A stretch of 64,000 bases of DNA, from NCBI GenBank assembly GCA_903910385.1, contig CAIVZM010000016.1:1-64000 (forward strand), given 5' to 3'. Positions 1-64,000 of the stretch are shown in pieces. The translations under genes were made by a program, and so were the position numbers. The first letter of the stretch is position 1; each line of letters starts with the position of its first letter. The notes below the pieces were generated by a model that was not told where the DNA came from, searched no databases, and worked only from the letters and a program-made list of their open reading frames with translations. Source of the DNA: an uncultured Armatimonadota bacterium (GTDB lineage Bacteria > Armatimonadota > Armatimonadia > Armatimonadales > Armatimonadaceae).

Positions 1-52
1 ACTATATTATACAACTATATTATACAACTATATTGAACAACTATATTATACA
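1..52. repeat. Four tandem copies of a 13-bp AT-rich unit
   Basis: The unit ACTATATTATACA is repeated four times end to end (1-13, 14-26, 27-39, 40-52). The third copy differs in two bases (GA instead of TA at its centre). The array is cut by the left edge, so the copy number may be higher. It lies downstream of dnaJ. Function unknown. Confidence 0.9.
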
Positions 53-83
53 ATTTTCCGTGTAACTCACCTGCAACACGGCT

Positions 84-143
84 TCGCCGCTAAAGTCCCG
101 CCTCGCGGGACCCGGCTTATATCCCCATCGCTAAAGCAAGGGG
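84..143. repeat. Two short GC-rich hairpins, REP-like
   Basis: A perfect 7-bp stem (GTCCCGC, loop CTC, GCGGGAC) sits at 95-111. A second palindrome runs from CCCC at 123-126 to GGGG at 140-143. Both contain or abut CGCTAAAG. They resemble dispersed intergenic palindromes more than a single terminator, since neither is followed by a T run. Confidence 0.5.
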
Positions 144-162
144 TCTTACGCCGAGAATCGAT

Positions 163-206
163 AAAAAAAGCATTCCCCTTCATAAAGATGGAGAATGCCG
201 TTTTTT
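163..206 (-). terminator. Terminator of the chaperone operon
   Basis: GCATTC (170-175) pairs with GAATGC (193-198), with CC/GG extending the stem past one mismatch. Read on the minus strand the hairpin is followed by a run of seven T, just after the end of dnaJ. The plus strand also has six T after it, so it could work in both directions. Confidence 0.75.
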
Positions 207-226
207 ATTCAATAGTGATAACGCAT

Positions 227-1366
227 CTATTCGTCGTGACCGGTAAAAGCTTCCTTGATTCTGTCGAAGAAACCTTTCGGTTCCTCGCGCTTTTCGCCAC
301 GCAGGTTCGCGAATTCGCGCAGAGCTTTCTTCTCGTCTTCCGTCAACTTTGTGGGCACTACAACGCGAACGGTTGCGTGCAAATCACCCTTGACTGCAGC
401 GTTGCGAACATCTGGCATACCGAATCCGCGCAATCGGAATGTCGTGCCCGTTTGCGTCCCTTCCGGGACTTTGATTTCACCGTTTTCGCCGTTGACCGCT
501 GGCACAGAGATATCATCTCCCAGAGCAGCTTGCGTAAAAGAAATCGGTATCTCAGCAAATAAATCCCGTCCCTGTCGCTGGAATTTATTGTGTTCTTTGA
601 CCTGAAAAAAGACATAGAGGTCTCCTGCGGGACCTCCGAGCGTTCCGCCTTCCCCTTCGTCGCGAATCGGCATTTGCATGCCATCATCTACTCCCGGCGG
701 TACGGTCAGGTTAAGAACCTTGGTTTTGCGTTCACGCCCGGCTCCCTTACAGGTCTCACAGGTTTCAGGATAGATTTTCCCACGCCCGGAACAGCGTGGA
801 CAGGTAACAACCGTCTGAATTTGCCCGAGGAAAGTACTCTGCGTCTGTCGAACTTGCCCCTGCCCGGCGCACTGTACACAGGTAGTAGGCGAAGTTCCTG
901 GCTTCCCGCCGGTTCCCCGGCAAGTCTCACAGGTTTCGACACGGGGAAATCGTATTTCCTTTTCAATTCCTGTGTATGCCTCTTCCAGAGATACTTCGAG
1001 ATTGTAGCGTAAGTCATTACCGCGTTGAGGTCCGCCCCGGCGAGCGCCTCCGCCCGCAGCTCCACCGAAGAACAGATCGAAGATATCGCCGAAGCCACTA
1101 CCACCGAACCCTTCGCCGCCAGAACCGCCTCCGTTCCCACTTGCGGAATGACCGTATCGGTCATAGGCGGCGCGTTTTTGTTCGTCGGAGAGAATTTCGT
1201 ACGCTTCCGCGATTTCCTTGAACTTCTCTTCCGCCGCCTTATCGTCCGGGTTTACATCGGGGTGGTGCTTTCGAGCCATCTGCCGATAGGCTCGTTTGAC
1301 CTCTTCGAGAGTCGCCGAGCGCTCTACCCCCAGCACTTCATAATAATCTCGCTTATCCGCCACCAT
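227..1366 (-). CDS. dnaJ: Chaperone DnaJ (Hsp40)
   Basis: Co-chaperone that delivers unfolded proteins to DnaK and stimulates its ATPase in the cytoplasm. The 379-residue protein has the classic type I layout: J domain (about 1-70, with the HPD tripeptide in [10 protein letters not shown]), a Gly/Phe-rich stretch (about 75-115), four zinc-binding CxxCxGxG repeats ([32 protein letters not shown]) and the C-terminal substrate-binding domains. Length is normal. It is the last gene of hspR-rpoZ-dnaK-dnaJ, 82 nt after dnaK, and is followed by a terminator. No grpE lies in the operon, so the nucleotide-exchange factor must be encoded elsewhere. Confidence 0.98.
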
Positions 1367-1448
1367 CTACCGCCTCACCAGTTATCAGGAATTTTGTTCG
1401 GGCATGGATGCATCGCCCTATCGACTCACAGTTCAAGAGGAACCCTGC

Positions 1449-3422
1449 CTACTTTTCTTCGCGAAACTCCCCTTCGACTATGTTGTCCTCGGTCGGACGA
1501 TGCCCTTCAGTTTCGGCGAAGTCTTCGCCGTAAAACTGTGCGGTGCGTTCGTTATTGTCCTCATAATCCGCATGGAAACCATTCGTATTATTAGTGCTGG
1601 AAGCCGCATCCGGATCGAATCCATACTGCTTAGCTTCTGCTGGAAAATTATCAACGGAGTCAGTATCGACCGTCACAGATGACGTTCCGCTCCCGTTGCG
1701 GTACAGTTGCGAGGAAACTGCATAGACGGCGGTCGTCAGGGCTACTGATTTTTCCTTGATTTCCGTTGCATCATCATTTTCAAGGGCGGAACGCAATGCG
1801 GCGATGGCGTTTCGGGCGTCGGTGAGAACGTAATTATCCACTTTGCCCTCGGACTCCCGTACCGTCCTCTCGGAAGAGTACAAAAGAGCGTCCGCACGGT
1901 TGTGGACATCCTGCGCTTCACGTCGGAGCCGGTCCGTCTCCGCGTTGGCTTCCGCATCGCGGATCATGCGATCGATTTCCGCTTTATCCAATCCAGAAGA
2001 TGCGGTTATGACGACCTGTTGCGCCTTGCCCGTCGCTTCATCCTGAGCGTTGACCTTGACAATGCCGTTCGCATCGATCTCGAAGGTGACCTTGATCTTG
2101 GGGACGCCTCGTGGAGCAGGTAGAATCCCGGTCAACTGGAAATCCCCCAGCATCTTGTTGTCACGAGCCATTTCGCGTTCGCCCTGGAATATCTTTACCT
2201 GTACGGCGGTCTGACCATCGCCGGCGGTAGTGAAACTTTGAGCAGCGCTCGTCGGAATGGTCGTGTTTCGAGGAATAAGTCGGGTCATGACGCCGCCCAG
2301 CGTTTCCAGTCCGAGCGATAGCGGCGTGACATCTAGTAGGACGATATCTCGCACTTCACCAGATAGAATTCCCGCCTGCACGGAGGCGCCCAGAGCGACA
2401 ACCTCGTCGGGATTCGTCCCTTTGTGCGGTTCTTTCGAGAACATCAGCCGCGTCATTTCCTGCACCGCAGGCATCCGGGTGGAACCGCCGACAAGTACGA
2501 TACGGTCGATTTGTTCCGCTGTCATACGCGCATCTTCCAGCGCCTGCCGGGTAGGACCGACCATGCGTTCCCGCAGTTCCTCGGTCATCGCTTCAAATGA
2601 GGCGCGGGTCAGGTTCAAATCCAGATGAACGGGGCCGTCCTGAGTCGTGGAAATAAAGGGCAGGTTGATATTCGTCGTCACGACGGAAGAGAGTTCGATC
2701 TTCGCCTTTTCCCCGGCTTCCTTCAGGCGTTGAACCGCTATCTTGTCTTTGCGTAGATCAACGCCCGTCTCCCGTTGGAATTCGGTCGCCATCCAGTCGA
2801 TCAATACGGCATCCCAATCGTCGCCCCCCAAATGGGTGTCGCCGTTGGTCGCCTTCACTTCAAAGACTCCTTCGCCGAGTTCCAGAATAGAGACATCGAA
2901 CGTACCGCCGCCCAGATCCCAGACAAGGACGGTATGCATCCCTTCCTTGTCCATGCCATATGCGAGCGCTGCGGCGGTAGGTTCGTTGATAATTCGCAGG
3001 ACTTCGAGACCCGCGATATGCCCGGCGTCCTTGGTCGCCTGCCGTTGCGCATCGTTGAAGTACGCCGGAACCGTAATTACCGCCCGATCCACTTTTTCTC
3101 CGAGGAAAGCTTCCGCATCCGTCTTCAGCTTTTGCAGGATCATTGCGGAAATTTCTTGAGGCGAGTAAGACTTCTCGTCGACGGTGACGCGATAATCCGT
3201 TCCCATATGGCGTTTGATAGACGAAATGGTGCGGTCGGGATTGGTTATCGCCTGACGTTTCGCCAGTTGCCCGACCAATCGTTCGCCCGACTTGGAAAAA
3301 CCGACGACGGACGGACACAGACGCGCCCCTTCCGCCAGCGGAATGACCGTTGGGTCGCCCCCTTCGAGGAACGCGATGACCGAGTTGGTCGTGCCTAAAT
3401 CAATCCCGACAATACGCCCCAT
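1449..3422 (-). CDS. dnaK: Chaperone DnaK (Hsp70)
   Basis: ATP-dependent folding chaperone. The N-terminal nucleotide-binding domain opens with GIDLGTTNS and contains [27 protein letters not shown] and the [10 protein letters not shown] phosphate loop. The substrate-binding domain follows ([16 protein letters not shown]), then an alpha-helical lid. The last 70 or so residues are a low-complexity acidic and Asn-rich tail (NNTNG, EDNNE) rather than the usual EEVD-like or short disordered end. At 657 residues the size is slightly above average. It starts 6 nt after the rpoZ stop, so the two are almost certainly co-transcribed. Confidence 0.98.
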
Positions 3423-3428
3423 AACGAA

Positions 3429-3884
3429 TTACACCTCTGCTCTCTCTTCTTCATCGTCGAGCATCAGCGGAGTGTCCTCGTCCTCATCGTCCGCTTCATC
3501 CTTTTCTACCAGAACTTCCTCAAGCTCTTCATCATCATCGCCCAGGAAATCTTCCAGCCCGGCGCCCAGTGCCGTAGCGGCGCGAGCGACCAGATCGTCC
3601 GGAGTAGCGAGCGGATCGATGTCTACCTCGATATCACGACGACCCGCGACCAGCTTCTGGTCTTCGAGGGCTTCTTTTCCAGCGAGTGAGTTCTCATCGA
3701 ATCGATAGGTGATCTCGCCCATCGCGATTTCTTCCAGGGCGACTGTTAATGGGTTGGTGGAGTCCGTTTTGTGTAATGGCTTGCTGCCTTCCTTTACCTG
3801 ACGGGCTCGTTTCGCCGCTAGAATCACCAGGGCGTATTTACTATCGATTTTTTCTTCGATTTTGTCTGCGGACGGATAAATCAT
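3429..3884 (-). CDS. rpoZ: RNA polymerase omega subunit with long acidic tail
   Basis: Omega helps assemble and stabilise RNA polymerase by binding the beta-prime subunit. Residues 1-60 match the family: the SKYALVILAAKRARQ helix and NPLTVALEEIAMGEITY. The usual protein ends near residue 70-90, whereas this one has 151 residues: from about 65 onward it carries an extension ending in a strongly acidic segment (DDDEELEE, DEADDEDED, DDEEERAEV). The position between a heat-shock regulator gene and dnaK is unusual, since rpoZ commonly sits next to gmk. Confidence 0.93.
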   Translation of the reverse strand: MIYPSADKIEEKIDSKYALVILAAKRARQVKEGSKPLHKTDSTNPLTVALEEIAMGEITYRFDENSLAGKEALEDQKLVAGRRDIEVDIDPLATPDDLVARAATALGAGLEDFLGDDDEELEEVLVEKDEADDEDEDTPLMLDDEEERAEV

Positions 3885-3929
3885 GATTGCTTTCCTGCAG
3901 GCGCTCTCACAGTGAGAGGCTCTACCCTA

Positions 3930-4283
3930 CTAGTTTCCTTGTTCAAGAGGAAGCGGTTCTTCGGCGTCCAGCGGGACGCGAGATGAACCGTGCCCATTTC
4001 CCGATGCCTGATCCGCCTGTTTGTTAGCGGCTTCCATTTCCAGGATTACCTTGACCCCGGCTATATTGACGCCTCGCCCTTCCGGGGGCGACTGCATCAG
4101 GTAGCGGACTCGTCGCAATACTTCAATGTCATTATCTGAATACAAACGGCGATTGGACTCTGTTCTACCGGGAACGACTATTCCTTCCTGATCCAGGACA
4201 CGTAATTCCCAGCTTAGAAGCCCAGACAACCGAGCCGCTACGCTTATGACATATACTGGTTCGTCCGCCGCCGTCCGCATCAT
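3930..4283 (-). CDS. hspR: MerR-family heat-shock regulator, HspR-like
   Basis: Probable repressor of the chaperone operon it heads. The 117 residues contain an N-terminal MerR-type winged helix: YVISVAARLSGLLSWELRVLD, then R.ESNRRLYSDNDIEVLRRVRYLM, then GVNIAGVKVILEME, the arrangement seen in HspR. The C-terminus is a short hydrophilic tail. rpoZ follows after 45 nt. In Actinobacteria hspR is the last gene of dnaK-grpE-dnaJ-hspR; here it is first. I could not find the standard HspR inverted repeat (CTTGAGT, 7 nt, ACTCAAG) upstream, so autoregulation is inferred from family and position only. Confidence 0.88.
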   Translation of the reverse strand: MMRTAADEPVYVISVAARLSGLLSWELRVLDQEGIVVPGRTESNRRLYSDNDIEVLRRVRYLMQSPPEGRGVNIAGVKVILEMEAANKQADQASGNGHGSSRVPLDAEEPLPLEQGN

Positions 4284-4688
4284 TGTGGCTCATCTCACAG
4301 AGCGATGACTTTCGTCGCCCGGTGAGTGTTAATATTCTTCCCGTAATCAGTAGCGTTTACGCTGGTTGTTCTTGTAAAGACACAAGAGAATTTAAGCGTT
4401 TTATTTGCGCTCCAACCACCTTTTATATCATGTTTCAACGCGTCTTGTTTTCCATTTGCCTGCAAAAAACCGGAGATATTTTCGCAGGTTTCCAACACGA
4501 ATGCAAGGGAGAGCTTCCCCTTTTGGCGTTCATCCAAACAAAAGAGAAAGGCAAACCATCCCTATATTCGACAGTGACCATCGTCACCTATCAATCGTGC
4601 ATTCGGCGAATCCGGCAGGGGATTTCGCCGGAGGTTTGTTCGCCATTGGAAGGAAAAGGAAGAGCGTACATATAAATCCATTTCCATC
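4284..4688. promoter_or_regulatory. Divergent intergenic region between hspR and araD
   Basis: This 405-nt gap must hold the promoters of the chaperone operon (leftward) and araD (rightward). It contains TCTTGT, 6 nt, ACAAGA at 4370-4387, an inverted repeat too tightly spaced for a normal HspR site, and a weak hairpin AAGGG/CCCTT at 4505-4522. I cannot assign promoter hexamers with confidence. Confidence 0.4.
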
Positions 4689-5420
4689 ATGCAGATTAAC
4701 AAGATTCAGATTGAGGCGTTTGAGGCGAATCTGGAGATCGCACGGGAAAAGCTGGCGCTCCTGACTTGGGGTAATGCGTCGGCATATGATGCGGCATCGG
4801 GGCTGATGGCGATCAAGCCGAGCGGGGTGGCGTATGCTGACCTGACGCCGGAAAAGATGGTGGTGATGCATGTGGCGTCAGGAGAGATTCTGCCCGTATC
4901 GGAACTAAAGCCCTCATCGGATACTGCTACTCATCGGGCGCTGTACCGGGCGTTTCCGGGTATTGGCGGAATTGTACATACCCATTCTCATCGGGCGACC
5001 GCATGGGCGCAGGCAGGCGTAGACTTGCCCTGTTTAGGAACGACGCACGCCGATTACTTTTACGGATCAGTTCCCTGCACGCCGCCGATGACAGAAGAAG
5101 AAATCCACGGTTCAACATCAAACACAGACGGTTACGAACATAATACGGGAGAGGTGATCATCCGTACCTTCCGAGAACGAAATATCGACCCGCTGCAAAT
5201 ACCTGCCGTTCTCGTCCATGGGCATGCCCCCTTCGTCTGGGGGATCGATGCGGCGGGCGCCGTTCATAACGCCATCGTGTTAGAGGAAATCGCCGGGATG
5301 GCGCTAGCGACTTTGACAATTCATGCGCAGACCACCGCGATATCTCAGCATCTTCTGGATAGGCATTTTCTCCGAAAGCATGGAAGCGGGGCTTATTACG
5401 GTCAGAAAAACGCTTCTTGA
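4689..5420 (+). CDS. araD: L-ribulose-5-phosphate 4-epimerase (class II aldolase fold)
   Basis: Predicted to interconvert L-ribulose 5-phosphate and D-xylulose 5-phosphate, linking arabinose or ascorbate breakdown to the pentose phosphate pathway. The 243-residue protein carries the class II aldolase zinc site: HTHSHRATAWAQ (about 97-108), HGHAPFVWG (about 178-186), and the epimerase-type landmarks LTWGNAS near the N-terminus, YFYGSVPCT, and the C-terminal LLDRHFLRKHG and AYYGQ. Length and C-terminus match AraD rather than fuculose aldolase (about 215 residues). It stands alone on the plus strand, so substrate preference is inferred from sequence only. Confidence 0.93.
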   Translation: MQINKIQIEAFEANLEIAREKLALLTWGNASAYDAASGLMAIKPSGVAYADLTPEKMVVMHVASGEILPVSELKPSSDTATHRALYRAFPGIGGIVHTHSHRATAWAQAGVDLPCLGTTHADYFYGSVPCTPPMTEEEIHGSTSNTDGYEHNTGEVIIRTFRERNIDPLQIPAVLVHGHAPFVWGIDAAGAVHNAIVLEEIAGMALATLTIHAQTTAISQHLLDRHFLRKHGSGAYYGQKNAS

Positions 5421-5726
5421 TTTTCAAGCTGGAGTTTAATCGCAAACAAACAAGTACCAATTCTGAAAAAACTTTTGATCAGCGACTTTAAACGGCTAGG
5501 ACGCATATAATGATGTCCTCGAAAAGTTTAACGTTGAACGCAGAAAGTCCGCGACCGCGGTATTGTACCCGTTATGGCCTCTCTAATACACTATAAATGT
5601 CGTCAGAGGACTGCGTTAGTATCATTCTGTCGATTATAGAGATTGACCGAAACGTTGTTTGCCCGGTATACTCCAAAGAAGCGTCATTGTTGTTAACGCT
5701 TCTCGACAGGAGTCATTCGCGAAACT
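5421..5726 (+). promoter_or_regulatory. Leader region of ftsK with a possible -10 box
   Basis: This 306-nt gap holds TATAAT at 5506-5511 (in CGCATATAATGA) without a good -35 at the expected distance, and AGGAG at 5708-5712, which lies 14 nt before the ATG at 5727. The ribosome site supports translation beginning at 5727, not at the TTG at 5659. Confidence 0.4.
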
Positions 5727-8238
5727 ATGGCTACCGCCAGCAAAGCCCCCAGAAGACCTTCCCCACCCCGTTCCGATTCCGTCGGGGGGGGGCGCCGCAC
5801 GACGACGCGCCAATACTCGTCTTGCCTATGATTTTATGGCGATCACCTTGATCGCTCTGGGATTGATCTTGCTGGCGACTCTCCTCTGGCCGTCGCGCCC
5901 CGGTGAAAACATCTTCGGTTCCGCTGTGGTCGCCGGAATGCGATTGATGGTCGGGGCGGGAGTCTGGGCGTTTCCTCTGGTACTGCTCACTTCCGGAATT
6001 ATGTTTTCGGTAGGAAAATCGCGCTCCTGGGATAATGTAGGCGGCGCTGTCAGTATCTTTCTCCTGTTTATCGGCTGGTGGCATCTCGGTCATGTTCCAC
6101 CTGCTGGACATTTCGCACAGGATAATCTTCTCAATTACGGCGGTTATATCGGCGCCGGGCTTTCCTGGGCGGCGCGGGCGGCGCTGGGTTCTATTGGAGG
6201 GCATATACTTTTTGGCGCATTGAGTATTGCAGCGTTGCTAGCGTTGACAGATATTCCCTTACCAGCGATACTGGGTCCTGCTGAAAGAGCGGCTTCCACC
6301 GGCGCTCGTATGGCGAAGAACGTTGCTATAAACCAGGCAACACGACGGGCGGAACGTCGCGCCGACGTCCAGCGAGAGCGTTTGACTCTTCCCACACGTG
6401 AACGCGAGAGCGACGATCCGCACTCAACGAATCCAGACGAGAAAGCGGAACGAAAGCCGGATCGCCTAGCTCGGGAGGAAAAGGAACGTCAACCTTCCCG
6501 ATTCGTGCGTAAGACAGCAGAACCGACGATGAACGCGGATGAGACGGATAGCGATGACCCCTCGACGGTCGCCGCGCCAGCTTCCCGTCCGAGTCTGTTC
6601 TCCTTTGGGCGAAAGAACAGTTCTCAGGAAATAGAAATACAGCCAGAGTTACCGCTGGAGTCGCCCGTATTGGACGAGGAACCGGGCGATGCTGGTACCT
6701 TTGCGATAGTCCCGGCGCCGGGAACGGACGAGAAGCCCACCGGAAAGGCGCCGAAGTTCGGGCGAGGAGTCGACCCTAACGCGCCCGCTCTGGAAGACAC
6801 GAAAAAATTTAATCTTCCCTCTCTGAACCTGCTTAAATCGCCAGTCCCGCAACCCAAAATGAGCGTTGCGGAGTCCGAAGAACGACGGGATATTCTGCTA
6901 CAGACACTGGAGGATTTCGGAATCGGCGCCGATATTGCCAATGTCACTTCCGGCCCTACGATCACCCGATATGAGATTGCGCTGGAGCGTGGGATCAAAG
7001 TCAGCAAAATCGTTTCTCTGGCGGATAACCTCGCGATGGCGCTGGCAGCGATTGATGTACGCGTTGAGGCGCCCATTCCGGGGAAATCGGCTATTGGTAT
7101 CGAAGTGCCGAACGCTCAGGCGCAATTAGTCACTCTCCGCGAATGTATCGACCGTCCAGAATTCATGAATGCGCCTTCGAAGCTGACATTCGCTCTAGGT
7201 AAGGATGTCACCGGGGTCTGTCGGTATGCGGATCTCGCCAAGATGCCACATCTTCTGATCGGCGGCTCTACCGGTTCCGGTAAGTCCGCTGGCTTGAACT
7301 CCTTTATCTGTTCGTTGCTGTATCGATGTACTCCGCGTGAACTCAAATTCCTGATGATCGACCCGAAGAAGGTGGAGCTATCCCTTTACGATGGCATTCC
7401 TCACCTCGCTTCTCCGGTCATCACCAATGTCAAGCAGGCTCCTTCGTTGTTCAAGCAGGCGATCAAGGAGATGGAGGCGCGTTACGACAAGTTCGCCAAA
7501 ATAGGAACGCGCAATATCGAGGGCTATAATGGCAGGGTCAATGAGGAAGACAAGCTTCCTTACTGGGTCATTGTGGTGGATGAACTTGCGGATTTGATGA
7601 TGACATCCGGCCCGGATATCGAATCCAGCATCTGCCGTCTGGCGCAACTGGCGCGAGCGACGGGGATTCATCTCGTCATCGCCACCCAGCGACCCAGCGT
7701 CAATGTCATTACCGGCACGATCAAAGCTAATATATCGTCGCGAATCGCGTTTGCCGTCAACTCCGCCGTGGATTCGCGGACGATTCTGGATGCCACGGGA
7801 GCGGATCGCCTTCTGGGACGTGGCGATATGTTGTTTATGCCAATCGATGCCGCTAAACCCATGCGTGTCCAGGGATGTTTCGTCTCTGAGCAAGAGACGG
7901 AGGCGCTAGTCACTTATCTGAAATCGCAGGCACAACCGACCTTCGAAGTTCTTCCCTCCGTTCTCACTCTCTCCAGCGGGGAAGACGATAGTGGTGAAAC
8001 GGAAGCCGACGATGAACTTTTCGAAGGTGCGGTGAAACTGGTCGTTTCCGGCGGTTCCGCTTCCACATCCATGCTTCAACGGCGGTTCAAGATCGGCTAC
8101 ACCCGCGCCGCTCGTCTGGTCGATATGATGGAACTGCGGGGAGTCGTTGGCCCATTGGATGGCGCGAAACCACGTGATATCCTGATTTCCCGTGATCAGG
8201 CGGATGCCATGTTCTTACCAAACTCCCCTGCCGAATGA
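5727..8238 (+). CDS. ftsK: DNA translocase FtsK/SpoIIIE, with apparent frameshift at a G9 tract
   Basis: Membrane-anchored hexameric motor that pumps chromosome ends through the division septum. The body has an N-terminal membrane domain (hydrophobic segments from MAITLIALGLILLATLLW onward), a charged linker rich in Arg/Glu/Pro, the RecA-like motor (Walker A GGSTGSGKS about 7261-7290, Walker B VIVVDELADLMM) and a C-terminal winged-helix gamma domain (MLQRRFKIGYTRAARLVDMM) that reads KOPS sites. The body is open from a TTG at 5659, but that start lacks a ribosome site and gives an atypical N-terminus. The ATG at 5727 has AGGAG upstream and encodes MATASKAPRRPSPPRSDSV, a typical basic FtsK start, but in another frame; losing one G from the G9 run at 5784-5792 joins it in frame to RRRANTRLAYDF and the membrane domain. 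Confidence 0.9.
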
Positions 8239-8282
8239 AGTTAGTCTCACCGTCCTAAAAAGATCATCAGAACACTGTTTTT

Positions 8283-8489
8283 TCAAGAAGCCTGATAATT
8301 GGTGGGCGATCCGCTTGTATTCGGCGATATCCGGTAAATGAAATCGATTCTGCAGGTGTAATGGATTCGCTTATAATCCGCTGGGATCAGATTGTCCGTC
8401 TGCCATTCCCGGCGAGTCGCCGCCAAACAAAAGGATGTCAAGGCAACAGCGTCCACTAAAAGGAAGAGACATATTGCAACAGGCTGCAT
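8283..8489 (-). CDS. Possible small exported protein, 68 residues
   Basis: A short reading frame with a hydrophobic N-terminus (MQPVAICLFLLVDAVALTSF, about 20 residues) that could be a signal peptide or membrane anchor, then a hydrophilic part ending SPNTSGSPTNYQAS. It has no convincing ribosome site and no homologue I recognise. The surrounding 8239-8540 stretch otherwise shows nothing but the terminator at its right end. Confidence 0.22.
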   Translation of the reverse strand: MQPVAICLFLLVDAVALTSFCLAATRREWQTDNLIPADYKRIHYTCRIDFIYRISPNTSGSPTNYQAS

Positions 8490-8540
8490 CGTTTCACATT
8501 GTCCGACTCACCCCGCAATTCTTTCCAGATCAAAAATGAA

Positions 8541-8569
8541 AACGCCGTCTGCGGATTGCAAACGGCGTT
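8541..8569 (-). terminator. Terminator of the M50-like peptidase gene
   Basis: AACGCCGT (8541-8548) pairs perfectly with ACGGCGTT (8562-8569); the loop contains a further TGC/GCA pairing. Read on the minus strand it is followed by TTCATTTTTG, just after the end of the gene at 8591. Confidence 0.75.
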
Positions 8570-8590
8570 ATAGGAAAAAGAAGAACGGAT

Positions 8591-9346
8591 TCAGCGTAAC
8601 AATTTGGGGACGTGAGAACCGACCTTCGGACGTAACACGAATGCCAGCATTGCAACAGCGGTCAACAGCCATAACCCCGCCCAGAAGGGAGCCGGAATCA
8701 GTGTCGAACTGTACATGCTCATCGCATCCGTGCGGGCGCCGGAGGTTACTGAAAGGGTAAACAGCGTATGCAAATCGTAGAAGGCGTTCAGAACGCACTG
8801 GATGCCGATAAAAGCGGTCAGCCAGTTCGCCCAATCACGGGGCAGTCGCAAAGCGGCAAGCATCAAAGACGCGGTCAGTAATGCGCCCCATGCCAAACCG
8901 AAGATATTGCCTGTAAAGAGAAGACCCTTCAACACCAGGGTAGTCGCAAGACCGATAGCGATGCTCGTGATGATCAACAAGCGCTTCGCGGAAACGCCAC
9001 GGCGGAGGAATCCGATAATGGCGGCGCCATACAGAGATGCGCCCAGATATCCTGCCGACGCAACCAGAACCTGCGGCAACCATCCTGCCAGATAGCTTTG
9101 CGTCAACCCGGAACCATCTGGTTGAATCGAGATCGATGCCACGGAACCGCCGGTCATCAGCGCCATCAAAGCATGACTGCCTTCATGTACCAGGGTTACC
9201 AGCATGCGAATAGGATATGTTATATAACCAGCATAGGGAATAAAGTAAAGGGCGATTGTCGCAACCGCAGCAATCAGCAACGACCGGACGCCTATATCAT
9301 TCCCATCAAAGCGACGATTCTTAACTGAGTTTGTCATTGAGTACAT
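8591..9346 (-). CDS. M50B-like membrane zinc peptidase
   Basis: Probable integral-membrane protein with the HExxH zinc motif HEGSH at residues 54-58, placed inside or next to a hydrophobic segment as in M50 site-2-type peptidases. Several more hydrophobic segments follow (LPQVLVASAGYLGASLYGAA, RLLIITSIAIGLATTLVL, FGLAWGALLTASLMLAAL, PAPFWAGLWLLTAVAMLAFV). Tyr/Gly-rich YLGASLYGA and a late Asn-Ala-Phe-Tyr-Asp (NAFYDLH) match the M50B group, where a downstream Asp completes the site. The start at 9346 is chosen because AAGGAG lies 10 nt upstream; a longer frame to 9502 overlaps apbE and is unlikely. Substrate unknown. Confidence 0.75.
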   Translation of the reverse strand: MYSMTNSVKNRRFDGNDIGVRSLLIAAVATIALYFIPYAGYITYPIRMLVTLVHEGSHALMALMTGGSVASISIQPDGSGLTQSYLAGWLPQVLVASAGYLGASLYGAAIIGFLRRGVSAKRLLIITSIAIGLATTLVLKGLLFTGNIFGLAWGALLTASLMLAALRLPRDWANWLTAFIGIQCVLNAFYDLHTLFTLSVTSGARTDAMSMYSSTLIPAPFWAGLWLLTAVAMLAFVLRPKVGSHVPKLLR

Positions 9347-9396
9347 AGCGCGGGCGCTCCTTCGATACATATTCTGATACGCTAGTTTCGACCAAA

Positions 9397-10326
9397 ATGA
9401 CGCCAGAAATTTCTTCCACTTTTCGCTTTGCCTGTGAGGCGATGCGCTCCCGATTTGAAATCGTGATAAGCCAGACGGAAAGTTCCCCGCACCTGACAGC
9501 ATCGGATATCCGGGCGGCGGCGGAAGAAGCGCTGGCGGAAATTATCTCGGTAGAGGGATGGCTTAGCGCCTATCGTCAGGATTCCGCCTTATACAGGATC
9601 AATGCAGAAGCGGCTCGACATCCGGTACGCACGGACGGAAGATTATTCACTTTCCTTCAGAAAGCGCTGGAGCTATCAATACAATCCGATGGACTTTTTG
9701 ATCTGACCGTGGGGCCACTCTTAAAGATATGGGGAATGGGTCATGGTAACGAGGATTGCCGCGTTCCCGATGAATCGGATATCCGTAAGGTATTAGAATG
9801 TGTCGGGATGGCGAGGCATGTCCTGCTCGATGAAGATGAATTAACGGTAGCGTTCGCACATCCCGGCGTCCGCCTCGATCCGGGCGCAATCGGCAAGGGT
9901 TACGCTCTGGATCGCGCAGCGGATATCTTGCGAGATGCAGGAGTGAACAATGCCCTGCTCCACGGGGGGACTTCATCCGTGATGGCTATGGGGACTCCTT
10001 CAGCAAGCGAATCTGGGTGGCGCATTGTGATTCGTGATCCACAAAACGAGGAAGATACCGTGGGAGATTTCATCCTGCGCGATGAGGCGATAGGCGTATC
10101 CGCGATTCACGGGAAGTCGTTTATCGCCGTTACCGGCGAGCGATACGGGCATGTCATCGATCCACGTACCGGATATCCGACCCTGAGCGCTCGCCTGTCG
10201 GCAGTCGTCACGAGTTCAGCAACTGAAGCGGATGCGCTTTCAACAGCGCTTTTAATCGCCAGTGAAGATTCGACTTCGGCTTTCTCTGATCGATTTCCTC
10301 AAGTCCGTCATGCCCTCAGGATTTAA
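9397..10326 (+). CDS. apbE: FAD:protein FMN transferase (ApbE family)
   Basis: Predicted to attach FMN covalently to a Thr or Ser of target flavoproteins (for example RnfG/NqrC-like subunits) using FAD and magnesium. The 309-residue sequence shows EGWLSAYRQDSALYRIN near the N-terminus, SDGLFDLTVGPL, the conserved RLDPGAIGKGYALDRA, the glycine-rich ALLHGGTSSVMAMG and HVIDPRTGYP near the C-terminus. There is no clear signal peptide or lipobox, unlike many ApbE proteins, so it may act in the cytoplasm. It is divergent from the M50-like gene; its flavoprotein target is not in the window. Confidence 0.92.
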   Translation: MTPEISSTFRFACEAMRSRFEIVISQTESSPHLTASDIRAAAEEALAEIISVEGWLSAYRQDSALYRINAEAARHPVRTDGRLFTFLQKALELSIQSDGLFDLTVGPLLKIWGMGHGNEDCRVPDESDIRKVLECVGMARHVLLDEDELTVAFAHPGVRLDPGAIGKGYALDRAADILRDAGVNNALLHGGTSSVMAMGTPSASESGWRIVIRDPQNEEDTVGDFILRDEAIGVSAIHGKSFIAVTGERYGHVIDPRTGYPTLSARLSAVVTSSATEADALSTALLIASEDSTSAFSDRFPQVRHALRI

Positions 10327-10378
10327 CGGGGTTACCCCCGAAATGTTTCCTGCTTCGCGCTTCTTCATCGACTTTTTC

Positions 10379-10879
10379 TCAATATCCGGGATCATGATGA
10401 CGCAACGCGGAATGCGCTAACTTTCTGCTCTTTTCATCTGTTTCTTCATTCAGAATCGAAAACAACAAATCCCGGATTCTGTCGTCCGGCATTCGCTGGG
10501 TGAGTGCGTAAAGAGATTCATAGCGCACCTTCCTGCTGGGTTCGTTTTGATAGATGTCTATCAGCAGCAGTGTGATGTCCGCTTCCAGGGGCTGTGATTT
10601 GCAACGTTGACAGGCGAGAGCGTGAACCGCTTCCCTTCGCACGGCGGGGACCGGGTCGGTCAGCAGACGCTCAGTCAGAGGTGCTACACAAATTTCGGTT
10701 CCATGGTGATCCATAAAAGCGGTGCAAGCTCGGCGGATCCGTGCATTCGGATGCTCCATTCCGAAGATAACCGCCTGCATCCCCTTCTGCCCCGCCGCTC
10801 GGAGCGCCTGCTCCGTCTCAACGACCTTGCGCCAATTACGTGAACCCAGATGCTCTACCAATCCCGTCAATTCGTCCAT
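10379..10879 (-). CDS. HEAT-repeat protein
   Basis: A 166-residue soluble all-helical protein. PBS-lyase-type HEAT repeats are visible: AVIFGMEHPNARIRRACTAF, LTERLLTDPVPAVRREAVHA and DIYQNEPSRKVRYESLYAL, each with the pattern of a hydrophobic helix, a D/P turn and R-x-x-A. Such repeats mediate protein-protein contacts; the partner is unknown. It is convergent with apbE, the two stops separated by about 50 nt containing a small CGGGG/CCCCG hairpin at 10327-10340. Confidence 0.75.
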   Translation of the reverse strand: MDELTGLVEHLGSRNWRKVVETEQALRAAGQKGMQAVIFGMEHPNARIRRACTAFMDHHGTEICVAPLTERLLTDPVPAVRREAVHALACQRCKSQPLEADITLLLIDIYQNEPSRKVRYESLYALTQRMPDDRIRDLLFSILNEETDEKSRKLAHSALRHHDPGY

Positions 10880-11261
10880 TGTAACCGCTTCACCTTTTTC
10901 ATTTTACCTGCTAATGAACCTATCGAGTTAACCTCCCAATACACTAAAAATCGCTACCGCGCCACTTTCGGTAGGAAGAAGAATCGTCTCAACACTGCCC
11001 GGCACTATACACCCAATAGAGAAATGAAATTGGCAAAAGCCGGTTGAGAGTTATCTGGTCGGGGATTGCCTGACTCTGAACCTTTCTTTGATGGACAACT
11101 GAGTCTGTTTGAATATCGTAGCCGATACCCCGACTCTTGCATCGGAGCAAATCATGGTCAAATGAGTCCGAAGAAAAGCAAAGTGCAACCAGAGGTAAAA
11201 TTTCTCCCTGAAAGAGGAAGCGGGAAGGGATTCCGCGAACCGAAGGAATGAGGGCGGAACA
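10880..11261 (+). promoter_or_regulatory. Leader region of the sugar ABC importer
   Basis: This 380-nt gap should contain the divergent promoters of the HEAT-repeat gene and the ABC operon. A frame of 61 codons from a TTG at 11066 ends with TGA at 11249-11251, just before the importer gene; its composition (FDGQLSLFEY, then basic and hydrophilic) does not identify it, and I do not count it as a gene. I see no confident promoter or operator. Confidence 0.3.
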
Positions 11262-12701
11262 TTGCTAATCGTTCGCGGAATTATCCTGACGGCGCTTGCC
11301 GGTGTGTTACTCTATCTACTTCTGTTTACCGGGGGTGCGGTCGCCCCTGAAGCCAGGGGCAGAATTGTTGTTGTCTACTGGGAAAAGTGGACGGGTGAAG
11401 AAGCAGACCAGATGATGCAAATCGTCAACGATTTCAACAATACGGTGGGCAAGCGGAAAGGGATCTATGTCCAGTACCTTTCTATGAGCAATATTACTCA
11501 GAAAACGCTTGTCTCGACGGCTGCAGGCGTCCCCCCGGATGTCGCCGGTCTCTGGGATGCGCAAGTGCCGCAGTTCGCCGCCATTAACGCTCTGGAGCCG
11601 TTAGACGATTTAGCGAAACAGCACGGTATCACTCCGGATTATTACAAGCCGGTCTACTGGAAGGGATGCACTTACGAAGGGCGTCTCTGGGGATTGATCA
11701 GTACTCCCGCCGCAGCCGCTCTCCACTATAATAAGACCCTTTTTCTGAAACATGCCAACAAACTCAAAGCTGCCGGTCTTGACCCTGACCGCGCCCCCCG
11801 TACCATTGAGGAACTCGACCGCTATGCCGCTGCACTCGATGATATCGAGATCGATTCCTACGGGAAAAAGCGTATCCGGGCATCCGGGCATCTGCCGATG
11901 GAGCCGGGGCAGTGGATAGCCTATACGGCTTACTGGTTCGGCGGTGAACTCTTTGACGCGAAGACAGACCGATTTACGCTGACTTCACCGGAGGTAATTC
12001 GCGCTTACGAGTGGATCAAGAGCTACTCGGTACGCCTCGGCAGAGATTCCATGACGGACTTTACCAGCGGTTTCGGTCAATTCAACTCCACACAGAACGC
12101 GTTTCTCAGTGGCGCGGTTGCGATGGAGCAGGAAGGTCCCTGGATGGCAAACTATATCGAGAATCTCAAGCCGTCCATGAACCGCTGGAAGTTCCCTAAA
12201 GAAAAAGAAAGGGATATGTCTCCGGAAGAGCGGCGAAACAACTACGAATGGGGAGTGGCCCCGTTTCCTTCCGCAGTTCCCGGTCAGGATGACGTGACTT
12301 TTGCAGCCTTTGATGTCCTGCTCATTCCCAGAGGCGCTAAGCATCGGAAAGAAGCGTTTGAGTTCATGGCGTATGTCAACCGACAGGATGTCATGGAGAA
12401 GCTAACGTCGCTTCACTGTAAAAATTCGCCTCTCCGCATCGTCAGTCCTGACTATATCCGGAATCATCCGAACCCCTACATCGGCATCTACGAGAAGCTT
12501 GCCGCCAGCAAAAATGCGCATGGCGTCCCGCCGATTCCGATTCTGCCGGAAGTAATAGATGAGCTAAACGCGACCACCCAGCGAATCTATCTTTTGCAGG
12601 CGGAACCAAAGGACGCCCTTGCCGATGCACAGAAGCGACTACAAGAGAAACTGGACGATTTCCGGAAGCGACAACGGCTTCGACAGGGAGGGGAAATTTG
12701 A
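11262..12701 (+). CDS. Sugar ABC transporter substrate-binding protein
   Basis: Extracytoplasmic binding component of a carbohydrate importer (bacterial SBP family 1, CUT1 type). After a short N-terminal hydrophobic anchor (IILTALAGVLLYLLLFTGG) with no lipobox Cys, the mature part begins with VVYWEKWTGEEADQM and continues through AAGVPPDVAGLWDAQVPQFA, WGLISTPAAAALHYNKTLF and the late MEQEGPWMANYIENL. 479 residues is on the long side of the family (about 420-450). The TTG start follows GAGGGCGG; an ATG at 11248 would stop after six codons. Two permease genes follow with overlapping or close spacing. Confidence 0.9.
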   Translation: MLIVRGIILTALAGVLLYLLLFTGGAVAPEARGRIVVVYWEKWTGEEADQMMQIVNDFNNTVGKRKGIYVQYLSMSNITQKTLVSTAAGVPPDVAGLWDAQVPQFAAINALEPLDDLAKQHGITPDYYKPVYWKGCTYEGRLWGLISTPAAAALHYNKTLFLKHANKLKAAGLDPDRAPRTIEELDRYAAALDDIEIDSYGKKRIRASGHLPMEPGQWIAYTAYWFGGELFDAKTDRFTLTSPEVIRAYEWIKSYSVRLGRDSMTDFTSGFGQFNSTQNAFLSGAVAMEQEGPWMANYIENLKPSMNRWKFPKEKERDMSPEERRNNYEWGVAPFPSAVPGQDDVTFAAFDVLLIPRGAKHRKEAFEFMAYVNRQDVMEKLTSLHCKNSPLRIVSPDYIRNHPNPYIGIYEKLAASKNAHGVPPIPILPEVIDELNATTQRIYLLQAEPKDALADAQKRLQEKLDDFRKRQRLRQGGEI

Positions 12702-13639
12702 GTCCTTTAGAGCGTCGCCGATTGGGTAGCGGGCTTGTCTTTATCTCCCCCTGGCTCATCGGGTTCACCGTCTTTCTGCTGATACCCGTCTGCCTCTCGT
12801 TTTACTATAGCTTCTGCGATTACTCCCTTCTACAGACTCCCGCGTTTATCGGTCTTGACAATTACCGCGAATTGCTGGGCGACCCGGTTTTCTGGCAGTC
12901 CCTGCGCAATACAGGCGTCTATGCCAGCCTCGCTCTACCCGCCGGGATGTTGGTTTCGCTTGGGCTCGCCCTTTTGCTTAACCAGAAGGTTGTCGGGCAG
13001 TCGATTTTCCGTACACTAATTTTTTTGCCATCGCTTGTACCGACCGTCGCTTCCGCTATGCTCTGGCTCTGGCTCTTCAATGCCAAACTCGGTTTGATCA
13101 ATACCCTGCTTGATATGCCGCCGTTCGCCGCGACGATTCAGGGAATAAATGTAGCATTGGGCGCTGTGCATCTCCCACAGATACAGACACCCATTAGCTG
13201 GTTGACAGACCCGGCCTGGGCGCTTCCCGCTCTCGCCTTTATGAGCCTCTGGGGAGTCGGACAGACAGTCGTCATCTATCTGGCGGGATTACAGGATGTC
13301 CCCGGAGAGTTGATCGAATCGGCGGAGTTAGACGGAGCGAATGCCTGGCAGCGTCTCTGGAATGTAACCCTGCCGATGCTCTCTCCGGTCATCTTCTTTA
13401 ACATGATTATGGCGATTATCGGGGCATTGCAGGAATTTTCGATTCCCTACATCATGACCGGAGGAGGGCCAGCGCGCGCCACCTACTTCTTTACGATGTA
13501 CCTTTATGACAACGCTTTCACCTACCTGAAAATGGGATATGCCAGCGCCATGGCGTGGATTCAACTGCTGATAGTTCTGCTACTGACGGGATTGTCGTTC
13601 TGGCTCAGTAAACGCTGGGTCCACTACCAGAGCAAGTGA
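12698..13639 (+). CDS. Sugar ABC transporter permease (MalF-like)
   Basis: Inner-membrane subunit of the same importer. 313 residues with about six membrane segments; the cytoplasmic EAA loop that docks the ATPase reads ESAELDGANAWQRLWNVTLP. The start GFTVFLLIPVCLSFYYSF and the late YIMTGGGPARATYFFTMYLY are typical of CUT1 permeases. The gene begins with TTG overlapping the stop of the binding-protein gene by four bases (TTGA), preceded by GGGAGGGG, which suggests translational coupling. Confidence 0.93.
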   Translation: MSPLERRRLGSGLVFISPWLIGFTVFLLIPVCLSFYYSFCDYSLLQTPAFIGLDNYRELLGDPVFWQSLRNTGVYASLALPAGMLVSLGLALLLNQKVVGQSIFRTLIFLPSLVPTVASAMLWLWLFNAKLGLINTLLDMPPFAATIQGINVALGAVHLPQIQTPISWLTDPAWALPALAFMSLWGVGQTVVIYLAGLQDVPGELIESAELDGANAWQRLWNVTLPMLSPVIFFNMIMAIIGALQEFSIPYIMTGGGPARATYFFTMYLYDNAFTYLKMGYASAMAWIQLLIVLLLTGLSFWLSKRWVHYQSK

Positions 13640-13696
13640 TAGTCTGAGAGTTCCTTCCTGTCAAGGTTCGGATAAAAGTAATCGGCAACAAACACT

Positions 13697-14602
13697 ATGA
13701 GCGTAAACACTCTTAACGGCAATGGAAACAAACGGATTGCTCGCCAGACAAGGCGACGACATCGACCGGAACGCTGGCTTGTCTTTGTCGCTCTGGTAAT
13801 AATCTGCACGGGCTTTGCTTTGCCCTTTATATGGATGATTTCGACCAGTCTGAAGACACTGGATAAGACAATGTCGATGCCGCCGCAACTTTTGCCCTCA
13901 CCTGCGATCCCCGGTAACTATTTGACTGTCCTGAACCATCCCAAACTGAACTTCCCGTTGCTCACTCGCAACACCCTGATTGTCGCAGTTCTGTCTGTGG
14001 TGGGAACAACACTATCGAGCGCACTGGTCGCCTACGGCTTTGCCAGGATACGTTTTAAGGGTAATAGCGCGCTCTTTGGCTTGATGCTGGCGACAATGAT
14101 GATTCCGTTTCCGGTGATCATGGTTCCACTCTTTGCTGTTTTTCGCTTTATCGGGGAACACGCTGCGATGCCGCTTCTTGGCACGCTTACCCCGCTCTGG
14201 TTGCCAGCGTTTTTTGGCTCGGCATTCAATATTTTTCTACTGCGCCAGTTTTTCATGACGCTACCGCTGGAGTTGTCCGAAGCGGCGCAGATCGATGGAT
14301 GCTCCGAGATCGGAATTTTCTGGAGGATTATTATTCCGCTTGCCCGTCCTGCGCTCTCCGTAGTTGCCCTATTCACCTTTATGGGAGCATGGAACGACTT
14401 TCTGGGTCCGCTGGTCTACATTCAGGACCCGAGTCAGTACACTCTGGCGCTCGGATTGCAAACGTTCCAGTCACAGCACGGCGGAACCGAATGGAATCTG
14501 TTGATGGCGGCTTCCGTCCTTGTCATCATCCCGGTGATCATTCTCTTTTTCCTCGCGCAGAAGACATTTATTCAGGGTATCGCAACCACCGGTATGAAGT
14601 AG
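13697..14602 (+). CDS. Sugar ABC transporter permease (MalG-like)
   Basis: Second inner-membrane subunit. 301 residues; basic N-terminus, first membrane segment FVALVIICTGFALPFIWMIS, then the typical MalG periplasmic loop TMSMPPQLLPSPAIPGNYL and the EAA loop LSEAAQIDGCSEIGIFWRII. The C-terminus GIATTGMK matches the usual TxGxxK end of this subfamily, which contacts the ATPase. No ATP-binding gene follows, so a shared MsmK/MalK-type ATPase elsewhere in the genome is probably used. Confidence 0.93.
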   Translation: MSVNTLNGNGNKRIARQTRRRHRPERWLVFVALVIICTGFALPFIWMISTSLKTLDKTMSMPPQLLPSPAIPGNYLTVLNHPKLNFPLLTRNTLIVAVLSVVGTTLSSALVAYGFARIRFKGNSALFGLMLATMMIPFPVIMVPLFAVFRFIGEHAAMPLLGTLTPLWLPAFFGSAFNIFLLRQFFMTLPLELSEAAQIDGCSEIGIFWRIIIPLARPALSVVALFTFMGAWNDFLGPLVYIQDPSQYTLALGLQTFQSQHGGTEWNLLMAASVLVIIPVIILFFLAQKTFIQGIATTGMK

Positions 14603-14722
14603 ATGCAAACAGAGGCTAACACAGTCCCGTTCGAAAGTTCTATATACCGCCGTAGCGATAAGAAATTCGAGACGGGTTATCAGCGCGTCGGCATGAAGTG
14701 ACCCATTATCAAATTTCGTCGG

Positions 14723-14760
14723 AAAGCGGTATCAGGAGAAAGCGGTATCAGGAGAAAGCG
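14723..14760. repeat. 16-bp tandem duplication over the 3' end of the GNAT gene
   Basis: AAAGCGGTATCAGGAG occurs at 14723-14738 and again at 14739-14754, followed by a partial third unit AAAGCG. The repeat includes the stop codon of the GNAT gene on the minus strand. Confidence 0.9.
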
Positions 14761-15254
14761 ATTTCAAAGCGATCGCTGCCCTGGGGAGTCAGATGCAGAC
14801 CGGCATCCTCGTAGACTCTACGGGCGGCGACATTCATGAAGTCACAATTGGCAATGATGTACGAGGGAGCCTCGGCGGCGGCAAGGGACCTGATATGCTC
14901 CAGCATCTGATGACCTATGCCGTGGCTTCGGTAGTCAGGAGCGACAATCAGTTCATCCATGTGGAAACGGCGACGGCGCAAACCAGCGGCAAGACGGATT
15001 CGGTCAGAAACGACGACGACAGCAAGAGCGATTGTCACACCCTCCGCATCGTCCCCTACCAGAGTGCGATAGTTTGGGGCGTTGCAGACTTCATCCCATA
15101 GAGCGGGAAGAAGCGTAAAGTTTTCCCCCATCGTGTAACGAAAGAGACGCATCGCCGCGTCATAATCGGCAGGCGTAGCAGGGCGAACAACGACGGAAAT
15201 ATTAACTTCGATTTGCGGGGCGGCAACGCTCATAGTTCGCCCATTATATCCCAT
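14748..15254 (-). CDS. GNAT-family N-acetyltransferase
   Basis: Predicted acetyl-CoA-dependent acetyltransferase, 168 residues. The fold landmarks are visible: beta-rich N-terminus VVVRPATPADYDAAMRLFR, central FHMDELIVAPDYRSHGIG (motif A, R-x-x-G-x-G variant with SHGIGHQML) and the C-terminal DFMNVAARRVYEDAGLHL. The Met at residue 8 (15233) is an alternative start, as the first seven residues are not obviously conserved. The substrate cannot be deduced. The stop codon lies in a 16-bp tandem repeat. Confidence 0.85.
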   Translation of the reverse strand: MGYNGRTMSVAAPQIEVNISVVVRPATPADYDAAMRLFRYTMGENFTLLPALWDEVCNAPNYRTLVGDDAEGVTIALAVVVVSDRIRLAAGLRRRRFHMDELIVAPDYRSHGIGHQMLEHIRSLAAAEAPSYIIANCDFMNVAARRVYEDAGLHLTPQGSDRFEIAFS

Positions 15255-15330
15255 TCCGAGCGAATTCCCTTATAAACGTCTTCATGAGGCGATAATAAAT
15301 GCACCTGACGTCAATCGATATTCCCGGTTG

Positions 15331-15804
15331 CTATCGGGAGGTTATCTGGCACTGCGGGCAGGTTCCGAATACCTCCAGTTTATGCTCCGCCACTTTGAAA
15401 CCACTTTCCTTTTCTAATCGCGTCGTCAGATGAGTCAGACCGCAATCCTGAAAGTCTTCTATTTTTCCACAGGAACGGCAGACAAGATGATGGTGATGCG
15501 GTCGCTCCGAAGATTCGGCGATCTCGTAGCGGAAGTAGCCTTCGTTGAACTCGATCCGCTGAGCAAGATTTTTTTCGGCAAGCAAATTGGCGAATCGATA
15601 TGCAGTCACCAGATCAAGTTCTTCTTCACCGACGCCGTTTTCGGGGTTCAGGATACGATTCGCTTCTTCATGTATCTGTTGCACCGAGAGAGGGACGCCC
15701 GCCTGCGATAACGCTCGCAACATGGCGCGACGCGGCGCAGTCATGCGGAAGCCATCCCCTTTGAGCGCCTCCACCAATCTTGAATATTCGCTATTCTCTG
15801 CCAA
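15331..15804 (-). CDS. Fur-family metal-responsive regulator
   Basis: DNA-binding repressor with a winged-helix N-terminus (LKGDGFRMTAPRRAMLRALSQ) and a C-terminal dimerisation/metal domain. The regulatory metal site HHHHLVCRSCGKIEDFQDC and the structural zinc CxxC pair (CRSC, CPQC) are intact. There is an insertion between recognition helix and wing (NPENGVGEEELDLVTAYR) relative to E. coli Fur. Whether it senses iron, zinc, manganese or peroxide cannot be told from sequence, and no matching operator is evident next to it. Confidence 0.92.
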   Translation of the reverse strand: MAENSEYSRLVEALKGDGFRMTAPRRAMLRALSQAGVPLSVQQIHEEANRILNPENGVGEEELDLVTAYRFANLLAEKNLAQRIEFNEGYFRYEIAESSERPHHHHLVCRSCGKIEDFQDCGLTHLTTRLEKESGFKVAEHKLEVFGTCPQCQITSR

Positions 15805-16110
15805 ATTGTTCCACCATATCCCCGGGCATTCCGTGTGTCACCAGACTAAAGCATTGCCAGATTCGTCATGACTGAACTGTATATCGTTGAGAACACTATC
15901 AACAGTTCCTCATCCCGGAGGCTTGACAGAGGAAGATTTCCGTACGCAGTAGAGGGTATGTAGCGATGCAAACGGAGTCATTTCAAGGAAAGTAGAGGGA
16001 CGATGTTGAACTTAAGATCATAAGACGAATCAGGGGCTAACTTAAGATTATCGCGATGGAAGCGCTGAAAAACCGAACGCGGCAAGCGCTTCCTCAGGAG
16101 GAATGTCGGA
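15805..16110 (+). promoter_or_regulatory. Intergenic region with a 10-bp direct repeat
   Basis: This stretch separates the divergent Fur gene and the exported-protein gene. AACTTAAGAT occurs at 16009-16018 and again at 16039-16048, 30 bp apart (about three helical turns). AGGAGGA at 16096-16102 is a strong ribosome site, 8 nt before a TTG codon at 16111. No clear -35/-10 pair. Confidence 0.45.
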
Positions 16111-16740
16111 TTGAAGCAAAAGATATTGGTGACGGCAGTTCTTGTGGCAGGTATATTTCTCGGTATGGTTCAGGCAGCGCAGGCGCAAACCGAGTCCGAT
16201 AACTCCAGCGACCGAAGCGGGAGGATAAAAATAATTCTTGGACAGCCTGCGGATGGCGACACGAAACACGTTCTGGGAACCCCTGTGCTGGGTTTTGGCG
16301 CAGGGTATGACATTCCCCAGAGCACATCGAAAAAGAATCCCTCTTTCGTTCCCGCCACTGGAATTGAGTATATTACCAAATCGCACACGAAGGATGGCGT
16401 CCGTGTCAACTTGAGCTACATAGGGCTTATTGCCGAGGGACGATATTTTCTGGGAAGCGAGACCAAAACCACAGGATTCGGCGTGAAGACTCGCACTCCC
16501 ACCGGATTTTATACCGGGCTTGGCACCGGAGTCTATTATCTGAAATATCGCCGGGAAGAAGGCGGAGTCTCTAAGGACGATGTGAGCGGTATCAAATTCG
16601 GCTTGAAATTTCTTGGCGGTTTCCAGTTCAAGAACGGCATCTATATCGAAGGCGATTACACGAAGCCGGGTAGTTCTCATGCCACGATGTACAACCTGAA
16701 CATTGGATTCCGTGTCGCATCGAACGTTGGCGGCAATTAG
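16111..16740 (+). CDS. Small exported beta-rich protein, porin-like
   Basis: 209 residues with a signal peptide (KQKILVTAVLVAGIFLGMVQ, cut after AQA) and a mature part made of alternating short strands with aromatic girdle-like residues: GFGAGYDI, VRVNLSYIGLIAEGRYFLG, PTGFYTGLGTGVYYLKYR, IKFGLKFLGGFQFKNGIYIEGDY and a C-terminal NLNIGFRVA. This resembles small 8-stranded outer-membrane barrels, but I recognise no named family. TTG start chosen from the AGGAGGA ribosome site; the nearby ATG at 16103 stops after three codons. Confidence 0.7.
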   Translation: MKQKILVTAVLVAGIFLGMVQAAQAQTESDNSSDRSGRIKIILGQPADGDTKHVLGTPVLGFGAGYDIPQSTSKKNPSFVPATGIEYITKSHTKDGVRVNLSYIGLIAEGRYFLGSETKTTGFGVKTRTPTGFYTGLGTGVYYLKYRREEGGVSKDDVSGIKFGLKFLGGFQFKNGIYIEGDYTKPGSSHATMYNLNIGFRVASNVGGN

Positions 16741-16853
16741 AAATCCGGATTTGCGCATTCTGTCCTGCCATATTCCTTTACAAAATTACCGTGTCACAGG
16801 TATTGCCCAAAAAACTGTAACGCCCCCTCACTCTTTAGCGTCAGAATTATTGA

Positions 16854-17477
16854 ATGATGAAAAAAAGACCCGGGCATTACCTGTTTCTGGCGCTCATCCT
16901 GTCAGTTCCGGGCGGTTGCGCCAACAAAATGCCCGCAGTTACGACGATAACCACTCCGACGCTCGTCCCCTCAACTCCTAAACCGACAGCGACATCGCCC
17001 CTACTCGCCGCGCAAGCGGTCGGGGCTAATGTAACGTTGTTTGGAAAATCTGGCGAAAAAGTGGCGATATTGCATGCGGACTCGGCAGGATTCGATCCTA
17101 CCGCTTCGCAGAAGTCTATAGTTGTCTCAAGAGCGACCGCGACCTTATTCGACCGCGACCATCCCGGTTCCGCCGTTTCCGAACTAAAAGCGGACACGGT
17201 AATCGGCAATCGTGAGAACCGAACGTTGACCGCTACAGGAAATGCCTCCATTCGCTCGCTGACGGAAAAAGGAACGCCGATGATTCGGGCGGATCAGATG
17301 GTATGGTCTTTCGATAACCGAGACGTAAAAGGCGAAGGTAACGTCCTTGTCAGCGCCCGACCGAACCTTCGTATCCCTGGCCATGCCTTTACGGCGGATA
17401 CGCAATTACGCACCTTCCGCTTGCAGGGTGATGGCAGACCGGCTACCGGTGGAAATATTGAATCGCTGCCCCGATAG
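16854..17477 (+). CDS. lptC: LptC-like lipoprotein of LPS export
   Basis: Predicted periplasmic component that passes lipopolysaccharide from the LptBF(G) complex to LptA. 207 residues: a signal peptide ending in a lipobox (VPGGC at about 18-22), a Thr/Pro-rich linker, then beta-jellyroll-like repeats of the OstA type (VAILHADSAGFDPTASQKSI, VSELKADTVIGNRENRTLTA, MIRADQMVWSFDNRDVKGEG). Family LptC proteins are usually membrane-anchored by one helix; a lipid anchor is a variation. Assignment rests on these repeats and on position before lptA-lptB-lptF. Confidence 0.72.
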   Translation: MMKKRPGHYLFLALILSVPGGCANKMPAVTTITTPTLVPSTPKPTATSPLLAAQAVGANVTLFGKSGEKVAILHADSAGFDPTASQKSIVVSRATATLFDRDHPGSAVSELKADTVIGNRENRTLTATGNASIRSLTEKGTPMIRADQMVWSFDNRDVKGEGNVLVSARPNLRIPGHAFTADTQLRTFRLQGDGRPATGGNIESLPR

Positions 17478-17563
17478 CTGCCCGCATAAATACCGTGAAT
17501 CATCCGCGAAGCGGTAAACGTAGAAGGTCAGTATGCCAAAATACTGTGACAAATAAAAGAATA

Positions 17564-18178
17564 GTGACCAAATTCAAAATACATCTCCTGATCGCCGCTT
17601 CCGCCGCGTTGTTTATTGCAATGCGTCACTTTTCGGCGTTCGCGCAACAGGCGCCGCCCAAAAACCCGGGTGAATTCCAGATTGAGAAAATCGGGGCGTT
17701 CAAAGTCATTTTCAAATTAGCGCAGGGCGTCTATGGCAAAGACGGATCGATCCAATCGACCTTTACCGGAGGGCCTGGCGGAAAGGTACAGGCGACTACT
17801 ACTCGCTATGATCTGAACGCTCCACGCGTCGCGATGGTAATCACGCGCGACAATGCGCCGGAAACGGCGGAAGCTACCGGCGGAGTCACCGGTCAGGCGC
17901 GTTCTCCGGAACGCCAGCAGGCGGTCGCATTCCGGGGAGATAAAGCGGTCTATCGGGCTGCGAAAGGAACGAACGCCGCCCGTATCGATTTCACTGGAAA
18001 TGTCCGATTTGTGTTCCGCAGTCCCCAGTTTGCCACCGCTGACCCGTTGACTTTGAACGCGGAGTCCGGATCGCTCATCTTTTCTCCCAATGGTAGCATC
18101 GCCTACCGGTTGAACAGCGGGGATGCCAGCGGCACGCCCGTGGAACCCACACCTGCACCTAAAGCGGGTACGAAATAA
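17564..18178 (+). CDS. lptA: LptA/OstA-like periplasmic LPS-transport protein
   Basis: Probable periplasmic bridge protein. A signal peptide (FKIHLLIAASAALFIAMRHF, cut after SAFA) precedes a beta-jellyroll-type region with repeats such as VQATTTRYDLNAPRVAMVIT, VAFRGDKAVYRAAKG and ARIDFTGNVRFVF, and a Pro-rich tail (PVEPTPAPKAGTK). The GTG at 17564 is preferred because it puts the signal peptide at the N-terminus; the frame is open up to a GTG at 17495, adding 23 basic residues. It lies between lptC-like and lptB genes. Confidence 0.72.
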   Translation: MTKFKIHLLIAASAALFIAMRHFSAFAQQAPPKNPGEFQIEKIGAFKVIFKLAQGVYGKDGSIQSTFTGGPGGKVQATTTRYDLNAPRVAMVITRDNAPETAEATGGVTGQARSPERQQAVAFRGDKAVYRAAKGTNAARIDFTGNVRFVFRSPQFATADPLTLNAESGSLIFSPNGSIAYRLNSGDASGTPVEPTPAPKAGTK

Positions 18179-18216
18179 GAACCCATCAGTTATCAGCAAG
18201 TCGAAGTATATACACG

Positions 18217-18990
18217 ATGACAGTCCCGACGCCATTGATGTCCGAAACTCTATCTACCGATGTCCATCATCGCATTATTGAAGCCTGTGATCTAGTCAAG
18301 ATCTATCGGGGTCGCAAAGTCGTCAATGGCGTAAATATCCGCGTTCAGCAAGGGGAAATCGTTGGGTTACTGGGACCAAACGGCGCTGGAAAAACGACGA
18401 CTTTCTATATGGCAGTAGGATTGGTAAGACCGAATTCCGGTAAAATTATCCTCGATAATAAAGATATTACGCGCCTGCCTATGTACCGTCGCGCCCGATT
18501 GGGAATCGCGTATCTTGCGCAAGAAGCGAGCGTTTTCCGCAAACTGACCGCTCGTGAAAATGTGCTGATGGTACTCGAATTGACTGGATATCCTCCGAAT
18601 CGTCGTCGAGCGCGCGCTGATGAGTTACTGGCGGATTTGCATATTCAGGATCGGGCGGAAACGCGTGGCTATGCGCTCTCCGGGGGCGAACGTCGCCGTG
18701 TCGAAATCGCTCGCGCCCTTGCCGCAAACCCCTCCTTTTTGTTACTGGATGAACCCTTTGCGGGCGTCGATCCACTCGCAACGGAAGATATCCAGAATAT
18801 TGTCCGGGGCTTGCGGGATCGAAATATCGGCGTTCTGATCACCGACCATAATGCGCAGGCGACGCTGCGACTTACCGACCGCACCTATATTCTCGCCGAT
18901 GGCAAGGTGGTCACGGAAGGCGCGGCCGACCAAATTGCCAATGATCCCCTCGCCCGCAAGTACTATCTTGGAGAGAATTTCACACTATGA
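18217..18990 (+). CDS. lptB: LPS export ABC transporter ATP-binding protein LptB
   Basis: Cytoplasmic ATPase that powers extraction of lipopolysaccharide from the inner membrane. All ABC motifs are intact: Walker A GPNGAGKTTTFYM, Q-loop YLAQEASVFRKLTA, signature LSGGERRRVEIARA, Walker B FLLLDEPFAGVDP and the H-loop ITDHN. YLAQEASVFRKL is characteristic of LptB rather than of amino-acid transporters. 257 residues includes a short N-terminal extension, so one of the internal Met codons may be the true start. Confidence 0.95.
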   Translation: MTVPTPLMSETLSTDVHHRIIEACDLVKIYRGRKVVNGVNIRVQQGEIVGLLGPNGAGKTTTFYMAVGLVRPNSGKIILDNKDITRLPMYRRARLGIAYLAQEASVFRKLTARENVLMVLELTGYPPNRRRARADELLADLHIQDRAETRGYALSGGERRRVEIARALAANPSFLLLDEPFAGVDPLATEDIQNIVRGLRDRNIGVLITDHNAQATLRLTDRTYILADGKVVTEGAADQIANDPLARKYYLGENFTL

Positions 18991-19023
18991 TCACGCTGCC
19001 CTGCGTTCCTGAGGGAAAAACCA

Positions 19024-20136
19024 ATGCCGTCCCGTCTTGACCGCCTGATTCTGGGGGAAATCATCGGGCCGTTTCTGGGCAGCGCCTTTTTGTTCGTCGG
19101 GCTGTTCTTCGCCGGGGGGGAACTGGTCCGGTATGCGGAGTACCTTCAGAGCGGTCAATCCTGGGTGATCGTGGCTCAGTTAATGGCGTTGACATTGCCG
19201 GGAGTTCTCGCTCTCACCTTCCCTATCGCCGCACTACTTTCCTCACTACTGGGATTCGGGCGCCTGTCGAATGATTCCGAGATTATTGCGCTGGTCGCCG
19301 CCGGGACGCGCTTTGAGCGGATCATATTGCCCGTCGCTCTCTTTGGGCTTGTGGTTTCACTCATTGGCGCCTGGTTTGGCAACTCAGTCGTGCCAGCGTC
19401 CAGTCGGGGACGAAATATCATTATCGACCGCGTCAAAAACGAGGGTGGAGGATTGAGCGCATCCCAGTTGACAGCGGAGCTGCGCTCGGAAGGAAAACTG
19501 AATACGCTAATCCATGTCGAGGGAGACGCTGAACTGGCTTCGGGAAGACTATCCAATGTCAGCATCGAACTATGGGAAAAGGGACGTCTTGTGAGCGTGA
19601 TCTTCGCCAGTAAAGCCTACTGGAAGAAGGGAACCAAAGACTGGCGTCTGGAAAACTACTACGGCGCCGACTTCCGCAATGAGAACTCTCCCCTGGCATT
19701 CAGCGCTAAGGGAGGCGCTTCACAGGAAATCAAGGATGTCTCTTTAGACACACCCTCTATTCTCGAACAGTTCAAAGGACGTCCCGAAGACACCGATACG
19801 AGCGACCTTTTGAAACGGGCGGAAATCTTTCGAAAAGGGGGAAGCGTCGATAAAGCCCGTGAACTGGAAGTGGAAGCCGCGCGTCGCAATGCTATACCCT
19901 TCGCTTCCCTGTGCTTCGCCCTGCTGGGAGCGCCGCTGGGAGTCTCGCCTCGACGACAGGGGAAAGGTGTTGGTTTCGGCGTTGCCGTGGTGGTGACATT
20001 TCTTTACTGGACTGCGCTACAAATCGCTTCCGTCACGGCGAAAGGCGGGTTATTACCTGCTCCAATCGCATTGGCGATTCCCAACATCATCTGTCTTGGC
20101 GTCGCGTTCTATTTTATCCGTCGCGTGTTGCGTTGA
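19024..20136 (+). CDS. lptF: LptF/LptG-family LPS export permease
   Basis: Inner-membrane partner of LptB (YjgP/YjgQ family), 370 residues. The family pattern is clear: LDRLILGEIIGPFLGSAFLF, then three membrane segments with LTFPIAALLSSLLGFGRLSNDSEI (coupling helix), GNSVVPASSRGRN leading to a large periplasmic jellyroll, and three C-terminal membrane segments (FASLCFALLGAPLGVSPRR, GFGVAVVVTFLYWTALQI, IALAIPNIICLGVAFYFIRR). Only one permease gene is present; LptF and LptG normally form a heterodimer, so a second copy may lie elsewhere or this one may form a homodimer. Confidence 0.93.
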   Translation: MPSRLDRLILGEIIGPFLGSAFLFVGLFFAGGELVRYAEYLQSGQSWVIVAQLMALTLPGVLALTFPIAALLSSLLGFGRLSNDSEIIALVAAGTRFERIILPVALFGLVVSLIGAWFGNSVVPASSRGRNIIIDRVKNEGGGLSASQLTAELRSEGKLNTLIHVEGDAELASGRLSNVSIELWEKGRLVSVIFASKAYWKKGTKDWRLENYYGADFRNENSPLAFSAKGGASQEIKDVSLDTPSILEQFKGRPEDTDTSDLLKRAEIFRKGGSVDKARELEVEAARRNAIPFASLCFALLGAPLGVSPRRQGKGVGFGVAVVVTFLYWTALQIASVTAKGGLLPAPIALAIPNIICLGVAFYFIRRVLR

Positions 20137-20142
20137 CTTGCG

Positions 20143-21072
20143 CTATTTTCGAGGAGGATACAGAAACCGGAGAATCGGTTCAACACGTAAAGCCCATGCG
20201 GCTTCGTTATGTCCCATTCCTTCCGCTTCCCGATAGGAAAGGTCTCTGTTCAGGCGCCACCCTTCGCTGATGAGTGCATCACGAAGGAGACGCGCTTCGG
20301 GTAATGACTGATAGCCTTCCTCCGACCCGATATCCAGCCACACACGGAAGGGAGGTTTTTCTGTCAAGCCTCTGACCTGACGAACGATATATTTTTCGTC
20401 CCACCACACCGACGGAGAAACTACCGCCACACGATGGAAAATATCCGGACGTTTCAGGGCAAGGTTGATCGAAATCAGCGCACCCAGTGACGAACCGCCG
20501 ATGCCGGTATTCTCCGCGTCCGGTCGCGTCCGGTAGGTGGCATCGATGAACGGTTTCAATTCGCCGATGAGAAAATCGCCATATTTATCGCCTTTGCCAC
20601 CTGCCCCGCCCATCACATCGGCGCGGTAGGTCGGAGTATATTCGTTGATCCGTTCCGCGCCGCCGTTCTCGATAGCGACAATAATCAGAGGTTCGATCAG
20701 ACCGGCTTTGATCAATGTTTCCGCAGTTTCGTCCACATGCCATTCCTGACCGGGTATAAAGGAAGTCGCGCCATCGAAAACATTCTGCCCATCCTGCAAG
20801 TACAGGGCAGGATATCGGCGACGCGCGTTCTCAGCGGCGCCATATCCAGGCGGAAGATAGACATGAAACGTTCGTGACCCGCTCAAAAACTTACTGGTAA
20901 AGTTACGATGGGCTCGAATATCACCGGTCAACGAATGCCGCTTTTTTTCCGTTGCAGCCGTTTTGTCCTCTTTGGGCGGATCAACTGGTACTGGCTGTGA
21001 AAAAGCGGGTGTCCCTGCTGCACCGACTACGAGCAGGAGGATCGCTACAGGAGCGCAATGGTGGGTTCGCAT
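20143..21072 (-). CDS. Secreted alpha/beta-hydrolase, esterase D family
   Basis: Predicted exported esterase (309 residues). After a signal peptide (APVAILLLVVGAAGTPAFSQ) the sequence shows RTFHVYLPPGYG, the metal-free oxyanion strand YPALYLQDGQNVFDG, the nucleophile elbow GGSSLGALISINLAL, the acidic-residue region RVWLDIGSEEGYQ and the catalytic His in GMGHNEAAW, the arrangement of enterochelin esterase/feruloyl esterase-like proteins. Its ATG directly follows the PhyH stop (TAAATG), with CAGGAG as ribosome site, so the two form an operon. Substrate not deducible. Confidence 0.88.
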   Translation of the reverse strand: MRTHHCAPVAILLLVVGAAGTPAFSQPVPVDPPKEDKTAATEKKRHSLTGDIRAHRNFTSKFLSGSRTFHVYLPPGYGAAENARRRYPALYLQDGQNVFDGATSFIPGQEWHVDETAETLIKAGLIEPLIIVAIENGGAERINEYTPTYRADVMGGAGGKGDKYGDFLIGELKPFIDATYRTRPDAENTGIGGSSLGALISINLALKRPDIFHRVAVVSPSVWWDEKYIVRQVRGLTEKPPFRVWLDIGSEEGYQSLPEARLLRDALISEGWRLNRDLSYREAEGMGHNEAAWALRVEPILRFLYPPRK

Positions 21073-21906
21073 TTACTCCTGACCGAACCATTCCTGATAC
21101 GACTTTCTCAAAGGCACGTCCTCGTCCGAAGGCAGATAGATGCCCATCGGCGTTTTCACATCGCCTAGAAGCTGTCGCTGTACCGGGTTAACACAGCGTT
21201 CCAACAGGGCTTCATCCGGGTGAAGGTAGTCCATAGCGCGTACCCAGCGGAAGCCGTAGCCCATAAACAGAGTTTTCCGGGTGATATCTGAATAATTCGG
21301 GCCGACAGCATGCCAGGTTCGTTGTTCGAATAAAAACGCATCGCCCGGTTTACCGCATATCTCTATAGCGCCATAGGGGTGCGGTTCACCGTTGGCCTGC
21401 GACGGTGGGCCGGTCAAACGGTTACTACCAGGAACGACCATCGTATTGCCTCGCCTCGGTTCCGACTGGTCAGAGAGGAAATACGCAACCTTGAGAAAGA
21501 GGCGCGGGTGCGGTTCGCTCATCTGACGTGAGGACTGACCGCCATCACGATGCCATCCCTCGCCCTTAAAGTTGCGTGCGGTGCCGGGTGGCGATGGCGG
21601 ACGAACGATCAAGTGCGATGTGATCATATGCAAGTCCCAATCCAGAAGCCCCGTTATCAGCGGAAGAAGCGCAGGATTGTCCAGAACATCAAGGAACGCC
21701 GGGTCTTCCCCGATACAATTTCGCATATCCCAGTGATTGCGCGTGGATAATCCCTTGATCTGGACGCCTTCGGTATAGAGACGCTCCGCTGCGCCTTGCA
21801 GCCTTGCGACGAGTTCGGGGGCAAGCGCATCTCGCACCAGCAAGAATCCATCCCGGTCAAAAGCCGTTTTCCGCTCTGAAAATTCCTCAGGAGAACCGAA
21901 TTCCAT
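21073..21906 (-). CDS. Phytanoyl-CoA dioxygenase (PhyH) family protein
   Basis: Predicted non-haem Fe(II)/2-oxoglutarate-dependent oxygenase, 277 residues. Metal ligands are seen as HxD in GWHRDGGQSSRQ (about residues 125-127) and a distal His in QRTWHAVGPNYSD, followed by the Arg of RKTLFMGYGFRW that should hold 2-oxoglutarate. The N-terminus FDRDGFLLVRDAL is typical of the family. Ribosome site GAGGAGGGG is very strong. Bacterial PhyH proteins act on many small molecules, so the substrate is unknown; co-transcription with an esterase gene may hint at an ester-containing natural product. Confidence 0.88.
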   Translation of the reverse strand: MEFGSPEEFSERKTAFDRDGFLLVRDALAPELVARLQGAAERLYTEGVQIKGLSTRNHWDMRNCIGEDPAFLDVLDNPALLPLITGLLDWDLHMITSHLIVRPPSPPGTARNFKGEGWHRDGGQSSRQMSEPHPRLFLKVAYFLSDQSEPRRGNTMVVPGSNRLTGPPSQANGEPHPYGAIEICGKPGDAFLFEQRTWHAVGPNYSDITRKTLFMGYGFRWVRAMDYLHPDEALLERCVNPVQRQLLGDVKTPMGIYLPSDEDVPLRKSYQEWFGQE

Positions 21907-22166
21907 TATTCTTCCCCTCCTCTATGGACGACGCAATCAATCGTTTTCCCATAGGCTCCATTCGGTTTCTGGATTGAATAAATCATACCACAGTGACATT
22001 CAATCGAAAGAGAGAGCCACGACGATTACAAATGAAACTGTAAAATATACCCGGTTGCCGACAAACTGGACAAAAGTCAGAACCCCGGTACCAATTCCCC
22101 TGCGATGACCTGACGTTTTTATTTTGCAGAACCTCAGGCATCCGTACTTTTCCGTGAATCGATTAG

Positions 22167-22844
22167 TTAGACCTGTTCTCGTATAGTCCCATCTGAGTTC
22201 CCAAATATTGCACGGTTCGCCAGACCAACGAACAAACCGGCATCCGTTACTCCCACCATTGAGTGCAATTGTCGGAGAGTTTCTGCAGGATCTGGAATCT
22301 TGCCGAACGCCATATCTAGAATGTAAAGGTTATCGTCCGTCATGTATGGAGTGGCGTTCCCGCCGCGAATCAGGGCTTCGACTCCAAATGCGATTTCCAA
22401 TCGCGCCTGAGTCGTCGTCCAACCAAACGGGATGACAGCGACTGGTAACGAGAAAGTGCCCAGAACTTCGACTGACTTACTGGAATCCGCCACGATGATA
22501 AATTCTTTCGCGGACGCCGCCACCAGTTTTTCACGCACCAGAGCGCCGCCGCCGCCTTTGATCAGCGCCAGATGTGCATCCACTTCATCCGCCCCATCGA
22601 CAGCAAGATCAGGCCTCGTCTCCATTGTCAACTCGATCAGCGGAACGCCATGTTCTATTGCCAGCGCTTCAGAACTGCGGGAGGGCGCAATACCGCGAAT
22701 TTTCAAGCCTTCGTGTTGTACACGCTCCGCGAGCGCCATAATAAAATAGGCGGCGGTGCTTCCGCTTCCCAACCCGACACACATACCGTTCGTCACCCGC
22801 ATCGCCGCCGCTCGCCCGGCAGCCTGTTTCCCTGCATCTCGCAT
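22167..22844 (-). CDS. rpiA: Ribose-5-phosphate isomerase A
   Basis: Interconverts ribose 5-phosphate and ribulose 5-phosphate in the pentose phosphate pathway. Diagnostic motifs: GLGSGSTAAYFIMAL (phosphate-binding), DLAVDGADEVD with the catalytic Asp residues and LIKGGGGALVREK with the catalytic Lys. 225 residues from MRDAGKQAAGRAAA is normal. The frame is open further to 22916, but the ATG at 22844 is preceded by GGAGGCGGAATCG, and a terminator lies in the extension at 22897-22925, so the short form is right. Confidence 0.96.
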   Translation of the reverse strand: MRDAGKQAAGRAAAMRVTNGMCVGLGSGSTAAYFIMALAERVQHEGLKIRGIAPSRSSEALAIEHGVPLIELTMETRPDLAVDGADEVDAHLALIKGGGGALVREKLVAASAKEFIIVADSSKSVEVLGTFSLPVAVIPFGWTTTQARLEIAFGVEALIRGGNATPYMTDDNLYILDMAFGKIPDPAETLRQLHSMVGVTDAGLFVGLANRAIFGNSDGTIREQV

Positions 22845-22896
22845 CGATTCCGCCTCCGTGCTATTGTATCGCCCGGTATTCTCTTTGAGAGACAAA

Positions 22897-22925
22897 AAGG
22901 CGCTGACGGTATACATCAGCGCCTT
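22897..22925 (-). terminator. Strong terminator between the 69-residue gene and rpiA
   Basis: AAGGCGCTGA (22897-22906) pairs perfectly with TCAGCGCCTT (22916-22925) around a 9-nt loop. On the minus strand it is followed by TTTTTGTCTCTC. Confidence 0.88.
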
Positions 22926-22987
22926 GAAAGCGATCTTGATCGATTCTAATTCTATTTATCGCAGACCATGAACCGATTACAGCGACA

Positions 22988-23197
22988 TTATTTCTTTCCG
23001 CCGAACACGATGATTTCCAGCTCATCTTCTGCGGCGGCGTTCACCTGTGCGGAAAGCCATTTCCGGGCTTTGTCGAATCGCTCTTTCAAGTCTTCGCCTT
23101 CTTCCAGTTCTACTTCCACCGACCCACCCATACGTACCGATTGATAATCCCGCGACCGAGTCACCTGATATTCTATAGTCATCTTGCTGACTTTCAT
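22988..23197 (-). CDS. Small conserved-looking protein of unknown function, 69 residues
   Basis: A soluble protein with the sequence pattern beta (MTIEYQVTRSRDYQSVRMGG), beta (SVEVELEEGED) and one amphipathic helix (LKERFDKARKWLSAQVNAAA), ending VFGGKK. No family recognised. The ATG at 23197 has GGAGGAAAGAA just upstream and is much better than upstream starts, which would run into the fba terminator. It has its own terminator downstream and so is probably a real, separately expressed gene. Confidence 0.7.
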   Translation of the reverse strand: MKVSKMTIEYQVTRSRDYQSVRMGGSVEVELEEGEDLKERFDKARKWLSAQVNAAAEDELEIIVFGGKK

Positions 23198-23280
23198 TTC
23201 TTTCCTCCGTGTGTGTAATCTCGCGTGCGTTCCATTAAAGATACTGATAGGAAAGAAATCAAAGCGGAAAATGACAAAAG

Positions 23281-23311
23281 GCCGGAGCGGATACCATGTA
23301 TCCACTCCGGC
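23281..23311 (-). terminator. Terminator of fba
   Basis: GCCGGAG-C-GGATAC (23281-23294) pairs with GTATCC-A-CTCCGGC (23298-23311), one mismatch and a 3-nt loop. On the minus strand it is followed by TTTTGTCATTTT. It lies 40 nt after the fba stop. Confidence 0.85.
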
Positions 23312-23350
23312 TTTCCGGTTTATGCGTACAACATTTATGCGTACTGCAGA

Positions 23351-24298
23351 CTACAGTTTGAGCGCATAAACCGAGTCCAGTTGACCCGCTGATCCCAGGA
23401 GCTCGTTACGGGATGCGATAAACTTCGCGTATTCCGCCATGAAGATTTTTCCCGGCGGGCGCAGATCGAATTCCTTTGGCTTGTCGCGGAAGAATTCGCG
23501 GTGAACGCGAGTCCATACCAGCCGACCATCCGTGTCGATATTGACCTTGCAGACGCCTAACTTCGCGGCAGGAAGGTACTGTGTCGCATCGACTCCTTTG
23601 GCATCGCCAAGTTCGCCGCCAGCGGCGTTGATACGGGCGACTTCATCCTGCGGCACCGACGATGAACCATGCATGACCAACGGGAAGCCGGGCAACTGGG
23701 TTTGAATCGCTTCGACACGGTCAAAGTGAATGCCCTGTCCGCCGGAGAACTTGTAAGCGCCATGTGAAGTGCCAATCGCGCAGGCGAGCGAGTCGCAACC
23801 GGTTCGCTCGACAAACTCACGCGCCTCGAACGGGTCGGTGAGGTTAGCGTTTTTTTCGTCCACCGCAATATCTTCTTCGACTCCGCCGAGCATACCCAGT
23901 TCCGCTTCCACGGAGATGCCCTTCGCATGGGCAGCTTCCACAACACGACGGGTAATCGCGATGTTTTCGTCGAACGGATCGTGGGAAGCGTCGATCATAA
24001 CCGAGGAATAGAAACCGGACTCGATGCACTCGTAGCAGGTCTTTTCATCGCCATGGTCGAGGTGAACGGCGAAAATGGCTTCCGGGAACATTTCGTCCGC
24101 GGTTCGGATCATCGCCTCCAGCATTCGCTTGTCCGTATAGGCGCGAGCGCCTTTCGAAATTTGAATGATAAAGGGAGCCTTGCTGTTGATACACCCCTGG
24201 AACAGTCCCATAATCTGCTCGAGGTTGTTGATGTTATACGCGCCTATAGCATACTTGCCATAGGCATGCGCGAAAAGCTGTTTCGTAGCGACTATCAT
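23351..24298 (-). CDS. fba: Class II fructose-bisphosphate aldolase
   Basis: Zinc-dependent aldolase that splits fructose 1,6-bisphosphate in glycolysis and makes it in gluconeogenesis. 315 residues. Zinc and catalytic residues are visible in VHLDHGDE (Asp and His), EAELGMLGG (Glu), IGTSHGAYK (His) and LVMHGSSSVP (His), with the phosphate-binding VNIDTDGRL near the C-terminus. The N-terminal AYGKYAIGAYNINNLEQIMG is typical of the type B/TagY-like subgroup. AGGAG precedes the ATG by 6-7 nt. It forms a single-gene unit closed by its own terminator. Confidence 0.95.
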   Translation of the reverse strand: MIVATKQLFAHAYGKYAIGAYNINNLEQIMGLFQGCINSKAPFIIQISKGARAYTDKRMLEAMIRTADEMFPEAIFAVHLDHGDEKTCYECIESGFYSSVMIDASHDPFDENIAITRRVVEAAHAKGISVEAELGMLGGVEEDIAVDEKNANLTDPFEAREFVERTGCDSLACAIGTSHGAYKFSGGQGIHFDRVEAIQTQLPGFPLVMHGSSSVPQDEVARINAAGGELGDAKGVDATQYLPAAKLGVCKVNIDTDGRLVWTRVHREFFRDKPKEFDLRPPGKIFMAEYAKFIASRNELLGSAGQLDSVYALKL

Positions 24299-24596
24299 AT
24301 TTCACTCCTGTCGGACTCGGGACTCTCATCCCCACCGGACGCCGCGCTGCGCCGACCTGAGTCCTTAATTTCCTACGGAGTGTATATCTCCGCAATCCCG
24401 CTTGTCAAGGTTTTCTTGATTCGATATCTATTCGTCTTGTATTCCGTTGTGTAGCCGGTATAAAGTCATCAAGCCCACTCCTTGTCAGAAACGCCGGAAA
24501 GCGCTACAATCTGCGGGAAAACAGTCGTTTTATCAAGCGCCCGTTTGAGGAACCGTTTCCGCCTTTCCCGGTTCTTTATACTGGAGTATTTTCCCC

Positions 24597-27560
24597 ATGC
24601 CTTCCCCGAAGAAAATCAGTTCTGAACTTGACAAATCTGCGGATGATGTCACTTCCGTCACCCTCCCCACAACAGCTCGGACACGGTATGCCGCACCGAC
24701 GATCCACGACAAAATCTCGATTCGTGGCGCACGGCAAAACAATCTGAAGAATGTCGATATCGATATCCCCCGTGACAAACTGGTGGTCATTACCGGGTTA
24801 TCCGGTTCCGGGAAGTCCTCTCTTGCCTTCGATACCCTCTATGCTGAGGGACAACGACGGTATGTAGAATCGTTGTCGGCGTATGCAAGGCAATTTCTGG
24901 GACAGATGGACAAGCCGGATGTCGACCAGATAGATGGTCTTTCCCCCGCAGTCTCCATCGACCAGAAATCGACCTCGAAGAACCCCCGGTCAACTGTCGG
25001 CACGGTGACGGAGATTTATGACTACCTGCGCCTTCTCTATGCGCGAGCGGGTCGTCCCCATTGCCCGAATTGTAATCGTCCGGTGACGCAACAGCAACCC
25101 TCCCAGATCGTCGATACCGTTCTGGGTCTCCCGGAAGGAACTCGTATTCAAATTCTCGCGCCGGTGATCCGGGGACGAAAAGGCGAATATAAAAAGGAAC
25201 TGGAAGAAATCAGTAAGGAAGGCTTCGCCCGTGTCCGTATCGACGGTGAAGTGAAAGAACTTTCCGAAGAAATCACGCTCGACCGCTACAAACAACACGA
25301 TATCGATGTAGTAGTAGACCGTCTCGTGGTCAAGGAAGATATCGGAAAACGTCTGGCGGACTCGGTTGAAACCGCCCTCAAAATGGGTAAAGGTCTTGTC
25401 GCCGTTGATATCATCGGGCGTGAAGAGATGTTGTTTTCCGAAAAATTCGCTTGCACCTACTGTAGCATCTCACTGGAGGAAATCGCGCCGCGCACCTTCT
25501 CCTTTAACTCACCGTATGGGGCTTGCCCGACCTGTCACGGATTGGGAACGCAGAGCGAGTTCGATCCGGACCGTATCATTCCGGATCGCAGTGTGAGTCT
25601 GGGAGCGGGAGCGGTCAAGTATTTCGTGTTGAAGTCGGGTAAGGAGATTATGTCCGAGCATCGTACAGCGCTGTTCGCGGCGGTCGCCAAAAAGCTTGGC
25701 TTCAAGATGACGACGCCCATTAGCGAACTCAACGATGAGCAATACCACGCGCTCATGTACGGAGTCAAAGGCAATGTGACGATGGAAATCAAGTCACGGT
25801 GGAGCAAAACGCGCCACTTCGACACGGAATTTCCCGGCGTCATCGCCTTGATGCAACGCAACATGGCGGAGACGACCAGCGATTATATCAAGGATGATCT
25901 CGAGCAATATATGTCCACGAAGCCCTGCCCTTCCTGTCAGGGCAGAAGGCTGAAGCCGGAAGCCCTTGCTGTGACTTTCGGGGACCTCAATATTGCGCAG
26001 GTGACCAGCAAATCTATCGAGGCGGTTTCGGCGTTCTTCAATCAGACACAGGTGGATTTGTCCAAACGAGAAATGACGATTTCGCATCAAATCCTGAAAG
26101 AGATACAAACGCGAATCGGTTTCCTGCTGGATGTCGGTCTAAACTATCTGACTCTGGATCGCGCAGCAGCGACTCTGGCAGGCGGCGAGGCGCAACGCAT
26201 CCGGCTAGCGACACAGATCGGTTCCGGGTTGATGGGAGTCCTCTATATTCTTGATGAACCGTCCATCGGTCTGCACCAACGGGACAACCAGCGCCTGATC
26301 GACACGCTTATCCACCTCCGTGACCTTGGCAACACGATTCTGGTAGTCGAACATGATGAGGAAACGATGGCGGCGGCGGACTGGATCATCGATATCGGTC
26401 CGGGCGCGGGAATCCACGGTGGCGAAGTCACCGCACAAGGGCCGCTAGACGAAGTGATGGCGAACCCGAATTCCATAACGGGGGCGTTCCTGTCTGGTCG
26501 TCGGAAAATCGAAGTCCCAACCCAGCGTCGCACTGGAAACGGAAACGACCTGAGAATCAAAGGAGCGAGAGGACACAACCTCAAGAATGTCGATGTAGAA
26601 ATTCCTCTGGGAACGCTGACCTGTGTCACAGGAGTTTCCGGTTCCGGTAAATCGACTCTGATTCAGGAAACGTTGTATCCCCGTTTGATGTCCGCCCTGT
26701 ATAAATCGCGTATGGTCTGGGAACCGCATGACGCTGTTGAGGGAATCGAACATCTGGACAAACTGATCGATATCGACCAATCCCCCATCGGACGAACGCC
26801 ACGATCTAACCCTGCCACCTATACCGGCGTTTTCGATGCCATCCGCGAACTATTTTCTCAGACGCCCGAAGCCCGGATGCGCGGATACGGACCAGGAAGA
26901 TTCTCCTTTAACGTCAAAGGCGGTCGTTGCGAAGCGTGTAAGGGCGACGGCATATTGAAGATCGAGATGCACTTCCTGCCAGATGTCTATGTCCCCTGCG
27001 AGGTCTGTAAGGGCAAACGGTACAGCCGCGAGACGCTTGAGGTCAAGTACCGTGGCAAAAGCGTCGCGGATGTACTGGAGATGACCGTCGGCGAGGCAGT
27101 GGAATTCTTCGCATCGGTTCCTTCCATCGCCCGCAAGATGCAGACGATAGCCGAAGTCGGTCTGGATTATATTCGTTTGGGTCAGCCAGCGACACAACTC
27201 TCCGGCGGCGAGGCGCAACGTGTCAAACTGGCAACGGAACTCAGTAAACGCCCGACAGGTCGCACCCTGTACATTCTGGATGAACCGACGACCGGTCTTC
27301 ACTTCGCCGATATCGAAAAGCTACTCGCTCTGCTTCAGCGTCTGGTCAACACCGGAAGCACAGTCCTGGTCATCGAGCACAATCTTGATGTCATCAAGAC
27401 CGCTGATTACCTGATCGATATGGGACCGGAAGGCGGCGATAAAGGCGGGACTGTGGTCGCCTCCGGAACGCCGGAACAGGTCGCCGAAGTCAAGACGTCT
27501 TATACCGGTAAGTTTCTGAAGAAGGTTCTAACCGGGCAAAGCCTGATTGCAGGGAAGTAG
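24597..27560 (+). CDS. uvrA: Excinuclease ABC subunit A
   Basis: Damage-recognition ATPase of nucleotide excision repair. 987 residues, slightly longer than usual because of about 45 extra N-terminal residues before the universal [20 protein letters not shown]. Two ABC modules are complete: Walker [21 protein letters not shown] and [16 protein letters not shown], signatures [19 protein letters not shown] and [19 protein letters not shown], and Walker [16 protein letters not shown] and [15 protein letters not shown]. Zinc-finger cysteines appear in [18 protein letters not shown] and [17 protein letters not shown]. An ATG at 24597 is used; the region before it is 298 nt with no feature I can support. 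Confidence 0.97.
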
Positions 27561-27885
27561 TCTTCCCTGCAAACTCGTTATCGGTCAGCATATGGGTCAT
27601 ATATCGTTCGCTCAGAATGCGGATGTAAAACGATCTGGGAGGATTTGGCAGATTAGCCCTGTAGCCGATCCAATGCACATCCTTATCGCCGTTGATCAAG
27701 TGCAATGGTATATCTGACCGTCGTGATATTCGACAACGCCTGCTGGTCCATCGAGCTTTCTGCATAGCATCGAACAGTGGATTCAACAACTCTCCATCGT
27801 AGGGTGAATTTTGTAACATTTACAAAAAAACGCTTTTCACGGATCAATTCCGTTTCCAGAATTGTCTATAGGATGTAGGAAGAAA
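27561..27885. other. Gene-poor stretch after uvrA
   Basis: No recognisable gene. A minus-strand frame (27490-27819) overlaps the 3' end of uvrA; its translation includes NSPYDGELLNPLFDAMQKAR but matches nothing I know and has no ribosome site. It could be a decayed coding fragment. Confidence 0.3.
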
Positions 27886-28080
27886 ATGTTCGAAAATAAT
27901 CTGGACGTTCAGGTTATTTTCAGCAGAGGACTCTCTTTGCACTGTCGACCTTTTATGGGTGACAAAGGGCTTGCGAATGGGCGCATTGACCTGGCGGGAA
28001 AGTTCGCTATCTTATACGTGTCATCGAAGACGCCCACAGCCTATACCATAGCGGAACTATACGCGGCTGAGTTTCGATGA
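27886..28080 (+). CDS. Possible small protein of 64 residues
   Basis: ATG preceded by TAGGAAGAAA. The translation (MFENNLDVQVIFSRGLSLHC ... AYTIAELYAAEFR) has no signal peptide or membrane segment and no recognised family. The ribosome site and its position before another small gene are the only support. Confidence 0.32.
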   Translation: MFENNLDVQVIFSRGLSLHCRPFMGDKGLANGRIDLAGKFAILYVSSKTPTAYTIAELYAAEFR

Positions 28081-28126
28081 TGCGGATTTTCGTTCAAGGG
28101 CGCTAGTTAGATACAGGAACATCAAA

Positions 28127-28411
28127 ATGTGCGATGTTAACAAGAACGTGAAAAAAATAGCGATGGAATACGGACTCCTTTTCTTGGGTGTCGTATTAAT
28201 GACTGTCGGCGTAGCGATGACGCTATCACCTATTATTCGGGGAGGTTTTCAGGCCCTGATGGCAATCCTAGAACTCTCAGTCGCGGTATCCTCACTGGTG
28301 ATAGGACGCGCCATGGTAGATTACAGCGCTTATCTGGCGAAAAAAACCGCTACGCCATTGACGATTCAAACTCTCGGCGAAACGACAAATTCTAACCGCT
28401 TGCAATCATAA
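28127..28411 (+). CDS. Small membrane protein with two transmembrane helices
   Basis: 94 residues with two predicted membrane helices (YGLLFLGVVLMTVGVAMTL and LMAILELSVAVSSLVIGRAM) joined by a short loop SPIIRGGF, then a hydrophilic C-terminal tail of about 30 residues. AGGAAC lies 7 nt before the ATG, and a strong terminator follows 40 nt after the stop, so it is likely expressed. No family recognised. Confidence 0.6.
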   Translation: MCDVNKNVKKIAMEYGLLFLGVVLMTVGVAMTLSPIIRGGFQALMAILELSVAVSSLVIGRAMVDYSAYLAKKTATPLTIQTLGETTNSNRLQS

Positions 28412-28450
28412 GCGTTCATCATAATCGAGTCTGTCCCTGCAAAAAAACGA

Positions 28451-28474
28451 GGCGGGCGATTTTTATCGCCCGCC
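28451..28474. terminator. Strong bidirectional terminator
   Basis: GGCGGGCGAT (28451-28460), loop TTTT, ATCGCCCGCC (28465-28474): a perfect 10-bp stem. Seven A precede it (T run on the minus strand) and TTGCGTTTTG follows on the plus strand. Confidence 0.9.
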
Positions 28475-28788
28475 TTGCGTTTTGTCCAGAAGATGTAATT
28501 TCCTCTTTTGCGTTTTTTTTCATTCATCCTACTAAAACTGGGGGCAACAATCCCCTCCTCCGTCCATCGCGCCGAAGTTTCGACCGCATCGATTCGCCTT
28601 GACTATCACGGAACGACAGGTAGAGGAACAACGCAAACAAACGCCTAAGAGAATGTGGGACGGAAAATATTTCTATGGGCAACGTCTTTCCGCTTTCCAT
28701 CTTTGATTTTAGAGTGCGACGATATCATTGGAATTATTTTGAATCTTTAAAGATCATCGAAGATATCCAATTGGAAATGAGGCGCGTG

Positions 28789-29457
28789 ATGCGATTCGAA
28801 GAGGGACAAAAAACCAGCGACGGCTATCTGGCGGTTCCGTCGTCTGGTACGGGGCCAGGAGTTCTTGTCCTCCATGCCTGGTGGGGCTTGAACGATTTCA
28901 TGATTTCGTTATGTAACCGATTGGCGGATTCGGGCTTTGTCGTCGTCGCACCTGATCTGTACTTCGGGGCAATCGCCAATACGGTCTCCGAGGCGGAACG
29001 GTTGCGCGATATCCACAGCGCAAATAAGGAGTCCGCCGGGAAGACGGCATCAGATGCGCTGACTTTCCTGAAAGAACATTCGGCGACGCAGAGCGATACG
29101 GTAGGAGTCCTTGGCTTTTCCCTCGGCGCCTGGTGGTCATTACAGTTGGCGGAACGACATCCTGATATCGTATCCGCTGTCGTTCTCTTCTATGGTCTGG
29201 GCGAGTCGAATTTCGCGGCGACAAAAGCTGCCTATCAGGGACATTTCGCGGAAAACGACCCGTTTGAGCCTCTGGAATTTGTCCCGTTGATGGAATCCCA
29301 GATCAAGAGCGCCGGAAAAGAAGCTGAATTCTTCGTGTATCCCAAAGTCGGGCACTGGTTCTTCGAGTCGAACCGCCCGGATGCCTACAACGCCGAAGCG
29401 GCGCAGCTGGCATATGATAGAACGCTAAACTTCCTGACTCACAAAATTTTGCCATGA
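28789..29457 (+). CDS. Dienelactone hydrolase family protein
   Basis: Predicted cytoplasmic alpha/beta-hydrolase. Core motifs: GVLVLHAWWGLNDFMISLCN (oxyanion region), FVVVAPDLYFG, nucleophile elbow GVLGFSLGAWWSLQLA with Ser in place of the Cys of true carboxymethylenebutenolidase (usual GYCFGG), and the C-terminal His in YPKVGHWFFESNRPDAYN. About 222 residues from the ATG at 28789, which has GAGG 6 nt upstream; the frame is open to 28675 and the exact start is uncertain. The Ser nucleophile suggests an esterase rather than a classical dienelactone hydrolase. Confidence 0.85.
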   Translation: MRFEEGQKTSDGYLAVPSSGTGPGVLVLHAWWGLNDFMISLCNRLADSGFVVVAPDLYFGAIANTVSEAERLRDIHSANKESAGKTASDALTFLKEHSATQSDTVGVLGFSLGAWWSLQLAERHPDIVSAVVLFYGLGESNFAATKAAYQGHFAENDPFEPLEFVPLMESQIKSAGKEAEFFVYPKVGHWFFESNRPDAYNAEAAQLAYDRTLNFLTHKILP

Positions 29458-29496
29458 TAGAAGCTAAACAATACTACAGTCTTCGGGAGAAATTGA

Positions 29497-30327
29497 ATGC
29501 CGAATCCTCTATCCACTAACCCGTTACCCGCCCGCCCGCCGATTGCGGATCGAGAAAACTGGATGGCGCAAGTCGCCGCGTTGCGTATCCGCGAAAAGGC
29601 GCACACTCGCGAAGGCGACGCTATCGCCGCCGCACGCCGCCGCCTGCCAATGGTCGAAGTGGATCCTTCGATTCTGGTCATCGGTAAGAACGGCGCGATC
29701 CCGCTGATCGAGACATTTGAGGGACGCACCCAACTTTTCGCGTCCTACCATATGTGGCATGACGGCGAACCGGCGGAACGACAATGCGAGGGTTGCTCCT
29801 TCAATTCCGGTCAGATGCGGGAACTTTCGTATCTGCACGCCCGCGATGTGACGTATGCCGTCTTCTGCGAAGGCCCCTTCGATGCCAGTGATCGCTACCG
29901 TGCGTTCATGGGTTGGGAAATGCCATGGTATTCGGTGCCGGAGTCGTCCGTGGACGGCCTGATAGCGGGACGGCACTTCGGTATGAAGGTGTGCTACCTG
30001 CGCGATAGCGACCGTGTGTTCGAAACATATTGGACCACTGCCCGCGGGTGCGAAGTAATGAATGGCACTTTCGGCATCCTCGATATGACAGTCTATGGAC
30101 GGCAGGAGCATTTTGAGGACTCCCCTGAAGGCTGGCCTGTTCTTTACGGCGCCAATAGCAACTCCTACCGCCTGATGGAAAATGGTTCCGCACCAACCAC
30201 CGGACGAGGCGGTCGCCCCACCCCACAATGGTACCGTCTCGCCGCCGGATTCAGTGATGATCTTGGTTACGGGCAATCCAACGCCCCCTCCGCCGATACC
30301 CCGGACGAAGAATCCTGCTGCCACTAA
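29497..30327 (+). CDS. DUF899 thioredoxin-like protein
   Basis: 276 residues of the DUF899 family, thioredoxin-fold proteins of predicted dithiol-disulfide oxidoreductase type. Diagnostic stretches: AARRRLPMVEVD, LFASYHMWHDGEPAERQCEG with C-x-x-C (CEGC) in the family position, FNSGQMRELSYLHARDVTYA, YRAFMGWEMPWYS and a late GCEVMNGTFGILDMTVYGRQ. The C-terminus ends in ESCCH. It follows the hydrolase gene after 39 nt and may share its transcript. The physiological substrate of the family is unknown. Confidence 0.85.
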   Translation: MPNPLSTNPLPARPPIADRENWMAQVAALRIREKAHTREGDAIAAARRRLPMVEVDPSILVIGKNGAIPLIETFEGRTQLFASYHMWHDGEPAERQCEGCSFNSGQMRELSYLHARDVTYAVFCEGPFDASDRYRAFMGWEMPWYSVPESSVDGLIAGRHFGMKVCYLRDSDRVFETYWTTARGCEVMNGTFGILDMTVYGRQEHFEDSPEGWPVLYGANSNSYRLMENGSAPTTGRGGRPTPQWYRLAAGFSDDLGYGQSNAPSADTPDEESCCH

Positions 30328-30400
30328 GAGGTTTTTGCCTCCCACCCCCCATACAATGGAGGAGTTCACAAGGGGAGTTCGGTAGAAGTCCCTATTCGCC

Positions 30401-30728
30401 CCCCTGCCCCCGCAAGCGGGGGAGACTGGCTTGCCCCCCGCTTGTGGACACGTTTCAAATCCCCCCGCCCCCGCAAGCGGGGGAGCCTGTTGGGTATCGG
30501 CGGCGAAGTCTCCCCCGCAAGTGGGGGAGACTGGGTATCGCCGGCAAGTCTGGATAGGTCGTAGTCAAGTCGCCCCGAAAGCGGGGGAGACTGACATCAA
30601 ATCTGAACTCCCCCATAAATGGGGAAATTCAGAGCGTCAGGTTTTCAGGAATCTTTCCGTCATCGCTCACTACCTACAAGAGGTAGAGTTCAGCCGGTTT
30701 TTCTGACTCCCCTATTTATGGGGGTTGG
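30401..30728. repeat. Cluster of GC-rich palindromes (REP-like)
   Basis: Several imperfect copies of the unit CCCCCGCAAGCGGGGGAGAC and relatives lie between two genes: 30407-30422, 30468-30483, 30512-30527 (GTGGGGG arm) and 30572-30587 (CGCCCCGAAAGCGGGGG). Each can form a stem with a 2-4 nt loop, and most are followed by GAGACTG or GAGCCTG. Two related AT-centred forms occur, CCCCATAAATGGGG at 30611-30624 and its inverted relative at 30709-30724; a degenerate inverted copy is at 30433-30445. Spacing is irregular (39-61 bp) and the intervals are not alike in length, so it is not a CRISPR array. Confidence 0.85.
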
Positions 30729-30748
30729 GAGCCAAAACCTACTGACTC

Positions 30749-32002
30749 CTAATCCTGTCGGCGGCGGATCAGTGCGATGGCGCCGGGGATCATGCCCAGA
30801 GCCATCAGACCCAGTGCGCCCGGTTCCGGGGCGGCGCTGGCGGCGAATACGAGAAATTGCGTATTCTGTGGAGCGCTTCCCGGTCCATTGATGGCGAGGC
30901 TGAAGTTATCATCGGCAACGAGAACCAGAGAGCGCCGTCCATCGGCAAGGGTTGGTCCAAACGTCATGCCTTCGACATTGTCCAACCGAATGCCCAGCGT
31001 TTTGAGATCGTATAGTAACGTTTTCTGCACCGGGACATAGCTGGCTCCTGCGAGGCTGGACAGACTGCTGACATCGGTGGCGCCATTCAGAGAGAACTGG
31101 TATAGCTTGATGTCGTACCCGGTTCCGGGTGCGCCGACGGTGTAGGAACGTTCCATCGCCAGATAGCTGTCCGGTCCCAACGTCAGCATTTCTACCAATC
31201 CGCCGACTGCGAAGTTGCCGCCCGTTGGGGGGACGACTACCGGGTCGACATTGTATACATATTGCGCTGCCGCCTGCCCGGTCGCCAGATCGAACATCAA
31301 TAGACGCGAGGGACTGAATGCGCCGCTGGCGGATGTCGGGCCATCCTGTTTCAGAGCGTTTTCCGTTCCGGTCAGCAAGCGACGGTTATCCGAAGTAAGG
31401 GTTGCGGATTCAAATGCCAGATTGTTACGAATACCCACGTTCAAGCCGCCGGGAAGGTTAGCAGTAAACTGAGAAGGCGCCAACATCTGACGGATTTGCT
31501 TGCCCGTCGTCAGGTCGAACTGGTACACGGACGGGCTGATCAGCGAGTGTCCCGACAGTCCGCCGGAATCTCCTTCACTGGAAATATAAACCGACTTGCC
31601 ATCCGGGGACAGCGCGACGCTTTCTAGGTCGGTAGCGAAGTTGGCGAACGGCGTCCCCGACCCGTCAAGCAGGGTAGTGGCGCTGTTGAAGGTGACATCA
31701 CTGTTGCTGAACGCGCCGCCGGTGATGTTCAGATTAAGCGAATAGAACCGTGGACGACTGCCTTCCGGGCTTTCATTCCCGCGATCATCGGAGTTGGCAA
31801 TATATCGATTGTTGGCGGCATCATATCGAATGCCGGAGAGCCCGCCTACGGTCTTTCCATCGACAGCGACACTACGCGCCGGGAAATTCGCCTGCCCCAG
31901 AAATTGCAAATCCTGAAGACGTTGCGCGTTCGCGACGCCACAGAGGGATGGGATCAGCGCCAGAATGCCGGTTACCGCACCGAGAGGATAATAGGAGCGC
32001 AT
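30749..32002 (-). CDS. Phytase-like secreted protein with PEP-CTERM anchor
   Basis: 417 residues of the esterase-like activity of phytase family, a beta-propeller-type domain. A signal peptide ends near VANAQ; internal landmarks are VGGLSGIRYDAANNRYIANS (DDRG follows), FATDLESVALSPDGKSVYIS, LESVAL-type acid residues, VEGMTFGPTLADGRRSLVLV and ADDNF. The C-terminus APEPGALGLMALGMIPGAIA followed by LIRRRQD is a PEP-CTERM sorting signal, so the protein should be processed by an exosortase (encoded elsewhere) and attached at or released from the surface. The promoter has a Pho-box-like pair of repeats, in keeping with phosphate release from organic esters. Confidence 0.85.
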   Translation of the reverse strand: MRSYYPLGAVTGILALIPSLCGVANAQRLQDLQFLGQANFPARSVAVDGKTVGGLSGIRYDAANNRYIANSDDRGNESPEGSRPRFYSLNLNITGGAFSNSDVTFNSATTLLDGSGTPFANFATDLESVALSPDGKSVYISSEGDSGGLSGHSLISPSVYQFDLTTGKQIRQMLAPSQFTANLPGGLNVGIRNNLAFESATLTSDNRRLLTGTENALKQDGPTSASGAFSPSRLLMFDLATGQAAAQYVYNVDPVVVPPTGGNFAVGGLVEMLTLGPDSYLAMERSYTVGAPGTGYDIKLYQFSLNGATDVSSLSSLAGASYVPVQKTLLYDLKTLGIRLDNVEGMTFGPTLADGRRSLVLVADDNFSLAINGPGSAPQNTQFLVFAASAAPEPGALGLMALGMIPGAIALIRRRQD

Positions 32003-32013
32003 GGGATTCCTTT

Positions 32014-32047
32014 CAGGAAGGGCAAAGCGTTAATAACGCCCTTCCTG
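32014..32047 (-). promoter_or_regulatory. Hairpin in the 5' leader of the phytase-like gene
   Basis: CAGGAAGGGC (32014-32023) pairs perfectly with GCCCTTCCTG (32038-32047), and GTTA/TAAC pairs inside. It starts about where transcription from the -10 at 32053-32058 should begin, and the ribosome site AAAGGAA follows directly, so it may stabilise the mRNA or affect translation. Confidence 0.6.
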
Positions 32048-32052
32048 CAGTG

Positions 32053-32085
32053 ATGGTACCTATGCCATATTAAGCCTTCTTTAAG
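32053..32085 (-). promoter_or_regulatory. Pho-box-like promoter of the phytase-like gene
   Basis: On the minus strand: CTTAAAGA-AGG-CTTAATAT (11-bp period), then GGCATAGG (8 nt), then TACCAT as -10. The same architecture precedes the PEP-CTERM/phoD and pit genes in this window. There is no -35 hexamer, as expected for a PhoB-type activated promoter. Confidence 0.7.
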
Positions 32086-32363
32086 GTTGTAACCGAAACA
32101 AGCATTCTCTTGATTTGAGCTCGAATGAGGTACTTTCCCGAACAGGAGAACCTGATATATACGGGGCTTTCCCAATTCACGGTAACGTCCTGGCTACGCG
32201 TCGCTTATGATCAGCACAGTAAATGGGGCTTATCTGGCGCAAACTATACCCGAAGTCTCGATGACATTCCTGATCAGGGTCACGCATTTCGCGCCATTAC
32301 AGCGACCGAAAAGCTTCAATCAGGTATTGAAAGCGTTCCAGCGTCGCATCTCCCCATCGCTCC
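32086..32363. other. Non-coding stretch downstream of the oxidoreductase gene
   Basis: Together with the promoter and leader this makes a 361-nt gap. A plus-strand frame (32125-32367, 80 codons) runs through it but has no family, signal peptide or good ribosome site. I see no clear terminator for the minus-strand operon that ends at 32364. Confidence 0.3.
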
Positions 32364-33677
32364 CTAAAATTGGACGAGATCAGCTACAGGAACTGGTTGC
32401 CCGGTCTGGAAGGAGAGATTCGCGGCGATTCCGGTCAGGATAGAGTAAGCGCCGTCCCGGTATCCCGCCGCATGACCGAGGGGATCGATTTCATCGGACG
32501 GGTCGAATAAATCGCGCAGCAGGCGACGGTCGCCGCCGCCGTGTCCGCCTTCGTTCTCCGGGACGCTCACATCATACGGCTTGCCCCACAACGGACGAAC
32601 GCGGATCAAGGCGGGTTCGTGGATTTCCACTTCTTCCGTGCCATCCGCAGTTCGGGAGTTGGTATCGCCGGTTCCGCCGCTGATATAGGAATTTTCGTGG
32701 ATTTCCGCTTCCAATCGTCCCTTAGTCCCGTTGAACGCGATCCGCCATCCCTCCCACGGAGAATAGGCGGTCAGGTGGTAGGTCATGGTTGCGCCACTGG
32801 CGTAGCGCACCATGACCGCCATGTCGTCCTCGATAGAGATGCCATCGGCGAAGACGGATCGGTCGCGGATATAGCCATCCTCCGCTTCCGCCGCGCCGCC
32901 GTAAAGGGCATTGAGTTGCGTATGTTCGGTGATATCAAGAGAAAACGGGTCATTTTTCACCGCTTCTGTTGGTTTACCCCGGTCATGGAAGTCAGAGACG
33001 CCCCGCTTTTCGGCGTTCTCGCGTCCGTAGAAGGCGAGTTTGCCCATGCCGAAGACCGTCACCGGATGGGATGCAATCCACCAGTTCAACACATCGAAAT
33101 GATGGGTCGCCTTGTGAACCATCAGACCACCGGAATTGCGCTTGTCCCGATGCCAGCGACGGAAATAGTCCGCCCCATGCCGGGTATCCAGCAGCCACTC
33201 GAAATGGACAGACACCACTTCGCCGATGACGCCGCTCTGGATCAGTTCTCGGATTTTACTGGCGCGAGGAGAGTAGCGATAGTTGAACGTGACCGTCAGT
33301 TTGCGTCCTGTCGCCGCAATGGTGTCGATGATGCGCTGGCAACGCGGCGCATCAATGGTCATCGGCTTTTCGGAGATCACATCGCAACTGGCGTTCATGG
33401 CTCGGACGATGTACTCGTCGTGCGTCCGGTCGATACTGGTAACAATGACAGTCTCCACACGATTTTCCGCTATCATTTGTTCGAACTGCGCGGGTTTGTA
33501 GGTCGGAACCGGTTTCGCGTCTCGCTTCTTCAGATAGAACGCATTCCAGTAATCCATCCGCGCCTGATTCGTATCGCAGTACGCGACCATCTCCCCGGAA
33601 TGGCGAAAGTCCGTCAGGAGAGCGTCCGTATACATCGAGGAGCGACTACCGAGCCCAATAATGGCGTATCGTTTCAT
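32364..33677 (-). CDS. Gfo/Idh/MocA family oxidoreductase
   Basis: Predicted NAD(P)-dependent sugar or inositol dehydrogenase-like enzyme, 437 residues. The Rossmann fold opens with RYAIIGLGSRSSMYTDAL, followed by VIVTSIDRTHDEYIVRAMNA, the family's EKPMTIDAPRC with the conserved Lys, and RKLTVTFNYRYSPRASKIRE. The catalytic-domain stretch GGLMVHKATHHFDVLNWWIA contains the usual Lys/His region. Longer than typical (about 350), with extra C-terminal segments. Its ATG overlaps the stop of nagA by four bases (33674-33677), so it is translated downstream of NagA and probably processes a related amino sugar or its glycoside. Confidence 0.92.
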   Translation of the reverse strand: MKRYAIIGLGSRSSMYTDALLTDFRHSGEMVAYCDTNQARMDYWNAFYLKKRDAKPVPTYKPAQFEQMIAENRVETVIVTSIDRTHDEYIVRAMNASCDVISEKPMTIDAPRCQRIIDTIAATGRKLTVTFNYRYSPRASKIRELIQSGVIGEVVSVHFEWLLDTRHGADYFRRWHRDKRNSGGLMVHKATHHFDVLNWWIASHPVTVFGMGKLAFYGRENAEKRGVSDFHDRGKPTEAVKNDPFSLDITEHTQLNALYGGAAEAEDGYIRDRSVFADGISIEDDMAVMVRYASGATMTYHLTAYSPWEGWRIAFNGTKGRLEAEIHENSYISGGTGDTNSRTADGTEEVEIHEPALIRVRPLWGKPYDVSVPENEGGHGGGDRRLLRDLFDPSDEIDPLGHAAGYRDGAYSILTGIAANLSFQTGQPVPVADLVQF

Positions 33678-34621
33678 AGCGCAATTGTACCTTTTTGAGA
33701 ATATCCGCTTGAAAAAATCAAGGACGACGGGTTTTGCTTCGTCAACCGGGCGACTTCATCCTCGTTCAGCCCGACGTGATCCCGCAGGTTGTCTGCACTT
33801 TGTTGCATAGTAACTGCCGCGCCGACCAGATGCGAGTTGTCGGGCGCACGCGCCGCGCCATCATCACCGACCACTACTTCCCAACGGGAGAGTCGGTATC
33901 GTCCCGGCCCCAGTCCAGCGGCGGCTATGGCATCGGTCACAATGACACTCCGTTCGATCCCGGCGATCTTCAGGTAGTTCTTCAGGGCGAAAAACGGAAT
34001 ATGGACGCCGTCGGCTATAAAGCAGATAGTAAGACGCTCACTTCGGCTCAGGGCGCGTTGGATGATATTGTCGTGCCGCGCCATTTGCATCGGGCAACCG
34101 TTGCCCAGATGCGTGAACATCGAAAGCCCAGCATCGATGGCGGCATCCAGAACATCCCGCGACGGATCACAGTGTCCTGCGGCGACAATGATTCCTTCAT
34201 TCGCCAGATAGCGGGTGACGGTCAGGTTGTCATCGTTTTCCGGCGCAAGGGTGACAATTCGGGTCAATCCCTCGGCGGCATCCAGCAGTCGCTTCATGCC
34301 ATCCACATCGGCGGGACGGATAGCATCTTCCGGGTGCGCTCCCCGGTAGCCGGGCGCAGGATTGAGGAACGGTCCCTCGATATGTATTCCCGCGATCAAA
34401 CGTTGCGCCAGAGGGTCGGCGCCACGCAGTCGCGTGATCTGTCGCAATCGCGCCTCCATAATGCTGATTTCTTCCGTGATGACCGTCGCCAGAATCGCAG
34501 AGACGCCTTCCGCCGACAGTCGGTCACAGGCGAGATGCAATTTTTCGGCATCAAGGTCGTCCTGATTGAAATCCACCCCGGCATACCCGTTCACCTGTAA
34601 ATCGATAAATCCCGCGTCCAT
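33674..34621 (-). CDS. nagA: N-acetylglucosamine-6-phosphate deacetylase, short form
   Basis: Amidohydrolase expected to remove the acetyl group from GlcNAc-6-phosphate. Metal and active-site motifs: FIDLQVNGYAGVDFN at the very start, AGIHIEGPFLNPAPGYRGAH with the metal-binding Glu, VAAGHCDPSRD and MFTHLGNGCP with metal-binding His residues, FIADGVHIP and the catalytic Asp in VIVTDAIAAAGLGPGRY. At 315 residues it lacks the N-terminal beta-sandwich (about 50 residues) of standard NagA; AGAGGTCAGC just before the ATG shows the short start is real. nagB is at 47176-47916, not in this operon. Confidence 0.88.
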   Translation of the reverse strand: MDAGFIDLQVNGYAGVDFNQDDLDAEKLHLACDRLSAEGVSAILATVITEEISIMEARLRQITRLRGADPLAQRLIAGIHIEGPFLNPAPGYRGAHPEDAIRPADVDGMKRLLDAAEGLTRIVTLAPENDDNLTVTRYLANEGIIVAAGHCDPSRDVLDAAIDAGLSMFTHLGNGCPMQMARHDNIIQRALSRSERLTICFIADGVHIPFFALKNYLKIAGIERSVIVTDAIAAAGLGPGRYRLSRWEVVVGDDGAARAPDNSHLVGAAVTMQQSADNLRDHVGLNEDEVARLTKQNPSSLIFSSGYSQKGTIAL

Positions 34622-34745
34622 GCTGACCTCTTTTCATGATTGATCCGCAGGGTATCCTCATCCTCAGGGAATTGCCAGAACGATCCCATCGATACGATGC
34701 GTCCTCAAGATACAGAATTATTCTCAGGGTCAAGCGACGATGAAA

Positions 34746-34804
34746 TCGTAACAATTTACGACATAATTCGGATTCGATTGCCAAATCAAACGATTTATCG
34801 TAAA
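34746..34804. promoter_or_regulatory. Two AT-rich palindromes upstream of nagA
   Basis: TCGTAA-CAAT-TTACGA (34746-34761) and TTTA-TCG-TAAA (34794-34804) both contain the TCGTAA/TTACGA core and lie 33 bp apart between the divergent nagA and pseudopilin genes (gap 34622-34925). They could be operators for a sugar-responsive repressor. No clear -35/-10 pair was assigned. Confidence 0.5.
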
Positions 34805-34925
34805 ATCCCCACAAAAGCCCGGTGGAGCAAACGGCTCTCACCGTTACGAGGGTGTCTTATATTCGCTATTATTTTCAAAAGACGCCAGGTTCAGCATAGC
34901 GCCCCGGGGCGCGGGAGTATAGCCA

Positions 34926-35774
34926 GTGATTCATCCCCCTTCGTTTATGTCTGAGGATGCGCCCTCGATTCAGGCGCTCCAGTCGCGTAAATGCGACGCT
35001 TTTACGCTGATCGAATTGCTCGTCGTTATCGCCATTATCGCCATTCTTGCCGCTATCCTTTTTCCCGTTTTCGCTCAGGCGCGGGAACGCGCTCGCGCGA
35101 TTTCCTGCCTCTCTAACATGAAGCAACTCGGACTTGGTCTGATGATGTACAGTCAGGACTTTGACGAAAGTTTCCCCCGATGTACGTTCTACGGTGGCGA
35201 TACCGCATTTGACCTGAACTGGCGCAATGTCATTTATCCGTATGTCAAGAGCGTCGATGTGTACGCCTGCCCTTCCAATCCGGCAGGACGACGGCGCGAT
35301 CAGGCAGGCGCGATCAATGGGCCTGGCGGCAAGATGGCAGGTGGATACGGCATGAACGCGATTGCGACCAGTTGGGTTCCCGCCGACTGGGGGTACGATG
35401 CCACCGTCCTCAGCAACGCTAATATCACAAGGCCATCCGACCTGATCATGATCGGCGAAGCGGTCGCCTTCGACCCGACGGTCGACATAGGCTACGGCAT
35501 TCTGGGAAGCTCCTGCGACCAGAAACGCGCTTATCAGCACTTCGGAAATGGTCAAAGCCCCAACTCCGGTACCCCCGTTAACTGGATTTTCGCGGACGGT
35601 CACGCCAAATCCCTGAAGTGGAAGCAGACTATCATTCCCCTCAACAAGAACGGGTGGGAACTCAACCCCAGCCAGGAACCGGGCAATATCAATATCCATG
35701 CGGATGATGGCGACTTCGATTACCCCAGCAAGAACACCACCGACGATTCTGGAATCTGTCCTCGTCTTCGGTAA
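34926..35774 (+). CDS. Pseudopilin, DUF1559-like (module 1)
   Basis: 282 residues with a type IV prepilin leader: a short basic region, then the cleavage/methylation motif [20 protein letters not shown] and [20 protein letters not shown]. The pilin body contains [14 protein letters not shown] and ends with a Phe-Ala-Asp-Gly-His signature ([14 protein letters not shown]) related to the H-X9-DG motif of DUF1559 proteins. Expected to be processed by prepilin peptidase and assembled or displayed in the envelope. Start is a GTG at 34926 or ATG at 34947. It begins the first pilin/CRTAC1 module. Confidence 0.88.
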
Positions 35775-35788
35775 CAAGAAACACGGGC

Positions 35789-35825
35789 TGAAGTTGACAG
35801 AAATTTAAAATAGATGTCAACTTCA
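35789..35825. promoter_or_regulatory. Perfect 11-bp inverted repeat after the pseudopilin gene
   Basis: TGAAGTTGACA (35789-35799) and TGTCAACTTCA (35815-35825) are exact reverse complements separated by 15 AT-rich bases. No T run follows, so it is either a weak terminator, a processing hairpin or a protein-binding site. A related GTCAAC/GTTGAC repeat occurs 258 bp later. Confidence 0.7.
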
Positions 35826-35857
35826 TCGCCCACCCACTAAAGGATTCACCATTTCCC

Positions 35858-36052
35858 ATGAAACGTTTTATTGTCGGGACGCTCTCCTTTCTCTGCCTCT
35901 GGGTTTCGCTTTCCGGTTGCTCGGTAGGTGAGGAACAAGCGCCGCCAGGAGCGCTAGACCCGCCGAAAATGACCCGACCCGATATCTCTGTCAAGCCCGG
36001 CAAGAAGTCGCAGGCGGATAAAATGAAGATGCGGGAGAGCATGGGACGTTGA
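35858..36052 (+). CDS. Small lipoprotein, 64 residues
   Basis: Signal peptide MKRFIVGTLSFLCLWVSLSG ending in the lipobox LSGC (Cys at about 21), then a hydrophilic, Pro/Lys-rich tail (PPGALDPPKMTRPD, KPGKKSQADKMKMRESMGR). No known domain. It sits between the pseudopilin and the TPR/CRTAC1 genes; the corresponding position in module 2 holds a small single-helix membrane protein, suggesting a related role in anchoring. Confidence 0.75.
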   Translation: MKRFIVGTLSFLCLWVSLSGCSVGEEQAPPGALDPPKMTRPDISVKPGKKSQADKMKMRESMGR

Positions 36053-36082
36053 ATATCGTTGCATCGGCGACTGTAGCGTGTT

Positions 36083-36101
36083 GTCAACTGCAAAGGTTGA
36101 C
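36083..36101. promoter_or_regulatory. GTCAAC/GTTGAC inverted repeat before the TPR gene
   Basis: GTCAAC (36083-36088), 7 nt, GTTGAC (36096-36101), 59 bp upstream of the TPR gene. It shares its half-site with the larger repeat at 35789-35825. Confidence 0.5.
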
Positions 36102-36159
36102 GGTGCACCCGGCGTTCCTGTATGCGAGTATGCTTAAATGACCCCATCCTGAAGAACTC

Positions 36160-37341
36160 ATGAAACGTCCGTGGCTCCTGCCCGTTTGCCTCGTCCTCCT
36201 CGCGGTCGCCGCGACCCTGTGGATCGCTCCCCCCTCCTTTCTGGGAAATAGTAAGGCGCAAACGCTCTTTTCTCAGGGAACCGCCGCCGCCGAACGGGGT
36301 GACCTCGATACGGCTCTGGCGCGGTGGGAAAACTCAGTACGCATTGATCCCAGCAACACGGTGATCTGGGATATGCTCAGTCAGGGCTATCTGAAAAAGA
36401 ACGACACGGAAAACGCCATACGTTGCTTGCTCAGGATCGCCGAAATTGCGCCGGACACTCCCGGCATTCACGGGAAACTCGCCATCGCCTTCCTGAGCGT
36501 TCAACGAGAACAGGCGGCGTTCGAGGAAGCGGAACTCGAACTCAAGCGTAATCCGGATCATGCGCCGTCTCTGGGCGTGGTCGCTGCGATTGCCGGAACC
36601 CTCGGAATGGGGGATGAGCGGCTTCGGGCGCTGGAAAAACTGAGTCGACTACAGCCCAACGATATCGACTTTCTGGCGCAATATTGCGAAATGTTGCTCG
36701 AGCTGAACCGGAACGCCGAAGCGCGTCCGATGATCGAACGCTTCCGGCGACTCGCCCCGCAGAGCCATCTGGGCGCAATCTATGCAGGTATGTTGCTGTT
36801 TCGCACCGATACATCCCCGGCGGGTTGCCAGGCGGCGATTACCCTGTTCGAGCAAGCGATGGAGCAGGAACCGGACGCTCTCTTTCCCCGGTTGTACCTG
36901 GGCAAAATCTATATGCGCCTGCGCCAACCAGAGAAAGCGCTCGTTTATCTGGAAGTGGCAGCAAAGCAGATGCCCGGCAAAATGGATATCCAGTTCGAAC
37001 TCGCCAATGCCTACGCGATGACCCGCCAGAAGGACAAAAGCGCCGAAGCCCGAAAGCGGTTTCAAGCCCTGCGCGATCAGACTGACCGGATGCAATCTCT
37101 GCTGAAAAGGTGCGCTCTCGAACGTCAAAACTTCGATCTGTTCAAGGAAACGGGCATCTACTGTCTTCAGGTGGGAAGCTTTCTAAACGCCCGCATTTGC
37201 CTGAACCATGCGGAAAATCTCAAACCCGGCGATCCTGAGATCAGAACGGCATGGCAGGATTTGACACGCCGTGAGGCGGAACAGCAGGCGAAAATCCAGC
37301 AAATTACCGCAGAACGTCGAACGCGGAAAGGTCTGCCCTGA
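36160..37341 (+). CDS. TPR-repeat protein with N-terminal membrane anchor
   Basis: 393 residues. An N-terminal hydrophobic segment (LLPVCLVLLAVAATLWIAPP) anchors or exports the protein; the remainder consists of tetratricopeptide repeats, for example AAAERGDLDTALARWENSVR, IDPSNTVIWDMLSQGYLKKN, ENAIRCLLRIAEIAPDTPGI, and LYLGKIYMRLRQPEKALVYL. TPR arrays serve as scaffolds for protein complexes. Its TGA stop overlaps the ATG of the CRTAC1 gene by one base (TGATG), indicating coupled translation, so it likely acts with that lipoprotein in the periplasm or at the outer membrane. Confidence 0.88.
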   Translation: MKRPWLLPVCLVLLAVAATLWIAPPSFLGNSKAQTLFSQGTAAAERGDLDTALARWENSVRIDPSNTVIWDMLSQGYLKKNDTENAIRCLLRIAEIAPDTPGIHGKLAIAFLSVQREQAAFEEAELELKRNPDHAPSLGVVAAIAGTLGMGDERLRALEKLSRLQPNDIDFLAQYCEMLLELNRNAEARPMIERFRRLAPQSHLGAIYAGMLLFRTDTSPAGCQAAITLFEQAMEQEPDALFPRLYLGKIYMRLRQPEKALVYLEVAAKQMPGKMDIQFELANAYAMTRQKDKSAEARKRFQALRDQTDRMQSLLKRCALERQNFDLFKETGIYCLQVGSFLNARICLNHAENLKPGDPEIRTAWQDLTRREAEQQAKIQQITAERRTRKGLP

Positions 37342-39167
37342 TGCGCATAATCTGCGCTTTCCGCCGTGTAATATTTCCGTGCGCGATTGTTTTGTGCGCT
37401 ATAGTCTTGTGCGCTATATTAGGGCTATCGGGATGTTCGCGTTCACTCCCGACTTCCAACCATGTTTCCATCAGTTCATCTCCGTCTAAGAAATCCAATG
37501 CTTCCCTTTTTGAAGATGTAGCGCAAAAATCAGGACTGGTATTCAGTTGCGATACCGGAATCGCGTACCGGAAACGCTACTTCATCGAAAGCGCGGCGGC
37601 GGGCGGTGGGTTCATTGACTTCGACAACGATGGTTACCTCGATATTTTTCTGACTCAGTGCGGCGCCCCTTCCCCGGAATTGCTAAAGGGAAACCGTCCA
37701 CACTGCGCCCTGTTCCGCAATCGCGGCGGAACCTTTACCGAGGCGACTTCCGGTTCTGGCTTTGATAAAGACCTGGGCTATGTCTACGGAATCGCAGTGG
37801 GCGACTACGACAACGACGGCTACGATGATATCTTCCTCACGAGTTACCCTCACAACTGGCTCTTCCACAACGAACATGGCACGGGTAAATTCACCGATGT
37901 GACGAACAAATTAGGACTGGGCAAAACGCATTCCACCGGGTTCGCCACGAGCGCCGCCTTCGGCGACTACGATGGCGATGGCAAACTCGATCTGTATATC
38001 TGCTATTACGCCCCCTGGACTCCCGCCACCGACAAACCCTGCGTCAACTTCGAGCATGAGCGCGATTACTGCACGCCGGAAGTCTACGACCCGGAAACGC
38101 ACCAACTTTTTCACAACGAGGGCGCAACCTTCCGTAATGTCTCCGACGCTTCCGGCATCTCCCGTGTCAAGGGACGTGGGCTTGCGGTCGCTTTTGTCGA
38201 TTTCAACGAGGATGGCAAACCGGATATCTTTGTCGCCAACGATCTGACCCCCAACATGCTCTGGAAAAATAATGGCGACGGTACGTTCGAAAACGTCGCC
38301 GCCGAAGCGGGGTGCGGTTACGCAGAAAACGGTTCCCTGATGGCGGGTATGGGTATCGCCATCGCAGATTATGACCGTTCAGAGCATCCCAGTTTATTCG
38401 TCACCAGTTTCGCCGGGATGCCAAATACCCTGTTCCGAAATATCGGCGAGGGGCAATTTGAGAATGTGGCGGATACATCCCGAATCGCGCCAGCGCACCT
38501 GAAGTATCTGTCGTTCGGTTGTGAGTTTCTGGACTTCGACGGTGACGGTTGGCAAGACTTACTTACCGCGAACGGGCACGTACAGTTGAGGGTGAATCTT
38601 AAAGAATCGTTCGGTGTAGAGCAACCCAAACGCTTATACCGTAACAACGGCGACGGTTCCTTCGCGTCCATCGAATCGCCGGAAGCCCTCGGCGACCTCG
38701 CCACTCCGGTTATCTCTCGCGGACTCGCCATCGGCGACTTCGACAATGATGGTTTTGTCGATGCGATGGCGATGAACCAGAATTCTCCTGTCCAGTTGTT
38801 CCGAAACCGTACCGGTGAGATGGCTTTGAAAAACCCGTCACTGCCCCGTCCACATACGATCGCTTTCCATTTGATCGGAGTCAAATCGAACCGGGACGGT
38901 TGCCATGCCCGACTGCGGCTCAAAGACTCTCTGGGGGTTGTGCACACGGACTGGGTACGCGCCGGTTCCAGTTATCTGTCCGCCAGCGACCGTCGCGTCT
39001 ATTTTGGGCTCGGCGCTGCATCCGGCGCATGCTCCCTCGAAATTCGCTGGCAATCCGGCGTCACCGAAAAACTTTCCGGACTTGAACCGGATCGCCTGTA
39101 CGCCGTTACCGAGGGCAAAGGTATCACCGAAAATCACCCCTTCCGTGATCCATCCTTGATGCGTTAG
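37341..39167 (+). CDS. CRTAC1-family lipoprotein: FG-GAP repeats and ASPIC/UnbV domain (module 1)
   Basis: 608 residues. A lipoprotein signal peptide with a repeated CAIVLCAIVLCAILG segment ends in LSGC. The body is a beta-propeller of FG-GAP/VCBS repeats, each with a calcium-binding D-x-D/N-x-D-G loop: GFIDFDNDGYLDIFLTQCG, VGDYDNDGYDDIFLTSY, FGDYDGDGKLDLYICYY, VDFNEDGKPDIFVANDLTP, LDFDGDGWQDLLTANG and IGDFDNDGFVDAMAMNQ. The C-terminus is the ASPIC/UnbV domain (VRAGSSYLSASDRRVYFGLG, LEIRWQSGVTEKL). Such proteins are surface or periplasmic, calcium-dependent and of unknown exact role. Coupled to the TPR gene; paralogue at 42558-44327. Confidence 0.93.
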   Translation: MRIICAFRRVIFPCAIVLCAIVLCAILGLSGCSRSLPTSNHVSISSSPSKKSNASLFEDVAQKSGLVFSCDTGIAYRKRYFIESAAAGGGFIDFDNDGYLDIFLTQCGAPSPELLKGNRPHCALFRNRGGTFTEATSGSGFDKDLGYVYGIAVGDYDNDGYDDIFLTSYPHNWLFHNEHGTGKFTDVTNKLGLGKTHSTGFATSAAFGDYDGDGKLDLYICYYAPWTPATDKPCVNFEHERDYCTPEVYDPETHQLFHNEGATFRNVSDASGISRVKGRGLAVAFVDFNEDGKPDIFVANDLTPNMLWKNNGDGTFENVAAEAGCGYAENGSLMAGMGIAIADYDRSEHPSLFVTSFAGMPNTLFRNIGEGQFENVADTSRIAPAHLKYLSFGCEFLDFDGDGWQDLLTANGHVQLRVNLKESFGVEQPKRLYRNNGDGSFASIESPEALGDLATPVISRGLAIGDFDNDGFVDAMAMNQNSPVQLFRNRTGEMALKNPSLPRPHTIAFHLIGVKSNRDGCHARLRLKDSLGVVHTDWVRAGSSYLSASDRRVYFGLGAASGACSLEIRWQSGVTEKLSGLEPDRLYAVTEGKGITENHPFRDPSLMR

Positions 39168-39604
39168 CCCCAGTGCAGTTGAGTTTGCTTTATGGTGGCG
39201 CAGATGATCTTTCCTTTTTCGTCTTGCATATCGATGCGGACTTCCAGCGGAGTTTCGGTATCGGCGGCGCGGAAAAGGAGGGCGGCAGGGATTGGAAGCA
39301 ACTGAAGCTTGGCGCGGCTGAAGCCGTCCCAATGGGAGCCAGCACGTTCGCCCCAGCACAGGTAGATAAATTTTTCGCGAGGGTTCCCATGGACATATGG
39401 CCCCAGAAATCTCGCAGTCCCCTCCGGCGAAAACTCCACCCTCAGGGGCGCAAGAAAGATCGCTTCATCAACATCGGCGGAGATATCATCGATTACCTCG
39501 TCCCGCTTTTGAATGCCGAGGCGAACCGCTTTTCTCTCACCGACCGTTTTGCCCGGCAGGTGGTAGCAATGAAGTTTCAGGACGATATTGAGAGCCTGTT
39601 TCAT
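39164..39604 (-). CDS. DUF5990 family protein
   Basis: 146 residues, cytoplasmic, no signal peptide. Pattern of the DUF5990 family: an N-terminal strand (LNIVLKLHCYHLPGK), a central VDEAIFLAPLRVEFSPEGTA and RFLGPYVHGNPREKFIYLCWG followed by RAKLQLLPIPAALL and a C-terminal MQDEKGKIICATIKQTQLHW. Function unknown. It converges on the CRTAC1 gene with a 4-nt overlap of the 3' ends and interrupts the otherwise plus-strand pilin/CRTAC1 locus. Confidence 0.75.
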   Translation of the reverse strand: MKQALNIVLKLHCYHLPGKTVGERKAVRLGIQKRDEVIDDISADVDEAIFLAPLRVEFSPEGTARFLGPYVHGNPREKFIYLCWGERAGSHWDGFSRAKLQLLPIPAALLFRAADTETPLEVRIDMQDEKGKIICATIKQTQLHWG

Positions 39605-39868
39605 AAAAAATTCTCACGGCGAGCAACACGATCAAAGCTCAATATAACCTAATGCAAGTTCTCGATATGGGATCTCTTACGCTGCATCGCAACGTTTCCC
39701 TTGAACAATAATAGGGCTTGTGTCAAGATAGCGGAAGGAGAACGTACTTGCCAGAATACCGCCGTGCATTCCGATACAGTTTGGAAGCGAGAGAGTGTAA
39801 CAATACAGACAATTTTAGTGTCAAACTCCGTCCAAGCAAGGTATTCAAACCATGAAACAATTTTGATA

Positions 39869-39897
39869 TTGACACATTGGCAACTGATTGTTATAAT
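39869..39897 (+). promoter_or_regulatory. Perfect consensus sigma-70 promoter
   Basis: TTGACA (39869-39874), 17 nt, TATAAT (39892-39897): an exact match to the housekeeping consensus with ideal spacing. The next plus-strand gene starts 330 nt downstream at 40228. Confidence 0.85.
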
Positions 39898-39904
39898 TGA
39901 CACT

Positions 39905-40227
39905 ATAGAAAAGATGCCTGCCACTATCGCTTTCCGTATTCGGCCTGTAGACTTCCTTTCGACGCCAGTCGGCGGTCGAAGTGTAGTCAGTTGGCTCAGC
40001 GACAGAACCCGAAATTCACACACCGCAGTTCTTCCAACGCTTCCATGGGAGAAATTCGATAATGGTATTGGATTTCTCATTCAAAACGAAGGCTTTACTG
40101 CGAATCCCAAACTTCGTAAAATTAAGATCTTTACTATCGGTTCTGAAGGGCGGCGCATGTTCAGAGAGAAAAGAACGGCGTCACACAACACGCATCATGC
40201 AACGCAATGATTCAAGGAGCAATACGT
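39905..40227 (+). other. Long untranslated leader of the second pilin/CRTAC1 module
   Basis: About 320 nt of presumed leader RNA between the consensus promoter and the pseudopilin gene. It contains a stable hairpin, TTCGACGCC (39958-39966), loop AGTC, GGCGGTCGAA (39971-39980) with one bulged G. A plus-strand frame of 169 codons (39701-40210) crosses the promoter itself and has no family or ribosome site, so I treat the region as non-coding. Confidence 0.5.
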
Positions 40228-40995
40228 ATGAAGCATCATTCGAAGAACGGTTCAACGTCAAACGCGGAAGGACGATTCTCGTCCTCGGCGTTTACGCTGA
40301 TTGAACTGCTCGTCGTCATCGCTATCATCGCCATTCTGGCGGCGATCCTTTTCCCGGTGTTCGGTCAGGCACGCGCCAAAGCGCGGCAGACTTCCTGTTT
40401 GAGCAACCTCAAGCAGATCGCGCTTGCCTTCAAGCAGTATCAGACCGACTATGATGACCGCGTTCCGCGCGGTTATGTCACCTTGCAGGGAGTTCCTGCG
40501 CCCAACTATGTCGGGTGGCATCAAATGATCTACGCCTACACAAAGAACAACGATATCCTGACCTGTCCGGACGACCTCGCTAAAACGGCAGCAGGTAACA
40601 TCTCGCCGAACCTGGCGCTACTTCCGGCAAGCTATCCCAAACCGGTGCATACCAGCTACCTGTACAACGCCTATCTGGGAGTGGGTAACGCCAAGTTCCC
40701 CGAACCTTCCAATACCTGCCTTCTGGCGGATGGCGGCGTACTGATGGCAGCCGCATTCCCGTTCACTGCGAACAATTCCTCCATCAAGCCCGGCGCGTTT
40801 CTGACGGGTTCCGATCGATGGAACGGTTTCTCTCAGTTACAGGATGACAAGAATCCCGATTGGGCGGCGGTCAATTCACGGCACAATGTGCAGACGAATA
40901 TGGCGTTCCTTGATGGTCATGCGAAATCGATCCCGAGGGACGGCGTCTATCCCGCCAGCGACCCCTCGAAGTACTTCCCGCAACCGTTCAAATAG
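40228..40995 (+). CDS. Pseudopilin with H-X9-DG motif (module 2, first copy)
   Basis: 255 residues from the ATG at 40228, which has AAGGAG 8-9 nt upstream. The basic leader [11 protein letters not shown] precedes [20 protein letters not shown] and [20 protein letters not shown]. The body shows [19 protein letters not shown] and a textbook H-X9-DG motif ([17 protein letters not shown]). A DUF1559-type pilin-like protein expected at the envelope after prepilin-peptidase cleavage. Followed after 152 nt by a second pseudopilin. Confidence 0.9.
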
Positions 40996-41147
40996 GCTGT
41001 TCTCAGGACAGTCTTGACAGACGGAATGTTCTTTGCGTCGAAATGAGGCAACGCACATATTTTCGAGGTCATCGCGCCTAATCCCGCGATGCGTCTCCCG
41101 GAGCGATAGCCTCCGGTGTGACCTTTCGGACTTTCAGGAGTTTGAAC

Positions 41148-42209
41148 ATGAATTTTACTGGTTCAACGGAGCTTCATGCCCGTACCGGTCGGAAGTCGCC
41201 CAAGAGCGGCCCTGTCCGGATGATCGCAAAAGGTTTTACTCTGATCGAATTGCTCGTCGTTATCGCCATAATCGCGATATTGGCAGCGATCCTTTTCCCG
41301 GTCTTCGCTCAAGCGCGGGAAGCCGCTCAGGCGTCTACCTGTTTGAGCAATGTCAAGCAGGCGTCCCTCGCCTACATCATGTACACGCAGGACTACGATG
41401 AAACCGTTCCGCTACTGTACCGACAGGACAACGCGGATACCCTCGGCGCCACGTGGATCGACTCGATTCAGCCGTACACCAAGTCCTATAATATGTTCGT
41501 CTGCCCGACCCAGTCGGTTCAGCCGGGCGATATCGATACCACTGCGGCGGGCGGCACCCGAAATGGCGTCAACTGGGCGTACTATCTGGGAATCGGCGCG
41601 TTCGCGGATGCTAAAGTCCACGGCGGCGGTGACTTCCAGTACTGGGTAACCTGGCGCGGCGGCAAAGGCTCCAATGCCAATGTCGGCTGGCTTGCCGATA
41701 ACGGCATTACCTGGGGAGAACGCTACAACGGCATCATGGGCGTTGTCAATGTGAATACCCCCAGCCGTTCCTTCAAGGTAGGATCGTTCCCGAGCCGCGC
41801 TCTTGCGGGCGTCGCTCGTCCGGCGGAATATGTCATCCTCTTCTGCGCCGGGGACTATGACGGTCTGGCGACTTCAGCGGGCAATACGGGCGATAACCGT
41901 GCAATGGGCTTCTGCGATACTCCTGCGGATTCTCTTCCCACGGATATCAGCGTCTTCAACTACCTCGGACCGGTTCCGCGCCACAAGGGCGGCGCCAGCA
42001 ACAACCAGTGCGACCGAGGCTGGGAAGGTCGCAAGAACAACTACGCTCAGGGCGTCACGACGGTCACCTATCTGGATGGACATGCCAAGGCGCTCAATCC
42101 GGGTCAACTGATGAAGATGACCGACAAGCCGGATACGAGCGGCTCCACCTGTTCGGGTTGTCCGGGAACCTCTCCAGGTTACGCCACGAACATGTGGCCG
42201 GACGAATGA
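41148..42209 (+). CDS. Pseudopilin, DUF1559-like (module 2, second copy)
   Basis: 353 residues from the ATG at 41148 (AGGAG 8 nt upstream). Unusually long basic region before the prepilin helix ([20 protein letters not shown]), then [20 protein letters not shown] and [20 protein letters not shown]. The body is larger than the other two pseudopilins and is Gly/Asn-rich ([20 protein letters not shown]). [15 protein letters not shown] near the C-terminus is the DG-H part of the H-X9-DG signature; a cysteine pair ([10 protein letters not shown]) lies in the tail. Probably co-transcribed with the downstream small membrane protein and CRTAC1 genes. Confidence 0.88.
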
Positions 42210-42228
42210 TCCGACAGGAGACTTATTG

Positions 42229-42459
42229 ATGTTCAACAACGACGGAAATTCATTAAAAACGGAAGTTTCTCCGGTCATTATCGCAATTGCGATAGGCGGG
42301 TTACTCGCCGTAATGATCGCAGGCTACTTTATCTATCAGAGCTTCTCCGGCCCCAAATTCTTGACCGGAAAAGGCGGCGGCGCAGCGGCGCAGATGGACG
42401 AACGAGCGGCGCGTCAGCATACGGACGATACAACAGGTCTCCAGACCACTAAAGACTGA
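42229..42459 (+). CDS. Small single-helix membrane protein
   Basis: 76 residues: a short polar N-terminus, one membrane helix (VIIAIAIGGLLAVMIAGYFI), and a Gly/Ala/Gln-rich hydrophilic tail (GKGGGAAAQMDERAARQ). The ATG at 42229 has AGGAG 9 nt upstream. No known family. It lies 19 nt after the pseudopilin and 98 nt before the CRTAC1 gene; a small lipoprotein takes the same place in module 1. Confidence 0.75.
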   Translation: MFNNDGNSLKTEVSPVIIAIAIGGLLAVMIAGYFIYQSFSGPKFLTGKGGGAAAQMDERAARQHTDDTTGLQTTKD

Positions 42460-42557
42460 CCGGAATCCGTGAGGAAACCCGTCAACAACTGGCAGGAAGC
42501 GAGACGACTCGCTTCCTGCCTTGCATTTTGATCCTGATGATTTGCTGAAATACGGAC

Positions 42558-44327
42558 ATGAGGATACGAACTCTGCGATGTCCCTGCGGGATGTGGACGA
42601 TATTCCTTTTCGTCGCGGTCACGATAGCCGAAGCGGGGATGACGGCTTGCACCCAAAAGTCGATATCGGTTCGCAGTGTCAAAACTTCGTTGGCAGGAAC
42701 GGAGAGATCACAACCAATCTTCAGAGAAAACGCCCAAAAAGCGGGAATCGATTTCACACACGACAACGGCGCGACGGGCAAAGACCGCTTCATCGAATTC
42801 GCCCCCGGGGGTTGCGCCTTCTTCGACTTCGATAACGACGGATTCCTCGATATTTTGCTTATCCAGTCCGGTTCGTCGGAACAACTGGTTGTTACCCGAA
42901 ACAACAAGACTACACCTCGACCGCTCTGCGCTCTCTACCGGAATCGCGGCGACGGAACATTCGCCGATGTCACGAAAGGTTCCGGTCTGGACAGAGACCT
43001 CGGATACCTGATCGGAGTCGCGGTGTGCGATTATGACAACGATGGAGAGCCGGATCTTTTCCTGACCGGATACCGCAAAAACTTTCTTTTTCATCAATCG
43101 CCAGAGCGTCCCGGCATCTTTGAGGATGTGACAGCAAAGATGCATCTTGACAAACTGCATGGCGCGGGGTTTGCCACGTCCGCCGCATTCGGGGATTACA
43201 ACAATGATGGTAAACCCGATCTGTACGTGTGCTATTACTCGGATTGGGTCTGGGGAAAGGACGGCGGTTCATACAGCCAGACCTTACACAACCCGGAGAC
43301 GCATCGTCTGTACCGCAACGACGGCGCTCATTTCACCGATGTCAGCGAAACATCCGGTATCACCCATGCAAAGGGACGAGGACTTGCGGTTGGTTTTTTG
43401 GACTTCGATGGCGATGGCTGGCAGGATATTTTCGTCGCCAACGATCAGACTCCTCAGATGCTGTGGCGAAATAACCACCACGGCGGATTCGACGAAACCG
43501 CGAAACTGGCAGGATGCGCTTATAGCGCCGGAGGGCAACTGATGGCGGGAATGTGCGTCGCGATTTCCCATTATGACCACGGTATTTTGCCGTCGATTTT
43601 TGTCACCAACCGTGTGGGATCGCCCAACACGCTTTTCCGCAATATCGGTGAGTCAACCTTCCATGATGCATCCGTCGAAGCCAGCGTTCCTGCGTACTCA
43701 TCCTTCTCGTTCGGCGCGGAGTTTCTGGACTATGACGCCGACGGAAACGACGACCTGATAGTCGCCAACGGCATGGTCAACGACCGAAACCAGAACGAAA
43801 GCTACGGTTCACGCCCCGCACAGGCTAAGAACCTGTACCGCAATATCGGCGACGGACGCTTTCAAGAGATAACCTCTTCCAATGCAATGGGAGAACTGTC
43901 TACTCAGACGATTTCACGTGGGCTTGCCATTGGCGACTACGACAACGATGGGCGAGTGGACTGCCTGATCAGCAACCAGAATGCACCGATTCAACTGTTT
44001 CATAATAACGACAACTCGCATCACCATGCAGTAATCTTCAAGACAATCGGCGTTAAATCTACAAGGGATGGTCTACACGCCCGATTTACACTGACTACCG
44101 AAAAGGCAACCCAAATTCAAAGCGTTCGCGCAGGTTCGAGTTACCTGTCCGCCAGTGACCGGAGAGTCTTTTTCGGTCTTGGCGATGCATCCCGGATTGA
44201 TTCCGTAGAGATCGATTGGCCGTCCGGCATACATGAACGCCTCACTGATCTCGCGCCGGATCATATCTACACGGTCACGGAAGGCAAAGGTGTCACCAAC
44301 AACCGACCCTTTTCCCAACGTCGCTGA
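42558..44327 (+). CDS. CRTAC1-family lipoprotein: FG-GAP repeats and ASPIC/UnbV domain (module 2)
   Basis: 589 residues, paralogue of the 37341-39167 protein. Signal peptide ending in a plausible lipobox (MTAC). Calcium-loop repeats: AFFDFDNDGFLDILLIQSG, VCDYDNDGEPDLFLTGY, FGDYNNDGKPDLYVCYY, LDFDGDGWQDIFVANDQTP, LDYDADGNDDLIVANG, IGDYDNDGRVDCLISNQ. The ASPIC/UnbV domain is complete (VRAGSSYLSASDRRVFFGLG, VEIDWPSGIHERL). No TPR gene precedes it. Both proteins start the mature part with an F-x-[DE]-x-A-x-K-[AS]-G segment, the usual start of this family. Confidence 0.93.
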   Translation: MRIRTLRCPCGMWTIFLFVAVTIAEAGMTACTQKSISVRSVKTSLAGTERSQPIFRENAQKAGIDFTHDNGATGKDRFIEFAPGGCAFFDFDNDGFLDILLIQSGSSEQLVVTRNNKTTPRPLCALYRNRGDGTFADVTKGSGLDRDLGYLIGVAVCDYDNDGEPDLFLTGYRKNFLFHQSPERPGIFEDVTAKMHLDKLHGAGFATSAAFGDYNNDGKPDLYVCYYSDWVWGKDGGSYSQTLHNPETHRLYRNDGAHFTDVSETSGITHAKGRGLAVGFLDFDGDGWQDIFVANDQTPQMLWRNNHHGGFDETAKLAGCAYSAGGQLMAGMCVAISHYDHGILPSIFVTNRVGSPNTLFRNIGESTFHDASVEASVPAYSSFSFGAEFLDYDADGNDDLIVANGMVNDRNQNESYGSRPAQAKNLYRNIGDGRFQEITSSNAMGELSTQTISRGLAIGDYDNDGRVDCLISNQNAPIQLFHNNDNSHHHAVIFKTIGVKSTRDGLHARFTLTTEKATQIQSVRAGSSYLSASDRRVFFGLGDASRIDSVEIDWPSGIHERLTDLAPDHIYTVTEGKGVTNNRPFSQRR

Positions 44328-44356
44328 GCGCCCCGTATTGACGATTGTCCCCTGCT

Positions 44357-44824
44357 CTACGGTACTACTGACTTCGTTTCCTGCTTACTTTCTGGCTTCG
44401 TCACAGGTTTGATGTTCGTCGTGGATGACATCGCTTTTGGCTTTGACGGCGCTTTCTCGCGAGCAATCTGATCCGCCGTCTGCTTGAAAACTTTTTCGCC
44501 GTTGCCGATGGTCAGATCGTTGAGTTTGTCCTGATCCGCCTTGCTCAATTTTGACCAATCGCCGCCGGACTCTTCCACCTTTTGTCTAACGACCGTTGTA
44601 ATAGGCGTCCCCCGGAAGATTCGGGGCAGTTTGAAGTACAGCGTGTACTGCCAGAAACAGAACCCCAACAGCGCAACCACTATCACCGCCAAAACCGCCG
44701 GATTTACCGATTTTTGAGGAGGTTGTGGCGTTGTGGTGGGTTCATCAGCGGTAGCGGTCGCCGTCCCTGCTTTCGCGGACGATTCGCTGGCGTTCGTTCG
44801 AGGCGTTTCCATAGGATGTGGCAT
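44357..44824 (-). CDS. Hypothetical single-helix membrane protein
   Basis: About 155 residues: Thr/Ala/Pro-rich cytoplasmic N-terminus (ATATADEPTTTPQPPQKS), one membrane helix (AVLAVIVVALLGFCFWQYTL), then a charged domain (VVRQKVEESGGDWSKLSKAD, ANDKLNDLTIGNGEKVF-like) and a Lys/Pro/Ser-rich tail. No family recognised. The helix region V-N-P-x-V-L-A recalls the V-S-P-V-I-I-A of the small membrane protein at 42229-42459, and the gene converges on module 2, so it may belong to the same system. ATG at 44824 or 44812; a TTG at 44830 is also possible. Confidence 0.65.
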   Translation of the reverse strand: MPHPMETPRTNASESSAKAGTATATADEPTTTPQPPQKSVNPAVLAVIVVALLGFCFWQYTLYFKLPRIFRGTPITTVVRQKVEESGGDWSKLSKADQDKLNDLTIGNGEKVFKQTADQIAREKAPSKPKAMSSTTNIKPVTKPESKQETKSVVP

Positions 44825-45132
44825 TCCCAATCTGCAAGATGTTACCTCAACTTTTCTTCGTGCCCCTCCGCTATTCCTGCCAAAGTGCGTCGACGATCCC
44901 GAATCCGGTCTTCCTTTTCAGAAGCGGTTCCTCAGTATCAATTCTTGCACTGGCTTAATCCCCTTCATTCAGAGGAGAAGAGCGAGTAACTTGGCAATCG
45001 CATGGAGGCTATATCTCTTGGAAATGGAGATAGGGAGCGTTGGCGCATGAACACGATACCGCGACCAAATCGTCATTTCTATTTATGGGGGCGGGACGCT
45101 GTTTCTGATTTTGGTAAATTCACCTCCTTTCC
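44825..45132. other. Intergenic region with a degenerate palindrome copy
   Basis: No gene recognised. CTATTTATGGGGGCGGGA at 45079-45096 matches one arm and flank of the palindromes at 30709-30728. CTATATCTC and GAGATAG around 45010-45032 can pair. The region should hold the promoter of the 44357-44824 gene. Confidence 0.4.
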
Positions 45133-47139
45133 CTAAAGTAGGTCTGAGATACCGAAGCACAGAGAACCGCGAAGAATACTTTCGTAGATGCCTGTGGTGT
45201 CATAGTGGCAGGATCGCGTCCATGCGTCCCAGGGTTTTTGTGATTCAGGGACGGTAACATGGCGAACGCGGGAATCGAGAAGTGCGGCAAGTTGTCCGGC
45301 GACTCCCACCCTGCCGCTGGCTTCAATGTAGATGCCCTCGGGCGAGAGGGATATATTCGGGACATACTCCTTCCAGACAGCGATCAGGTCAAGCGTCCGT
45401 AAGACTTCGTAGACGCGCAGACTGAGCAAATCGTCGCCCAGAAACAGGAGATCGCAAGCCAGCTTGTGTAGAGTTCCATAGAACGCCGAAACCGGTTGAC
45501 CGTTGATGGCTCGTGGCAAGAGCGATCCACATCCAGAAAGATCGCAGATCAAAGCCACCCTGCCGGAATCGCATATGCGCCGGATATCATCTTCCTGCTC
45601 AAAGAGGCGACGCGTTCCCCCGTCCCAGAGGCAAATCGTGACCGGAACCGGTGCGTTTTCTGGGTGATTCGCGCTCCGCTTCGGGCATATCAGGTAAGCC
45701 AGATTGAAAAGGTCTTCCTGTGGACGCCAGAGACAAGAGTACAATCTATATTTCTCCGTTTCGTCCGCGATCAGAAAGCGTGGAGCAAGGTCGCCGGGAA
45801 CGCGGCAAGTGGTCACACGCTCGCGTAACCAGTTCCGGGCTTCCTCAGGTGTAGGCAAGGCGCTGCCGGCGATTTCCTGAAATCGTGCCTGATTATCCTC
45901 GAAGGAGAAACCTGCCCCATTGATCTCACCACGAACCTGACCGGATTTTGTGCACCAAAGAGATTCGCCGGGGAACGGACGGATAGAATCGTCCGATGGC
46001 GGCGCGATTTCCGCACCGCACAGATGCAGGGCGAAGAACTGTGCGGCGGCGTTCGCCAGTGTCGGGGTGTAGGCATGGGATGAATGATCTTCGACCAGAC
46101 GGAAATGATCCCCCGCTCCCACCATATCCCAGAAGCGACGGCAACGCGCAACGGTTCGTCTTGTGCCTTCGATGGGGAAGAAATCGCTGGTGACCGCCTG
46201 AACCTGCACGGGGCGCGGCCACAGGGACAGCAGGATATCTTCATGATCCAGACCCGATTGGGTGAAACCCGGCCAGATCTGTTCAGCGTCCTGCGCTCCC
46301 CCGGTCAACTGGTACGATTCCCGATTCATGATGAAGGTGGTCGGCGCGGCGGCAGCGATCCGGTCTCCCGCCGCCATCATCATCAGGCTGGTCTGTGTCC
46401 CTCCCCCACTGTTGCCCGTAACCCCGATGCGTGAAGCATCCACTTCCGCACGGGACGACAAATACTCCAGCGCACGCAGGGAATCGTGCAGGAAATAACG
46501 CGCCAGACTGTCACCGACGGGGAGCATTTGCGCCCCCGCGTGGTCGTGCTCGGTGACGCCCCATGACACTGATGTCGTCTTTGTGATCGGGTCGTAATAA
46601 CCGAGCCGTTCCCCCTGCCCCACCGGGTCTTGCGCCAAAACGATCAGTCCAGCGCGGGTGAGTCGCTGACAGACATCCTGATATTCCGGGTGATGCTTCG
46701 CTTCCCGATGATGACCGCACAGGAACAATACCGCCGCGCCAGGTTGGTCGGGCGAAATGACATCGGGAATATACAGGTTCACCGTGACATAATGTTGTGG
46801 GCGGGACTCGAAGAGGATTTTTTCGATCCGGAAGCCGTCTCCCTGCACTGTCCCGGTGATCCTCGCGTTCAATGGCGCATCAGACGACGGAAGCCCGCCG
46901 ATTCCCTCCAGTAATCGTTCCCGGATATAGAGTTGCCTCTTGCGAATCTGTTCAGGAGTTTTGAGAGCGTCCCTTGCGGCGTCTCCCGCCGCGAACGCCT
47001 TCCGGGAACGCTCATAGACATGGCGCACCAGGATATCGGATACATCATGCACCCACTCCTGCGGCGACCATTTTTCCCAGCGGGCAAGAATTTCGCCCAG
47101 CATGTCCGATTGTAAATCCGATAGAGTATCGGGGGTCAT
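45133..47139 (-). CDS. Large alpha/beta-hydrolase, acetylxylan-esterase-like
   Basis: 668 residues without a clear signal peptide. The N-terminal two thirds form an alpha/beta-hydrolase of the acetylxylan esterase/prolyl-oligopeptidase-like type: HYVTVNLYIPDVISPDQPGA, VLFLCGHHREAKHHPEYQDV, LIVLAQDPVGQGERLGYYD, nucleophile elbow GVTGNSGGGTQTSLMMMAAG, and the catalytic His in RLVEDHSSHAYTPTLANAAA. The remaining part contains a second, hydrolase-like but motif-poor region (VPVTICLWDGGTRRLFEQED). It lies 36 nt downstream of nagB on the same strand, so de-O-acetylation of a sugar polymer or amino sugar is a reasonable but unproven role. Confidence 0.82.
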   Translation of the reverse strand: MTPDTLSDLQSDMLGEILARWEKWSPQEWVHDVSDILVRHVYERSRKAFAAGDAARDALKTPEQIRKRQLYIRERLLEGIGGLPSSDAPLNARITGTVQGDGFRIEKILFESRPQHYVTVNLYIPDVISPDQPGAAVLFLCGHHREAKHHPEYQDVCQRLTRAGLIVLAQDPVGQGERLGYYDPITKTTSVSWGVTEHDHAGAQMLPVGDSLARYFLHDSLRALEYLSSRAEVDASRIGVTGNSGGGTQTSLMMMAAGDRIAAAAPTTFIMNRESYQLTGGAQDAEQIWPGFTQSGLDHEDILLSLWPRPVQVQAVTSDFFPIEGTRRTVARCRRFWDMVGAGDHFRLVEDHSSHAYTPTLANAAAQFFALHLCGAEIAPPSDDSIRPFPGESLWCTKSGQVRGEINGAGFSFEDNQARFQEIAGSALPTPEEARNWLRERVTTCRVPGDLAPRFLIADETEKYRLYSCLWRPQEDLFNLAYLICPKRSANHPENAPVPVTICLWDGGTRRLFEQEDDIRRICDSGRVALICDLSGCGSLLPRAINGQPVSAFYGTLHKLACDLLFLGDDLLSLRVYEVLRTLDLIAVWKEYVPNISLSPEGIYIEASGRVGVAGQLAALLDSRVRHVTVPESQKPWDAWTRSCHYDTTGIYESILRGSLCFGISDLL

Positions 47140-47175
47140 GATGTTTTCTTTCGCGACGTTGCTGAATGTGACGAT

Positions 47176-47916
47176 CTACGGCAGAAGGGAGGCGGATGCC
47201 GTATCCAGATAGATGGTGGCGCCGGAATGCCTCTGCAAGATGGATGCCGGAGCGAGCGGTGATACCCCCCCGGTAAGGCAATCTTTGACCGCCTGCGCTT
47301 TTCGCTGATCGGGGACGCTCACAATAATGCGTTCGCACTTCATAATCTGACGGATGCTGATCGAAATCGCCTGTGTTGGCACATCATTCAGTGTCGGGAA
47401 CCATCCCTCGCCAAGTTGTTGTCGTCGGCATTTATCGTCCAGATCGACCACGATATACGGTTCCTCCATCTCGAAATCAGCAGGCGGGTCATTGAACGCC
47501 AGGTGTCCGTTCTCTCCGATTCCGGCGAAACAGATCGCAATCCGTCGCCCCTGAATCAACTCCTTCAAACGGCGGCATTCGGCTTCCAGAGAGGGATTAT
47601 CGCCGTTGATTTCATGGAACGCCGCCAGCGGTTGGGGCAACTGAGCGACGAACCGCTCCCGCAGATATTTGCGAAACGATGCCGGATGCGTGACGGGCAT
47701 TCCCGCGTACTCGTCCATGTGGAACGCCGTCACCTTGCCCCAATCGATATCCGGAGCCTGTACCAGTTCCGCCAGCATCTCGAATTGCGAGAGGCCAGTG
47801 GCGACGACAATGGTCGCTTCGCCGTCCTGCGCCAACGCTTCCCTTAGCGCTATCGCCCCATCCTGCGCCGCCTTCGCGCCCAACGCCGGCTTGGTCTCAA
47901 AAACCTCGATGTTCAT
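47176..47916 (-). CDS. nagB: Glucosamine-6-phosphate deaminase
   Basis: Converts glucosamine 6-phosphate to fructose 6-phosphate and ammonia, feeding amino sugars into glycolysis. 246 residues from the ATG at 47916. Motifs: [16 protein letters not shown] (phosphate loop), [20 protein letters not shown] with the catalytic Asp, and [20 protein letters not shown] with the catalytic Asp/His pair. Length matches the short NagB type lacking the C-terminal allosteric lid. The upstream in-frame extension to 47937 is only seven residues. A 20-bp identical piece of its 5' end recurs at 49651-49670. Confidence 0.93.
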
Positions 47917-48113
47917 TCCCGAACCCCCACTCCCCAATTCGTGACAGAGTAACGGTTGTCCTGCCCGGAACGAAATGGCAACAAAGCGGCAATCTGCGCA
48001 ACAACCACACGGAACCAGTCATTCGGCATAGACAGTTCGGGCGGAGTTCGCATGGCGGATAAATCATGGCATGAAACCGGAGATGGTCCGATTTCGTTTC
48101 GCTTAGACCGCAT
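47913..48113 (-). CDS. Possible 66-codon reading frame overlapping the nagB start
   Basis: Open frame whose TGA overlaps the nagB ATG by four bases (ATGA, 47913-47916), the arrangement of translationally coupled genes. The translation (for example [20 protein letters not shown]) matches no family and has no clear ribosome site, so it may be accidental. The rest of 47917-48160 shows one copy of the 20-bp repeat at 48131-48150. Confidence 0.2.
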
Positions 48114-48130
48114 TCAGGGAGTACTCCTGG

Positions 48131-48150
48131 CGAATCATTTCCTGAAGGTG
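48131..48150. repeat. Copy 1 of a 20-bp repeat flanking the acyltransferase gene
   Basis: CGAATCATTTCCTGAAGGTG here and CGAATGAGTTCCTGAAGATG at 49577-49596 agree in 17 of 20 bases and have the same orientation. Similarity extends weakly to the left (GGGAG and TCCT-like matches). Both read on the minus strand as HLQE-(M/L)-IR. Confidence 0.55.
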
Positions 48151-48160
48151 GCTACTTACC

Positions 48161-49369
48161 TTATGCGCTCACCGGCGACGCTTCCGAAGTAAATTTCCGT
48201 TTCAGCCAGTTGCGAGAAGGGATCTCGAACCAGCGATACGTGATTGCCGCCAGCAACAAATCTACTGCCACGGTAATCCCCACTATCATCAGCTGAGTCG
48301 GGTGATCCATAATGCCCGTCGGGTGACTCCGCCGCCAGATACCGCAGCAGGTGAAAAAGAGCACCATCGTCAACCCCTGCATCATATAGATGGAATACGA
48401 GATATCGCCCAGATACTGCAAGGGACGGGCATTGAGCAGTTGACGCGCCCGTGCGACATTCAACGCGGCGCTCAGGATCAAGACTCCGAAAACCAGCGGA
48501 CTCAAGGCATCCAGCGGAAGCGCGAGCGGAGAAGGAATCGGAGTCGCAAAGCCATGTTCTTCCACCACTGCATCCTGCGGAGCGGCGAAGTGCAAGAGAG
48601 CGACAGTCAGCAGGGCGGCGACAACAAACCCTCCGTCTGAGCCGATAAAGCGCCTTTTCCATTGATCTCTATCAAATAGATATCGATAAATCTGGTATAC
48701 GCAAATCCCGACCACGAAATCCAGAAAGCAACGCAGCAAGCCGAAATCGGAAGTAATGTCCAGAATGTGGCGCGGATGAAAATACAGGAGAACCGCAAGA
48801 CCGCTCACGCACAAAAGGGGCGCTACAAACGTCCGTATCGAAACGCCCCGGTGGAGATATCGGAGAAAGGGCAGCGCCAGCAGATAAGTCCACCATTCCG
48901 CGCCGATAGACCAGGCGGGTATGCTCCAGCCTAAAGGTACCAACCCAAAGCTCAGCAGCAGGAGGAGGTGAAAGGGCAGCGTGTTCCAACTGTACATCTG
49001 TCCCGCACCCGGCAGTCGTTGCAGGACAATCACACATAGCGTGATGATGAGGCACAACATGAAGAAATGGAGCGGATAGATGCGGGAGAAGCGAGCCAGT
49101 AAGTAGTCGCGCAGTATGGCAGGCGAGAAGTCATTGGTAAGCCGGTCGCCATAAACATGCGTGATGATAAACCCGCTCAGCACAAAGAAGAAATCTACCC
49201 ACAGGTAACCACGCGCAAAGAAACCGGTTCCAGCGATGAGGTTGCCCAGACGTTGTCCGCGCAGCAAGCTGTCGGAGTGATAGAGGATCACCAATACGGC
49301 GGCTATGCCGCGCAAAGGTGTCAGAGATGCGATATGGGTGGGTTTTAAAGGTATGGTCATCATTGCCAT
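48161..49369 (-). CDS. Membrane acyltransferase 3 family protein (OafA/YrhL type)
   Basis: Integral-membrane O-acyltransferase expected to acetylate or acylate a surface polysaccharide, peptidoglycan or glycolipid. About 400 residues with some ten hydrophobic segments. The signature region SLTPLRGIAAVLVILYHSDS carries the catalytic His in the R-x-x-A/G-x-x-x-V-x-x-x-H pattern; also YLWVDFFFVLSGFIITHVYG with the F-F-V-L-S-G-F motif and LARFSRIYPLHFFMLCL. The start is uncertain: Met codons at 49369, 49363 and 49360 all put the signature near the N-terminus, and the frame is open to 49510. Confidence 0.88.
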   Translation of the reverse strand: MAMMTIPLKPTHIASLTPLRGIAAVLVILYHSDSLLRGQRLGNLIAGTGFFARGYLWVDFFFVLSGFIITHVYGDRLTNDFSPAILRDYLLARFSRIYPLHFFMLCLIITLCVIVLQRLPGAGQMYSWNTLPFHLLLLLSFGLVPLGWSIPAWSIGAEWWTYLLALPFLRYLHRGVSIRTFVAPLLCVSGLAVLLYFHPRHILDITSDFGLLRCFLDFVVGICVYQIYRYLFDRDQWKRRFIGSDGGFVVAALLTVALLHFAAPQDAVVEEHGFATPIPSPLALPLDALSPLVFGVLILSAALNVARARQLLNARPLQYLGDISYSIYMMQGLTMVLFFTCCGIWRRSHPTGIMDHPTQLMIVGITVAVDLLLAAITYRWFEIPSRNWLKRKFTSEASPVSA

Positions 49370-49576
49370 AAAAATCAGAGCGAACGTCGCTGTCGAAACT
49401 TCCTTTTTTTTGCTACGGATTCTTCCGTCCGCTACGGCAGACCCATCCTGTGAAGCAGGCAGAGTATACACGATGCCAATGATCCGCACAAAGGCGCGAA
49501 ATCGGCTCATAGGCGACAGGAGTTGTCAGGGGAAAGAGTCGGAATGGCTCTGGCGGCACTTCGGGAGGTCTCGTCG

Positions 49577-49596
49577 CGAATGAGTTCCTGAAGATG
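49577..49596. repeat. Copy 2 of the 20-bp repeat flanking the acyltransferase gene
   Basis: Direct repeat of 48131-48150 (17 of 20 bases). It lies just beyond the acyltransferase gene on its 5' side and next to the nagB-like fragment. Confidence 0.55.
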
Positions 49597-49620
49597 ATTC
49601 GCATTTGCCATGACGCGCCA

Positions 49621-49676
49621 TCCCACGCCGTCTAAGCCCCCAGCGCCAGTTTGGTCTCAAAAACCTCGATATTCAC
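49621..49676 (-). pseudogene. Remnant of a second nagB 5' end
   Basis: Read on the minus strand from 49676, the sequence gives [14 protein letters not shown]-stop, compared with [14 protein letters not shown] at the start of NagB, and continues with T-A-W-D-G-A against A-A-Q-D-G-A. TTGGTCTCAAAAACCTCGAT is identical at 47891-47910 and 49651-49670. An in-frame TAG and loss of similarity afterwards show it is a dead fragment, left by duplication or recombination. Confidence 0.75.
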
Positions 49677-49781
49677 CCGTACCCCGTCGCTCATGCCTCA
49701 CTCATAATCGCTAGCGCCATCGCAATTCGCGCCGGGGAGCGGGCTCTCCTGCAACGGAACGACTTTTCTGTAAAGCGGCAT

Positions 49782-49814
49782 CTTAAACTTCTGTTAATAC
49801 AAGGTCGCTATCAT
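49782..49814 (+). promoter_or_regulatory. Pho-box-like promoter of the PEP-CTERM/phoD operon
   Basis: CTTAAACT-TCT-GTTAATAC (49782-49800, 11-bp period), then AAGGTCGC (8 nt), then TATCAT (49809-49814) as -10. The same arrangement is found before the phytase-like gene and pit. The rest of the 49511-49872 gap holds the nagB fragment and copy 2 of the repeat. Confidence 0.72.
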
Positions 49815-49872
49815 TTGGTCGAGGGATTTACCCTTGTATGTGCGGGGATATCACCCCTTGAAAGGACACAGG

Positions 49873-50454
49873 ATGCGCCTTAATTCCTTATTTACACGTT
49901 CGATGATGACGGCGTTGTTCACCGTAGCGGCGATGCAGACAGCGTATGCGGGCGACTTCACCTTTTCCGGTCTTTTTAAAAGTGACGATCAGGTGGCAAT
50001 CTACAAATTTAACGTGACGGACGCAGGGAATCCCGTCACGTTGACGACCACTTCGTTCGGAACTGGCGGATTCGACCCGATTCTGAGCCTGTTCCGTGAA
50101 GCTGATGGCGCGTTGATCACGGATAACGACGACATCTCTTTCCCTAATGATCGTGATTCACTGATTTCGCTGAACCTGAACCCCGGTTCCTATCTGGTCG
50201 CACTGACACAGAGCGATAATTTCGCTGTCGGCCCGAACATCATTGACGGATTTATCCGCCAGGGCGAAGGCAATTACACGGGCGGCCCCTTCCTTGACCC
50301 GACCGCGGGACAGCGAACCGGATCGTTTGGTATCGCTTTTCAGAATGTGTCTGCGGCGGTCGCTGCCCCGGAACCAGCGTCTGTTGCATTTGTCGCCCTC
50401 GGCGCTCTGGCTCTGGCGATGGGACGCGGGATTCGCCCCCGTTTCTCAAAATAG
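49873..50454 (+). CDS. PEP-CTERM protein, DVUA0089 family
   Basis: 193 residues from MRLNSLFTRS; AGGACACAGG precedes the ATG. Signal peptide to about AYAG, then a beta-sandwich pre-peptidase-like domain with DFTFSGLFKSDDQVAIYKFN, GGFDPILSLFREADGALITD and DRDSLISLNLNPGSYLVALT, as in the DVUA0089 family, and a C-terminal PEP-CTERM signal (APEPASVAFVALGALALAMG followed by RGIRPRFSK). Expected to be exported and processed by an exosortase. It is 48 nt upstream of phoD and shares its phosphate-type promoter. Confidence 0.85.
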   Translation: MRLNSLFTRSMMTALFTVAAMQTAYAGDFTFSGLFKSDDQVAIYKFNVTDAGNPVTLTTTSFGTGGFDPILSLFREADGALITDNDDISFPNDRDSLISLNLNPGSYLVALTQSDNFAVGPNIIDGFIRQGEGNYTGGPFLDPTAGQRTGSFGIAFQNVSAAVAAPEPASVAFVALGALALAMGRGIRPRFSK

Positions 50455-50502
50455 GGCGCATTTCAGATTGTCGATAGAGTTCGATTGAGAAAGAAGATAA
50501 AT

Positions 50503-52215
50503 ATGGAAAAGAAGACCGAACTGCAACGAATGCTGGCGCATCCTCTCAGCCGCCGACAAATCATTAACGGCGCGGGAGTTCTAGCAGGTCTCATGATCGC
50601 TCGGGAATTGCCCGTCTTCGCACAGGACAAGACCGGGTTGCCCGATTATCCCTTCACTCTCGGTGTCGCTTCCGGCGACCCCTCACCGGACGGCGTCGTT
50701 CTGTGGACGCGCCTCGCGCCCAATCCTGTCAGCCTTGACCCAAAGGTTCCCGGCGGTTTCAATTCTGACCGTAGCGTCGCCGTCGGTTGGGAAGTCGCTT
50801 CCGACCCCAACTTCAGAAACATCATCCAGAAAGGCAATGCTCTCGCGGCCCGCGCTTTCGCACACTCGATACATGTGGAACTGCGCGGTCTGAAACCGTC
50901 GACGTTCTACTGGTATCGCTTCAAGGCGGGACAGTGGATTTCTCCGGTCGGGCGCACGAAAACCGCTCCGGCTCAAGGAGCTAAGGTCAATCAATTCAAA
51001 TTTGCGTTTGTTTCGTGTGCCGATTACCAGAACGGTTACTTTACAGCGTACCGTGATATTGCGGCGCAAGACCTCGATCTGGTAGTGCATCTTGGGGACT
51101 ACATCTACGAGTATGGCCCCTCAGCGCCAACCTTCGATGCCAATCGCAAGCATAACCCATCTTTTGGCGGCCCCTCAGATATTGTCAATAACTCCCAGAT
51201 GACCTCCCTGGAAGACTACCGCAATCGGCACGCGCTTTATCGCACCGACTCCGATTTGCAGAAGGCGCACGCGGCGCATCCGTGGGTGGTAACCTTCGAT
51301 GACCATGAAGTGGAAAATAATTACGCGGACGACATCGATGAAATCGGCGACATTCGGGGCGGTTATGCCAGTTCTCCCGCCGACTTCCTGATTCAACGCG
51401 CCAATGCCTACCGGGCTTACTATGAGCATATGCCCATCCGGCAGAGTTCGATTCCAATTGGTCCGAATATGCAGATATATCGTCGATTATCGTTCGGTTC
51501 GCTAGCGACATTCCATGTTCTGGACACACGGCAGTACCGCACCGATCAACCATTAGGCACAGATGGCGGTCTTGGCTTTACCAACAATGACTTCTCAATC
51601 ACTGATTCCGAGGGAACCAACCCAACAGGGACTCTTCTGGGCGATACGCAGGAGCAATGGCTCACGACAGGGCTGGCGCAATCGCAGACCACCTGGAACA
51701 TCCTTGCCAATCAAGTGATGATGGCGCGGTTTAACTTCCTTCCAAAAGTCCTGAATCCCTCCCTCCCTAACCTGTTCAACTTCGATCAGTGGGACGGATA
51801 TGCGACGGCGCGACAGCGTCTTTTGGACGTTTTCGCAGCGAACATTAGCAAGAATGTTGTGGTGATCACGGGCGATATTCACTCCTCGTGGGTGCATGAC
51901 CTGAAGGCGTCATTCGCTAACCCCCGTTCCACGACTGTCGGAACCGAGTTGATCTGTACCTCCATCACGTCCTCTTTCCCGGCAGATCAAGTCAATATCA
52001 TCAGCGCGGCTGCATCTTTTACTTCTCCGTGGACAAAGTTCTTCGATGCGACCAAGGGATACACCCTCTGCACCCTGACCCCGAGCCAGTGGCGCGCCGA
52101 CTTCCGGGTTGTTCCTACCAACGCCGCCGGGCAGGTTCAGGAAATCAACGGCGTCGGTTCGACTCTAAAATCGTTCGTCATTCAGTCAGGAGTCCCCGGC
52201 GCAAAATCAGCGTAA
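50503..52215 (+). CDS. phoD: Alkaline phosphatase D (PhoD-like)
   Basis: Secreted calcium/iron-dependent phosphodiesterase/phosphomonoesterase that frees phosphate from organic esters. 570 residues from the ATG at 50503. A twin-arginine signal (SRRQIINGAGVLAGLMIA) directs folded export. Metal-site and family motifs: FTLGVASGDPSPDGVVLWTR, KFAFVSCADYQNGYFTAYRD, LDLVVHLGDYIYEYG, HPWVVTFDDHEVENNYADD, FHVLDTRQYRTDQ, NVVVITGDIHSSWVHDLK and TELICTSITSSF. Strong terminator follows. Co-transcription with a PEP-CTERM protein and the Pho-type promoter fit a role in phosphate scavenging. Confidence 0.95.
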   Translation: MEKKTELQRMLAHPLSRRQIINGAGVLAGLMIARELPVFAQDKTGLPDYPFTLGVASGDPSPDGVVLWTRLAPNPVSLDPKVPGGFNSDRSVAVGWEVASDPNFRNIIQKGNALAARAFAHSIHVELRGLKPSTFYWYRFKAGQWISPVGRTKTAPAQGAKVNQFKFAFVSCADYQNGYFTAYRDIAAQDLDLVVHLGDYIYEYGPSAPTFDANRKHNPSFGGPSDIVNNSQMTSLEDYRNRHALYRTDSDLQKAHAAHPWVVTFDDHEVENNYADDIDEIGDIRGGYASSPADFLIQRANAYRAYYEHMPIRQSSIPIGPNMQIYRRLSFGSLATFHVLDTRQYRTDQPLGTDGGLGFTNNDFSITDSEGTNPTGTLLGDTQEQWLTTGLAQSQTTWNILANQVMMARFNFLPKVLNPSLPNLFNFDQWDGYATARQRLLDVFAANISKNVVVITGDIHSSWVHDLKASFANPRSTTVGTELICTSITSSFPADQVNIISAAASFTSPWTKFFDATKGYTLCTLTPSQWRADFRVVPTNAAGQVQEINGVGSTLKSFVIQSGVPGAKSA

Positions 52216-52238
52216 TAGCGCCTATATATCGGATCAGA

Positions 52239-52280
52239 AAATAGTAGAGGAGCGGGAGTAATCCCGCTCCTCTACTATTT
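52239..52280. terminator. Very strong terminator between phoD and glgP
   Basis: A perfect 19-bp stem (52239-52257 with 52262-52280) around the loop GTAA; the arms contain GAGGAGCGGGA and TCCCGCTCCTC. It lies between convergent genes and should stop transcription from both sides. Confidence 0.92.
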
Positions 52281-52360
52281 ATTAGAATTATATTTTGTCT
52301 ACTGGCGCTTCGTTAACTTGCTGAATGACTTTTCGGAACAGCCAGTCTACGTCATTTGGG

Positions 52361-54856
52361 TTAACCCGGAATCGGTACGGGAGTGGCTTCCCATATATGA
52401 TCGCAGTATTCGGAGATGGAACGGTCGGAGGAGAATTTGCCCATGCGCGAAACATTGAGAATTGTCTTCCGAGTCCATTCTTCCGAATCGAGATAGACGG
52501 CGCTGACCCGATCCTGACATGCCACATATGAGGTAAAATCCGCCAGCAACAGGTAATCGTCCCGATTCAAAAGGCTATCCGCCAATGAACGGAACAAGTT
52601 GACATCCCCACGCGAGAAACGGCCGGAGTAGAGACTATCGAACACTTCGCGTAGTATTGGGTCAGACTCATAGTAATCGCGGGGGCGATACCCACGCGCC
52701 TTTGTTTGATTTACTTCGTCCACGGTCTGACCAAACAGGAAGAAATTTTCCTCGCCGACTGCATCGCGGATCTCGATATTCGCTCCGTCCAGCGTCCCGA
52801 TGGTCAAGGCTCCGTTCAGGGCGAATTTCATGTTACCGGTGCCGGAGGCTTCCTTACCCGCAAGCGAGATTTGCTCGGAGAGGTCTGCGGCGGGATAAAC
52901 GCGTTGTCCAAAGGAGACATTATAGTCTGGCAGAAAAATTACTTTCAAACGTCCCGCGACATCGGGATCATGATTGATAACTTCGCCCACTGAGTGAATC
53001 AGCTTGATGATGAGCTTGGCAGTGTGATAACCCGGCGCGGCTTTTCCGCCGAAAATGACCGTGCGCGGGGTTACTGGAGCGGCGGGGTCGCGTAGAATCC
53101 GGTGATACAGGGCAATGACGAACAGAATGTTGAGATGCTGACGTTTGTACTCATGAATTCGCTTGACCTGAACGTCAAAGAGAGATTCAGGGGAGACGGT
53201 TTCCCCTACCCGAGACTCAATATACGTAGCGAGATCACGCTTCATGGCAAGTTGAATGGATCGCCACTCTGCGCGGAAATTGGCGTCATCCGCAAGCGGT
53301 TCCAGTTGCTGTAAATGCTTCAGATCTTTGAGCCATGTCCCACCAATATGAGTGGTTATCAAGGCGGCAAGCCGTGGATTGCTGAGGGCGATCCATCTTC
53401 GGGGGGTCACCCCATTGGTCACATTGACGAACTTCTCCGGCATCATTTCGTAGAAGTCGCGCAGGACATCGCTCTTCAGGAGTTCCGTATGTAATGCTGC
53501 CACACCATTGATTTTCCGTGCACCAATCGCCGCCAGATTCGCCATTCTGACAAAGCGCTCCCCACTTTCATCAATGATGGAAAGGCGAGAAAGTTTACCA
53601 TTATCGCCGGGGTATTTCGCTCGGACAGTGTCCAGAAACCGTCGGTTGATCTCGTGTATGATCTCCATAAGTCGGGGCAGTTGCGAGGCGAACAGGGGAC
53701 GCGACCAACGTTCGAGCGCCTCTGGCAACAGGGTATGGTTCGTGTAGGCGATGGCGTGTGATGTGACTTCCCAGGCGGCTTCCCAGTCCATGGCGTGTTC
53801 GTCCATCAGAAGCCGCATCAGTTCCGGGACCGCTACCGACGGGTGCGTGTCATTCAGTTGAATCGCGACAAACTCATGCAAGCGCTCCAGAGGACGCCCA
53901 CTCTTGAGGTGTTTGCGGATAAGGTCTTGCAGGGCGCAGGAGGTGAAGAAATACTGCTGGCGCAGGCGCAGTTGCTTGCCCTGAATCTCTTCATCGTTGG
54001 GATACAGCACTTTGGTGATGTTTTCCGTGATGACCTTTTCCGCAACGGCGCCAAAATAATCGCCGACATTGAAAGCGGCAAAGTCGAAAGAGTCCGGGGC
54101 GGATGCGCTCCACAAGCGCAACGTGCTACAGGTCAGTGTCTGGTATCCGGGGACGGGCGTATCGTAGGGAATACCCTTGACCACCAGATCCGGCGTCCAT
54201 TCGACTTTGAATTTCCCATCCCCGTCCGTGTAAGAATGCGTCCCTCCGCCGAACTTGACCAGGCAGGCTTCTTCCGGTCGGGCAGTTTCCCAGGGGTTAC
54301 CCCACTGTAGCCACTTGTCGGTGATTTCCACCTGCCAACCATCATGGATCTCCTGATCGAAGATGCCGAACTCGTAGCGAATGCCGCAACCGACCGCCGG
54401 AATATCGAGGGTCGCCAGTGAATCCAGATAGCAGGCCGCCAAACGACCGAGGCCGCCGTTACCAAGACCCGGCTCTTCTTCCTGATTCAAAACCTCGTTG
54501 AGGTCTATACCCAGTTCCGAAAGGGCGACCCGCACGGATTCGACCGCGTTCAGATTCAGCAGAGCATTCCCAAGGTGCGGCCCCATCAGAAATTCAGCGG
54601 AAAGGTAGTAGACCGTCTTCCCCCCGGTTTTGGCATAAATCTGCTCCGTGCTGACCCATCGTTCCATGAGTAACTGATGCGCTGTCTGCGCCATCGCCCG
54701 GTAGCGGTCGTTAGCAGTCGCGGTTTCAAGAGTCCGCCCCTGTCGCCGTAACAGGTTGTCCAAAAACGATTGTTTCAGTTCTTCGACGTTGTACTTACCG
54801 GTGATATCAGGATTGTCCCCGACCGCTTCGGTTGATTTTTGTGTCGCTTTTGCCAT
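52361..54856 (-). CDS. glgP: Glycogen/starch phosphorylase
   Basis: Releases glucose 1-phosphate from alpha-1,4-glucan ends using phosphate. 831 residues, normal length for the family. Motifs: TVYYLSAEFLMGPHLGNALL, EEPGLGNGGLGRLAACYLDS, YEFGIFDQEIHDGWQVEITD, the NDTHPSVAVPELMRLLMD region, and the pyridoxal-phosphate site EASGTGNMKFALNGALTIGT with its Lys. It starts 18 nt after pit ends on the same strand, so a shared transcript is possible; phosphate import upstream of a phosphate-consuming enzyme is a sensible pairing. Confidence 0.96.
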   Translation of the reverse strand: MAKATQKSTEAVGDNPDITGKYNVEELKQSFLDNLLRRQGRTLETATANDRYRAMAQTAHQLLMERWVSTEQIYAKTGGKTVYYLSAEFLMGPHLGNALLNLNAVESVRVALSELGIDLNEVLNQEEEPGLGNGGLGRLAACYLDSLATLDIPAVGCGIRYEFGIFDQEIHDGWQVEITDKWLQWGNPWETARPEEACLVKFGGGTHSYTDGDGKFKVEWTPDLVVKGIPYDTPVPGYQTLTCSTLRLWSASAPDSFDFAAFNVGDYFGAVAEKVITENITKVLYPNDEEIQGKQLRLRQQYFFTSCALQDLIRKHLKSGRPLERLHEFVAIQLNDTHPSVAVPELMRLLMDEHAMDWEAAWEVTSHAIAYTNHTLLPEALERWSRPLFASQLPRLMEIIHEINRRFLDTVRAKYPGDNGKLSRLSIIDESGERFVRMANLAAIGARKINGVAALHTELLKSDVLRDFYEMMPEKFVNVTNGVTPRRWIALSNPRLAALITTHIGGTWLKDLKHLQQLEPLADDANFRAEWRSIQLAMKRDLATYIESRVGETVSPESLFDVQVKRIHEYKRQHLNILFVIALYHRILRDPAAPVTPRTVIFGGKAAPGYHTAKLIIKLIHSVGEVINHDPDVAGRLKVIFLPDYNVSFGQRVYPAADLSEQISLAGKEASGTGNMKFALNGALTIGTLDGANIEIRDAVGEENFFLFGQTVDEVNQTKARGYRPRDYYESDPILREVFDSLYSGRFSRGDVNLFRSLADSLLNRDDYLLLADFTSYVACQDRVSAVYLDSEEWTRKTILNVSRMGKFSSDRSISEYCDHIWEATPVPIPG

Positions 54857-54873
54857 GATAATTGCTTACTCTT

Positions 54874-56388
54874 TCATGATGGACGTCGCACTACCACCAG
54901 CGCACCCTTATTACCTATGGGCGCAGATATATAACCCTGTAACGGCGTCTGGTTGTATTCATCATCCGGGGCGATCACAGGCGGCGGCGTCTTCTGTAGA
55001 ATAGCGCCCGCACTCACGGCGAAGAGCGTTCCTGCCAGGAGAATGGTGACAGGCAACGTCAGTACCCAGGCAAGCGCAATATTACGGATAGTATCTCCCT
55101 GTAGCCCGGAACGGTTTGCCGCCATCGTGCCGGCGATCCCCGACGATAGAACGTGCGTCGTACTGACTGGAAGTCCGAGATGGTCGGCAGCGAAAATCGT
55201 ACACATGGCGACAAGTTCCGCCGCCGCGCCTTGCGCATAGGTAAGGTGGGTCTTGCCAATTTTCTCGCCGACGGTGACAACGATTCGCTTCCAGCCGATG
55301 GTCGTTCCCAGACCGAGAGCGATAGCGACCGCCAGTGGCACCCATCCGAGAATAAAGTCGGTGATATTGGCAGTCAGAGCCTTCTTGGATGTCTTGAGTG
55401 CGCTGATATTTTCTGGGGTCAATCCGGGCGTTTTGGCGAATTTGCCCAGAGCGTCGTCAGCGCGCAGGATTGCGGCGCGCAACTCTTTCTTTTCGGTGTT
55501 GGGCATCGTCGCGATATCGGTCATCTTTTCCAACCGCGTCTGAACAGCATCCAGCGCGGTATTGACCTTGGCAGAGTCTGCGACATCTTTTGCGCTGACG
55601 ATACCTTTGGCGGTCTTGATCTGAGCGATCGTGTTGTTGCGTTGTTCGTTCGTCAATGCCGGGTTCAGGGAGAACTGCATGGGTAACAGACCGATAATGA
55701 TGAGCATGATTAGCCCAATGCCTTTTTGGCCGTCATTGGAGCCATGAGCGAAACTGACGCCGGTACAGGTCAGGCAGAGAACCGCGCGAATCCAGAACGG
55801 TGGCGGGGCGTCTTTGGCAGGTTCTTTGTACAGATCAGGGTTTTTGACCAGAGCTTTAGAAAGTAACAGCAAGATTGCAGCGCAACCGAAGCCAATAACC
55901 GGTGAAAGAAGCAATGCCATGCCCGTTTCCTGCGCTTTGCCCCAGTTAACGCCCGAGCCGAAGCCCTTACCGCTAAAGTATGAACTGGCAAGTCCAACCC
56001 CGATGATCGAGCCAATGAGCGCGTGGGAACTGGACGACGGCAACCCGAAGTACCAGGTGCCGACATTCCAGATAATTGCTGCAAGCAGTAGCGATAGCAC
56101 CATCAACAATCCGGCGGCGCCATCTATATTTATAAGGAGATCGACGGGCAACAGATGAACGATCCCGAAAGCGACCGCGCCGGAACTGGTAATGACACCT
56201 AGAAAGTTCATCAGTCCCGACCAGATAACAGCCGTGTTGGGCTTGAGGGAATTGGTATAAATTACCGTCGCTACCGCGTTCGCCGTATCGTGGAATCCGT
56301 TGACAAACTCAAACCCGAGTGCAATAAATAGACAGATGCCCAGTAAAAGCAAAGTGCCCCAGCCAACTGAGCCATCGAATATATTCAT
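54874..56388 (-). CDS. pit: Low-affinity inorganic phosphate transporter (PiT family)
   Basis: Inner-membrane phosphate symporter, 504 residues. The PiT signatures are present twice, as expected: GFEFVNGFHDTANAVATVIY near the N-terminus and ELVAMCTIFAADHLGLPVST followed by THVLSSGIAGTM near the C-terminus; also SSSSHALIGSIIGVGLASSY and FAHGSNDGQKGIGLIMLI. Between the two halves lies a hydrophilic insert of about 110 residues (from NEQRNNTIAQIKTA to EALKTSKKAL-like), probably a helical cytoplasmic domain. AGAGGAGGATATT precedes the ATG. The promoter carries Pho-type repeats, notable for a transporter often regarded as constitutive. Confidence 0.95.
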   Translation of the reverse strand: MNIFDGSVGWGTLLLLGICLFIALGFEFVNGFHDTANAVATVIYTNSLKPNTAVIWSGLMNFLGVITSSGAVAFGIVHLLPVDLLINIDGAAGLLMVLSLLLAAIIWNVGTWYFGLPSSSSHALIGSIIGVGLASSYFSGKGFGSGVNWGKAQETGMALLLSPVIGFGCAAILLLLSKALVKNPDLYKEPAKDAPPPFWIRAVLCLTCTGVSFAHGSNDGQKGIGLIMLIIIGLLPMQFSLNPALTNEQRNNTIAQIKTAKGIVSAKDVADSAKVNTALDAVQTRLEKMTDIATMPNTEKKELRAAILRADDALGKFAKTPGLTPENISALKTSKKALTANITDFILGWVPLAVAIALGLGTTIGWKRIVVTVGEKIGKTHLTYAQGAAAELVAMCTIFAADHLGLPVSTTHVLSSGIAGTMAANRSGLQGDTIRNIALAWVLTLPVTILLAGTLFAVSAGAILQKTPPPVIAPDDEYNQTPLQGYISAPIGNKGALVVVRRPS

Positions 56389-56432
56389 AATATCCTCCTC
56401 TGAAATAGCTTCTCGATAATAGGAACAAAACG

Positions 56433-56478
56433 ATTATGCCAAACTTTCATTAAGATAATGTTAAGAATGCCTTTTAAG
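56433..56478 (-). promoter_or_regulatory. Pho-box-like promoter of pit
   Basis: On the minus strand CTTAACAT-TAT-CTTAATGA (11-bp period) is followed by AAGTTTGG (8 nt) and CATAAT (56433-56438) as -10. A further CTTAA element lies 13 bp upstream (56474-56478). A second 11-bp-spaced pair (TTAAG at 56540, TTAAA at 56551) is found upstream, possibly another site. Confidence 0.75.
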
Positions 56479-56582
56479 AATGCGTTATTATAACTTGTTA
56501 CATACTGAGGAAAATAAAATCAATAGCTCGATACTGTTGTTAAGAACGGATTAAAAATAGACAAGATTTTGCGAATTCTTTT

Positions 56583-56588
56583 TATAAT
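56583..56588 (+). promoter_or_regulatory. Possible -10 box of the serine hydrolase gene
   Basis: TATAAT on the plus strand, with TAGACA at 56558-56563 as a poor -35 at 19 nt. It is the best promoter candidate in the 56389-56753 gap for the rightward gene. Confidence 0.4.
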
Positions 56589-56682
56589 AGTTATGTATAT
56601 TCGGCGTTCAAACGGCCACACTGATTGTCCCTAACTGTGAACCGACGCCAGATATTCAGTGTCAAGATATTAAAGGAGCAGG

Positions 56683-56757
56683 ATGTTTTGTGACTTTTTC
56701 AATGAAGGAAGGAGAATCGTTAGCGATAGTAGAGAGCATCTTCGGGTTGTAGATTGA
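56683..56757 (+). CDS. 24-codon upstream reading frame overlapping the serine hydrolase start
   Basis: ATG preceded by AAAGGAGCAGG, the best ribosome site in the region. The peptide reads MFCDFFNEGRRIVSDSREHL then RVVD, and its TGA (56755-56757) overlaps the TTG at 56754. It could be a leader peptide that couples translation, or simply a chance frame. Confidence 0.4.
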   Translation: MFCDFFNEGRRIVSDSREHLRVVD

Positions 56758-58007
56758 AGGAATCGCTACGGGCAAAAGAGTATAGGAAAATTATGGATTC
56801 TCTATTGAAACGTTCGTCACTGCGGATGGATGAAGTTGCCGCAAGATATTATCGCGATGCCGCCGAGATGTTGGATCGCGCGGTCTCTGCCGGGGAACTG
56901 GTGGGAGGAGCGCATCTGGCGTTCCGTAATGACAAAGTCGTCCATCTTCATGCCGCCGGGTTGCGGGATCGGGAAAATCGACGTCCGTTTGCGCCGGATA
57001 CCGTCGTGCGGATTTACTCCATGACCAAGCCGATTGTGGCGGTCGCGGCGCTGACACTATGGGAAGCGGGGAAGTTTCGTCTCGAAGACCCGGTTTCCGC
57101 CTACATTCCGGCGTTCGCAAAGACGATTGCGCTGGAAGGAACCGGGGCGAATCAGAAGAAGGTTCCGCTCAAGCGCCCGATTCTGGTGCGCGATCTATTC
57201 CGGCACACCTCCGGCTACAGTTACGGCAACGGTGACCCGTCGTACTCTGAAGCGGTAGTGCGCGAAGGGTTGATCTACCATTCCCGTGAGAAGGGGCTTC
57301 CCGCAATGCTTCCCCCGCAGATGACTATTGAAAAGGGGGCGGATGCGATGGCGCGTCTCCCGTTGTTGCATCAACCGGGGGAAAAGTTCACCTATGGGTT
57401 GAGCATGGACTTGCTTGGTCGGTTGGTAGAAGTCTGGAGTGGGAGTCCGCTGGATGAATTTGTGCTGAGGACGATCACCGCGCCCCTTGGCATGAACGAT
57501 ACTGGATTCGCCGTCCCCACGAGAGCGAGGAATCGTTTTGCGTCCTGCTACACCGGGCCGACGGGGAAGTTGATTCTGGCGGATGCGGCGGACAATTCGC
57601 CGTTCCTCAAGGGGTTTGAATTCCTGTCCGGCGGCGGCGGCATGATGTCGACGATCAAGGACTATGCCCGGTTCTGCCAGATGCTGATCGGCGATGGCTC
57701 GATAGAGGGTCGTCGGATTTTGAGGCTGGACACAGTCCGTATGATGCGCGAGGATCAGTTGAAAGGCGTCTCCGGCCCCTTCCGTTTCGGTCTGGGATTC
57801 GCCATTGATGACACCGATCTGGGCGAAGGTCCGACGGCATGGAAGGCGTTGCGATACGGTTGGGGCGGTTTCGCCAGCACCGAGTTCCATTTGATCCCCG
57901 ATGCGAAGTTCTTCCAGATATTCGTCCAGCAACATGTCCCTGATATCCATGAGACCGCCACCCGCGTCTTCAACCACATTTTGAAAAGCGTCAACCGAAC
58001 CGCCTGA
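56754..58007 (+). CDS. Serine hydrolase, beta-lactamase class C family
   Basis: 417 residues of the beta-lactamase/esterase EstB-like family. The catalytic SxxK is in VVRIYSMTKPIVAVAALTLW; the second-motif Tyr is in GEKFTYGLSMDLLGRLVEVW; the HxG-like third motif is replaced by YGWGGFAS near the C-terminus, as in carboxylesterase-type members. No signal peptide, which argues against a secreted lactamase and for a cytoplasmic esterase. Start is either the TTG at 56754 (coupled to the upstream frame) or the ATG at 56793. Confidence 0.9.
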   Translation: MKESLRAKEYRKIMDSLLKRSSLRMDEVAARYYRDAAEMLDRAVSAGELVGGAHLAFRNDKVVHLHAAGLRDRENRRPFAPDTVVRIYSMTKPIVAVAALTLWEAGKFRLEDPVSAYIPAFAKTIALEGTGANQKKVPLKRPILVRDLFRHTSGYSYGNGDPSYSEAVVREGLIYHSREKGLPAMLPPQMTIEKGADAMARLPLLHQPGEKFTYGLSMDLLGRLVEVWSGSPLDEFVLRTITAPLGMNDTGFAVPTRARNRFASCYTGPTGKLILADAADNSPFLKGFEFLSGGGGMMSTIKDYARFCQMLIGDGSIEGRRILRLDTVRMMREDQLKGVSGPFRFGLGFAIDDTDLGEGPTAWKALRYGWGGFASTEFHLIPDAKFFQIFVQQHVPDIHETATRVFNHILKSVNRTA

Positions 58008-58044
58008 CTGTTCTAGTTGCGAAGGTTGCGCTCAGACTTGAATA

Positions 58045-58081
58045 AACAAAACGGCAGACTCCAGGAGCCTGCCGTTTTGTT
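58045..58081. terminator. Terminator between convergent genes
   Basis: AACAAAACGGCAG (58045-58057) pairs perfectly with CTGCCGTTTTGTT (58069-58081); the loop contains CTCC/GGAG pairing. The A and T rich stem ends make it usable in both directions for the serine hydrolase and the metalloprotease genes. Confidence 0.9.
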
Positions 58082-58108
58082 GATGGTGGTTTGGGTGATG
58101 TATCTGGA

Positions 58109-59917
58109 TCAGTTACCGCCGTAGAATGGTCCGCTCCACTGTCCTGACCAGTTGAATACGGCTCCATTTGAAGTCAATTCCCAGATGCCTGCGTTATTGA
58201 CAGCCGTCGCCTCCGCTTTCTTGTCACCAGTCACATCACCGAAGAGGGTATCAATATCCCCATAGAAAGGGGAGTTATAAGCCTTAAAGAGGCTAAGTCC
58301 TCCTACGGTAGAGCGGCCTACATAGATGTTCTCTTCATTGACTGCAATAATATCCGCCTTGCCGTCGCCATCAAAGTCGCCGACAGTCGTCAGACGGTTT
58401 CCCCAGATCATGGGCAAGGTCATACTGGTACCAAAGACATTGCCATTGGACACCCCAACCGTCACCCCTTTGCCGTCTACCATGATTAAGTCCGCTTTAC
58501 CATCTCCGTTAACATCAGCAAAGAATGTACCCATTGTGCCGTACGATCCCTTGGGCGTAATAACCTGCGGGGATAGGAATTTGGTTCCATCCGAATAGGC
58601 GACACTAACTCCGCCCTCCCCTACAAGGATCAGGTCAGACTTACCATCCCCGTTCATATCTCCTACGAGAGTCTTTCTTGCTCCGTAAAGCCCCTGTTTT
58701 GACCATTGTACCGGAGCTTGGAAATTAATCCCATCATACCCGGGCACCCAGTTTATGGAAACGGGATTCCGCATTACCCAGACTCCCGTTTGATTGATAG
58801 CAATACCGTCCGCTCTGCCGTCGCCATCTACATCTGCAAACAATGTTGCACGGTCGCCATAAAAGGGAACGGACTTCTTACCGCGATACGTGTATGAGGA
58901 TCCCGTCGATGTTTGGACGTACACCCCATCCTTGTTGACTGCTATTAAATCCGCTTTGCGGTCACCGTTGACGTCCGCCATCAGAGTCGGCAGGTCAAGG
59001 CGAAAGCCATAAACCTGGCGAACGTTTGCAACATCTCCTTCGGAGAGAAGACCATAATTGTTTCCCTGTGAGTTCAGGTAGTTCATTATGGATTCCGGAT
59101 CGTAGCTCCCATAGAGATTGTAGGCGTTCTTGAGATCAGGTTGTGGTCCGTCAGGTCGGTTCTGTTCATGTATAAAACCGAGGACATGACCTATTTCGTG
59201 TACCACTGCATATTGCATCCGGCTTACAGTGGAGCCATTGTTGTCTTCTACCCAGATGGTCACTCCCGGATCATTAAAGAGATCATTGGGCTTATTGTTC
59301 GGCGCAGAGCCGGAATCCATTCCATAACCGCGGGTTTGTCCGTCGGTAGAGTGGTCATAATACAACTTCCCTTTGGAGTCTGGCACCATACCGTGGCGAC
59401 CAATCTGAAATTTGACAAAAGTTCCAGATCCATTTGCCGGGAATGTATCATACCAGACGAACTTGATATTGGCGGCGCGTCCCCAGGTACGTTCGACGCA
59501 TTCGCGAATGATACTTTTTTCACGGGCATATCCGGGCGTCGCAAAGGCGATCGGAATGACATTATTATTTCCCGTCCACAAGCGAACGTTTTTGGGCGTA
59601 GCCAGAGTTTCGTGAATCTGAAAGGGCTCATTGCCGGGAAAGCGAGTGTCGCAGGAAAGGACGGGCGGCATTGACGTTCCGTTGCCTGCCCCAAATGAGA
59701 CATTAGACGGATCAGAAGGCAGGATTGGGTTGAACCAGTTTAGGACGAACTCATGTGGTTGTAGTGGTTTGGAATCTCCAAAGTCTGAGTGCTGAGCATG
59801 GGCAATCCCTCCTGCCATCAGCATTCCTGCTATCAAGAGGGATGTGGCGCCGTTGCGCAGCCAGTAGGAAACTGGCGATGCTTTATAATCCGCACTGTTT
59901 ACAATTTGAGCGTTCAT
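58109..59917 (-). CDS. Secreted astacin-like zinc protease with FG-GAP repeats
   Basis: 602 residues. Signal peptide in the first 45 residues (SLLIAGMLMAGGIAHA). The protease domain has the astacin-type zinc signature HEIGHVLGFIHEQNRPD (about 239-255) and a Met-turn DPESIMNYL, so three His and a Glu are in place. From about residue 305 six VCBS/FG-GAP repeats follow, each with a D-x-N/D-x-D-G loop: MADVNGDRKADLIAV, FADVDGDGRADGIAI, VGDMNGDGKSDLILV, FADVNGDGKADLIMV, VGDFDGDGKADIIAV and FGDVTGDKKAEATAV. The repeats probably bind calcium and target or anchor the enzyme. Divergent from the BTAD-ATPase regulator gene. Confidence 0.9.
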   Translation of the reverse strand: MNAQIVNSADYKASPVSYWLRNGATSLLIAGMLMAGGIAHAQHSDFGDSKPLQPHEFVLNWFNPILPSDPSNVSFGAGNGTSMPPVLSCDTRFPGNEPFQIHETLATPKNVRLWTGNNNVIPIAFATPGYAREKSIIRECVERTWGRAANIKFVWYDTFPANGSGTFVKFQIGRHGMVPDSKGKLYYDHSTDGQTRGYGMDSGSAPNNKPNDLFNDPGVTIWVEDNNGSTVSRMQYAVVHEIGHVLGFIHEQNRPDGPQPDLKNAYNLYGSYDPESIMNYLNSQGNNYGLLSEGDVANVRQVYGFRLDLPTLMADVNGDRKADLIAVNKDGVYVQTSTGSSYTYRGKKSVPFYGDRATLFADVDGDGRADGIAINQTGVWVMRNPVSINWVPGYDGINFQAPVQWSKQGLYGARKTLVGDMNGDGKSDLILVGEGGVSVAYSDGTKFLSPQVITPKGSYGTMGTFFADVNGDGKADLIMVDGKGVTVGVSNGNVFGTSMTLPMIWGNRLTTVGDFDGDGKADIIAVNEENIYVGRSTVGGLSLFKAYNSPFYGDIDTLFGDVTGDKKAEATAVNNAGIWELTSNGAVFNWSGQWSGPFYGGN

Positions 59918-59986
59918 AGTGAGTGTTCCTTATGTTTCCGTGCCATTCATATTTCCCTGATTTGGGATGGTTCCGGACACAGACAA

Positions 59987-60021
59987 AGTATCCTACACCT
60001 AACAAAACGAACTCCCGACAA
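59987..60021 (-). promoter_or_regulatory. Possible promoter of the protease gene with a TTGTCGG half-site
   Basis: On the minus strand TAGGATACT (-10 GATACT at 59987-59992) resembles the TAGGATAAT of the divergent regulator gene. TTGTCGGG at 60014-60021 lies 21 nt upstream of it, close to the position of the distal repeat (20 nt) in the regulator promoter; no second copy is clear. Confidence 0.4.
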
Positions 60022-60067
60022 CATTTCCTTACCCGTACAAAGTCGAGAGCATTCCCCAATTTAGCCA

Positions 60068-60101
60068 TTGTCGGCATTTTGTCGGCTTCTGGTAGGATAA
60101 T
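60068..60101 (+). promoter_or_regulatory. SARP-type direct repeat and -10 of the BTAD-ATPase gene
   Basis: TTGTCGGC at 60068-60075 is exactly repeated at 60079-60086 (11-bp period), followed after 9 nt by GATAAT (60096-60101). SARP and OmpR-type activators bind direct repeats with 11-bp period placed about 8 bp before the -10, and the gene product has that type of DNA-binding domain. GGGAGGG at 60107-60113 is the ribosome site for the GTG start. Confidence 0.68.
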
Positions 60102-60121
60102 GATATGGGAGGGTGACATAA

Positions 60122-61939
60122 GTGCTTACGTTGCGATTGCTGGGAGGATTTGAAGCGCTGGTGGACGGAGTAACGGCTAAAGTCGCCCCTGCTCCTGCAC
60201 GTCTTTTATGTCGTTTAGCGACAGATGCCAACCGCACTATCCCCCGAAGCCGAATCTGGCAAGACCTCTGGCCCGATAGCGATGCCTCTGATGTCGTCAA
60301 TGTCAATCTGCGCCGCCTTCGGCATGACTTATTGCGCACGGAAGGAGACCGCTTAAAGGTGGATAATATCAGTGTCAGGCTTGACCTTACCGACGCCGAT
60401 GTGGACTTCCTGCGCTTTCAACGACTGGTTAGCTCAGGTTCCATCCCGGAGCTTGAAGAAGCGGTTCGGTTGTATCGCGGCGATTTCCTCCTTCGTTTTT
60501 GCGAGGAAGGCTGGCTGCTAGACCTGCGTGACGAACTGAAGACAGATTTCGAGGACGCGCTCAAGACACTTTCGGAAAACGCCCTTCGGAACGATGACTT
60601 TCTGGTAGCTGCGCGACACCTGCGCCGCTTCGTCGCAAGTAATCCCGATTATGAGTGGGGCTGGTTTTCGCTTATTGAGACATACTCCCAAAGGGGCAAC
60701 GCTCAGGATGCGCTGACAACCTATGCCACATATGTTGAGCATAGCCGTGCATGTAGGCTTCCGAAATCCGCGCGTATTGAGATGGTCATCGCTCCTTTTC
60801 TAGAAGCGCACGAAAGGCAATCCTCTTCCTCTCCGACGAAGACATCCGCACATAATCTTCAGGAATCTAATCGCCCCCGCCAGACTGAGCCAGAAGTGAT
60901 TCAAACGCATGCTGTACTGGATGAGAGGCTGGTTATCGGAGGAGCATTACCACCTGACTCGCCATTCTATATAGCTCGTGCAGAGGACGCCGAGACGTTT
61001 GGCGCTCTTGCGGTTGCTGGCACCACCATCCGTATCAAAGGACCTCGGCAAGTTGGCAAATCTTCGTTGCTAGCCCGCGCCTTGCGCCGTTGCCGTGAGT
61101 CTGGAATGCTTGTTCTGTTGACAGACTGGCAGAATCTACCGATTTCCGCTCTCGAATCAGCGGAAGCGTTTTATACCAATCTTGCCTACCGGATGGCGGA
61201 CAAGGCGGAACTGGAAGTTGATCCCGTCTCAGTCTTCCGTCCACACCTTGCGCCCGGTGATAACTTCGACCGATTTATCATGCGCCTGCTCGTACCGAAG
61301 GTGGGACGACCGATTGTCTGGGCTATTGATGAGGCAGACCGTATATTTTCCTGTGATTTCTATGGAGAAGTCTTCGCTAAGCTCCGGGCATGGCACAACG
61401 AACGCGCTCTCGATGCTCAGGGACCATTGGCGCAGTTTTCCCTGGCGCTGTCTTACTCAACAGAGGCGAGGCTTTTCATTTCCAACCTAAACCAGAGCCC
61501 TTTCAATGTAGGGGTCGAAATGGAGTTACACGATTTCACCCCCGAGCAGACATCCGCCTTACACGACTCCTATGGTCGACCGCTGGGCGGTGATGCTGCC
61601 CTGCAGCGTCTGCACCGCCTTCTCTCGGGACACCCATATCTAACTTCTCGGGCTTTCTATGAAGCCCGTATGCATGACCAGAGCATTGAGCGCATGGAAG
61701 ACGAGGCGCAAATAGGAATTGGCGCATTCGCCGACCATCTAGAGCGATTGCGCTTCGCTCTCGGTCTGAATCCGGAACTCTCTGATGCGGTGCGCTTATT
61801 TCTACAAGAGGAGATAGCTCCGACAAAAGACCAGTTCGTTCGCCTGAACGCAGCAGGCATCCTGATGACTGGCGGTTCATCAGGAATCCAGATGAGGTGC
61901 TTACTCTATGAACGGTACTTACGTCAGATGCTATTTTGA
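60122..61939 (+). CDS. SARP-like regulator fused to a STAND/AAA-type ATPase
   Basis: 605 residues in three parts. An OmpR/PhoB-type winged helix (1-90: LRLLGGFEALVDGVTAKVAP, RSRIWQDLWPDSDASDVVNV followed by NLRRLRHDLL), a bacterial transcriptional activation domain (BTAD, about 95-240: DVDFLRFQRLVSSGSIPELE, FAVAARHLRRFVASNPDYEW-like helices with TPR-type repeats), and an AAA-like NTPase (about 280-605) with Walker A IKGPRQVGKSSLLARAL and Walker B IVWAIDEADRIF. Starts with GTG after GGGAGGG. The NTPase is related to the N-terminal part of the next gene. Likely a signal-dependent transcription activator, possibly self-regulated. Confidence 0.88.
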   Translation: MLTLRLLGGFEALVDGVTAKVAPAPARLLCRLATDANRTIPRSRIWQDLWPDSDASDVVNVNLRRLRHDLLRTEGDRLKVDNISVRLDLTDADVDFLRFQRLVSSGSIPELEEAVRLYRGDFLLRFCEEGWLLDLRDELKTDFEDALKTLSENALRNDDFLVAARHLRRFVASNPDYEWGWFSLIETYSQRGNAQDALTTYATYVEHSRACRLPKSARIEMVIAPFLEAHERQSSSSPTKTSAHNLQESNRPRQTEPEVIQTHAVLDERLVIGGALPPDSPFYIARAEDAETFGALAVAGTTIRIKGPRQVGKSSLLARALRRCRESGMLVLLTDWQNLPISALESAEAFYTNLAYRMADKAELEVDPVSVFRPHLAPGDNFDRFIMRLLVPKVGRPIVWAIDEADRIFSCDFYGEVFAKLRAWHNERALDAQGPLAQFSLALSYSTEARLFISNLNQSPFNVGVEMELHDFTPEQTSALHDSYGRPLGGDAALQRLHRLLSGHPYLTSRAFYEARMHDQSIERMEDEAQIGIGAFADHLERLRFALGLNPELSDAVRLFLQEEIAPTKDQFVRLNAAGILMTGGSSGIQMRCLLYERYLRQMLF

Positions 61940-62050
61940 TGCTCTCAATCTGGTTCGATTTGAAAAATAATGACATTACAAAATAGCCTGACCATTGATT
62001 GATTTCAGAAAATGTCAGGAAGAAAATGAGATCGTGGAAAGAAAAAGATT

Positions 62051-64000
62051 GTGAATTTCTATGTTCCGGGCGGGACGATGGCGGCGGACGCCCGTTCCTA
62101 TATACTGCGCAATGCCGATACGCAACTCTATGAAGCGCTGACCGATGGGGTCTTCACCTATATCCTGACACCACGTCAACAGGGAAAGTCGTCGCTGATG
62201 ACCCGAACAGCGCAACGGTTACGGCAGGAAGGAGTCGCAGTCGCTGCATTAGATCTATCAGCGCAGGGATTCAACCTTGAAGCGTCCTTTTGGTATCGGG
62301 GATTATTGACTCAACTCGGACGACGCCTCAGATTGGAAGACGAGATCGAAGACTACGACCATGAGCATCCCCAACTCTCACCCCTTCAACTATGGCAAGC
62401 GATCCTGCGCGATGTAGCGCTGGCGCGTATTCCAGGCAAAATAGTTATTTTTCTCGATGAGATAGATATCGTTCGGGCGTTACCATTTTCTACCGATGAA
62501 CTCTTCGCAGCTATTCGCGCCTGCCACAATGCCCGTACACAAGACCCAGAATATAACCGTCTGACATTCTGTTTGCTTGGAGTCGCCGCGCCTAATGAAC
62601 TTATCCGTAATCCTCGCCTGACGCCCTTCAACATAGGGCGACGTATCGAGCTAACCGATTTTACCCTAGCAGAGTCGGCGCAATTAAGCCCTGGATTGGG
62701 CAAAGGTGACAAAATAAACGCCCGGCTAATGGCACGGGTTCATTACTGGACCAACGGACATCCGAACCTGACACAGAGATTATGTCAGGTGGTGGCGGAG
62801 GATGAAACAGCAACGTCCGAATCCGCAGTAGATCATTGGTGCGAGAGGGTGTTCTTTACTCCCGAATCGGAACTGCGTGATGATAACCTCAGCTATGTTC
62901 AGCAACGGCTCTTGGCTCCACCCGACGATATCGCTCCGTCAGATGCCGACGAACACCGGGCGGCTCTTCTATTCCTGTATCAACGTGTCCTCGCAGGAAA
63001 TCCTGTTCCTGACAACGAGACTGACCAAAGGGCGGTAACCCTGAAACTCTCCGGAGCTGTTCGCGCTCATGAACGCCGTCTTGTTCCTCGCAATCGTATC
63101 TATGCCCGTGTCTTCGATCAGCGCTGGTCGCTGGAGCATATGCCTGATGCCGAAGTGCAACGTCTGAAAAGGGCATACCGGCGAACTATTCTGCGCACAA
63201 TGGTCATCGCAGGCAGCATTTTGGCGATTATGCTCGCATTGGCAGTGACAGCGATATGGTATGCCCGGAAGGCGGATCGTGAAGCGCAAAATGCACTTCG
63301 TCAAAAAAAAGAGGCAGAAAGTAGTAGTAAGGAGGCAATAGAGGCAAGAGATTTGACTTTAAAGGCTCTCATTCGGGAAGAGAGCGCGAAACGTGAAGCG
63401 CAAAGGCAAGCTGCGCTCGCCGAAGCCCGAACGCGTGAGGCGTTGGAATCACATCAAACTGCAACGAAACATCTGATCGACTCTTACCTCTCACAGGCGG
63501 ATGCTCTGCGCTTCAGTGGTCGATCCGGTCAGCGATTAGGCGCACTCTCCGCCCTAAGAAAGGCGTTCGCGCTCAGTCCGCCTCCGGAATTACGTCTGAG
63601 GATACGAGATAGCGCTATCGCAGCGCTTGCGCTTCCTGCAGATTTGGAAGTCGGTCGGCGAATCTCACGCAATGATGATGGTTCTGGCATCGTCGGTGTC
63701 GATCGGGCAAACAATCGCTACTATTACTCCGATTTACAGGGAAACATGGAGATCCGACATATTGGCAACCATCATATCATCGCCCGTTTGCCCGGTTCAG
63801 GTTCCCCAGTAAGATTTCTTGGCCGTCACTCACGGAATGGAAGATTCCTTGCCGTCTGTTACGGGTCGCCATCAGTGAATAATAGCTCCGTGAAGGTGAC
63901 GAAAATATGGGATTTACGGACGCTGCGCGAACTATATGTGCGAAACGACGCGATACTGGCAATTTCTGCGGATTTCAGCCCCGATAACAAATATATCTCT
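62051..64000 (+). CDS. STAND-type ATPase with membrane helix and WD40-like propeller, incomplete at right edge
   Basis: The reading frame is open for 650 codons from a GTG at 62051 to the window edge. Residues 1-330 form an AAA-like NTPase: FVPGGTMAADARSYILR-type start, Walker A LTPRQQGKSSLMTRTAQRLR (about 38-57), Walker B KIVIFLDEIDIVRALPF (about 128-144), then LLGVAAPNELIRNPRLTPFN and WTNGHPNLTQRLCQVV. One membrane helix follows (TMVIAGSILAIMLALAVTAI, about 382-401), then a Glu/Ala/Arg-rich coiled coil, then the beginning of a beta-propeller (DLRTLRELYVRNDAILAISA-like WD strands). The helix suggests a membrane-attached signalling ATPase. Paralogous to the ATPase part of the preceding gene, 111 nt upstream. 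Confidence 0.88.
   Translation, partial: MNFYVPGGTMAADARSYILRNADTQLYEALTDGVFTYILTPRQQGKSSLMTRTAQRLRQEGVAVAALDLSAQGFNLEASFWYRGLLTQLGRRLRLEDEIEDYDHEHPQLSPLQLWQAILRDVALARIPGKIVIFLDEIDIVRALPFSTDELFAAIRACHNARTQDPEYNRLTFCLLGVAAPNELIRNPRLTPFNIGRRIELTDFTLAESAQLSPGLGKGDKINARLMARVHYWTNGHPNLTQRLCQVVAEDETATSESAVDHWCERVFFTPESELRDDNLSYVQQRLLAPPDDIAPSDADEHRAALLFLYQRVLAGNPVPDNETDQRAVTLKLSGAVRAHERRLVPRNRIYARVFDQRWSLEHMPDAEVQRLKRAYRRTILRTMVIAGSILAIMLALAVTAIWYARKADREAQNALRQKKEAESSSKEAIEARDLTLKALIREESAKREAQRQAALAEARTREALESHQTATKHLIDSYLSQADALRFSGRSGQRLGALSALRKAFALSPPPELRLRIRDSAIAALALPADLEVGRRISRNDDGSGIVGVDRANNRYYYSDLQGNMEIRHIGNHHIIARLPGSGSPVRFLGRHSRNGRFLAVCYGSPSVNNSSVKVTKIWDLRTLRELYVRNDAILAISADFSPDNKYIS

Follow-up and report, generated by a model that had tools for sequence, protein, structure and literature searches.

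A candidate PhoB-type regulon in an Armatimonadota genome, with tandem 11-bp promoter boxes before phosphate genes and a large subset of DUF1559 genes

Three promoters in a 64-kb stretch of DNA from an uncultured Armatimonadota bacterium (the window) share an element that we read, with a probability of about 0.88, as Pho boxes of a genome-wide PhoB-type regulon, which would include phosphate genes together with a large subset of the prepilin-like DUF1559 family.

Results

Shared layout of three promoters in the window

Direct reading of the letters bore out the proposal of the initial annotation that the promoters of the PEP-CTERM/phoD operon, the phytase-like gene and pit are built alike, as CTTAANNN-3-(C/G)TTAANNN-8-(-10), that is, two octamers 3 nt apart and a -10 element 8 nt further on. 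The phoD operon promoter reads CTTAAACT tct GTTAATAC aaggtcgc TATCAT on the plus strand, while those of the phytase-like gene and of pit read CTTAAAGA agg CTTAATAT ggcatagg TACCAT and CTTAACAT tat CTTAATGA aagtttgg CATAAT, respectively, on the minus strand. The coordinates first given for the phoD and phytase-like elements stood, whereas those given for pit (56433-56454) omitted the first octamer and had to be extended to 56465 (Table 1). Among the 73 TTAA tetramers of the window, exactly four pairs are spaced 11 bp apart, whereas the other distances between 4 and 39 together account for six pairs. Because these four are the only 11-bp pairs and all precede the genes named (pit twice), the shared layout is not a product of chance.

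Genes resembling those behind the window promoters were also found with boxes elsewhere: PEP-CTERM-like genes in two related genomes (G007, L230; G001, L265), and a phytase-like gene in the latter (L270). Judging by its spacing from pit, the glycogen/carbohydrate phosphorylase gene possibly shares the pit transcript. Two DUF1559 genes inside the window carry no box. The window also encodes a SARP/AfsR-like protein in which BTAD and AAA_35 domains were recognised, together with a weakly scoring Trans_reg_C match.

Table 1 Features of the window and boxed genes elsewhere in the same genome (contigs C11 to C78; L, locus)
Feature	Location	Strand	Details
Pho-type promoter (putative), PEP-CTERM/phoD operon	49782..49814	+	octamers 49782-49789, 49793-49800; -10 TATCAT 49809-49814
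PEP-CTERM-type secreted protein with PPC domain	49873..50454	+	first gene of operon; PF04151, 3.5e-6
PhoD-type alkaline phosphatase	50485..52215	+	PF09423, 5e-108
Pho-type promoter (putative), phytase-like gene	32053..32085	-	octamers 32085-32078, 32074-32067; -10 TACCAT 32058-32053
Esterase/phytase-like secreted protein	30749..32002	-	PF13449, 6.6e-76
Pho-type promoter (putative), pit	56433..56465	-	octamers 56465-56458, 56454-56447; -10 CATAAT 56438-56433
Second 11-bp TTAA pair upstream of pit	56539..56555	-	TTTAATCCGTTCTTAAC
Pit-type inorganic phosphate transporter	54874..56388	-	PF01384, 1.6e-88
Glycogen/carbohydrate phosphorylase	52361..54856	-	PF00343; 17 bp downstream of pit
DUF1559 gene	35076-35246	+
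DUF1559 gene	40366-40536	+
SARP/AfsR-like protein	60122-61939	+
porin-pstS-pstC-pstA-pstB operon	C18		YTTAA box upstream
phoU	C77		YTTAA box upstream
phnG (C-P lyase)	C78		YTTAA box upstream
Two YncE-phosphoesterases, N-terminal part propeller-type	C11, C67		YTTAA box upstream
Metallophosphoesterase	C15		YTTAA box upstream
Tyrosine-phosphatase-like gene	C16:106719		G-variant box, as at the phoD operon
Prepilin-type gene without PF07596 match	C38:56018		one box cluster upstream
ANTAR-domain response regulator	G000:C52, near 15.0-15.6 kb (L068)		boxed
Exported protein of ~200 aa	L020:835-1494	-	boxed; no Pfam match
Phosphoketolase	L025:8538-10958	+	box-like repeat at G000:C33:68474

Boxes across the genome

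The genome to which the window belongs was covered by pattern scans and by the stretches around their matches. The pattern CTTAAN6CTTAAN11YAYMAT matched 20 sites when as many as 2 mismatches were allowed, and YTTAAN6YTTAAY, which leaves the -10 element out, gave 44 sites in 36 clusters. The elements had been taken to define a local phosphate regulon; the scan that the initial annotation had proposed as a check did return boxes before the pst operon, phoU, C-P lyase, phosphoesterases and other phosphatases, and the 36 clusters are spread genome-wide, so that "local" no longer applies. Phosphate genes follow eight of the clusters (pit, the phytase-like gene, the porin-pst operon, phoU, phnG, the two phosphoesterases and the metallophosphoesterase), PF07596 genes follow 16, a prepilin-type gene one and other genes 11. 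An equal frequency of boxes before unrelated genes, named at the outset as evidence against the idea, was thus found for one family, DUF1559, and not for genes at random. The raw count is in itself weak evidence in this genome, since a backwards-read control pattern gave 24 matches compared with 44, and part of the 11 remaining clusters may be due to chance.

An ATPase reading frame upstream of phoU was considered as PstB and rejected, its best model being a heme/iron-type ABC ATPase. Among the 11 other clusters, one lies before an ANTAR-domain response regulator that has a box in three genomes, each from a different genus (also L221 and L245); as ANTAR proteins are antiterminator-type regulators, it may form a second layer of the regulon. 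Another precedes an exported protein of ~200 aa, boxed in three genomes of two genera (also L260 and L254) and, in the genome studied here, sharing its contig with the phn genes. A box-like repeat, TTTAACTTTTTCTTAAA, lies 63 bp before the longest reading frame of a phosphoketolase gene.

Conservation in related genomes

In many related genomes the box clearly outnumbered its backwards-read control (34:2 in G001, 28:4 in G002, 19:0 in G003, 43:6 in G007 and 47:7 in G013). The boxes were conserved before orthologous genes: pit has one in G005, G009, G012 and G015, which represent three genera, and pstS has one in G001, G002, G005, G012, G015 and G017, six genomes that each belong to a different genus. 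Boxes were also seen before genes for PhoU-, porin-, Pit-, PhoB-, PhoX-, acid-phosphatase- and Na/Pi-cotransporter-like proteins. When boxes were collected blind to the genes behind them, prepilin-type DUF1559-like genes followed in 5 of 16 groups in G001, 4 of 10 in G003 and 16 of 32 in G007, with the genes labelled by reading their sequences rather than by a family scan; the groups outside this class often belonged to phosphate genes. The link between box and DUF1559 therefore recurs in three related genomes from two other genera, and it weakens at the order and phylum level: 11-bp pairs upstream of DUF1559 genes numbered 7 versus 0.27 in G013 (3 of 32 genes boxed) and 2 versus 0.02 in the distant G019 (2 of 14). 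It is absent in a genus poor in boxes, g5, where the 12 DUF1559 genes checked in G004 showed no 11-bp peak and no box.

Could an 11-bp TTAA repeat simply be common to promoters in AT-rich intergenic DNA, akin to an UP element and served by no dedicated regulator? The sizeable control count in the window's own genome points that way, but the low controls in G003, G001 and G007, the strong bias of clusters towards particular gene classes, the prominence of period 11 over adjacent spacings and the near absence of boxes from g5, despite 36 DUF1559 genes in G004, make this highly improbable.

Spacing to the -10 element

In relatives, stretches were fetched by the box alone or by nearby pit/pst genes, so the -10 element was not selected for. 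Of 87 boxes that were the last in their array, 27 had a good -10 starting at gap 8 and 26 had one at gap 19, compared with about 2 at other offsets. The 44 box-only sites of the window's own genome gave 10 at gap 8, 12 at gap 19 and 8 at gap 20. The fixed 8-nt gap first noted at the three promoters hence recurs in boxes chosen without regard to the -10 element, accompanied by a second register that differs from it by 11 bp, exactly one repeat. The repeat thus sits in place of a -35 element at a fixed distance of 8, or 19, from the -10.

Boxed DUF1559 genes

About a quarter of the 67 DUF1559 (PF07596) copies in the genome are boxed, and the boxed members exceed the PF07596 cut-off and carry an N-terminal methylation motif. 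The 16 of 36 clusters that precede such genes compare with 0.16 expected (p about 2e-28). In 300-bp regions upstream of 65 DUF1559 genes, TTAA-TTAA spacing of 11 occurred 21 times, whereas dinucleotide shuffles gave 0.74; minor peaks stood at 22, 32 and 33, and other spacings were rare. A structure model of one boxed protein (mean pLDDT 72) displayed a long pilin-type helix; comparison with solved folds returned no significant match, and the model consequently gave no function.

In the DUF1559 tree the boxed members are moderately clustered (10 label changes versus 15 in shuffles), with one supported group of five boxed members. This is what would be expected if the boxes were functionless leftovers of recent duplication from one boxed ancestor, an explanation that we nevertheless regard as very unlikely: the tree calls for several gains or losses of the box, at least three of them even when only strongly supported branches are counted, the core and the -10 spacing are kept while the flanks have diverged, and the association with DUF1559 recurs in other genera.

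A PhoB-PhoR pair as the candidate regulator

The genome encodes only three clear OmpR-type response regulators. One of them, on contig C55, is encoded beside a PhoR-type kinase, and of the NCBIfam models PhoB fits it best (243 of 296 bits, under the equivalog cut-off); the kinase scores 244 of 334 bits against the PhoR model, likewise under the equivalog cut-off. The best PDB match of the regulator is mycobacterial RegX3. PhoB-like orthologs are present in each of 21 genomes. The stretch RTVDVH(I/V)RW(I/L)R is common to nearly all the orthologs that were compared; that of G020 differs.

A box had also been expected before phoBR. None was found upstream of phoB in the window's own genome, whereas phoB is boxed in two other genera: in each of four g5 genomes (G004, G008, G010 and G011) the single GTTAAN6GTTAAY sits in the phoB promoter, and a YTTAA box precedes phoB in G005 and G009 of genus g6. 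These boxes before phoB tie the element to PhoB. The g5 genomes have almost no boxes besides the phoB one, as though their regulon had become smaller or its box had decayed; an altered PhoB helix was rejected as the cause, given that the g5 recognition-helix stretch is unchanged.

OmpR-family regulators commonly recognise tandem repeats, the genome holds two further members, and no role in phosphate metabolism is known for DUF1559. A different OmpR-family regulator with a preference for the same 11-bp TTAA repeats might bind the DUF1559 boxes, leaving only the phosphate-gene boxes to PhoB and the DUF1559 family outside the phosphate response. We consider this unlikely: the core, the period and the -10 registers are identical in the two classes, the two remaining regulators best fit heavy-metal CopR/CusR-type models, g5 has kept its phoB box while none of its 12 checked DUF1559 genes is boxed and hardly any boxes occur elsewhere, and both boxed DUF1559 genes of G019 lie beside phoB-phoR.

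Discussion

The reading of the three window promoters as Pho boxes gains support from the genome scan, from the pit and pstS boxes of relatives and from an E. coli-like geometry. At least two direct repeats of 11-bp period were found, and boxed phosphate-acquisition genes across the genome include pstSCAB, phoU, pit, phn and phosphatases.

As in E. coli PhoB boxes, 11-bp direct repeats replace the -35 element, with a gap of 8 in both phoA (TGTCATAA-agt-TGTCACGG-8-TATAGT) and pstS (TGTCATAA-aac-TGTCATAT-8-TATAAC). If TGTCAT is aligned with CTTAAC, an alignment that we infer, the geometry would equal that of these two promoters, while the half-site sequence differs. The recognition-helix stretch is RTVDVHIRW(I/L)R here and RTVDVHIRRLR in E. 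coli PhoB. The cyanobacterial PhoB counterpart SphR recognises tandem repeats of CTTAACCT with 3-bp linkers (PMC1906773). Those boxes have almost the same half-site, CTTAA(C/T), and the same 8 + 3 bp repeat, and they too lie before pst and phosphatase genes; however, SphR is reported to bind at least three repeats (PMC1906773), whereas two often suffice here, and many targets here are DUF1559 genes. The operator is ordinary, and the novelty is the target set.

In the mechanism that we propose, two head-to-tail 11-bp half-sites of CTTAA(C/T) type would substitute for the -35 element, and the phosphorylated C55 regulator would bind them and recruit RNA polymerase when phosphate is scarce. Promoters would come in two geometries, with 8 or 19 nt separating the last clear half-site from the -10. 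Predicted targets serve phosphate uptake (porin-pstSCAB, pit and phoU) and the degradation of phosphonates (phn); they further include several phosphatases that are secreted and a sizeable share of the exported, prepilin-like DUF1559 family. The boxes, their geometry, the gene identities and the conservation are seen in the sequences themselves, and PhoB as the binder, phosphate as the signal and induction of DUF1559 genes are deduced. We favour a putative PhoB-type regulon of the ordinary kind whose targets include an unusual class, exported proteins that resemble pilins.

In Planctomycetes, too, DUF1559 is a large family with a prepilin-type N-terminus. No paralogue group of Planctopirus limnophila is larger, with 68 copies of unknown function (PMC10632474), and Rhodopirellula baltica has 74 copies, nine of which were induced by cold or salt shock (PMC2754498); our literature search on the family found no link to phosphate. 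We see about an even chance that a PhoB regulon has captured much of the family, such that phosphate starvation induces dozens of exported pilin-like proteins, perhaps for phosphorus scavenging by secretion or display; that these proteins act in secretion or in scavenging at the surface when phosphate is limiting is speculative.

The boxes would define a Pho regulon with two promoter spacings, and a literature search found none described for this bacterial group. A putative phosphate-starvation switch at a quarter of the DUF1559 members, recurring in related genera, gives an unexplained family a testable condition. If true, it would open a first way into the regulation of a family whose unexplained copies number roughly 30 to 90 in a genome, and offer an initial clue to the conditions under which its members are used.
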